NCBI GenBank assembly: GCA_019635575.1 | Contig: JAHBZF010000022.1 | Coordinates: forward strand, 1 to 37,083 | Source: Pseudolabrys sp. | Lineage (GTDB): Bacteria > Pseudomonadota > Alphaproteobacteria > Rhizobiales > Xanthobacteraceae | Length of the DNA: 37,083 bases | Direction of reading: 5' to 3' | In this document: positions 1 to 37,083 of the stretch, in pieces | Layout: every line of letters begins with the position of its first letter | Position numbering within the stretch: the first letter of the stretch is position 1 | Program-made: the position numbers and the translations under genes | Notes under the pieces: model-generated | What the model was told of the DNA's origin: nothing | Seen by the model: only the letters and a program-made list of their open reading frames with translations | The model's database searches: none

Positions 1-195
1 GAGGTCCGGCCGCACGTCGAATTCGGCGCGGACCAGGCCCTTGCCGTTCTCGCCGCCTTCTTCCGAGATTTCGGTGATGCGATCGAACATCAACATGGGC
101 GGCAGCGGAAGCTGCGGATTGCCCGTTCCGAACAGTTCACCGCGGCCGCAGGCCAGCAGATCTTCATAGCCAAAGCTCGACGGCCGGCTGCCCAT
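1..195 (-). CDS. fabA: 3-hydroxyacyl-ACP dehydratase FabA, N-terminal part (runs off the window)
   Basis: The first 65 codons are present, reading [20 protein letters not shown] and on through [15 protein letters not shown], which is the typical N-terminus of FabA. This cytoplasmic enzyme dehydrates 3-hydroxyacyl-ACP and isomerises the C10 enoyl product to start unsaturated fatty acid synthesis. The catalytic His and Asp lie beyond the window edge. I chose the ATG at 195 because a GAGGAAAG ribosome-binding sequence lies just upstream; an in-frame ATG at 219 would add eight residues but has no comparable site. The gene is divergent from irr, an arrangement I recall from Bradyrhizobium relatives. 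Confidence 0.9.
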
Positions 196-366
196 GGACG
201 GTCTTTCCTCGCTGCGCATGATGGACGATGACGTCATTCGTGCTGTCCTAACATACGGGGTCCACAGGGCAAAGATGGCGCCGGCATGGTGCCGGGGTAT
301 GGCGCCTGACGGCGACTGGCCGGCGGAAATTCCGCTTTAGAATCAATCAAAGGTGGCTCCTCCGGC

Positions 367-413
367 GTTGCGAAAGAGTTGCATCTAGAACCCGGCTTCG
401 TATATGTTGCAGA
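367..413 (+). promoter_or_regulatory. Candidate irr promoter with GTTGC repeats
   Basis: TTGCAT (379-384) and TATATG (401-406) are separated by 16 bases and resemble -35 and -10 elements reading towards irr. GTTGC occurs at 367, 378 and 406. From memory, Fur binds TGCATC-like direct repeats at the Bradyrhizobium irr promoter, and TGCATC is present here at 380-385. The match is suggestive only. Confidence 0.4.
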
Positions 414-454
414 TGAAACGGCTTTGTGACTGACGCCGGGTTCTTGAAACCCGG
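384..454. repeat. Palindrome and inverted copy in the irr control region
   Basis: CCGGGTT-CTTGA-AACCCGG (436-454) is a perfect dyad with 7-base arms ending 15 bases before the irr start. TCTAGAACCCGGC (384-396), inside the proposed promoter spacer, is repeated in inverted form at 435-447 with one mismatch. Two related sites around a regulator's own promoter suggest operator DNA, possibly for Irr, Fur or another metal regulator. They do not give a full match to the iron control element consensus as I remember it. Confidence 0.4.
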
Positions 455-469
455 ATTGTTGAGCGTGAC

Positions 470-964
470 ATGATGGATATGCGTACCAAGTTCGCTTCGC
501 TGACACAGGTGGACGATTCCGTGACAGCCACGACGAAACATCCTTCCGATCTCACCGGCTGCCCCTGGCACGACGTGAAGTCCATGCTGCGCTCTGTCGG
601 CCTGCGCCCGACGCGGCAGCGCATGTCGCTCGGCTGGATCCTGTTCGCCAAGGGCGACCGGCACATCACTGCGGAAATGCTGTATGAGGAAGCGACCAAG
701 GCGAAGGTGCCGGTGTCGCTGGCGACCATCTACAACACGCTGCATCAGTTCACCGAGGTCGGCCTACTGCGTCAGGTCGCGGTCGAAGGCTCGAAGGCTT
801 ATTTCGACACCAACGCCTCGGAACATCACCATTTCTTCGTCGAGGACGCCAACCAGCTCGTCGATATTCCGGGCGCCGAGGTGATCGTCGACAAGATGCC
901 GACCGCGCCTGAAGGCTACGAGATTTCGCGCATCGACGTCGTGGTGCGTCTGCGCAAGAAATAA
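470..964 (+). CDS. irr: Iron response regulator Irr (Fur family)
   Basis: This 164-residue Fur-family protein matches Irr, the heme-responsive regulator of iron and heme genes in Rhizobiales. The N-terminal heme motif GCPWHDV (Cys31-Pro32) is the site through which heme triggers Irr degradation in Bradyrhizobium japonicum. The winged helix follows (about 40-105; GLRPTRQRM and SLATIYNTLHQ), then the His119-His120-His121 cluster linked to heme and metal binding. The C-terminus GYEISRIDVVVRLRKK is typical. The start is uncertain, because ATGs at 470, 473 and 479 and a GTG at 521 are all in frame without a strong ribosome site; all keep the heme motif. It is divergent from fabA and followed by a terminator. 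Confidence 0.93.
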   Translation: MMDMRTKFASLTQVDDSVTATTKHPSDLTGCPWHDVKSMLRSVGLRPTRQRMSLGWILFAKGDRHITAEMLYEEATKAKVPVSLATIYNTLHQFTEVGLLRQVAVEGSKAYFDTNASEHHHFFVEDANQLVDIPGAEVIVDKMPTAPEGYEISRIDVVVRLRKK

Positions 965-988
965 CGCCGAACAACACTCCAAACATTC

Positions 989-1013
989 AGCCCGGCTTCG
1001 GCCGGGCTTTTTT
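989..1013 (+). terminator. Rho-independent terminator of irr
   Basis: AGCCCGGC (989-996), loop TTCG, GCCGGGCT (1001-1008), then an unbroken T run (1008-1013). The perfect 8-bp GC-rich stem with a tetraloop starts 25 bases after the irr stop codon, so irr is transcriptionally separated from the transporter that follows. Confidence 0.92.
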
Positions 1014-1117
1014 CTGCCGTGACGGGCCTCGATTTTTTCGGGGGGCCGCGTCGGCGCGCTTGCAGCTTTCACGCGGCTGTCGTCAACTTGCGCCAACAGG
1101 TCGCAGGGAGTGTCCAC

Positions 1118-2440
1118 ATGTCATCCTTCATCCGCCCGCTCATCCTTGCTGCCGCCCTCACCGGCTTTGCGGCGGCCGCGCATGCCCAGGCGCTGGAGGA
1201 CAAACTCGTCATCGTCACCTCCTTCTCGAAGGATCTCACCGTCCCGTTCGCACAGGCGTTCGAGAAGAAGCACCCCGGCACCAAGGTCGAGGTGCAGAAC
1301 CGCAACACCGCCGCGGCGGTCGCCTTCATCCGCGAAACCAAATCCAATCCACCGGACATCATGTGGGCGTCGGCGCCGGACGCATTCGAGGTGTTGAAGA
1401 AGGACAAGCTGCTGCAGGCTTACAAGCCGCAGGCGCCCGGCATCGCCGAAAAGGTCGGCTCCTATCCGGTCAACGACCCGGAGAATTTCTATACGGGCTT
1501 CGCCGCGTCCGGTTACGGCATCATGTACAACACGCGCTATCTGCGCGCGAACAGCCTGCCGCCGCCGAAGGAATGGGACGACCTGAAGAAGCCGGTCTAT
1601 GCCGGCCATGTCGGCATCTCCGCGCCGTCGCGCTCCGGCACCACCCATCTCACCGTCGAAACGATGTTGCAGGGCGAGGGCTGGGAGAAGGGCTGGGCGA
1701 CGCTGCTGGAAATCGGCGGCAACTTCGCGCAGGTGTCGGACCGTTCGTTCGGCGTGCCGGACGCCGTCAACAGCGGACAGTATGGCATCGGCATCGTCAT
1801 CGACTTCTTCGGCCTGTCGGCGAAAGCGTCGGGCTTTCCGGTCGAGTTCGTCTATCCGACCGTGACCACGCTGGTGCCGGCCAATGTCGGCATCATCGCC
1901 AATGCGAAGAATCCGAACGCGGCAAAAGCCTTCATCGAATTCCTGCTGTCCGATGAAGGCCAGCAACTGCTGCTCGATCCGAAGATCCAGCGGTTGCCGG
2001 TGAAAGCCTCCGCCTACGCCAAGGCGCCGGCCGGCTATCCCAATCCGTTCAAGGATGCCTCGCTCGGCGCGCGCGTGAAATTCGACGCCGACGTCTCGGA
2101 AGCGCGCTACGCGCTGCTCAACTCACTGTTCGACCGCATCATCACCTTCCGTCTCAAGGAGCTCAACGCGGCGTGGAAGGCGATCCATGAAGCCGAAGCA
2201 AAGTCAAAGAGCGCGGAGGCGCGCCGGCTGATCGAGGAGGCGCGCCGCCTCGCCACCGCCGTTCCGATCGGCGACAAGGAAGCCGCCGAACCCGCCATCG
2301 CCGCCTCATTCAAGGAATTGAAGAAGGGCGAGAAGGCCGCCGGCCGTCAGGCAGAGTTCGAGGAAAAGTGGGACAGCTTCGCCATCGCGCATTACACCGA
2401 CGCCAAGGCGATGGCGGAGAAGGCGCTGGCGGCGAAGTAA
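1118..2440 (+). CDS. ABC transporter periplasmic substrate-binding protein (iron/phosphonate type)
   Basis: A secreted 440-residue solute-binding protein. The start ATG at 1118 follows a GGGAG ribosome site and gives a clean Sec signal peptide (MSSFIRPLILAAALTG... ending AHA-QA, about 24 residues). Mature sequence LVIVTSFSKDLTVPFAQAFE and later GIGIVIDFFG and FIEFLLSDEGQQLL are typical of Fe3+, 2-aminoethylphosphonate or related binding proteins of the AfuA/SBP_bac class. Beyond the usual two-lobe fold (to about residue 320) there is a charged helical extension of roughly 110 residues rich in Lys, Glu and Ala. The permease and ATPase genes follow directly. The position next to irr hints at iron, but the substrate cannot be read from the sequence. 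Confidence 0.85.
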   Translation: MSSFIRPLILAAALTGFAAAAHAQALEDKLVIVTSFSKDLTVPFAQAFEKKHPGTKVEVQNRNTAAAVAFIRETKSNPPDIMWASAPDAFEVLKKDKLLQAYKPQAPGIAEKVGSYPVNDPENFYTGFAASGYGIMYNTRYLRANSLPPPKEWDDLKKPVYAGHVGISAPSRSGTTHLTVETMLQGEGWEKGWATLLEIGGNFAQVSDRSFGVPDAVNSGQYGIGIVIDFFGLSAKASGFPVEFVYPTVTTLVPANVGIIANAKNPNAAKAFIEFLLSDEGQQLLLDPKIQRLPVKASAYAKAPAGYPNPFKDASLGARVKFDADVSEARYALLNSLFDRIITFRLKELNAAWKAIHEAEAKSKSAEARRLIEEARRLATAVPIGDKEAAEPAIAASFKELKKGEKAAGRQAEFEEKWDSFAIAHYTDAKAMAEKALAAK

Positions 2441-2461
2441 TCCCGCACGCATAGTCTTCCC

Positions 2462-4216
2462 ATGAGCGCGCCGGCACTCGCCTCGACCTCACGATCCGCG
2501 CGCAGCAGCGTCGGCCGAAAGCTCGCCGCCTATAACGCCAGCCCGACGCAGGCGCTCGCGCTTCTCGTCATCGCGCTGCTGTTGGTCGCGTTCCTGGTCG
2601 TGCCGATCGTGCGGGTGATCGTCGTCGCCTTCACCGGCCCCGCTGGCGGTTTCAGCCTCGTGCATTTTGGCGACTTCTTCCGCACCGGACTATTGCGCGA
2701 GTCGTTCTGGAATTCGGTCTATGTCGGCGTGATGACGGTGGCGATCGCGAGCCTGATCGCCGTGCCGCTCGCGACCCTGCTGTCGCGCTTCCGGTTCCGC
2801 GGCGCGGCGCTGATCCACACGCTCGGCGTGCTGCCGCTGGTGATGCCACCATTCGTCGGCGCCATCGCCATGCAGCTCATCTACGGCCGCAACGGCACCA
2901 TCAACCTGATCCTCGGCGATCACTTCGGCTTCCGTATCCCGTTCATGGAAGGGTTGAACGGCGTGATCTTCGTCGAGGCGCTGCACTACTTCCCGTTCAT
3001 TCTGCTCAACCTCTCCGCCTCGCTCGCCAATATCGATACCAGCATGGAGGAGTCGGCGCAGAATCTCGGCGCGTCCGGCTTCACGCTGTTCTCGCGCATC
3101 GTGTTTCCGCTGGCGCTTCCCGGCTATGTCGCTGGCGCGGCGCTGGTGTTCGTCAAGGTGTTCGACGACCTCGCCACGCCGCTGCTGCTCAACGTCAACG
3201 CGATGCTGGCGCCGCAGGCTTATCTGAAGATCACCTCGGTCGGCATCGCCGACCCGATGGGTTACGTCATCTCCGTCATCATGATCTGCGCCGCGCTCGG
3301 TGCCATGGCGATCTCAACGCTCGCCTTGCGCCACATCGATTTCGCGACGACCCAGCGCGGCGGTGGCGGGCTCGGCCGCCGCTCGCTCGGCCGGTTCGGC
3401 AATACGGTGGCCGCCGTGTTCGTCGTCCTGATCCTGCTCCTCGTATTGTCGCCGCATATCGGCATCTTCCTTCTCTCGATCGGCACCGTATGGTCGTTCG
3501 CTGAACTGCCGGACGGCTACACGCTCGCGCACTACGCCACCGTGTTCAGCGAGGCGCAGGGGCTGATCGGCAACACCGTGCTGTATTGCGGTCTCGCCGG
3601 ACTGATCGATGTGATCATCGGCGCCGTGCTCGCTTATCTCGTTCTGCGCACGCGACTGCCCGGCCGCAAGCTGGTCGAGCAAGTCGCACTGGCCGCCGTC
3701 GCCGTCCCCGGTCTGGTGCTCGGCATCGGCCTGCTGCGTACCTATTACGACGTGCATCTGCCGTTCACCGACGTGCCGTTCGCCACCTTCTGGCTGATGC
3801 TGGTGATCGCCTATGCGGTGCGACGCCTGCCCTATGCGCTCACCGCCGCCACGGCGGCGCTGCGGCAACTGCATCTCAGCCTCGAAGAGGCGGCGGAAAA
3901 TCTCGGCGCCGGCAAATTGTCGACGCTGTCGCGCATCGTCGTGCCGCTGGTCACCGGCGGCCTGTTCGCCGGCTTCGTCACCAGCTTCGCCACCGCCGCG
4001 GTCGAACTGTCGGCAACGCTGCTGCTGGTCGCCAGCGAGCGCGACGCGCCGATCTCCTACGGCATCTATGTCTATATGCAGTCGGCGGCGGGGCGCGGTC
4101 CCGGTGCGGCATTGGGCGTCATCGCCGTCGTCACGGTTGCGATCGCGACCTATTGTGCGTATCGCCTGTCGGAGCGCGAACGCGACCGCCGCTCGCGTGG
4201 AGGATTAGCTGTATGA
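2462..4216 (+). CDS. ABC transporter permease, two fused halves (FbpB/AfuB-like)
   Basis: An inner-membrane permease of 584 residues in which two binding-protein-dependent transport domains are joined in one chain, as in FbpB/AfuB and some aminoethylphosphonate importers. Each half carries the cytoplasmic EAA loop that docks on the ATPase: EESAQNLGASGFTLFSRIV from about residue 196 and EEAAENLGAGKLSTLSRIV from about residue 475. About twelve hydrophobic segments are visible, starting with ALALLVIALLLVAFLVVPIV. It lies 21 bases after the binding-protein gene, and its stop overlaps the ATPase start (ATGA, 4213-4216), which indicates coupled translation. Confidence 0.9.
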   Translation: MSAPALASTSRSARSSVGRKLAAYNASPTQALALLVIALLLVAFLVVPIVRVIVVAFTGPAGGFSLVHFGDFFRTGLLRESFWNSVYVGVMTVAIASLIAVPLATLLSRFRFRGAALIHTLGVLPLVMPPFVGAIAMQLIYGRNGTINLILGDHFGFRIPFMEGLNGVIFVEALHYFPFILLNLSASLANIDTSMEESAQNLGASGFTLFSRIVFPLALPGYVAGAALVFVKVFDDLATPLLLNVNAMLAPQAYLKITSVGIADPMGYVISVIMICAALGAMAISTLALRHIDFATTQRGGGGLGRRSLGRFGNTVAAVFVVLILLLVLSPHIGIFLLSIGTVWSFAELPDGYTLAHYATVFSEAQGLIGNTVLYCGLAGLIDVIIGAVLAYLVLRTRLPGRKLVEQVALAAVAVPGLVLGIGLLRTYYDVHLPFTDVPFATFWLMLVIAYAVRRLPYALTAATAALRQLHLSLEEAAENLGAGKLSTLSRIVVPLVTGGLFAGFVTSFATAAVELSATLLLVASERDAPISYGIYVYMQSAAGRGPGAALGVIAVVTVAIATYCAYRLSERERDRRSRGGLAV

Positions 4217-5238
4217 CCCGCAGCGTCAGGATCGAGAACGTCAGCTTCGGCTACGGCGGAACGCCCGTGCTCGACGATGTCAGCCTCGACGTTGGCGCCG
4301 GCGAGTTCTTCGCGTTCCTCGGGCCATCCGGCTCGGGCAAGACCACGCTGCTGCGGCTGATCGCCGGCTTCGGCGAGCCGGCCTCGGGCCGCATCCTGAT
4401 CGGCGACACCGACGTCACCGGCCTGCCGCCGTGGAAGCGCAATGTCGGCATGGTGTTCCAGAGCTATGCGCTGTGGCCGCACATGACGGTCGCCAAGAAC
4501 GTCGCGTTCGGTCTGGAGCGGCGCAAGCTGCCGCGCGCCGAGATCGCTCGCAAGGTCGAGAGCGCGCTGGCGCTGGTGGGACTTGCCGGCTACGCCGACC
4601 GCCGCCCGGCGCAATTGTCCGGCGGCCAGCAGCAACGCGTCGCGCTCGCGCGCACGCTCGCCATCGAGCCGGACGTGCTGCTGCTCGACGAGCCGCTCTC
4701 CAATCTCGACGCCAAACTGCGCGTCGAGATGCGCGCGGAGTTAAGACGGCTGCAACGTAAGCTCGGCCTCACCGCGATCTACGTCACCCACGATCAGGAA
4801 GAAGCCAACGCCATCGCCGATCGCATCGCCGTGCTCGACGGCGGTAAAATCCAGCAGGTCGGCACGCCGGTCGCGCTTTACGATCATCCGGCCAATCGTT
4901 TTGTCGCGACGTTCCTCGGCACCGCCAATCTGGTGGAGGGACGGATCGCCGGCGACCGGTTCGAGAGCGACGGCTGGAGCCTGCCCGGCATCGCCGGCGG
5001 CGACGGCGCGACCTGCATCGCCATCCGTCCGCAAGATATCATTCCCGGCACGGAGGGCGCGGTGCGCGCCACTGTCACCGAGAAGGAATTTCTCGGCGGC
5101 CACACCCGCTATCGCATGCAGGCGGGACGCCACAGCCTGATCGTTGACGTGCCGCATCGCGGCGATGCCGGCGGCCTGCCGCTCGGCAGCGACGTCGGGT
5201 TGAGCATCGATCCGAAGCGGGTCACGCCGCTGCGGTAA
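4213..5238 (+). CDS. ABC transporter ATP-binding protein (FbpC/PotA class)
   Basis: A 341-residue ATPase that powers the importer from the cytoplasmic side. Visible motifs are Walker A GPSGSGKT (37-44), Q-loop Gln83, signature LSGGQ (135-139), Walker B VLLLDE (155-160) and the H-loop YVTHDQEE. A C-terminal region of about 100 residues (IAIRPQDIIPG onward) looks like a TOBE regulatory domain, as in Fe3+, polyamine and phosphonate importers. The ATG at 4213 overlaps the permease stop codon; longer upstream versions of the frame lie antisense-like across the permease and are rejected. The gene ends three bases from the convergent SH3 gene. Confidence 0.9.
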   Translation: MTRSVRIENVSFGYGGTPVLDDVSLDVGAGEFFAFLGPSGSGKTTLLRLIAGFGEPASGRILIGDTDVTGLPPWKRNVGMVFQSYALWPHMTVAKNVAFGLERRKLPRAEIARKVESALALVGLAGYADRRPAQLSGGQQQRVALARTLAIEPDVLLLDEPLSNLDAKLRVEMRAELRRLQRKLGLTAIYVTHDQEEANAIADRIAVLDGGKIQQVGTPVALYDHPANRFVATFLGTANLVEGRIAGDRFESDGWSLPGIAGGDGATCIAIRPQDIIPGTEGAVRATVTEKEFLGGHTRYRMQAGRHSLIVDVPHRGDAGGLPLGSDVGLSIDPKRVTPLR

Positions 5239-5241
5239 CGC

Positions 5242-5835
5242 TCACTCCACCTTCTCGCCGGGATAAGCGCCCCACAGGCGCTCCTGATGAATCCAGCCGT
5301 CGAAGCCCTTGCCGGCGATCCGGCACCAGGTTCCGGTACAGGACTTGATCGAGGCCAGTACGCCGGCCTGCAGCTTCGCCACCACCGCGCTTTCGCCGTC
5401 GGGGTCGCTGTACAGCAGGACGAGGTCGTCCTTCAGCTTGGGGACGATGGTCGCGGTACGCCGGCCGGACAAAAGCGAATGGTAAACCCAGCCCTCGGCG
5501 CCTTCCCAGTCGCGGATGCGGCGCCAGTTCTCGAATTCGGCGGTAATCTCCACCGGCATGCCCGGACGGGTATAGACCCAGCGGACGTCCTGGTCCTTGT
5601 TCGGGCCGCCGCGCACATTGACCTTGTCAGACTTTAGGCTGACGAAGCGCGGCACCGGCAGGCCGCTGACCGAGCCGGTGGCCAGTTCGCTCGCCGCCCG
5701 CGCCGGGCCGGCAGGCCACGTCAGACACCCGGCCGCGATGACGCATCCAAAAAAGCTTAAAAGAAAGCCGCAAAGAACACCTTTGGGGCCGGCTCCCCGC
5801 AGGCCGGCGCCGATGCTTTTTCTTGTCATTGCCAT
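5242..5835 (-). CDS. Exported protein with two bacterial SH3 domains
   Basis: A 197-residue protein with an N-terminal hydrophobic segment (GVLCGFLLSFFGCVIAAG) and a likely signal cleavage after GPARA. Two SH3-like repeats follow: one from FVSLKSDKVNVRGGPN to EGWVYHSLL, and one from DLVLLYSDPD to GWIHQERLWG. Bacterial SH3 domains of this type usually bind cell-wall peptides or support envelope protein interactions, so a periplasmic role is likely but the exact job is unknown. ATG 5835 is preferred, with ATG 5829 as an alternative; neither has a clear ribosome site. Further upstream the frame runs through the control region into the antisense of the divergent dehydrogenase. Confidence 0.8.
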   Translation of the reverse strand: MAMTRKSIGAGLRGAGPKGVLCGFLLSFFGCVIAAGCLTWPAGPARAASELATGSVSGLPVPRFVSLKSDKVNVRGGPNKDQDVRWVYTRPGMPVEITAEFENWRRIRDWEGAEGWVYHSLLSGRRTATIVPKLKDDLVLLYSDPDGESAVVAKLQAGVLASIKSCTGTWCRIAGKGFDGWIHQERLWGAYPGEKVE

Positions 5836-5917
5836 CTGATAGGAAGAACTGACTTCGCCAAAGGAACCTGATACGCGCGAAAGCGCAGTGTCTGCGAGCA
5901 CGGTTAAAGAGGGCTGA

Positions 5918-6919
5918 ATGGGCAAGGGTAAAAAGCCCCTGGTGATCGTTACCCGGAAGCTGCCGGATAACGTGGAACTGCGGATGCGCGAGCTGTTCGA
6001 CGTGCGTTTCAACGTCGACGACAAGCCGATGACACAGGCGCAGCTCGCCGAGGCGATGAAAACCGCCGACGTGCTGGTCCCGACCATCACCGACCGGATC
6101 GACGCCCCGCTGCTGGCCAAAGCCGGCGAACAGCTCAAGCTGATCGCCAATTTCGGCAACGGCGTCGACAATATCGACGTGGCGACGGCGGTTCAGCGCG
6201 GCATCACCGTGACCAACACGCCGGGCGTCCTCACCGAGGACACCGCCGACATGACCATGGCGCTGATCCTCGCGGTGCCGCGCCGGCTGGCGGAAGGCTC
6301 GACCCTGCTCAACGACGGCGGCGAGTGGCACGGCTGGTCGCCGACCTGGATGCTCGGCAAGCGCATCTGGGGCAAGCGGCTCGGCATCATCGGCATGGGC
6401 CGCATCGGCCAGGCGGTGGCGCGCCGCGCACAGGCGTTCGGCCTGCAGATCCACTACCACAACCGCCGCCGGGTCGCGGCCAAGATCGAAGAGGATCTGC
6501 ACGCGACCTATTGGGAGAGCCTCGACCAGATGCTCACCCGCATGGACATCATCTCGGTCAACTGTCCGCACACGCCGGCGACCTATCACCTGCTCTCGGC
6601 GCGGCGGCTGAAGCTGATCCGCCCCGACGCCTATATCGTCAACACCGCGCGCGGCGAAGTGATCGACGAGAACGCGCTGGCGCGTTTGCTGGAGAGCGGC
6701 GGCATCGCCGGCGCCGGTCTCGACGTGTTCGAGCATGCACCTGCGGTGAACCCGAAGCTCGTGAAGCTGGCACGCGCGGGCAAGGCGGTGCTGCTGCCGC
6801 ATATGGGGTCGTCGACGCTCGAAGGCCGCATCGACATGGGCGAGAAGGTGATCATCAATATCCGCACCTTCATGGACGGCCACAGGCCGCCCGACCGTGT
6901 TCTCCCGTCGATGTTATGA
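5918..6919 (+). CDS. D-2-hydroxyacid dehydrogenase (glyoxylate/hydroxypyruvate reductase type)
   Basis: A 333-residue NAD(P)-dependent D-isomer-specific 2-hydroxyacid dehydrogenase of usual family length. The dinucleotide-binding motif is LGIIGMGRIGQAVARRA. The catalytic triad is visible as Arg245 (NTARGEV), Glu272 (LDVFEHAP) and His295 (LLPHMGSST). The sequence FGNGVDNIDVATA near residue 80 is close to the substrate loop of glyoxylate reductases, so reduction of glyoxylate or hydroxypyruvate is most likely, though other 2-keto acids are possible. An AGAGGG ribosome site precedes ATG 5918. The promoter region of 82 bases is shared with the divergent SH3 gene. The stop abuts that of the convergent moeB-like gene. 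Confidence 0.88.
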   Translation: MGKGKKPLVIVTRKLPDNVELRMRELFDVRFNVDDKPMTQAQLAEAMKTADVLVPTITDRIDAPLLAKAGEQLKLIANFGNGVDNIDVATAVQRGITVTNTPGVLTEDTADMTMALILAVPRRLAEGSTLLNDGGEWHGWSPTWMLGKRIWGKRLGIIGMGRIGQAVARRAQAFGLQIHYHNRRRVAAKIEEDLHATYWESLDQMLTRMDIISVNCPHTPATYHLLSARRLKLIRPDAYIVNTARGEVIDENALARLLESGGIAGAGLDVFEHAPAVNPKLVKLARAGKAVLLPHMGSSTLEGRIDMGEKVIINIRTFMDGHRPPDRVLPSML

Positions 6920-7750
6920 TCAGGCCAGCGCCGTGATCGTCGGCGCGCGCCCGGACAACGGATTGTCCGGATTCCACCCGTAAGCGATGGTCTCGAAGCG
7001 CATGTCGCGCGCATCGACCATCAGCAGCCGGCCGACCAGGCCTTCGCCGAAGCCGACGATTTCGCGCATCACTTCCAGCGCCATCATCGAACCGAGAATG
7101 CCGGGCAGCGCGCCGAGCACGCCCGCTTCCGCGCAGGCCGGAATGCTGCCGGCGGGCGGCGGCTCCGGAAACAGACAACGATAGGTCGGGTTCGGCTCGC
7201 CATCGGCGCCGCGCTCATGCGCGCGGATCGTCGTCAGCGTGCCGTCGAAGCGGCCGATCGCTGCGGTGACCAGCGGCTTCTTCGCAAAGAAGCAGGCATC
7301 GGCGACGAGATAGCGCGTGGCGAAATTATCCGAGCCATCGGCGACGATGTCGTAGCGCGAGACGATCTCCAGCGCATTGTCCGCCGTGAGCCGCAGCGGA
7401 TGCGTCTCGACCGTCACATGTGGATTGAGCGCGGCGATCTTCGCGGCAGCACTGTCGACCTTGCGCATGCCGATGTCGGGCGTCGCATGGATGATCTGCC
7501 GCTGCAGATTGGACAGCGACACCGTATCGTCATCGACGACACCGAGCGTGCCGACGCCCGCCGCGGCGAGATACATCAACAGCGGCGCGCCAAGCCCGCC
7601 GGCGCCGATCGCCAGCACGCGGGCCTGCTGCAAGGCCGCCTGTCCCGGCCCGCCCACCTCGCGCAGCACGATATGGCGGGCATAGCGTTCGAGTTCCGAA
7701 GCATCAAGCATGAGCGGACCATTGGCGCTCGCGAGCACGGGGTCAAGCAC
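6920..7750 (-). CDS. moeB: MoeB/ThiF-type sulfur-carrier adenylyltransferase
   Basis: A 276-residue E1-like enzyme that adenylates the C-terminal glycine of a small sulfur carrier (MoaD or ThiS class) for molybdopterin or thiamine synthesis. Visible are the ATP-binding loop VLAIGAGGLGAPLLMYLA, the LSNLQRQIIH segment, DGSDNFATRYLV with its metal-binding Asp, and the conserved YRCLFPE and IPACAEAGVLG stretches. The two CxxC zinc-ligand pairs of E. coli MoeB are absent: only one Cys sits in YRCLF and there is no C-terminal pair. Translation may start at Met13 (7714) instead of 7750. MoeB versus ThiF cannot be settled from sequence alone. Confidence 0.83.
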   Translation of the reverse strand: MLDPVLASANGPLMLDASELERYARHIVLREVGGPGQAALQQARVLAIGAGGLGAPLLMYLAAAGVGTLGVVDDDTVSLSNLQRQIIHATPDIGMRKVDSAAAKIAALNPHVTVETHPLRLTADNALEIVSRYDIVADGSDNFATRYLVADACFFAKKPLVTAAIGRFDGTLTTIRAHERGADGEPNPTYRCLFPEPPPAGSIPACAEAGVLGALPGILGSMMALEVMREIVGFGEGLVGRLLMVDARDMRFETIAYGWNPDNPLSGRAPTITALA

Positions 7751-7816
7751 CCTGCTTTCCCCGCGCGCGGGTCTTGTCTAAGCTCGCCGTCCGGGATCAG
7801 CGATCGGGCCTTTCGT

Positions 7817-9313
7817 ATGTGGCGTTGCCGGATCATGAGCGTCCTCCTGTGCGCCGGTGCGGTGCTGGCCGCGCCGGGCGTGTTGACGCGCGCGCAGGCC
7901 GATGCCGACGGCGCGATCGGCCGACCCGATCCGGTCGAAGGGGAGCCGCGCATTGCTCCCACCGACCATCCGCCAGCACAGGCGAAACCACGCAAATCCG
8001 TCATTCCGCTGCCGAAACCGGCGCCTGGCGCGCCGGTGAGCGCCGAGGCCAAAGCAGAGAGCAAGCCTGAAGCCAAACCGGAAACCAAGCCGGAAACCAA
8101 GCCGGCGGTCGCCGCGCGACCGGCGCAGCCGGCCACAGCGACAATGACTCCACGCGAGCGTGGCGCCATCGAAGCCGCGCTGATGTTCTCCGGCGATGAC
8201 ACCGGCCCGGTCGATGGCGACGACGCCTGGACCAGTGCGGTGAAAGCATTTCAGCGGCGTATCAATGCCAAGGTCACCGGCACACTGACAGCGGAGGAGC
8301 GCGAGCGGCTCCTCGCCGCCCAGAAATCGCGCGAAAGCGAATACGGCTGGACACTGACCGACGATACCGCCACCGGCGTCCGCCTCGGCGTGCCGCGCAA
8401 GCTGATGCCGATCGAGCAGACAACGCGGGAGGGAACGCGCTTTACCTCACGGCATGGCGACATTCAGGTCGAGACCTTCCGCATCGCCAACGGCCTGACG
8501 CTCGCCGCCCTGTTCGCGATGGAGCGCAGCAAGCCGAGACCACGCCGCGTCGAATCGAGCAGCCTGCGCGAACCGCGCTTCAGTATTTTCGGGATGCAGG
8601 GGCTACGCCGCTTCGCCATGCACGCACAGGCCGGCAACGGCGAGATCCGCGGTTTTACCGTCAGCTACGATCAGGCGCTCGAGGGCATGCTCACGCCGCT
8701 GGCGACGGCGATGGCCAACAGCTTTGCCGCTTTCGCACCGGGCATCGCGCCGCCTGCCGACCGTTCGCAGCGCGTCGTCTATGGCAGCGGTGTGATCGTC
8801 TCGGCGACGGGCGACATCGTCACCGACCGCGCGATCACCGAGGATTGTCAGACCATCACCGTCGCGCATCTCGGTCCGGCGGAGCGCGTGGCGACGCGCG
8901 ACAGTATCGCACTGCTGCGCGTCTACGGCGCACGCAACCTGACACCGGCCGCGACCGGCGCACCAGGATCGAACAGCGACGTGATCGTGCGTGCGATCCC
9001 CGATCCGAAGACGCAGGACGGCAATACCGAGGTGAAGGAAACGCGCGCACGCCTCGCCGCCAGCGGCGCGGCCGTGCGGCTCGATCCGCCGCCCGCGACC
9101 ACGAGCGCCGGTGCCGGCGTGTTCGACACCGAAGGACGCCTGATCGGACTGTTGTCGCCGAAAGGCATGCAGCTCGCCAGCGCCGAAACGGTCGCGCCGC
9201 CGAGCGGATTGACGCCAGCGACGGTGGTTCAGGATTTGCTACCGGGTTCAACAAAATCCGCCACCGCACCGGCCACGGCGAGCATGGTGCGGATCGTCTG
9301 CGTGCGGCCGTAA
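7817..9313 (+). CDS. Exported peptidoglycan-binding protein with degenerate trypsin-like domain
   Basis: A 498-residue protein starting MWRCRIMSVLLCAGAVLAAP (Met7 is an alternative start) with a signal peptide ending near RAQA. A Pro/Lys-rich linker with KPEAKPETKPETKP (83-96) leads to a PG_binding_1-like domain (about 114-168; DDAWTSAVKAFQRRINAKVTG). A middle region (170-310) is not recognised. Residues 320-450 resemble a trypsin-like serine protease (VYGSGVIVSATGDIVTD, DSIALLRVYG, GVFDTEGRLIGLLS). The usual TNHHV histidine position reads TDRAI, and the GxSGxPVF serine position reads SAGAGVF, so both catalytic residues appear to be lost. A binding or scaffold role in the envelope is therefore more likely than proteolysis. 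Confidence 0.72.
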   Translation: MWRCRIMSVLLCAGAVLAAPGVLTRAQADADGAIGRPDPVEGEPRIAPTDHPPAQAKPRKSVIPLPKPAPGAPVSAEAKAESKPEAKPETKPETKPAVAARPAQPATATMTPRERGAIEAALMFSGDDTGPVDGDDAWTSAVKAFQRRINAKVTGTLTAEERERLLAAQKSRESEYGWTLTDDTATGVRLGVPRKLMPIEQTTREGTRFTSRHGDIQVETFRIANGLTLAALFAMERSKPRPRRVESSSLREPRFSIFGMQGLRRFAMHAQAGNGEIRGFTVSYDQALEGMLTPLATAMANSFAAFAPGIAPPADRSQRVVYGSGVIVSATGDIVTDRAITEDCQTITVAHLGPAERVATRDSIALLRVYGARNLTPAATGAPGSNSDVIVRAIPDPKTQDGNTEVKETRARLAASGAAVRLDPPPATTSAGAGVFDTEGRLIGLLSPKGMQLASAETVAPPSGLTPATVVQDLLPGSTKSATAPATASMVRIVCVRP

Positions 9314-9334
9314 TCTGTCGCTTTTCTGTTTCTT

Positions 9335-9383
9335 GAGCGTGATCCCGTCCGAAAATCGCTTCACACTTTTCGGGGTCACGCTC
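9335..9383. repeat. 49-bp palindromic repeat, copy 1 (intergenic)
   Basis: GAGCGTGA (9335-9342) pairs with TCACGCTC (9376-9383), and inside it CCGAAAA pairs with TTTTCGG around TCGCTTCACAC. The element lies between two convergent genes and its last base is the first base of the hydratase stop triplet. It matches 40 of 49 positions with the copy at 34271-34319. Related palindromes (GATCATGCTC with CGGAAAACCGCTTCACAC) are, from memory, abundant in Bradyrhizobium-type genomes. Here it could also act as a bidirectional terminator-like hairpin. Confidence 0.85.
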
Positions 9384-10156
9384 TATTTGTGCGTGAACTT
9401 CGCCGGGCGCTTGGCGATGAAGGCCGCCATGCCCTCCTTTTGATCCTGCGTCGCGAACAGCGAGTGGAACACACGGCGCTCGAACCGCACGCCTTCGGCG
9501 AGCGAGGTCTCGAACGCGGCATTGACCGCTTCCTTCGCCAGCAAGGTCGCCGGGAGGCCCATGGAGGCGATCGTTTCCGCGACTTTCATCGCTTCGTCCA
9601 TCAGTTGCGCCAGCGGCACGACGCGCGTGACGAGGCCGGAACGCTCTGCCTCCTGCGCATCCATCATCCGACCGGTCAGCACCATGTCCATCGCCTTGGC
9701 CTTGCCGACGGCGCGGGTCAGCCGCTGCGTGCCGCCGATGCCGGGAATGACGCCGAGCTTGATCTCCGGCTGACCGAACTTCGCATTGTCGGCGGCGATG
9801 ATCATGTCGCATTGCATCGCCACCTCGCAGCCACCGCCAAGCGCGAAGCCCGCGACCGCGGCGATGATCGGTTTGCGCGCTCGCGCCGCCGCATCCCAGT
9901 TGCCGGCGAAATTGCCGAGCAGCACGTCGGCATAGCTCTTGTCGGCCATCTCCTTGATGTCGGCGCCGGCGGCAAACGCCTTGTCGGAGCCGGTGAGGAT
10001 CATGCAGCCGATGCCCGCATCGACTTCAAAGGCGCCGATGGCACGCGCCAGTTCGGCCTTCAACTCCGAATTGAGCGCATTGAGCGCGCCAGGCCGGTTG
10101 AGGCGGATCACGCCGACGCGGCCTTTAGTCTCGACGAGAAGATGCTGATAGCTCAT
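9383..10156 (-). CDS. Enoyl-CoA hydratase (crotonase family)
   Basis: A 257-residue crotonase that adds water across the 2-enoyl-CoA double bond in fatty acid or amino acid breakdown. The oxyanion-hole and catalytic segments are clear: [27 protein letters not shown] (first catalytic Glu) and [20 protein letters not shown] (second Glu). The C-terminus [12 protein letters not shown] is typical of short-chain EchA1-type enzymes. The length fits the family exactly. It follows mutM on the same strand by 22 bases, so the two are probably co-transcribed although unrelated in function. The 3' end touches a palindromic repeat. Confidence 0.92.
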
Positions 10157-10178
10157 GAGAGAGGTCTCCGGGGTTTCG

Positions 10179-11060
10179 TTATTTCTGGCACACCGGGCAA
10201 TAGAACGTCGAGCGGCCGCCCTGGACGATCCGCTTCACCGTGCCGGTGCATCCCCGCGTCGGGCACTTTTCGCCCTCGCGGTCGTAGACGCGAAAATGAT
10301 GCTGGAAGTAACCGAGTTCTCCATCGGTTTGGCGATGGTCGCGCAGCGATGAACCACCGGCCTCGATCGCGGCGTTCAGCACCGCTTTGATCGCCGGCAC
10401 CAGCGCGTCCGCGCGCACGTTCGGCGCGCCCTTGCGGTCGGCGAGCGTCGATGCCTTGCGGCGCGGCGACAGATGCGCACGATGCAGCGCCTCGCAGACA
10501 TAGATGTTGCCGAGTCCGGCGACGACGCGCTGGTCGAGCAGCGCCGCTTTCAGCGAGGTCGATTTGCCGGCGACAGCTTCGGCCAGCATCTCCGCATTGA
10601 ACGCATTGCCGAGCGGCTCCGGCCCCATCGCCCGCATCAGCGGATGCGCGTCGAGGTCGACGCGCGGCGTCAGCTTCATGAAGCCGAAGCGGCGCGGGTC
10701 GTTGAAGGTCACCACCGCGCCGTTCGACATGTGGAAGACGATGTGGTCGTGCGCCGCGAGCTTGCCGCGCGGATGATGGAAATCACCGGGAGTATCCTCA
10801 CCGGACGGCACGGCGATGCGGAACGAGCCGGACATGCCGAGATGCATCATCAGCACTTCGCCCGACGACAAGTCGGCCAGCAGGTATTTGGCGCGGCGGC
10901 CGAGCCCCGCGACGGTCTGGCCCTCCAGCCGCTGCACGAACTGCTCCGGCAGCGGCCAGCGCAGGTCGCCGCGCCGCGCCTCGACCTTGGCGAAGCGCGC
11001 GCCTTCCATCACGGGCGCGAGGCCACGGCGGACCGTCTCGACCTCGGGTAATTCCGGCAT
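10179..11060 (-). CDS. mutM: Formamidopyrimidine-DNA glycosylase (Fpg/MutM)
   Basis: A 293-residue base-excision repair enzyme that removes 8-oxoguanine and formamidopyrimidines and cuts the abasic site. The N-terminus [14 protein letters not shown] carries the catalytic Pro2 and Glu3. [20 protein letters not shown] is the helix-two-turn-helix region, and the C-terminal zinc finger has four cysteines (CPTRGC ... FYCPVC) ending in Gln-Lys. A GGGAGAG ribosome site precedes the start. It is somewhat longer than the 269-residue E. coli enzyme owing to loop insertions common in alphaproteobacteria. It is divergent from ubiE. Confidence 0.96.
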
Positions 11061-11136
11061 GATTAAGGCTCTCCCGACCGACAGATAGCCTGCCGCGCCG
11101 CGCCGCGCTATGGTCCATCCGACGAGGACCGGTGCA

Positions 11137-11898
11137 ATGCAGACGCGCGACGACCAGACCCATTTCGGCTTTCGAGACGTGCCCCTGAGCGAGAAGCAGG
11201 GGATGGTGGACGAGGTATTCCACTCGGTCGCCGGCCGCTACGATCTGATGAACGACCTGATGTCGGCCGGTCTGCACCGCGCCTGGAAGGATGCGCTGGT
11301 CACCGCCATCAACCCCCCGCGTTCGTCGCAGCCGTTCCATCTGCTCGATGTCGCCGGCGGCACCGGTGACATCTCGCTGCGCGTGGTCAATGCCGGCGGC
11401 AGCGGCACCAAGGCCACCGTGTTCGATATCAATGGCGGCATGCTCGCGGTCGGCCGCGAGCGCATCGCCAAGCTCGGCCGTAACGACACCATCGACTTCA
11501 TCGAGGGCAATGCGGAAGAGCTGCCCTTCCCGGACAAGAGCTTCGACGCCTACTCCATCGCCTTCGGCATCCGCAACGTGCCGCGCATTGATCAGGCGCT
11601 GAAGGAAGCCTATCGCGTGCTGCGGCCGGGCAGCCGCTTCGTCTGTCTCGAATTCTCGATGCCCGATCTGCCGGGGCTCGACCGGCTGTACGACCTTTAT
11701 TCGTTCAACGTCATTCCCGCGCTCGGCGGCGCGGTGACGGGCGACCGCGAGTCCTACCGCTATCTGGTCGAATCGATCCGGCAGTTTCCGAAGCCGCAAC
11801 GCTTCGCCGACATGATCGCGGCCGCCGGTTTCCGCCGCGCATCGTTCACGCGATTGAGCGGCGGCATCGTCTGCATCCATTCGGGCTGGCGGCTGTGA
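11137..11898 (+). CDS. ubiE: Ubiquinone/menaquinone biosynthesis C-methyltransferase UbiE
   Basis: A 253-residue SAM-dependent methyltransferase that methylates the benzoquinol ring during ubiquinone synthesis. The SAM motif [15 protein letters not shown], the post-motif [14 protein letters not shown], and [20 protein letters not shown] with [18 protein letters not shown] are all standard UbiE signatures. I place the start at ATG 11137 because GAGGA (11124-11128) lies at good spacing and the length matches the family; an ATG at 11110 would add nine residues. ubiB follows after 33 bases, so the two ubiquinone genes form an operon. mutM is divergent with a 76-base gap. Confidence 0.95.
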
Positions 11899-11931
11899 CG
11901 CATAAGACCGCTCCGGCAACGACACACTGAC

Positions 11932-13506
11932 ATGCTCGGCTCCATCCATCATCTGATCCGGCTCGGCCGCGCCGGCTTCGTGTTCGCGCGCGAGGGCGTG
12001 TTGTCGCTGGTCGATCCGCGTCCGTTGCCAGTACCGGCACGCACCGCGCTCGCTTTGGCGAGGCTGATCGAGCGGCGCGGCGTTAGCGACGGATCGAGCC
12101 GGCTCGCCAATGCACTGACACGACTCGGCCCGACCTATGTGAAGCTCGGACAATTCCTGGCGACACGGCAGGACGTGGTCGGCGCAGCCATCGCCCGCGA
12201 TCTCGAGCGGCTGCAGGACAAGATGCCGCCGTTTCCGCAGGCGGAAGCCGAACGCATCGTCGAGACCGCGCTGGAAGGCCCACTCTCCGCGCATTTTGTA
12301 TCGTTCAGCCCGCCCGTCGCCGCCGCCTCGATCGCACAGGTGCATCGCGCTGAAATCGACACGCCGGAGGGCCGCAAATCCGTCGCGGTGAAAGTGCTGC
12401 GCCCCGGCATCGAGCATCGCTTCAAGGTCGATCTCGACGCCTTCGCCTTTGCCGCCGCGCAGGCGGAAGCGTGGTCGAGCGAGGCGCAGCGGCTGCGCTT
12501 CATCGAAGTCGCGCGCACGCTGGCGCGCTCGGTGGCAATGGAGATGGATTTTCGGCTCGAAGCCGCCGCGCTCTCCGAGATGGCGGAGAACACGCGCGAC
12601 GACGACGGCTTCCGCGTGCCGGCGGTCGACTGGAACCGGACCACGCGCGATGTGCTCACGCTGGAATGGATCGACGGCACCGCACTCAACGATCGTGCCA
12701 CGCTCGCCGAAAAAGGTTTCGACCTGCCCGCCATCGGTCGCGCGGTGATCCAGAACTTCCTGCGCCACGCACTGCGCGACGGTTTCTTCCATGCCGACAT
12801 GCACCCCGGCAATCTGCTGGTCGACGACGACGGCAAGCTGATCGCCGTCGACTTCGGCATCATGGGGCGGCTTGGCCCGAAGGAGCGTTTGTTCCTCGCC
12901 GAGATTCTGTTCGGCTTCATCACCCGTGACTATCACCGCGTCGCGCAGGTGCATTTCGATGCCGGCTATGTGCCGCCGCATCACTCGGTCGACAATTTCG
13001 CGCAGGCGATCCGCGCCATCGGCGAGCCGATCCACAGCCGAACCGCCGAACAGATTTCCATGGCGAAGCTGCTGACGCTGCTGTTCGAGGTAACGGCACT
13101 GTTCGACATGCGCACGCGCCCGGAACTGCTGCTGTTGCAAAAGACCATGGTGGTGGTCGAGGGCGTGGCGCGAACGCTCGATCCGCGCCTCGACATGTGG
13201 AGCACCGCCGATCCCGTGGTGCGCGAATGGATGACGCAACGGCTCGGCCCCTCGGGACGGCTGCAGAACGCCGCCGAAGGCGCCGGCGAGATCGGCCGGT
13301 TCCTCTCCCAGGTGCCTGCGCTGCTGACCCGTGCCGGGCAGATCGCCGACCAGATGGACGAGGCCACCCGCAACGGGCTGGTGCTGGCCCCGGAGACGGT
13401 GACGGCGCTGACCCTTGCCGACCGCCGCGCCCGGCGCTGGCAGACGGTGGCCCTGTGGGTGATTGCAGCCCTGCTCGGCGGTTTGGTGATTCTTGCCTTG
13501 AATTGA
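11932..13506 (+). CDS. ubiB: UbiB atypical kinase of ubiquinone biosynthesis
   Basis: A 524-residue membrane-anchored protein of the UbiB/ABC1/COQ8 family, which supports ubiquinone synthesis through ATPase activity rather than ordinary protein kinase activity. Family hallmarks are visible: the KxGQ motif KLGQ (71-74), the alanine-rich loop AAASIAQVH (130-138) in place of the usual glycine loop, GFFHADMHPGNLLVDDDG and the metal-binding DFGIMG. The C-terminus (about 500-524; VALWVIAALLGGLVILAL) is a membrane anchor. The last three codons overlap the large palindrome that precedes coaBC. Confidence 0.95.
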   Translation: MLGSIHHLIRLGRAGFVFAREGVLSLVDPRPLPVPARTALALARLIERRGVSDGSSRLANALTRLGPTYVKLGQFLATRQDVVGAAIARDLERLQDKMPPFPQAEAERIVETALEGPLSAHFVSFSPPVAAASIAQVHRAEIDTPEGRKSVAVKVLRPGIEHRFKVDLDAFAFAAAQAEAWSSEAQRLRFIEVARTLARSVAMEMDFRLEAAALSEMAENTRDDDGFRVPAVDWNRTTRDVLTLEWIDGTALNDRATLAEKGFDLPAIGRAVIQNFLRHALRDGFFHADMHPGNLLVDDDGKLIAVDFGIMGRLGPKERLFLAEILFGFITRDYHRVAQVHFDAGYVPPHHSVDNFAQAIRAIGEPIHSRTAEQISMAKLLTLLFEVTALFDMRTRPELLLLQKTMVVVEGVARTLDPRLDMWSTADPVVREWMTQRLGPSGRLQNAAEGAGEIGRFLSQVPALLTRAGQIADQMDEATRNGLVLAPETVTALTLADRRARRWQTVALWVIAALLGGLVILALN

Positions 13507-13533
13507 TTGCATTGATTGCAATGCCATCAATTC
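13500..13533. repeat. 34-bp nested palindrome before coaBC, candidate operator
   Basis: The left half is GAATTGAT-T-GCATTG (13500-13514), the centre ATTG (13515-13518), and the right half CAATGC-C-ATCAATTC (13519-13533). The dyad is perfect except for one T/C pair of spacer bases and the four-base centre. It also contains the direct repeat ATTGATTGC twice (13502-13519). It is AT-rich in a GC-rich window, overlaps the ubiB stop, ends 19 bases before the coaBC ATG and has no T run behind it, so an operator is more likely than a terminator. The size is similar to the FitA operator as I recall it (about 36 bp). Confidence 0.6.
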
Positions 13534-13552
13534 CGGCCTAGTTTTGCTGCCC

Positions 13553-14964
13553 ATGGGCAGCCTGACCATCCGCAAGCTCGACGAGGCGATGAAGGCGCGG
13601 CTGCGGCTGCGCGCCGCCCGCAATGGCCGTTCGGTCGAAGAGGAGGCCCGCACCATCCTCCGCGACGCGGCGGCGGACGCCGAGAGTCCTCCGGCGGCTG
13701 ATCCAACCCCGACGGAGGCTCCTTCGGCCGCCGCGGCGGCAGCGAAGCCGGCTCGCGTGCTGCTGGTCATCGGCGGCGGCATTGCCGCCTACAAATCCCT
13801 CGACCTGATCCGCCGCCTGCGCGAGCGCGGCATCGCCGTGCGTTGCGTGCTCACGCGCGCGGGCAGCGAATTCATCACGCCGCTCTCGGTCGGCGCCATC
13901 GCCGGCGAGCGACCCTATACCGACCTGTTCAATCCCGACCACGAATTCGACGTCGGCCATATCCGGCTGGCGCGCGACACCGATCTCGTCATCGTCGCGC
14001 CGGCGACCGCCGACCTGATGGCGAAGATGGCGAACGGACATGCCGACGATCTCGCCACCGCCGTGCTGCTGGCGACCGACAAGCCGATCCTGCTCGCGCC
14101 GGCGATGAATCCGCGCATGTGGGCCAACAAAGCAACGCAGCGCAATGTCACGCGGTTGCAGAACGATGGCGTGACGCTTGTCGGCCCCGGCGAAGGCGAG
14201 ATGGCCGAACGCGGCGAGCGTGGACGTGGACGCATGGCCGAGCCGCTGGAGATCGCCGTACGCGTCACGGCATTGCTCGCGCCGCAAGATAAGCCACTCG
14301 CCGGCTATCGCATGCTGATCACATCCGGCCCGACCCATGAGCCGATCGATCCGGTGCGCTACATCGCCAACCGTTCGTCGGGCAAACAGGGCCATGCGAT
14401 CGCCGCGGCGGCCGCCGCCGCCGGTGCGGAGGTAACGCTGGTCAGTGGACCGGTGACGATCCCCGATCCGAACGGCATCACCGTCGTGCATGTGGAATCC
14501 GCGCGCGAAATGCTCGCCGCCGTGGAGAAAGCGATGCCCGCGGATATTGCGATTTTCGCCGCCGCCGTCGCCGACTGGCGTGTCGCGCGCGACAGCGAGC
14601 AGAAGATCAAGAAGCAGACCGGCGCGGCGACACCGGAACTGTCGCTGACGGAAAACCCCGACATCCTCGCCACTATTTCCAAACTGCCGCCGGCGCGCCG
14701 TCCGCCCCTGGTGATCGGCTTTGCCGCCGAGACCGAGCATGTGGAGCGTCACGCGCGCGAGAAGCTGGCGCGCAAGGGCTGCGACTGGATCGTCGCCAAC
14801 GATGTGTCGCCAGCCACCGGTATCATGGGCGGCGACAGCAACACCGTGCACCTCATCAGCGCCACCGGCATCGAACACTGGCCGCCGCAATCGAAAGACG
14901 CCGTCGCGCAGATGCTGATCGAGCACATCGCGCGGACGATGCTAGAAAAAATGAAAGCGAAATC

Positions 14965-14968
<4 letters not shown>
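13553..14968 (+). CDS. coaBC: CoaBC with N-terminal FitA-like ribbon-helix-helix domain
   Basis: A 471-residue bifunctional enzyme: phosphopantothenate-cysteine ligase plus phosphopantothenoylcysteine decarboxylase, two steps of coenzyme A synthesis. Residues 1-42 ([20 protein letters not shown], then [15 protein letters not shown]) match the ribbon-helix-helix domain of FitA-type antitoxins and are not part of ordinary CoaBC. An Ala/Pro linker (43-66) leads to the flavodoxin-like CoaC domain ([47 protein letters not shown]), then CoaB ([30 protein letters not shown]). ATG 13553 is the first ATG after ubiB. The dut start overlaps its stop (ATGA, 14965-14968). The fusion is continuous in frame, with no sign of a frameshift. 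Confidence 0.88.
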
Positions 14969-15453
<485 letters not shown>

Positions 15454-15467
15454 ACGCGCCGGAACTT

Positions 15468-15486
15468 TTACCAGTAGTCTTACCGG
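15468..15486 (+). promoter_or_regulatory. Direct repeat upstream of the Rrf2 gene
   Basis: TTACCAG (15468-15474) and TTACCGG (15480-15486) recur with a 12-base step, about 50 bases before the rrf2 start. Such spacing would put both on nearly the same helix face and could be an autoregulatory site. The evidence is only the repetition. Confidence 0.2.
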
Positions 15487-15534
15487 GATACCTTTCGCCA
15501 TTCCTCTCCACGCGACAACCCGGTCCGCCTTTCA

Positions 15535-15945
15535 ATGCCACTATTGTCCCGCAAGGGCATCCTGGCCATTGCGGCCGTGATTGACGTAACCCTCCACGGC
15601 AGCGAACGACCTGTCTCCGCCAAGCATCTGGCGGAACGGCATAACCTTCCGCCCCGCCATCTCGAGCCGGTGCTGCAGGCGCTGGTCCGCGACGGCGTGC
15701 TCAAGGGCATCCGTGGTCCCCATGGCGGCTACGCGCTGGCCCGCGACAGCCGCGCTATTACCGCCGACGATATCCTGCGCGCCGCCGGCAAGGCCGAGGA
15801 CCACGACAACCCACCGCTCGCGGAATCGTCTCTCGTGAACGACGTGGTGCTTCCCGCGCTGATCCGCGCCGAAGAGGCGTTCTCCACGGCGCTGAGCGGT
15901 ATCAGCGTCGCCGATCTCGCCGCGCGGGCGAAGCGGCTGGCCTGA
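15535..15945 (+). CDS. Rrf2-family transcriptional regulator without iron-sulfur cysteines
   Basis: A 136-residue Rrf2-type regulator: the winged helix (about residues 5-72; LSRKGILAIAAVIDVTLHG, VSAKHLAERHNLPPRHLEPV, LKGIRGPHGGYALAR) is well conserved. Unlike IscR, NsrR or RirA, the protein contains no cysteine at all, so it cannot hold a cysteine-ligated Fe-S cluster; it is closer to the CymR-like or unassigned branch that senses protein partners or small ligands. The downstream part (75-136) is a helical dimerisation region. It lies 76 bases before divL on the same strand. Targets are unknown. Confidence 0.85.
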   Translation: MPLLSRKGILAIAAVIDVTLHGSERPVSAKHLAERHNLPPRHLEPVLQALVRDGVLKGIRGPHGGYALARDSRAITADDILRAAGKAEDHDNPPLAESSLVNDVVLPALIRAEEAFSTALSGISVADLAARAKRLA

Positions 15946-16020
15946 TCGCGGCGGCGATCGCACGCGAAAACTACTGTTCACGATCTGGACTCTTACGAGC
16001 GGATTCTCGTTGAGGGTATT

Positions 16021-18618
16021 GTGGTTAGCGATTCGCGCGGCGGGCAGCGGCGCCATTTTCCTTGGGGCAAGGCGGGTATGCCGGAGATGATCCGGGCAGA
16101 TGAGGGCGAGTCCAAAGCTCGCCGGCGACGAGGGCGATTCCTCGCAGCCTGCGCATCGCTCGGCGGTACGTTCGGCAGTTCATTCAGCCTGTCTGCGTCG
16201 TCGGCTTTCGCCGCCGAACAGACGCCATCCAGTATCGTGTTGACCGCGCAGGACACCGTCGCGCTGGTTCTGACGCTTGGCCTGTCCTGCTTCGCCGTCG
16301 TCACCGCGATCATGCTGGTGCGCACCCGCGCCCGCGCCAGCCGCCGCGAAAGCTCGTTCCGCGACGAAATCCTCGCCTTGCGCAGCGAGGTCGATCGCGT
16401 CAATGCGCTGCTGCAGGCCGAACCGCAAATTCTGATCGCATGGCCGAGCGCCGCCAATGCCGCAGCTGACATCATGGGCGATCTCAGCCTCGTCGCCAAC
16501 GAGCAAGGCACCGAGCGCGTGCTGGCATTCGGAACCTGGCTCGACCCGCGCACGGCGCAAAAGCTGGAAGCGGCGGTGGAAACCCTGCGCGCCGCCGGAA
16601 AGTCCTTCGTCCTGCCGCTGATCACCGTCACCGGCCGACAGATCGAGGCGGAAGGCCGCGCGATCGGCGGCAGCGCGGTGCTCCGGCTCAAGGATGTCAG
16701 CGGCATCAAGCTGAACTTGCTCGAACTCACCGCCAAACACGACAAGCTCGCGGCGCAGAACGACGCGCTGCAAGGTCTGATCGATGCGTTGCCGGCGCCG
16801 GTCTGGGCGCGCAACAGCGCCGGACGGCTGACCTTCGTCAATGCCGCCTACAGCCGCGCGGTCGAAGCCGACGATTCGCAGGACGCCGTCGCGCGCGGCG
16901 TCGAACTGCTCGATCGCGGCGCCCGCGACGATGTCGCCCGTGCTGTCGCCAGCGGATCAACATTCAGCGCGCGGCTTCCGGCCATCGCCGCCGGCGCACG
17001 GCACAGCTTCGATGTGATCGGCGCACCGAGCCAGAACGGCAGCGCCGGCATGGCGATCGACGTGACCGAAAATGAAGGGCTGCGCACGGAGCTCAAGCGC
17101 GTCGTCGATGCGCATCGCCGCACGCTCGATCAGCTCAACTCCGCCGTTGCGATCTATTCCGCCGATCAGACGCTGGTGTTCTACAACGCCGCGTTCCGCG
17201 CGTTGTGGGATCTCGATGCTGCGTTCCTCGATCAGGCTCCGACCGACAGCGCGGTGCTGGAGCGGCTGCGCGCGGCGCATCGCCTGCCGGAAGAGCAGGA
17301 TTTCCGGCAGTGGAAGGCACAGTTGCACGAAGCCTATCGCGCCGTCGAGACCAAGGAACAGCTTTGGCATCTGTCCGGCGGCAAGGCGCTGCGCGTCGTC
17401 ACCACGCCCAATCCCGAAGGCGGCGTCACCTATCTGTTTGACGATGTGACCGAACGCCTCGATCTCGCGCGGCGCTACGACGCGCTGATCAAGGTGCAGA
17501 GCGAGACGCTCGACCATCTCTCCGAAGCCGTGGCGGTGTTCGGCAGCGACGGCCGTATCCGGCTGCACAATCCGGCCTTCGAGCGACTGTGGAAGCTGCA
17601 GCCGGAAGCTCTGGCACAGCGCCCGCATGTGGAAGCCGTGATCGCCTGGTGCCAGGCGCAGCACGACGACAGTTCGCTGTGGCGCGCGATCCGCACCGCC
17701 GTCACCGCCATCGACGAGCGCACGCCGGTCACCGGCACGCTGGAGCGCCGCGACGGCACCGTGATGGTGTGTGCCAGCGTGCCGCTGCCGGATGGCGCCA
17801 CCATGGTGACATTCCGCGACGTAACCGACACAGTGAATGTCGAGCGCGCGCTGCGCGACCGCAACGAGGCGCTGGAAACCGCCGACCGGATCAAGGTCAA
17901 CTTCGTCCAGCATGTGTCCTACGAATTGCGATCGCCGCTGACCAACATCATCGGCTTCGCGCATTTCCTCGGCGATCCGGCGTTCGGTCCGCTGACCGGC
18001 AAGCAGCGCGAATATCTCGGCTACATGACTGCATCCACCAACGCGCTGCTCGCTTTGATCAACAACATCCTCGATCTCGCCACCATCGACGCCGGCGCGA
18101 TGACGCTCAATCTCGGCATGGTCGATATCCGCGACGCGATGAACGCCGCCGCCGAAGGTATTCAGGATCGCCTCGTCAGCGGCAAGATCGCGCTCGACAT
18201 CCAGGCGTCGGCCAATATCGGCAGCTTCGAAGCCGATGAACGGCGACTGCGGCAGGTGCTGTTCAATCTGCTGTCGAACGCCGCCGGCTTCTCGCCGCAA
18301 GGATCGACCATCACTTTGGCGGCGGAGCGCACCGCCAGCAGCATCATCTTCACCGTCACCGACCACGGCGCCGGCATTCCGGAAAACGTGCAGGGCAAGG
18401 TATTCGACTGGTTCGAGACCAACTCGCACGGCTCCAACCACCGCGGCAGCGGGCTTGGCCTGTCGCTGGTGCGCTCGTTCGTCGCCTTGCATGGCGGCAC
18501 GGTCAACTTGCGCTCCATCGTCGGGGACGGCACGGTAGTCGTCTGCGAGTTCCCCATCGTTCAGTCGGCGCGCAAATCTGATAGTACCATGCCCGACAGC
18601 AAGCAGAGCGCCGCCTGA
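16021..18618 (+). CDS. divL: DivL-type PAS sensor pseudo-histidine kinase (tyrosine at phospho-site)
   Basis: An 865-residue membrane-bound kinase-like protein. After two N-terminal hydrophobic segments (one ending SSAFA, one DTVALVLTLGLSCFAVVTAIM) come three PAS domains (from about 248, 366 and 494), a HisKA domain (about 620-690) and HATPase (about 740-855; LLSNAAGFSP, DHGAGIPENVQGKVFDWF, GSGLGLSLVRSF). The phospho-acceptor motif reads HVSYELRSPL: Tyr634 replaces the usual His, as in Caulobacter DivL, which controls CckA and CtrA through DivK rather than by ordinary phosphotransfer. GTG 16021 follows GAGGG (16012-16016); ATG 16078 is the alternative start. tsaE-amgK begins 12 bases after the stop. 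Confidence 0.85.
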   Translation: MVSDSRGGQRRHFPWGKAGMPEMIRADEGESKARRRRGRFLAACASLGGTFGSSFSLSASSAFAAEQTPSSIVLTAQDTVALVLTLGLSCFAVVTAIMLVRTRARASRRESSFRDEILALRSEVDRVNALLQAEPQILIAWPSAANAAADIMGDLSLVANEQGTERVLAFGTWLDPRTAQKLEAAVETLRAAGKSFVLPLITVTGRQIEAEGRAIGGSAVLRLKDVSGIKLNLLELTAKHDKLAAQNDALQGLIDALPAPVWARNSAGRLTFVNAAYSRAVEADDSQDAVARGVELLDRGARDDVARAVASGSTFSARLPAIAAGARHSFDVIGAPSQNGSAGMAIDVTENEGLRTELKRVVDAHRRTLDQLNSAVAIYSADQTLVFYNAAFRALWDLDAAFLDQAPTDSAVLERLRAAHRLPEEQDFRQWKAQLHEAYRAVETKEQLWHLSGGKALRVVTTPNPEGGVTYLFDDVTERLDLARRYDALIKVQSETLDHLSEAVAVFGSDGRIRLHNPAFERLWKLQPEALAQRPHVEAVIAWCQAQHDDSSLWRAIRTAVTAIDERTPVTGTLERRDGTVMVCASVPLPDGATMVTFRDVTDTVNVERALRDRNEALETADRIKVNFVQHVSYELRSPLTNIIGFAHFLGDPAFGPLTGKQREYLGYMTASTNALLALINNILDLATIDAGAMTLNLGMVDIRDAMNAAAEGIQDRLVSGKIALDIQASANIGSFEADERRLRQVLFNLLSNAAGFSPQGSTITLAAERTASSIIFTVTDHGAGIPENVQGKVFDWFETNSHGSNHRGSGLGLSLVRSFVALHGGTVNLRSIVGDGTVVVCEFPIVQSARKSDSTMPDSKQSAA

Positions 18619-18630
18619 CGGAGGCGACGG

Positions 18631-20169
18631 ATGTTCCCAACCACGGCTGGCAGCTCAAGTTTCACCGTCGCCCTGTCCGACGAACAGGCGACGCTGAAAC
18701 TGATGCGCGATATCGCGTCGATCATCGCGCCCGGCGACACAATCACGCTGTCGGGCGATCTCGGCGCCGGCAAGACGACGTTCGCGCGCGCACTGATCCG
18801 CCATTTCGCCGGCGATCCGCTGACGGAAGTGCCGAGCCCGACCTTCACACTGACGCAGAGCTACGACCTGCCGAAGTTTCCGCTGGTGCATGCCGATCTC
18901 TACCGGCTGTCCGGCGCGTCGGAACTGGCGGAACTCGGCTTCGACGACCTGCCGCCGACCGCCGTCACGCTGGTGGAATGGCCGGACCGCGCGGCCGGTT
19001 TCCTGCCGCCCGATCGCCTCGACATCGGTTTCACTTTGGCGCCGAAGCTCGGCCCGTCGCACCGCAATGCGCGTGTCACCGGCTATGGCAGCTTCGGCCC
19101 TCGCATCGAGCGGCTCAACGCGCTGCGCGTGTTCCTGGCCGCCTCGGGTCTCAGCGACGCCGAGCGCCAGCGCATCCAGGGCGACGCCTCGACCCGCATT
19201 TACGAGCGGCTCCGGCACGAGGGGCGCGATCTGATCCTGATGGATGCCCCACGCCGGCCGGACGGACCGCCGGTACAGGACGGCAAGCCCTACAGCGCCA
19301 TCGCCCATCTCGCCGAGGACGTGACGCCGTTCGTCGCCATGGCGCGTGGCCTGCGCGAGCGCGGCTTCTCCGCGCCCGCCGTGCTGCATGCGGATCGCGA
19401 TGCCGGCCTGCTGGTCCTGGAAGATCTCGGCAAGGAAGGCGTCGTGCGCGGCACGCCACCATCGCCGATTCCGGAGCGCTATGAAGCCGCCATCGACATG
19501 CTGGCCGCGCTGCACGGGCAGAAGCTGCCGGAGACGCTGCCGATCGATCCGGTCACGACCTATACGCTGCCGCACTACGATCTCGATGCGTTCCTGATCG
19601 AGCTTGAACTGCTGCCGGCGTGGTATCTGCCGATGCTCAACGCACCGCTGACGGAGGCACGCCGCGACACGTTCCTCTCGCTGTGGCGCGACCTGCTGCA
19701 ACCGCTGATCGACACCCAGTCGACCTGGGTGCTGCGCGACTTCCACTCGCCGAATCTGATGTGGCTGCCGCAGCGCAGCGGCATCGCCCGCGTCGGCCTG
19801 CTCGACTTTCAGGATGCCGTGATCGGTCCCGCGGCTTATGACGTCGCCTCGCTGCTGCAGGACGCCCGCATCGACGTGCCGGAAAAACTCGAACTCACGT
19901 TGCTGTCGCGCTATCTGCGCGCGCGCCACGATGCCGACCCGACCTTCGATGCCGCCGCATTCGCCGAACTCTATTCGGTGATGGCAGCGCAGCGCGCCAC
20001 GAAAATTCTCGGCATCTTCGCGCGGCTCGATCGCCGCGACCACAAGCCACAATATCTGCGTCATATCCCGCGTGTATGGAATTACCTGCAACGCGCGCTC
20101 GCGCACCCGGCGTTGAGCGGCCTGAAATCCTGGTACGCCATCGGCGTGCCGGCCTTGAAGACGATCTAG
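18631..20169 (+). CDS. Fused TsaE ATPase and AmgK-like sugar kinase
   Basis: A 512-residue two-domain protein. Residues 1-150 are TsaE, the ATPase needed for threonylcarbamoyl-adenosine formation on tRNA position 37 (Walker A SGDLGAGKTT, 41-50; EVPSPTFTLTQSYD; HADLYRLSG; VEWPDRA). Residues from about 165 are an aminoglycoside-phosphotransferase fold with the catalytic RDFHSPNLMWL (Asp370) and LLDFQDAVIGP (Asp392), matching AmgK, the anomeric MurNAc/GlcNAc kinase of peptidoglycan recycling. A GGAGG ribosome site lies six bases before ATG 18631. murU follows after eight bases, which supports the AmgK call. Fusions of this kind are annotated in other alphaproteobacteria. Confidence 0.87.
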   Translation: MFPTTAGSSSFTVALSDEQATLKLMRDIASIIAPGDTITLSGDLGAGKTTFARALIRHFAGDPLTEVPSPTFTLTQSYDLPKFPLVHADLYRLSGASELAELGFDDLPPTAVTLVEWPDRAAGFLPPDRLDIGFTLAPKLGPSHRNARVTGYGSFGPRIERLNALRVFLAASGLSDAERQRIQGDASTRIYERLRHEGRDLILMDAPRRPDGPPVQDGKPYSAIAHLAEDVTPFVAMARGLRERGFSAPAVLHADRDAGLLVLEDLGKEGVVRGTPPSPIPERYEAAIDMLAALHGQKLPETLPIDPVTTYTLPHYDLDAFLIELELLPAWYLPMLNAPLTEARRDTFLSLWRDLLQPLIDTQSTWVLRDFHSPNLMWLPQRSGIARVGLLDFQDAVIGPAAYDVASLLQDARIDVPEKLELTLLSRYLRARHDADPTFDAAAFAELYSVMAAQRATKILGIFARLDRRDHKPQYLRHIPRVWNYLQRALAHPALSGLKSWYAIGVPALKTI

Positions 20170-20177
20170 GGAAACCG

Positions 20178-20924
20178 ATGCCCGCTTCTTCCGCCGCCCC
20201 ACGCAGCGCCATGGTCCTCGCCGCCGGTTACGGGACGCGGATGCGGCCGCTGACCGACGACAAGCCGAAGCCAATGGTGCCGGTTGCCGGGCGGCCGCTG
20301 ATCGACCATGTGCTCGACCGGCTGGCGGATGCCGGCGTCACGCAGGCTGTCGTCAATGTGCACTATCTCGCCGATGTGCTGGAACAGCATCTCAAGGCGC
20401 GGCAAACGCGCGGTGCGAAGCCGGCGATCACGATCTCCGACGAGCGCAACGTCGTGCTCGGCACGGGCGGCGGCGTGGTCAAGGCGCTCCCGCTCCTCGG
20501 CGACGCGCCGTTCCTGCATCTCAACTCGGACACGATCTGGATCGACGGTACGCGGCCCAACCTGGACCGGCTGATCGAGGCGTTCGATCCCGACACGATG
20601 GACGCATTGCTACTGCTGGCGCCGGTCTCGACCAGCATCGGTTATGACGGCCGCGGCGACTACACCATGGGCGCCGACGGAAGGCTCACCTACCGGCAGG
20701 AAGGCAAGGTCGTACCGTTCGTATTCGCCGGGGCGGCGATGCTGTCGCCGGCGCTGTTCCGCAACGCGCCGCAGGGCGAATTCGCGCTCACCGTGCTGTT
20801 CGACCGCGCCATCGAAACGGGCCGCCTGTTCGGCCTGCGGCTCGAGGGCGTGTGGATGCATGTGGGGACGCCGGAGGCGATCAAGGCCGCCGAGGCGGCG
20901 ATTGCCGCCAGCACCCAGACCTGA
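20178..20924 (+). CDS. murU: Nucleotidyltransferase, MurU-like (MurNAc-1-phosphate uridylyltransferase)
   Basis: A 248-residue sugar-nucleotide transferase. The NTP-binding signature AMVLAAGYGTRMRPLTDDKPKP (11-32), the GTGGGVVKALPLLGD segment, the metal-binding LNSDTIW and the closing VWMHVGTPEAIKAAEAAI are typical. Directly behind an AmgK-like kinase it is best read as MurU, making UDP-MurNAc from the kinase product in the recycling route that bypasses de novo UDP-MurNAc synthesis and the fosfomycin target MurA. A related mannose-1-phosphate guanylyltransferase is the main alternative. ATG 20178 is preceded by an AGGGAAA ribosome site. Confidence 0.85.
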   Translation: MPASSAAPRSAMVLAAGYGTRMRPLTDDKPKPMVPVAGRPLIDHVLDRLADAGVTQAVVNVHYLADVLEQHLKARQTRGAKPAITISDERNVVLGTGGGVVKALPLLGDAPFLHLNSDTIWIDGTRPNLDRLIEAFDPDTMDALLLLAPVSTSIGYDGRGDYTMGADGRLTYRQEGKVVPFVFAGAAMLSPALFRNAPQGEFALTVLFDRAIETGRLFGLRLEGVWMHVGTPEAIKAAEAAIAASTQT

Positions 20925-20966
20925 TTTCGCGTCCGATCCACAATCCGACTTTGATCTTGTAACGAT

Positions 20967-20992
20967 CCGGCATCGGTCCGATATCATGCCGG
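20967..20992 (+). repeat. Inverted repeat just before the addB start
   Basis: CCGGCAT (20967-20973) and ATGCCGG (20986-20992) are perfect inverted arms around 12 bases, ending one base before the addB ATG at 20994. There is no clear ribosome site here, so the hairpin might affect translation, or it may be chance in GC-rich DNA. Confidence 0.25.
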
Positions 20993-20993
20993 C

Positions 20994-23900
20994 ATGACCG
21001 GCGTGACGCCCCGCCTTTTCACCATCCCAGCCTCCGCGCCGTTTCTCGACGTGCTGGTCCGCACGCTGCTGCGCGGCGATCTGGTGCCGGGATTTTCCGC
21101 GGGAGGCGCGGGGAGCGATCCGCTCGCGCTCGCCGGCGCGACGCTCTATCTGCCGACGCGGCGCGCCTGCCGGCTGGCGCGCGACACCTTCCTCGCGCAG
21201 CTCGGCGACGCAGCGATCCTGCCACGCATCGTACCGATCGGCGATGTGGACGAAGACGAAATCGTATTCGCGCAGGCCGGCAGCGGCGACCTCGCTGCCC
21301 TCGCGCTCGATCTGCCGGAAGCGCTGAGCGATTTCGAGCGGCGGCTGTTGCTGCTGCGGCCGATCGCCGAATGGGCCAAGCGCATCGCCGGCTCCGGCGA
21401 CACGCCGCTGATCGCCAACACGCCGGCCGCCATGCTGGAATTGGCGAACGGACTGGCGCGGCTGATCGACGACATGACGACGCGGCGTGTCGCATGGGAT
21501 GAACTGGACAAGCTGGTCCCGCACGATTTCGACGCGTACTGGCAGAAGACACTCGAATTCCTGCAGATCGCCCGCAGCTACTGGCCGCAACACCTTGCCG
21601 AGCTGGGCCGCATCGAAGCCGCGGTACGGCGCGAGCGGCTGATTCAGGGCGAGATCGCCCGCCTCGCGACGAGCCAGTCCCCGGTGATCGCCGCCGGCTC
21701 GACCGGCTCGATGCCGGTCACCGCCGACCTGCTTGCGGCCATCGCCCGCCTGCCGCAGGGTGCGGTGGTGCTGCCTGGCCTCGACACGCATCTCGACGAA
21801 CCGTCATGGCGCATGATCGGCGGCGACGACAAGCGCGAGCCGCATGACGGCGGCATGCCGGCATCAGCACATCCGCAATTCGCGATGTATCGCCTGCTGC
21901 AACATATCGGCGTGCAACGCGACGCGGTGCAGATCCTTGGCGCTCCGGAAGCACATGGCCGCGAAGCGTTCGTCTCGGAAGCGATGCGGCCCGCCGCTTC
22001 CACCGAGCAATGGCAAGGCTGGCTCACGGCGCATTCCACTGCCGCGCCGCTCACCGGCGTCACGGTGATCGAAGCCACCACCGCTGAAGAGGAAGCGCTG
22101 GCAATCGCCGTCGCGCTGCGGGAAACGGCAGAGCATCCGAAGCGAACGGCAGCACTGGTAACACCCGACCGCGCGCTGGCGCGGCGGGTGGCGGCGGCGC
22201 TGGAACGATGGTCGGTCCCAGTCGACGATTCCGGCGGCGATTCGCTCGCGGACACGCCGGCCGGGGTTTTCGCGCGGCTCGCGGCGGAAGCGGCGCTCGG
22301 CGGCACCGAGCCGGTGACGCTGCTCGCCCTGCTCAAACATCCGCTGCTGCGGCTCGGACGCGCGGACGGCGGATGGCGCGAGGCCACCGTCGCGCTGGAA
22401 TGCGCACTGTTGCGGGGGCCACGCCCCCAGCGTGGCACCGCCGGACTGGCGCATGCCTTGAACGATCTGCGCACGTCGCTGGCGACACCCGGCATCATCC
22501 ATGGCAGCGATCCACGGCGACGATTATCCGCTGCGCAGCTCGACCAGGCCGCCGCGCTGATCGCCGCGCTGGCGACGGCGCTCGCGCCGCTCGAAACCCT
22601 GACGCAGACGCGCGCGCCGCAAAGCTTCGCACTGCTGCTCGCGCAGCATCGCGCTTGCCTCGATGCGCTCGCAGCGGACGACAGCGGCGCGCTGCCGCTG
22701 TTCTCCGCGCTCGGCGGGCGCGATCTCACACGCGCCTCCGACGAGATGCTCGCAACCGAGCACGCGGCGAGCTTTGTCATGCCGCTGGCCGATTATGCGG
22801 AACTGTTCCGCACCAGCATCGCCGATCGCGTGGTGCGCAAGCCGGAACTGCCGGGCGTGCGCATCCGCATCTTCGGTCCGCTGGAAGCACGGTTGCAGCA
22901 AGTCGACCGGATCGTGCTTGGCGGCCTGATCGAAAGCGTCTGGCCGCCGGACCCGCCGAGCGATCCCTGGCTCAGCCGACCGATGCGCCACAAACTGGGG
23001 CTCGATCTGCCGGAACGGCGCATCGGCCTGTCCGCCCATGACTTCACCCAGGCGCTCGGCGCACGCGATGTGTTTCTCGCCCGTCCGGCGAAGCTTGCCG
23101 GCGCGCCGACGGTGATGTCGCGTTTCCTGCAGCGGATCGCGGCGCTTGCCGGCGAGGATGCGTGGCGCGACGCGCGTGAACGCGGAGAGAAATATCTTCG
23201 CCTCACCCGCCATCTCGACCATCCCGTCATCGTGACGCCAGAGAAGCGTCCGGAACCGCGGCCGCCGCGCGCCGCACGGCCGAAACAGCTTTCGGTGACG
23301 GCCATCGAGCACTGGCTGCGCGACCCTTATACGATCTATGCGCGCTATATCCTGAAGCTGCCGGTGCTCGACGCCATCGACACGCCGCCCGGCGCGCGCG
23401 ACCGCGGCACCGTGATCCATCAGGCAGTCGGCGATTTCACCAGCAAATTCGCCGCCGCGCTGCCCGAGCGCGCGGTGCAGGAGCTGACCGCGCTCGGCGC
23501 CACCGGCTTCGCGCGGCTCGACGCGTTCCCGGAAGCACGCGCGTTCTGGTGGCCGCGCTTCCTGCGCATCGCCGACTGGTTCGCGGCGTGGGATGCGAAC
23601 CGGCGCAACAATCTGAAAGCGCTGCACGCCGAGATCGACGGTGACATCAATATCCCGGTCGGAGACCGCATCTTCACCCTCACCGCGCGCGCCGACCGCA
23701 TCGAGCAGCTTGTGGACGGGCGCTTCGCCATCCTCGATTACAAGACCGGCGCCAAACGGACCGAGAAGCAGGTGCGAACCGGCCTCGCACCACAGTTGAC
23801 GCTGGAAGCGGCAATTCTGCGACAGAAAGGCTTTAAAGCCATTCCCGGCGGTGGCTCCGTCGCGGGCCTGGTCTATGTCTCGCTCAAGGGCGGCGCGCCG

Positions 23901-24122
23901 GCCGGCGAGGAGCAAACCATCGTCTTCAAGGAAGGCGGGACCACCGACGATCATGCCGACCGCGCGCTGTCACGGCTCACCGGCGTGATCGCACAATTCG
24001 AGAATGAAGACACGCCGTATCGCTCGCTGGTGCATCCGATGTGGAAGACGAGCTACGGCGATTACGACCATCTCGCGCGCGTCAAGGAATGGTCGCTCGG
24101 CGACGGCGGAGACGACGAATGA
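20994..24122 (+). CDS. addB: AddB subunit of the AddAB double-strand break repair helicase-nuclease
   Basis: A 1042-residue alphaproteobacterial AddB. With AddA it forms the helicase-nuclease that resects double-strand ends for RecA (the role RecBCD has in enterics). The N-terminal ATPase-like region reads ATLYLPTRRACRLARD where active helicases have a Walker A loop, so this subunit is not a working helicase motor. The C-terminal PD-(D/E)xK nuclease is visible: GTVIHQAVGDF (His809) and ILDYKTGAKRTEKQVRTGL (Asp915, Lys917) followed by QLTLEAAIL. The stop overlaps the addA start (24119-24122). No typical ribosome site precedes the ATG. Confidence 0.95.
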   Translation: MTGVTPRLFTIPASAPFLDVLVRTLLRGDLVPGFSAGGAGSDPLALAGATLYLPTRRACRLARDTFLAQLGDAAILPRIVPIGDVDEDEIVFAQAGSGDLAALALDLPEALSDFERRLLLLRPIAEWAKRIAGSGDTPLIANTPAAMLELANGLARLIDDMTTRRVAWDELDKLVPHDFDAYWQKTLEFLQIARSYWPQHLAELGRIEAAVRRERLIQGEIARLATSQSPVIAAGSTGSMPVTADLLAAIARLPQGAVVLPGLDTHLDEPSWRMIGGDDKREPHDGGMPASAHPQFAMYRLLQHIGVQRDAVQILGAPEAHGREAFVSEAMRPAASTEQWQGWLTAHSTAAPLTGVTVIEATTAEEEALAIAVALRETAEHPKRTAALVTPDRALARRVAAALERWSVPVDDSGGDSLADTPAGVFARLAAEAALGGTEPVTLLALLKHPLLRLGRADGGWREATVALECALLRGPRPQRGTAGLAHALNDLRTSLATPGIIHGSDPRRRLSAAQLDQAAALIAALATALAPLETLTQTRAPQSFALLLAQHRACLDALAADDSGALPLFSALGGRDLTRASDEMLATEHAASFVMPLADYAELFRTSIADRVVRKPELPGVRIRIFGPLEARLQQVDRIVLGGLIESVWPPDPPSDPWLSRPMRHKLGLDLPERRIGLSAHDFTQALGARDVFLARPAKLAGAPTVMSRFLQRIAALAGEDAWRDARERGEKYLRLTRHLDHPVIVTPEKRPEPRPPRAARPKQLSVTAIEHWLRDPYTIYARYILKLPVLDAIDTPPGARDRGTVIHQAVGDFTSKFAAALPERAVQELTALGATGFARLDAFPEARAFWWPRFLRIADWFAAWDANRRNNLKALHAEIDGDINIPVGDRIFTLTARADRIEQLVDGRFAILDYKTGAKRTEKQVRTGLAPQLTLEAAILRQKGFKAIPGGGSVAGLVYVSLKGGAPAGEEQTIVFKEGGTTDDHADRALSRLTGVIAQFENEDTPYRSLVHPMWKTSYGDYDHLARVKEWSLGDGGDDE

Positions 24123-27100
24123 GTCTCGTCGTCCCGTCCCGCGTCGACGACGCGCAACGCAAAGCATCGGACCCTGCCGTGTCGGCCTGGGTGTCGGCCA
24201 ACGCCGGCTCCGGCAAGACCTATGTGCTGGCGCAGCGCGTGGTGCGCCTGCTGCTCGATGGCGTCGATCCGGCGAAGATCCTCTGCCTCACCTTCACCAA
24301 GGCCGCCGCCGCCAATATGGCGAACCGCGTGTTCGCCATCCTCGCCGGCTGGACTACCCTCGACGATGCCGCACTCGACCGCGAAATGGGCAAGCTGTCG
24401 CGCCGCAGGCCGGATGCGATGCTGCGCGCGCGGGCCCGGCGGCTGTTCGCCAGCGCACTGGAAACGCCGGGCGGTCTGAAAGTGCAGACCATTCACGCCT
24501 TCTGCACGCGTCTCCTGCATCAGTTCCCGTTCGAGGCCGATGTCGCCGCGCGCTTCGAGGTGCTGGACGAAGCCGGCGAAGCCGAACTGCTCGACCGCAT
24601 GACCATGGCCGTGCTGCTCGACGCCGCCCAGCAACAGTCCGGGCCATTGCATGACGCGCTGACGCTCGCCATCGAAACGTCAAGCGACCAGACCTTCCGC
24701 GACATCATCCGCGACGCGATCAGCAAGCGGAACGCGATCCTGCGCTGGGTCGAACATGCCGGCGGGATCGCCCATATCGCCGATCAGCTTTGCGGCACGT
24801 TGGACATCATCGCGACCGACACGGCGGAATCGATCGCACATGAAATGATTGACGGACCCTATTTTCCGTCATCCTCGTGGGCGAGCGTTGCCGCAACATT
24901 CCGGCAAGGCTCGAAGACCGATAACGACAAGGCCGACGCTCTCGACGCCGCGCTGGCGGCGGCGGGCGATCCCAGAGTTGACCAGTATATCTCCATCTTC
25001 TTCACCAAAGACGGAGAGATCCGCAAATCGTTCGCGACCAATGCGATCAAGAAAATTGATCCGTCCTTGTGCGATCGCCTCGCCGATGAGGCGCAACGCC
25101 TTCAAACATTGCGCAGCAAACGCCGCGCCGTCGCCTGCCGCGACCGCACCCTGGCGCTGCTGACGCTCGCCACCGACGTGATCGGCCGCTATCGCGCCGA
25201 GAAGGAGCGTCGCGGTGTCTTGGATTTCGACGATCAGATCGACAAGAGCGTCGCCCTGCTCGCGCGCACCGATGCGGCGTGGGTGCACTACAAACTCGAT
25301 TCCGGCATCGACCATGTGCTGATCGACGAGGCGCAGGACACGAGCCCGCGCCAGTGGGACATCGTCGAGCGGCTCGTCTCCGAATTCACCGCCGGCGCCG
25401 GCGCGCGCACCGTCAATCGCTCGATCTTCGCCGTCGGCGACGACAAGCAATCGATCTATTCGTTCCAGGGCGCCGATCCACGCAGCTTCTCCGAGATGAA
25501 GCGGCGGTTCGAGCGGCAATTCCGCGATAGCGATCTGCCGTTTGAAAGTGTGCCGCTCGACTATTCGTTCCGGTCGGTGACGACCGTACTTCAGGCAGTG
25601 GACACCGTTTTCAAGCAGCCGGAAGCGCATCGCGGCCTCAGCGCCGACCCGGCCCAGACGGTGCATACCGCCATCCGCGGCAATTCGCCCGGTCTGGTCG
25701 AGATCTGGCAGACCACGCAGCCCGCGGCCCGCGCCGACAAGGAAGGCTGGGATGCGCCGTTCGATACCGACGCGGAGACCAGTCCGCGCGTGCAGCTCGC
25801 ACAGCGCATTGCCCGCACCATCAAGACCTGGCGCATTCAGGGCGAGCAGGTCGGCGATGGCGACAAGCGCCACGTCATCGAGCCGAAGGACATCATCGTG
25901 CTGGTGCGCCAGCGCGGGCCTTTGTTCGAGGCGATCATCCGCGCGCTGAAGTTCGCGGATATTCCCGTCGCCGGCGCGGACCGGCTGGTCCTGACCGAGC
26001 ATATCGCGATCATGGATCTGCTGGTGCTCGCCGATGCAATCCTGCTGCCGGATGACGATCTCGCGCTGGCGACAGCACTGCGCAGCCCGTTGTTCGGCCT
26101 CAGCGAGCAGCAGCTTTACGAGCTTGCCTATGGCCGGAAGGGTACGCTGATCGCATCGCTGCGTGCCAAATCGACGAACGACCCCGCATTCGCGGCGACG
26201 CTGGCACGCTTCGACCGGCTGGCGACGGTCGCCGCAACGCAATCGCCGTATGAGTTCTTCGCCCGCACGCTCGGCGCGGAGCGCGGCCGCCGCAATCTTC
26301 TCGCCCGGCTTGGACAGGAAGCCGCCGATCCGATCGACGAGTTCCTCAATCTCGCGCTCGACTACGAGCGGCGGATGACGCCATCGCTGCAAGGTTTCGT
26401 AACCTGGGTCCGCACCACCAGCTCCGACGTGAAGCGCGATCTGGAGATGGAGCGCAACGAGGTCCGCGTCATGACCGTGCACGGCGCCAAGGGATTGGAA
26501 GCGCCGGTCGTATTCCTGCCCGATACGCTGTCGCCCCCGGCGGGGCATCCGTCGCGACAGCCCAAGCTGATCGAACTGCCGCCGGTGTCCGCCGTGCCGG
26601 ATGCGCCATCGCCAATCGTCTGGGCGCCGCGCAAGGATGAGGACGATACGGCGACCGCCGCGGCGCGGGCTGCCGCACAGCAACTGGCCGAGGACGAGCA
26701 TCGCCGGCTGCTCTATGTGGCGATGACGCGCGCCGCCGACCGGCTGGTGATCTGCGGCGCCGAAGGCAGGACCAAGCGCGCAGCCGGCTGCTGGTACGAT
26801 CTCGTAGCCGATGCGCTGACACCGCTGGCGGTGGAAGAACAAGGCGACGACGGCGAGCCGGTGCTGCGCTTCCGTCACGGCGAGATGCCGACCGGCGATG
26901 TCACCGCCGCGCCGCCGGCGACGACAAACCCTGACATTCCCGCGTGGCTGATGCAGCCGGCGCCGGCGCGCGCGTCCGGCATCCGGCTGGTGTCGCCGTC
27001 CGACAGCGATGACGATGATGTCGCCCCACGCGCGAGCGAAAACCACGACGCGGCGCGCGCGGCACGGCAGCGCGGCATCGTCGTTCACCGCCTCATGCAG

Positions 27101-27553
27101 TCGCTGCCGGATCTCCCGGTGGAGACGCGCGCGGCGGCCGCCGATGCCTATCTGTCGCGCGCCTGCGACGGCTGGAGCGCACAAGACCGCGCCACCGTCG
27201 CGCAACGCGTCCTCGCGATCCTCGCCGACCCGCGCTTCGCGCCGCTGTTCGCGCCGGGGAGTCGCGCGGAGGTCGCCATCGTCGGAAACCTGCCGCCGGT
27301 GCGGATCAACGGGCAGATCGACCGTCTCGCCGTCGCGGGCGATACGGTGCTGATCGGCGACTTCAAAACCGGGCGGCCCAAGGCCCACCCACCGGCCTAT
27401 ATCCGCCAGCTCGGCCTCTACCGCGCGGTGCTGCAGCGGCTCTATCCCGGAAAGACCGTCCGCGCTGCTCTGATCTGGGTCGATACCGCTGAAATCGTTG
27501 AGGTTTCCGCCACGGAGATGGACGCCGCCGTGGCCCTCGTCACCTCCGCGTGA
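24119..27553 (+). CDS. addA: AddA helicase-nuclease subunit of AddAB
   Basis: A 1144-residue UvrD-like helicase with C-terminal nuclease. Visible are Walker A SANAGSGKT (27-35), the TFTKAAAANMANRVF motif, VLIDEAQDTSPRQW (DEAQD 403-407), VGDDKQSIYSFQGA, MTVHGAKGLEAPVVFLPD (about 785), YVAMTRAADRLV, and the nuclease motif GDFKTGRP (Asp1081, Lys1083) with YIRQLGLYRAVL behind it. ATG 24119 is chosen because it overlaps the addB stop codon; the frame stays open 26 codons upstream inside addB but that part is low-complexity Arg-rich shadow sequence. Length fits alphaproteobacterial AddA. Confidence 0.96.
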   Translation: MSLVVPSRVDDAQRKASDPAVSAWVSANAGSGKTYVLAQRVVRLLLDGVDPAKILCLTFTKAAAANMANRVFAILAGWTTLDDAALDREMGKLSRRRPDAMLRARARRLFASALETPGGLKVQTIHAFCTRLLHQFPFEADVAARFEVLDEAGEAELLDRMTMAVLLDAAQQQSGPLHDALTLAIETSSDQTFRDIIRDAISKRNAILRWVEHAGGIAHIADQLCGTLDIIATDTAESIAHEMIDGPYFPSSSWASVAATFRQGSKTDNDKADALDAALAAAGDPRVDQYISIFFTKDGEIRKSFATNAIKKIDPSLCDRLADEAQRLQTLRSKRRAVACRDRTLALLTLATDVIGRYRAEKERRGVLDFDDQIDKSVALLARTDAAWVHYKLDSGIDHVLIDEAQDTSPRQWDIVERLVSEFTAGAGARTVNRSIFAVGDDKQSIYSFQGADPRSFSEMKRRFERQFRDSDLPFESVPLDYSFRSVTTVLQAVDTVFKQPEAHRGLSADPAQTVHTAIRGNSPGLVEIWQTTQPAARADKEGWDAPFDTDAETSPRVQLAQRIARTIKTWRIQGEQVGDGDKRHVIEPKDIIVLVRQRGPLFEAIIRALKFADIPVAGADRLVLTEHIAIMDLLVLADAILLPDDDLALATALRSPLFGLSEQQLYELAYGRKGTLIASLRAKSTNDPAFAATLARFDRLATVAATQSPYEFFARTLGAERGRRNLLARLGQEAADPIDEFLNLALDYERRMTPSLQGFVTWVRTTSSDVKRDLEMERNEVRVMTVHGAKGLEAPVVFLPDTLSPPAGHPSRQPKLIELPPVSAVPDAPSPIVWAPRKDEDDTATAAARAAAQQLAEDEHRRLLYVAMTRAADRLVICGAEGRTKRAAGCWYDLVADALTPLAVEEQGDDGEPVLRFRHGEMPTGDVTAAPPATTNPDIPAWLMQPAPARASGIRLVSPSDSDDDDVAPRASENHDAARAARQRGIVVHRLMQSLPDLPVETRAAAADAYLSRACDGWSAQDRATVAQRVLAILADPRFAPLFAPGSRAEVAIVGNLPPVRINGQIDRLAVAGDTVLIGDFKTGRPKAHPPAYIRQLGLYRAVLQRLYPGKTVRAALIWVDTAEIVEVSATEMDAAVALVTSA

Positions 27554-27570
27554 CCCCGCTTTTGGCTGCC

Positions 27571-27599
27571 TTGACGGTGCACGCCCCCGTTCATAGGTT
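27571..27599 (+). promoter_or_regulatory. Candidate trxA promoter
   Basis: TTGACG (27571-27576), a 17-base spacer and TAGGTT (27594-27599) resemble a housekeeping sigma-70 promoter and lie 71 bases before the trxA start. GGGGCG-AGT-CGCCCC (27615-27629) in the would-be leader may be a weak terminator for addA or a leader hairpin. Confidence 0.5.
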
Positions 27600-27669
27600 T
27601 TGCCTCCGACAGACGGGGCGAGTCGCCCCTTTCCCCAATAACCCTTTGCCCAGAACAACGAGGTGAGCC

Positions 27670-27990
27670 ATGGCGGTCGGCAAGGTGACGGACGCGAGCT
27701 TTGAAGCGGACGTGTTGAAGGCATCCGGCCCGGTCGTGGTCGATTTCTGGGCCGAATGGTGCGGCCCCTGCAAGATGATCGGCCCGGCGCTCGACGAGAT
27801 TTCCGGCGCGCTCGGCGACAAGGTGAAGATCGTCAAGCTCAACGTCGACGAGAACCCGAACACGGCGGCGAAGTACGGCATCATGTCGATCCCGACGCTG
27901 ATGATGTTCAAGAACGGCGAGATCGCCTCGCGCCAGGTCGGCGCGGCGCCGAAGGCGAAGCTGCAGCAGTGGATTTCGTCGGGCTCCTGA
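27670..27990 (+). CDS. trxA: Thioredoxin
   Basis: A 106-residue classical cytoplasmic thioredoxin that reduces protein disulfides using electrons from thioredoxin reductase. The active site WCGPCK sits in [19 protein letters not shown], followed by [20 protein letters not shown] with the cis-proline (IPT) and the conserved FKNGEI turn. GAGGTGA (27660-27666) is a good ribosome site before ATG 27670. It has its own upstream promoter candidate and a strong terminator behind it, so it is probably a single-gene unit although it follows addA in the same direction. Confidence 0.97.
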
Positions 27991-28034
27991 GCCGCGATCG
28001 ATCCGCCAGATTTTTGCGACATATTTTGCGATAG

Positions 28035-28064
28035 CGGCCGGCTGAAAAGCCGGCCGTTTTGTTT
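28035..28064 (+). terminator. Rho-independent terminator of trxA
   Basis: CGGCCGGCT (28035-28043), loop GAAA, AGCCGGCCG (28048-28056), then TTTTGTTT (28057-28064). The perfect 9-bp stem lies between the convergent trxA and folC genes, with the T tract running into the folC stop codon. Confidence 0.93.
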
Positions 28065-29385
28065 ATGTCGGCGGCGTACCGTTCTGCTTCAGCACCTCGC
28101 CGGCGAGGTAGAGCGAACCGGCGATGAGAATGCGCGGCGGTGGCGAGAACTCGAACTTCGCGGCAGTCTCCAAAGCCTCGACGATCGTATCGCGGGTTGT
28201 TGCCGTGAGGCCGACGCCGCGCGCCGCATCGGCGACCGCTTCCGCACTCATGCTTTTCGGCTGGTCCGGCACCGGCACCGCGATCAACCGGCGCGCCAGT
28301 CCGGAGAAATTGCGCAGGAAGCCGCTGCAGTCTTTCGTCTGCAGCATGCCGACGATCATCACCAGCGGACGCGACACACGCTCCTCGAAATCGGCCAGCG
28401 CCGCGGCGGTGATGCGGCCGCCATCAGCGTTATGGCCGCCGTCGAGCCAGAGTTCGCTGCCCGCGGGACTGTATTGCACCAGCGATCCATGGGTGAGCCG
28501 CTGCAACCTCGCCGGCCATTCGGCTTTGGCGACGCCGAATTCGAACGCCACCGGCGGCACCGGCAGCGCATCTTTCAACGCCCGCAAGGTCGCGATGGCG
28601 AGGCCCGCATTGTCGAACTGATGCCGCCCGAACAGTTTCGGCGCCGGCAGATCGAGCAGGCCCGCGTCATCCTGATAAACCAGCCGCCCATGCTCGCCGG
28701 TCACGGTGAAATGCTCGCCGGCAACGGCGACCGGCGCCGACAGCCGCGCTGCCTGCCGCTCGATCACCGCCAGCGCCTCGCGCGGCTGTGCCGCCGAGAC
28801 GACCGGCACGCCCCGCTTGATGATGCCGGCCTTTTCGCCGGCGATCGCGGCGATGGTATCGCCGAGAAAATCGGTGTGATCGATCGAGATCGGCGTGATG
28901 ACGCTGATCAGTGGTTTGTCGATGACGTTTGTCGCATCGAGCCGCCCGCCGAGTCCGACCTCCATCACCAGCACGTCGGCCGGATGACGCGAGAACAGCA
29001 GCATGCCCGCCGCCGTGGTCATTTCGAACACGGTGATCGGTGCGCCGCCATTGGCGTGCTCGCACTCCTCCAGCGCCTGCGCCAATGCGGCGTCGGACAC
29101 CAGCTTCCCACCGTCGGACGCGCCGAGCCGGAAGCGCTCGTTGATGTTGACGAGATGTGGCGAGGAATAAACGTGGACCGACAGGCCGGCGGCTTCGAGG
29201 ATCGCGCGCAGAAATGCGACGGTCGAACCCTTGCCGTTGGTGCCGGCGACATGGATCACCGGCGGCAGCTTGCGCTCCGGATGATCGAGCGCGGCGAGGA
29301 TCCGCCACATCCGGTCGAGCGACAGATCAATGAGCTTGGGATGCAGCGCCGTCAGCCGCTCGACGATCGTCTCGACTGTGGCCAT
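28063..29385 (-). CDS. folC: Bifunctional dihydrofolate/folylpolyglutamate synthase
   Basis: A 440-residue Mur-ligase-like enzyme that joins dihydropteroate to glutamate and then lengthens the glutamate tail of folates. The ATP loop IHVAGTNGKGSTVAFL (about 44-59), the segment HVYSSPHLVNINERFRLG, VMEVGLGGRLDATNVI, ISIDHTDFLGDTIAAIAGEK with the carbamylated-Lys type motif, and LWLDGGHNADGG are all present. The start lies six bases after the accD stop, so accD and folC are one transcription unit, the accD-folC pairing found in many proteobacteria. It converges on trxA. Confidence 0.95.
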   Translation of the reverse strand: MATVETIVERLTALHPKLIDLSLDRMWRILAALDHPERKLPPVIHVAGTNGKGSTVAFLRAILEAAGLSVHVYSSPHLVNINERFRLGASDGGKLVSDAALAQALEECEHANGGAPITVFEMTTAAGMLLFSRHPADVLVMEVGLGGRLDATNVIDKPLISVITPISIDHTDFLGDTIAAIAGEKAGIIKRGVPVVSAAQPREALAVIERQAARLSAPVAVAGEHFTVTGEHGRLVYQDDAGLLDLPAPKLFGRHQFDNAGLAIATLRALKDALPVPPVAFEFGVAKAEWPARLQRLTHGSLVQYSPAGSELWLDGGHNADGGRITAAALADFEERVSRPLVMIVGMLQTKDCSGFLRNFSGLARRLIAVPVPDQPKSMSAEAVADAARGVGLTATTRDTIVEALETAAKFEFSPPPRILIAGSLYLAGEVLKQNGTPPT

Positions 29386-29391
29386 GGATGG

Positions 29392-30288
29392 TCAGGCGTG
29401 TGCGGGCAATTGCGGCGCGGCCTTGGACGGCTTCGCTCCCGGTGCGCGCATCAACAACCGGCAGAGATTGGACAGCGTGCCGCGCAGCTGGTGGCGATGC
29501 ACCACCATGTCGACCATGCCATGTTCTTCCAGAAACTCGGCGCGCTGGAAACCTTCCGGGAGCTTCTCGCGGATGGTCTGCTCGATCACGCGCGGGCCGG
29601 CGAAACCGATCAGCGCACCCGGCTCGGCGATATGCACATCACCGAGCATCGCATAGGACGCGGTGACGCCGCCCGTGGTCGGATTGGTCAACACGACGAT
29701 GTAAGGCAGCTTCGCCTCGCGCAGCATCTGCACCGCGACCGTGGTGCGTGGCAGTTGCATCAGCGACAGAATGCCCTCCTGCATGCGCGCGCCGCCCGAC
29801 GCAGCGAACATGATGAACGGCGTCTTGCGCGCCACCGCCGCTTCGGCGGCGCTGACGAAAGCTTCACCGGCCGCCATGCCAAGCGAACCGCCCATGAAGT
29901 CGAAGTCCTGCACCGACGCCGTGACCGGCAGACCGTCGAGCATGCCGATGCCGGTCTTCACCGCATCCTGCATGCCGGTTTTGGTGCGCGCATCCTTGAG
30001 ACGGTCGGCGTATTTGCGCTCGTCGCGGAATTTCAGTGGATCGATCGGCACGTCGCGCCAGGCGACCTCTTCATAGGCGCCGTCATCGAACAGCGCCTTG
30101 AGCCGCGCGGTCGCGCTCATGCGCATGTGATAGCCGGACGCCGGAATGACGAACTGGTTCGCCTCGACGTCCTTGTAGAAAACGAGCTGACCCGTCTCCG
30201 GACACTTGATCCAGAGATTTTCCGGCGTTTCGCGGCGGTTGAGGATGCTGCGAATCTTCGGGCGGACGACGTTGGAAATCCAGTTCAT
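29392..30288 (-). CDS. accD: Acetyl-CoA carboxylase carboxyltransferase subunit beta
   Basis: A 298-residue AccD which, with AccA, transfers the carboxyl group from biotin to acetyl-CoA in the first step of fatty acid synthesis. Core carboxyltransferase motifs are present: [59 protein letters not shown] and [20 protein letters not shown]. In E. coli the N-terminal zinc ribbon has four cysteines; here only Cys29 remains ([16 protein letters not shown] ... [13 protein letters not shown]). This cysteine-poor form is, from memory, usual in Rhizobiales AccD. The gene lies 78 bases after trpA and just before folC. Confidence 0.95.
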
Positions 30289-30296
30289 GCGACAAC

Positions 30297-30325
30297 TATA
30301 TAGGCCGGATTGCGGCGGAAAATAA
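30297..30325 (-). promoter_or_regulatory. Possible accD promoter in the trpA-accD gap
   Basis: On the minus strand TATATA (30302-30297) lies 9 bases before the accD ATG, with a weak TTATTT 17 bases further up. Such a promoter would give a nearly leaderless mRNA, which fits the lack of a ribosome site. The match is mediocre. Confidence 0.25.
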
Positions 30326-30366
30326 CCCCGCGCGCAAAAGGTTAAACATCTGAAATACCTACGCTT

Positions 30367-31194
30367 TTACCAGGCGCGAGCGGACTTCACCCCGGCCGCG
30401 AGCTCGGACACCAGCGCGGCTACTGCCGACACCGTCTCCGGTCCCGGCGCGCCATCGGCCGTCAGATGCGCGCGAACCGTATCGACCAGTGCCGAACCGA
30501 CCACCACCGCATCTGCCACCGCGCCGAAGTCCCGCGCCTGCTCCGCGCGCCGGACGCCGAAGCCGACAGCGACCGGCAACTGCGTGTGCCGCTTGATGCG
30601 CGCCACCGCCGCCGCCACCTTATTGGTGTCGGGCGCGGCCGAGCCGGTGATGCCGGTGATCGACACGTAGTAGACGAAGCCCGACGTGTTCGCGAGCACG
30701 GCCGGAAGCCGCTTGTCGTCGGTGGTCGGCGTCGCCAGGCGGATGAAGTTCAAACCTGCGTTCAGCGCCGGCAGACACAGTTCGGCATCTTCCTCCGGCG
30801 GCAGATCGACGACGATCAAACCGTCGACACCCGCGTCCTTGGCGTCGACCAGGAACTTCTCGACGCCATAGACATAGATCGGATTGTAGTAACCCATCAG
30901 CACGATCGGCGTGGTACCGTTGGTCTTGCGGAAACCACGCACCAGCTCCAGCGTCCGCCGCAGCGATGCACCGGCTTTCAGCGCGCGCAGGCCCGCGGCC
31001 TGGATGGCCGGACCGTCGGCCATCGGATCGGTGAACGGCATGCCAAGCTCGATCACATCAGCGCCAGCGCCCGGCAGCGCGGCGATGATCGCAGCCGAGG
31101 TCTCATGATCGGGATCGCCCGCCATGACAAACGTGACGAGACCGGCGCGGCCTTGGGATTTCAGCGAAGTGAATGTTGTGTCGATACGAGTCAT
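30367..31194 (-). CDS. trpA: Tryptophan synthase alpha chain
   Basis: A 275-residue TrpA that cleaves indole-3-glycerol phosphate and passes indole to TrpB through a tunnel. The catalytic Glu49 and Asp60 are in [19 protein letters not shown], at the same positions as in E. coli. [36 protein letters not shown] and the phosphate-binding [11 protein letters not shown] with VVGSALVD follow. I place the start at ATG 31194, which overlaps the stop of the small membrane gene (ATGA); longer readings extend through that gene. The set continues trpF-trpB-orf-trpA, and no other trp genes are in the window. Confidence 0.96.
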
Positions 31195-31490
31195 TTTGCT
31201 TGATCGGATTTTTTGCCAGCTTTTTTCGCGGGCGGCGTGTTGGAATTCGCGGCAGGCTTGTTGACGGCAGGCTTGGACCAGACGACTTTGTCGCCACGCA
31301 GCCGTGCCGCCGCCATGCGGATGTTGAGCGTGCCGAGCACGAGCCCGACCAGCGACATGATCAGATAGACCCACTCGCGGCGCTCGATCGGCGGCCCCGC
31401 CATCAGCAGGCGCGCCTTGAGCAGATAGATGATGTAACCGCCGGACCAGAACAGGATGATCCAGCCGATCAGCTTCTGCCGGTCGATCAT
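31191..31490 (-). CDS. Unnamed small membrane protein between trpB and trpA
   Basis: A 99-residue protein with two predicted membrane helices (about 8-30, [20 protein letters not shown], and 41-60, [18 protein letters not shown]) and a Lys/Pro/Asn-rich soluble tail ending [11 protein letters not shown]. It overlaps the trpB stop by ATGA at its start (31490-31487) and the trpA start by ATGA at its end (31194-31191), so it is almost certainly translated and coupled to both. I recall an unnamed gene at this place in Bradyrhizobium relatives. No domain or function is recognised; a tie to tryptophan synthesis is suggested only by position. Confidence 0.85.
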
Positions 31491-32701
31491 GCGCGCTCCG
31501 CCAGATATTGCGCGACCGAGGCAAGATCCTTGTCACCGCGACCGGAGATGTTGACCACCATCAGGTGATCCTTCGGTTTCTGCGGCGCGATCTTCTCGAC
31601 CTGCGCCAGCGCATGGGCGGATTCGAGCGCGGGGATGATACCTTCGAGCCGCGAGCAGAGCTGCAAAGCGGCCACCGCCTCGTCGTCGGTCGCGGACAGG
31701 AAATTCACGCGGCCGACATCGTGCAGCCACGCATGTTCCGGGCCAATGCCGGGATAATCGAGGCCGGCGGAAATGGAATGCGCGTCCTGAATCTGCCCGT
31801 CCTCGTTCATCAGGAGATAAGTGCGGTTGCCATGCAGCACACCGGGACGGCCGCCGGCGATCGACGCCGCGTGCAGCCCTGTGAGGCCGTGACCCGCCGC
31901 CTCGACACCGTAGATTTCCACCTGGCGATCGTCGAGGAACGGATGGAAAAGCCCCATGGCGTTGGAGCCGCCGCCGATGCAGGCGACCAGCGAATCCGGC
32001 AGCCGGCCTTCCGCCTCCTGCATCTGCACCCGCGTCTCCTGACCGATGATCGACTGGAAATCGCGCACCATCATCGGATAGGGATGCGGGCCCGCCACCG
32101 TGCCGATGCAATAGAACGTGTCGGCAACGTTGGTGACCCAGTCGCGCAGCGCCTCGTTCATCGCATCTTTCAGCGTGCGCGTACCGGACTGCACCGGCCG
32201 CACCTCGGCGCCGAGCATCTTCATGCGGAACACGTTGGGCTCCTGCCGCGCCACATCGACCGCGCCCATATAGACGATGCAGTCGAGACCAAACCGCGCG
32301 CACAAAGTCGCGGTGGCGACGCCGTGCATGCCGGCGCCGGTCTCGGCAATGATGCGCTTCTTGCCCATGCGGCGCGCGAGCATGATCTGCCCGAGCACAT
32401 TGTTCACCTTGTGCGCGCCGGTATGGTTCAACTCCTCGCGCTTAAAGTAGATCTTCGCGCCGCCAAAATGCGCGGTCATGCGCTCGGCGAAATAGAGCGG
32501 CGACGGACGACCGACAAAGGTTTTGAGATGGCCGTCCATCTCGCGCTGGAATGCCGGGTCGCGGCGCGCGTCGGCATACGCCTTTTCCAGATCGAGGATC
32601 AGCGGCATCAGCGTCTCGGCGACGAAGCGTCCGCCGAAATTGCCGAAGCGACCGTGCTCGTCCGGACCGGTGCGGAACGAATTGGGTTGCTGGATGGTCA
32701 T
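31487..32701 (-). CDS. trpB: Tryptophan synthase beta chain
   Basis: A 404-residue pyridoxal-phosphate enzyme that joins indole and serine to make tryptophan. The cofactor lysine is Lys98 in [27 protein letters not shown], the phosphate cup [17 protein letters not shown], and [14 protein letters not shown] are classic TrpB segments. Its start overlaps the trpF stop (ATGA, 32701-32698) and its stop overlaps the start of the small membrane gene. The length and N-terminus ([21 protein letters not shown]) fit TrpB1-type enzymes. Confidence 0.97.
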
Positions 32702-33381
32702 ACGCTCGCTGCCTTTCGTTCACCGGACACGCTCTCGGATTGCGCAGCGCGGGCCGCGCGCACGAAGGCGCGAATCTTCTCGATATCCTTCTCGCCCGGC
32801 GCGCGTTCGACACCGGACGACACATCGACACCGGGCGCGCCGGTGATGGCGATCGCCTGCGCGACATTGGCGGCATCGAGCCCGCCGGACAGCAGATACG
32901 GCACCGGCAGATTGAGCCCGCGCAGCAGCGTCCAGTCGAACGGCGTGCCGAGCCCGCCGGGCCTCGTCGCATCGCGCGGCGGCCGCGCATCGAACAGCAA
33001 TGTGTCGGCAACCTTCTCGTACTGACGGACCGGCGCGAGATCGCCGCGCTCGGCGATCGGCAGCGCCTTGATCACCGGCAGACCGAACCGCGAGCGCACC
33101 ACCGCGACGCGTTCCGGCGTTTCGATGCCGTGCAGTTGCAGCATGTCCGGCGCAAGCGCGCCGACGATGTCGTGCAGTTCGTCGTCACTGGCGTTCACCG
33201 TCAGCGCGACTTTTCCCGCCCGGCCGCCGACATGGGCGCCCAGCACCTTGGCGGCGCTGAGGCTGAGATGGCGCGGCGACGGCGGGAAGAACACGAAGCC
33301 GACGAGATCGGCGCCGGCGGCAATCGCCGCGTCCACCGTCTCGGGCGTCTTCAGCCCGCAGATTTTCACCACCAACGCCAT
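32698..33381 (-). CDS. trpF: Phosphoribosylanthranilate isomerase
   Basis: A 227-residue TIM-barrel enzyme that isomerises N-(5-phosphoribosyl)anthranilate in tryptophan synthesis. The catalytic Cys8 is in [11 protein letters not shown], and the downstream barrel motifs [37 protein letters not shown] (general acid Asp region), [12 protein letters not shown] and [16 protein letters not shown] are all present. The start is ATG 33381; the frame stays open further up but through unrelated sequence under the cyclodeaminase gene. This begins the tightly overlapped trpF-trpB-orf-trpA run. Confidence 0.96.
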
Positions 33382-33452
33382 ACCAACAACGCCTGCCGCC
33401 AATGCCTCGGGCTGTTTGCCGGACGCCTGCAAGGGCCGCCCGCGCCGGGGTT

Positions 33453-34487
33453 CTAGCCTGCCGGGGCGGCTTTGTCTGCCCTGTCGCCAGCCAGCCGCTG
33501 CCACACCAACACCGCGGCGGCGAAGTCCTCGACCGCCGTGCCGGCGGACTTGAACACGGTGATTTCGCGCTGGGTCCGCCGCCCTTTCACCGTTTTCCGG
33601 CATAGCTCGAACAGGTCGCCCTGCACGTCCGCCGCCTTGATGACCTTGCGGCGCAGCGGCCCGGTGAGATCGCCCGCCTCCTTCAGCGCTCCGCGGGTGT
33701 CGACATAGAGCCGGCCGCGGGTGAGCACCCGGTCGTCCGCCTCGCGCATCTTCGGGGTGAAGCTGCCGACCAGATCCACATGGGTTCCGGCCTTGAGCCA
33801 GTCGCCCTTCAGAAACGGTTCGGTCGCCAGCGTCGCGCAAGAGACGATATCGGCCTGCCGCACCGCCTCCTGCAGATCGTCGGTGACATCGATCTCGATC
33901 CCGGAGGCGGCGAGCGCGAAGGCGGTCGAGATCGCACGCGCCCGGCTGCGGTTCCAGAGTGTCACGCGTTCGATCGGCCGCACCGCCAGATGCGAACGGA
34001 TCAGATGCGGCGCCAGCGCGCCGGCACCGATCATGACGAGATGCTTCGCATCCTTGCGCGCGAGATAGCGCGCGGCGAGCGCCGAGGCCGCACCGGTGCG
34101 CCACGCGGTGAGCACACGGCCGTCGATCACCGCGAGCGGCTCGCCGCTTTCGCCCGACAGCAGCAGATATTGTCCATAGAGCGAGGGTTTCCCGAGCTTC
34201 GCATTATCCGGCAGGATCGTCGCGATCTTGCAGCCGATGAAGCGCGCATCCTGCGTGGTTTCTTTATTTTGGGCGTGATCTTTTCGGAAAACCGCTTCAC
34301 ACTTTTCCGGATCACGCCCGCTCCACGCCGGCATGATCAGCATGGTGCCGTCGGCGTCAGGCTGCGGGATCGTGTGATGATGCCGCATCGGCACGGTGAT
34401 ATCGGCGCGAAATGCAGCATCGAGCGCGTCGATCAGGGCCGCAGGGTCGAGCGCGTGGTCGATGTCAGACGCCGTGACGATCCGCAC
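33453..34487 (-). CDS. Ornithine cyclodeaminase/mu-crystallin family protein with repeat-derived insert
   Basis: A 344-residue NAD-dependent enzyme of the ornithine cyclodeaminase/pyrroline-carboxylate reductase family, whose members are usually near 315-320 residues. Visible are LIMPAW, FIGCKIATILPDN (conserved lysine, Lys87), LTAWRTGAASALAARYLA, the dinucleotide motif VMIGAGALAPHLIRSHL, DIVSCATLATEP, HVDLVGSFTPKMRE and DTRGALKEAGDL. Residues 57-80, between LIMPAWS and ARFIGCKI, are encoded by the 49-bp palindromic repeat and an A-rich tail and add about 24 extra residues without breaking the frame. The substrate is uncertain; candidates are ornithine, pyrroline-2-carboxylate and other imino acids. 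The gene is 15 bases after the LapA-domain gene. Confidence 0.85.
   Translation of the reverse strand: MRIVTASDIDHALDPAALIDALDAAFRADITVPMRHHHTIPQPDADGTMLIMPAWSGRDPEKCEAVFRKDHAQNKETTQDARFIGCKIATILPDNAKLGKPSLYGQYLLLSGESGEPLAVIDGRVLTAWRTGAASALAARYLARKDAKHLVMIGAGALAPHLIRSHLAVRPIERVTLWNRSRARAISTAFALAASGIEIDVTDDLQEAVRQADIVSCATLATEPFLKGDWLKAGTHVDLVGSFTPKMREADDRVLTRGRLYVDTRGALKEAGDLTGPLRRKVIKAADVQGDLFELCRKTVKGRRTQREITVFKSAGTAVEDFAAAVLVWQRLAGDRADKAAPAG
34271..34319. repeat. 49-bp palindromic repeat, copy 2 (inside a gene)
   Basis: GGGCGTGATC (34271-34280) pairs with GATCACGCCC (34310-34319), and CGGAAAA (34285-34291) pairs with TTTTCCG (34303-34309) around the core CCGCTTCACAC. It is 40/49 identical to the copy at 9335-9383 and lies wholly inside the cyclodeaminase coding sequence, where the minus strand reads RDPEKCEAVFRKDHAQ. 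A minus-strand A-rich tail (AAAATAAAGAAAC) follows, similar to AAGAAACAGAAAAG at copy 1. Confidence 0.88.
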
Positions 34488-34502
34488 AACAAACGGCTCC
34501 GC

Positions 34503-34871
34503 TTAAAGGGGCGGAAGCATCGGCACCGACGGCGCCATGGGCTGCGAATTGGGCTGTGATTTGCGCTCCATCTCGCGGCGGCGCAACTCATGCACCTCGT
34601 CATTGAGCCGGCGCATCTGCCCATCGAGCCGCCGCGCGGCGCGGCGCCAACGCCCTTGCCGCAGCCACGCCGCGACGCCGCCCAACAGCACGCCGAGCAC
34701 CACCAGCACGAAAATCAGCACGAACAGCGGCACCGCCACCGCATAGGCAGGGTTCGCCGCATCGAACGGGTCGAACGACAGGGTCACGACCTGCCGGTTG
34801 GCGACGGCAAACATCACCAGCAGCAGAACGATCGGGATCAGGATGATGGCCGCGAGGGCTTTGCGGAGCAT
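34503..34871 (-). CDS. LapA-domain inner-membrane protein
   Basis: A 122-residue protein of the LapA (lipopolysaccharide assembly protein A) family. Two membrane helices (about 5-25, ALAAIILIPIVLLLVMFAVAN, and 44-68, AVPLFVLIFVLVVLGVLLGG) flank the conserved NRQVVTLSFDPFD loop. An amphipathic Arg-rich helix (RRAARRLDGQMRRLNDEVHEL) may form a coiled coil, and a Pro/Met-rich tail ends the chain. In E. coli LapA acts with LapB in controlling LpxC and lipopolysaccharide output; no lapB is seen here. It follows ihfB by 51 bases, the usual order in Rhizobiales and many proteobacteria. Confidence 0.85.
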   Translation of the reverse strand: MLRKALAAIILIPIVLLLVMFAVANRQVVTLSFDPFDAANPAYAVAVPLFVLIFVLVVLGVLLGGVAAWLRQGRWRRAARRLDGQMRRLNDEVHELRRREMERKSQPNSQPMAPSVPMLPPL

Positions 34872-34922
34872 CGGGGCCTCATGTCGGCGGGGCTGCGCGC
34901 GGCGCTACAACCCCGAATTGTT

Positions 34923-35237
34923 TTAGTCCTCGTCGTCCGCGGACAGGTCGCCGGCGAAATCCTTGTTCAACCGCTCGCGCATTTCCTTGCCGGTCTTGAA
35001 GAACGGCACGGACTTCTGATCGACCGACACATGGTCGCCGGTGCGCGGATTGCGACCGGTGCGGGCCGGACGATGCTTTACCGAAAAGGCACCGAACCCG
35101 CGCAATTCGACGCGGTCGCCCTTGGCCATGGCGGCGGTGATCTCGTTGAGGATCGCGTTGACGATGTTCTCGACGTCGCGCTGATACAGGTGCGGATTCT
35201 GCGCGGCGATCTTCTGCACAAGCTCGGATTTGATCAT
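34923..35237 (-). CDS. ihfB: Integration host factor subunit beta
   Basis: A 104-residue DNA-bending protein that pairs with IhfA to organise promoters, recombination sites and replication regions. [26 protein letters not shown] is the typical start, and [28 protein letters not shown] is the beta arm with the Pro that intercalates into DNA, followed by [15 protein letters not shown]. The tail SADDED is acidic. ATG 35237 gives the family length; a longer reading exists but lacks homology. It lies between sppA and the LapA-domain gene, the conserved rpsA-ihfB-lapA neighbourhood. Confidence 0.96.
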
Positions 35238-35289
35238 TGCGGTACTGCTGTCCAAAGCCTGATGACAGGAAGGGCTTGAGCCTGTTGAA

Positions 35290-36264
35290 CTAATTGGGGG
35301 TGGAAGGGTGCCAAAGCGCCAACAGACCGTCAAGGTTCAGCCGCTCGATGGCCTGCACCGCACCCCAAGCCTCCAGCCGCCGCGCAAAGCTGCTCAACCC
35401 GATGGCATCGAACATGAACGCCGTCGCATGCAGGAACGGCAGGTCCTTGAATCGCGGCTCCAGCTTGTAGTCGCGCACCGGGGTGTCGGCCGGCACCTTC
35501 TTTTCCGTTTCCAGCCAGGTCACGGCGGTTTTTTCGTCGCCGAGCGCATCGATCAGATGCAGCCCGATCGCCTGCCGGCCGGTGAAGACGCGGCCATCGC
35601 TGACGCGCGCCAGGGTCGGATCGTCCATCTTGCGGCGGTCCTGGACCAGACCTTTGAACCAGGCGAACGAATCCATGACGATGGATTCCAGCGCGGCGCG
35701 GGCCTCGGGACTCGTCGGCTCGAAGCCGTTCGGAGCCGCCTTCAGCGGCGCGGATTTCACTTCCTCGACCTTCACGCCGACGGTCTTCAGGATCTCGGTG
35801 AAATTCGGATACTGGAACAGCACACCGATCGAGCCGACCAGCGAGGTGTCCGAGGCGATGATGTGATCGGCGGCCATGGCCGCGATATAGCCGCCCGATG
35901 CCGCGAGGCCGTCGACGACGACCACCATCGGCTTCTTCTCCTGCACCGCGCGCAGCGCCTTGAACAACTGCTCGGCGCCAGCCGTGGTGCCGCCGGGGCT
36001 GTTGATGTGGACGATCACAGCCTTGGCCTGCGACTTGGCGAGCCGCTCCAGGGCTTCGACGCGATCCTGATCGCTGCGAATGAGACCGGTGATCTGGATG
36101 CGGGCGATGCTGCCGCTCGCTTCCGCCATCGGGCTGCCGCGCCAGAATCGCGCGCCGAGACCGACGATCGCAACCAGAGCGATCACCACAGCAGCGACAC
36201 GCCAGAAGGTCAGTTTGCGCCGCATGCGGCGGCGATCGACGATGGTATCGGCATCAAGCGACAT
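35290..36264 (-). CDS. sppA: Signal peptide peptidase SppA (S49 family, short form)
   Basis: A 324-residue inner-membrane serine protease that clears cleaved signal peptides. One N-terminal helix (about 20-38, [19 protein letters not shown]) anchors a periplasmic domain. [19 protein letters not shown] and [19 protein letters not shown] carry the oxyanion and nucleophile (Ser123) regions, and [13 protein letters not shown] contains the likely general-base Lys175. [13 protein letters not shown] is also typical. It is the single-domain form found outside enterics, which assembles its active sites between subunits. It lies 52 bases before ihfB and 149 bases after rpsA. Confidence 0.92.
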
Positions 36265-36288
36265 GGCGCACCGTCATCTGGAATCATG

Positions 36289-36327
36289 AAAGCAAACGAT
36301 CTCCCTTCGTATAACGAAGGGAGATCG
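36289..36327 (-). terminator. Terminator-like hairpin after rpsA
   Basis: CGATCTCCCTTCGT (36297-36310) and ACGAAGGGAGATCG (36314-36327) form a perfect 14-bp stem with a three-base loop. Read from rpsA on the minus strand it is followed by TTTGCTTT, a broken T tract (36296-36289). It probably ends or attenuates rpsA transcription before sppA. Confidence 0.75.
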
Positions 36328-36371
36328 CCGGGTCGACCGGATCGCGACCGCACGCCGCGCGCTTGAAAACC

Positions 36372-36383
36372 GGAACCGGTTCC
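36372..36383. repeat. 12-bp perfect palindrome between rpsA and sppA
   Basis: GGAACCGGTTCC is a perfect 12-base palindrome 31 bases after the rpsA stop, in minus-strand order before the hairpin at 36297-36327. Its role is unknown and it may be chance. Confidence 0.25.
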
Positions 36384-36413
36384 AGGCAACGCGGCATACG
36401 GCGCGGTCCATGC

Positions 36414-37083
36414 TTACTCCTCGCCCTTCTCCTTGTCGGAGCGCTGCTTGAGCGCCGCGCCGAGGATGTCGCCGAGCGACGCGCCGGAATCCGACGAACC
36501 GTACTGGGCGATGGCTTCCTTCTCTTCCGCGACTTCGAGCGCCTTGATCGACACGCCGACCTTGTGGGTCTTGCGGTCGAACTGCGTGACGCGCGCGTCG
36601 AACTTCTGTCCGACCTGGAACCGGTCGGAGCGCTGATCGGCGCGATCGCGGGCGAGGTCGCCGCGCTTGATGAAGGTGACGACGTCGGTGCCGACGATCT
36701 TCACGTCGAGACCGGCTTCCTTCACGTCGATCACTTCGCAGGTGACCACATCGCCCTTCTTCATCTCGCCAGCCACGCCGGACGCCATCGGGTCGCCGCC
36801 GAGCTGCTTGATGCCGAGGGAGATGCGCTCCTTCTCGACGTCGACGTCGAGAACCTGCGCGCTGACCATGTCACCCTTCTTGTACTCGTCGATGACCTGC
36901 TCGCCCGGACGCTTCCAGTCGAGATCGGACAGGTGCACCATGCCGTCGACATCGCCGTCGAGGCCCAGGAACAGGCCGAATTCGGTCTTGTTCTTGACTT
37001 CGCCCTCGACCACCGAGCCCGGCGGATACTTCTCGACGAACACTTCCCACGGATTGCGCATGGTCTGCTTGAGACCGAGCGAA
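36414..37083 (-). CDS. rpsA: 30S ribosomal protein S1, C-terminal part (runs off the window)
   Basis: The last 223 or so codons of S1, which binds mRNA at the ribosome and helps initiation on structured messages. Two S1 RNA-binding domains are visible: PPGSVVEGEVKNKTEFGLFLGLD to KERISLGIKQLGG, and KKGDVVTCEVIDVKEAGLDVKI to DRKTHKVGVSIKALE, then a charged tail ending SDKEKGEE. The reading frame is open to the window edge (SLGLKQT before an internal Met), so the true start is outside. It heads the rpsA-sppA-ihfB-lapA cluster. Confidence 0.95.
   Translation of the reverse strand, partial: SLGLKQTMRNPWEVFVEKYPPGSVVEGEVKNKTEFGLFLGLDGDVDGMVHLSDLDWKRPGEQVIDEYKKGDMVSAQVLDVDVEKERISLGIKQLGGDPMASGVAGEMKKGDVVTCEVIDVKEAGLDVKIVGTDVVTFIKRGDLARDRADQRSDRFQVGQKFDARVTQFDRKTHKVGVSIKALEVAEEKEAIAQYGSSDSGASLGDILGAALKQRSDKEKGEE

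Follow-up and report, generated by a model that had tools for sequence, protein, structure and literature searches.

A FitA-type ribbon-helix-helix domain fused to CoaBC and a conserved operator-like site point to autogenous control of a coenzyme A synthesis gene in Xanthobacteraceae

Why should an enzyme of coenzyme A synthesis begin with a DNA-binding domain typical of antitoxins, and which DNA might that domain read? We addressed this question for a gene of Pseudolabrys sp. (assembly GCA_019635575.1) carried by contig JAHBZF010000022.1, of which positions 1 to 37,083 were analyzed (the whole stretch of 37,083 nucleotides is hereafter called the window). On the basis of sequence comparisons, the protein is very probably both an enzyme and an autogenous repressor of its own gene, acting through a FitA-type operator inherited from a fitAB toxin-antitoxin (TA) pair. 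The gene and the parts of its protein are as follows.

13553 to 14968, forward strand: RHH-CoaBC fusion gene (471 amino acids from ATG; frame continuous)
13553 to 13672, forward strand: FitA-type ribbon-helix-helix (RHH) domain, residues 1 to 40 (PF22513; FitA chains by profile)
13673 to 13750, forward strand: Ala/Pro-rich linker, residues 41 to 66 (unconserved; no FitA toxin-binding tail recognized)
13751 to 14968, forward strand: bifunctional CoaBC (CoaC then CoaB), residues 67 to 471 plus stop codon (TIGR00521, PF02441, PF04127, 6tgv)

An earlier note, made from the sequence alone, had proposed an N-terminal FitA-type RHH domain joined by a linker to a complete CoaBC, and profile searches recovered both parts in one continuous frame. 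The profile PF22513 (FitA-like_RHH) matched residues 3 to 40 over profile positions 2 to 39 of 39, i.e., the whole domain (E = 3.8e-15; score 56 bits, cut-off 27), and the E value was 6.8e-17 with the first 67 residues alone as the query. A single RHH sequence matched the FitA chains in the PDB weakly (E = 0.029 and 0.037), and a profile built from 15 fused RHH domains placed FitA chains at the top of the PDB matches (2h1o, 1.3e-7; 2bsq, 2.8e-7). In the PDB search with the whole protein, CoaBC 6tgv was matched at E = 8.7e-75, and residues 1 to 53 were covered by none of the matches listed. The TIGR00521 (coaBC_dfp) match spans residues 67 to 459 and profile positions 4 to 391 of 392 (403.9 bits against a cut-off of 219.7); thus, the CoaC and CoaB domains are both complete. 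Since this is the only CoaBC copy found in the source genome (a draft, 83.6% complete), it must serve as the enzyme. The continuous frame and the occurrence of the same fusion in 84 of 143 classified genomes of the family indicate that the fusion is no accident of assembly.

These 143 genomes come from a search of 149 sampled Xanthobacteraceae genomes, 147 of which gave a match. Besides the 84 with the fusion, 6 have an unfused coaBC with fitA as a gene of its own shortly before it and 53 have neither; the genomes are related to each other and many are drafts, such that the counts are not independent. Four matched genomes stayed unclassified: in G055 and G147 the RHH match is on a different contig from most of coaBC, and for G004 and G048 the loci were not fetched and the matches listed are partial. 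The earlier statement that known CoaBC proteins start directly at the flavodoxin fold holds for 59 of the 143 genomes (i.e., those with the ordinary unfused form) and fails for the sample as a whole, in which the fused form is the majority. In the order Hyphomicrobiales (397 genomes; 20 places fetched), 9 further fused genes were found in families f15 and f22 (L181 to L189); their RHH and linker sequences differ, and one (L185) lies in a 1.6-Mb genome. Among the matches listed for a class-level sample (387 genomes, one profile), the RHH domain occurred in open frames of more than 397 amino acids in the source genome and in G024 (Xanthobacteraceae), and those outside the family were in frames of at most 397 amino acids. 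The best 30 of 69 records from a protein search of a plasmid collection start at query residue 68 or 69, i.e., without the fusion. A literature search for CoaBC or phosphopantothenoylcysteine (decarboxylase) together with a ribbon-helix-helix, FitA, or antitoxin fusion found none, and one on coaBC autoregulation returned only items unrelated by title.

Among the fused genes, the median dN/dS was 0.30 over the RHH domain, as against 0.28 over the first 40 codons of CoaC, and the mean amino acid identity was 0.72 for the RHH domain and 0.73 for the start of CoaC. The linker, in contrast, is 21 to 51 residues long, with a mean identity of 0.21 (600 random pairs) and a composition of 21% Ala and 15% Pro. 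That the RHH codons are under purifying selection next to an unconserved linker argues that the extension is translated. Eight RHH residues are invariant in all 84 fused proteins (R7, R20, A22, S27, E29, E31, R33, and L36), and T5 is kept in 83. In RHH proteins, the first strand (about residues 3 to 7) reads the DNA. A valine of the DNA-binding sheet contacts a thymine in the FitAB-DNA structure, according to the available part of one report (PMC3325190); by profile alignment, we read this valine as the probable counterpart of T5 or its neighbor.

The key part of the locus, which the earlier note missed, is an operator-like site between the upstream gene and the fusion. Its features and those of the adjoining genes are listed here.

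11932 to 13506, forward strand: ubiB (ABC1 family); its stop codon (13504 to 13506) forms the first three bases of the predicted operator
13500 to 13533, no strand assigned: extended inverted repeat around the predicted operator (15-nt arms, 93% complementary)
13504 to 13529, forward strand: predicted operator of 26 bp, TGATTGCA-T-TGATTGCA-A-TGCCATCA (three half-sites at 9-bp intervals, of which the last is inverted)
13516 to 13544, forward strand: tentative promoter, TTGCAA - 17 bp - TAGTTT (overlaps the operator; read from the sequence; weak relative to the consensus)
14965 to 15453, forward strand: dut (dUTPase); its start overlaps the coaBC stop codon (ATGA, 14965 to 14968)

The predicted operator lies 23 bp before the start codon and has one mismatch to the consensus, in the third half-site. 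On either strand of the whole window, exact TGATTGCA occurs as the two operator copies and at 13460 to 13467, and nowhere else; that third copy falls within the coding region of ubiB. Among the first 70 loci, this octamer was present on either strand within 160 bp upstream of 44 of the 50 fused genes and of 0 of the 20 unfused genes; at two of these 20 (L061 and L063), fitA stands further upstream as a gene of its own. No 8-mer was more frequent before the fused genes, and shuffling would give it in 0.125 of 50. Family-wide, TGATTGCA was found within 200 bp (counted from the RHH start, or from the CoaC core where the RHH is absent) of 70 of 84 fused genes, 3 of 6 genes with a separate fitA, and 1 of 53 with neither (G146, the one exception in that class). 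The degenerate half-site TGAYNGCA was found within the same distance of 79, 3, and 4 of these genes, respectively (shuffle means, 3.2, 0.1, and 1.85). The half-site counts were the same after the ubiB coding context was masked. The separate-fitA genomes without a half-site are G009, G044, and G074. As for the five fused genes without TGAYNGCA within 200 bp, G043 has it further upstream, and the others show variants such as TGATATCA. Outside the family, 8 of the 9 fused genes have TGAYNGCA and 7 have the exact octamer; L185 is without a half-site.

Two genomes can be compared at the residue that may read the DNA. G036 (L038), which carries TGATATCA-type repeats and not TGATTGCA, has the only fused protein with isoleucine at position 5, and it is possible that reader and site changed together in this genome. 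G093 has TGATATCA-type repeats too, yet T5 is kept.

With up to 3 mismatches, the 26-mer consensus TGATTGCATTGATTGCAATGCAATCA gave 43 rows in 38 of the 149 family genomes (reversed-pattern control, 0). When their coordinates were compared by eye, all 43 lay before coaBC, before fitA-coaBC, or on a contig with an RHH fragment; in G079 and G049, the row precedes the separate fitA. The exact degenerate form TGATTGCAWTGATTGCANTGCAATCA was found at 37 loci in a collection of 84,980 genomes (one per species), from which the source genome itself may be missing. All 37 loci adjoin an RHH of the FitA-like kind, which indicates that TGATTGCAWTGATTGCANTGCAATCA pairs with this type of domain. Thirty-four are on RHH-CoaBC (32 directly before it, L232 in the other orientation, and L214 with the RHH running into CoaC to its end), and the other three are a fitA-(deleted fitB)-coaBC locus (L206), an ordinary fitA-fitB pair (L229), and a locus in which the RHH is cut off by the end of the available DNA (L207). 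Since L229 is a normal toxin-antitoxin pair (PIN, 7e-14; coaBC absent from the stretch read on that side), the operator word is probably a FitA operator. Two further ordinary fitAB pairs (L195 and L200) carry the close half-sites TGCTATCA or TGATAGCA, and the exact octamer TGATTGCA is absent at L190, L196, L197, and L199. The gonococcal FitAB operator contains TGATAGCA; a literature search for TGATAGCA together with FitA found none.

The position of the site suggests how it could act. A scan for consensus promoters found none at the site. Of the 84 fused genes, 22 qualify by an exact right half for a test of the -10 register, and in 13 of these TANNNT follows the central TTGATT at 17 bp, a register picked after the sequences had been viewed (shuffle mean, 0.33; shuffle maximum, 3; other offsets, 0 to 3). 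The operator would cover the -35 element and the spacer of the tentative promoter, so a bound protein would repress by occlusion. Because the dut start lies within the coaBC stop codon, dut is probably cotranscribed with coaBC and under the same control. The gene order is ubiE, ubiB, predicted operator, RHH-coaBC, dut, and a gene for an Rrf2-type regulator. In agreement with the earlier note, no toxin gene was found among the neighbors examined; ubiB and dut flank the fusion, with no adjacent PIN gene, and some relatives carry a gene for a PIN toxin at that very position. The window gave nothing in Rfam at gathering scores, and no tRNAs were found in it. Elsewhere in the window, an open reading frame (ORF) at 18631 to 20169 combines a TsaE domain with an APH-type kinase domain, and two ORFs have no Pfam match at E = 1e-5 (7217 to 9313, 698 amino acids; 5627 to 6883 on the reverse strand, 418 amino acids).

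Several relatives resemble intermediates between a fitAB pair and the fusion. The order fitA, intact PIN gene, and unfused coaBC is found in G079 (L061/L102; PF22513 E = 1.1e-19 for its separate FitA), G096 (L170), G074 (L107), and G044 (L108), whose PIN genes score 42.8 to 54.8 bits with PF01850 (cut-off, 23.6), and also in L190 and L194 of family f32. Half-sites accompany the intact pair in G079 and G096 and are absent in G074 and G044. In G009 (L152) and G049 (L063/L103), fitA is kept and fitB is seemingly reduced to its first and last codons; the CoaBC of G049 falls among fused relatives in trees. Given these intact pairs, mostly deleted fitB genes, and fusions among relatives, the likely order of steps is a fitAB-coaBC arrangement, then toxin loss, then fusion. 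In G146 (L162), a half-site precedes the coaBC start, perhaps along with the final bases of fitB, and this half-site may be a scar of a lost fitAB, although this is suggestive only. The fused label has to change at least 2 times on one quick tree (142 rows) and at least 3 times on another (78 rows). Forcing a single fusion clade on 45 CoaBC sequences (28 fused), hand-picked after earlier trees, cost 33.85 log-likelihood units and was not rejected (p-AU = 0.064). Repeated fusion is likely. The RHH tree (42 columns; poorly resolved, with wrong starts for G132 and G139) carries no firm conclusion.

In the working that we propose, the N-terminal RHH domains would pair across subunits of the CoaBC oligomer, and the paired domains would bind the inherited FitA-type operator (half-site near TGATNGCA) over the coaBC -35 element and spacer. 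A rise in the enzyme level would then shut off coaBC and probably also dut behind it. The domain and the operator would both derive from a fitAB pair between ubiB and coaBC, the toxin having been lost and the DNA-binding half of the antitoxin joined to the enzyme. In the known complex, FitB holds FitA dimers together on DNA (PMC3920265, in the part available), and the CoaBC oligomer may have taken the place of FitB as the scaffold for the RHH dimers. The CoaBC proteins of two mycobacteria are dodecamers, and that of Mycobacterium tuberculosis is inhibited by CoA thioesters, as stated in the accessible text of PMC7794376. The level of the enzyme, and perhaps its ligand state as well, would thereby set repression. 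A bolder version, which we put forward tentatively as possible but somewhat doubtful, is that a TA module took over an essential gene's promoter, that its toxin was deleted and the DNA-binding half of its antitoxin fused (probably more than once), and that the binding of CoA or substrates to the enzyme tunes repression. This would be a metabolic counterpart of the tuning of antitoxin repression by toxins, and a direct transcriptional feedback on coenzyme A synthesis. The earlier note had suggested autogenous control or an origin from an antitoxin. Both are supported by the conserved operator-like site at the promoter region of fused genes, by the operator word at the L229 fitAB pair, and by the intact or mostly deleted fitAB before coaBC in relatives.

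It is exceedingly improbable that the extension stays untranslated, with the enzyme starting inside the linker (e.g., at the GTG of V69, a possible internal start in the window). Internal starts are possible by codons alone, given that the linker or first CoaC codons contain ATG, GTG, or TTG in 59 of the 84 fused genes. However, 70 of the 84 have no ATG there (14 have one), in contrast to the unfused genes, all 59 of which have ATG or GTG close to the core, and the selection on RHH codons described above speaks for the extension being made. The RHH start codon itself is ATG, TTG, or GTG in 83 of the 84 fused genes and ACG in one. The dN/dS of the RHH domain, close to that of the enzyme beside a decayed linker, also weighs against a passive relic, i.e., a fusion tolerated after toxin loss with a site surviving by common descent and without a regulatory role. 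The eight invariant residues point the same way, as do the letters of the site, which are kept while their distance to the start codon varies. We therefore regard such a relic as very unlikely, even though the RHH-site system is dispensable, given that three unfused genomes placed close to or within the fused group (G071, G128, and G038) gave no half-site in 260 bp when up to 1 mismatch was allowed.

The domain could instead be a domesticated antitoxin in the strict sense, kept to neutralize FitB toxins made elsewhere in the cell. It is of the FitA type, and Hyphomicrobiales genomes contain FitA-like genes at other places. Such antitoxins, however, grip their toxin by a C-terminal tail. A FitA-tail-like pattern, drawn from six separate FitA proteins and thus one that a diverged tail could escape, was present in 1 of the 84 linkers; what persists is the DNA-binding half and its site, and we consider this role highly improbable. 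Control of a set of genes by RHH-CoaBC, or activation, beyond repression of itself is somewhat less remote and still unlikely. AmrZ, an RHH protein, acts as an activator as well as a repressor (PMC3325190, as far as the available part goes), and repression and activation are alike by sequence, which does not separate them. Against a gene set, a search of 12 fused genomes for the 17-mer core (up to 1 mismatch) gave sites in 7, all of them at coaBC, and none anywhere in the other 5; control thus looks autogenous and not regulon-wide within the sensitivity of this search. The source genome (83.6% complete) likewise has one 26-mer match at up to 3 mismatches, with a single mismatch, in a search that degenerate sites would escape.

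If autogenous repression by RHH-CoaBC is true, coenzyme A synthesis would be under transcriptional feedback in these bacteria. This feedback is apparently built into the enzyme itself in a large bacterial group, with a short operator. The relatives would further provide snapshots resembling the passage of a TA module into a housekeeping regulator (i.e., intact pair, deleted toxin, and fusion).

RHH-CoaBC can be compared with three known systems. With the ordinary bifunctional CoaBC (Dfp; 6tgv), it has the complete CoaC and CoaB parts in common; it differs by the 66-residue RHH-linker extension and the operator-like site. With FitAB (PF22513 antitoxin and PIN toxin; 2h1o), it shares the RHH family by profile, the same operator word at the L229 pair, and close half-sites at L195 and L200. 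Unlike FitAB, RHH-CoaBC has no toxin and no recognizable toxin-binding tail, and its DNA-binding domain is attached to CoaBC. PutA carries an N-terminal RHH domain on a metabolic flavoenzyme and is an autogenous repressor of the put genes, as described in the part of PMC5293562 that was available. The likeness to PutA would be one of working and not of descent, i.e., an RHH-enzyme fusion whose own gene is preceded by a conserved site. The enzyme and the pathway are different, the RHH and the site are of the FitA type, a membrane switch is not expected, and the oligomer is probably larger, judging from mycobacterial CoaBC. RHH-CoaBC would thus be another RHH-enzyme repressor besides PutA, in a biosynthetic pathway and with an origin that is traceable.
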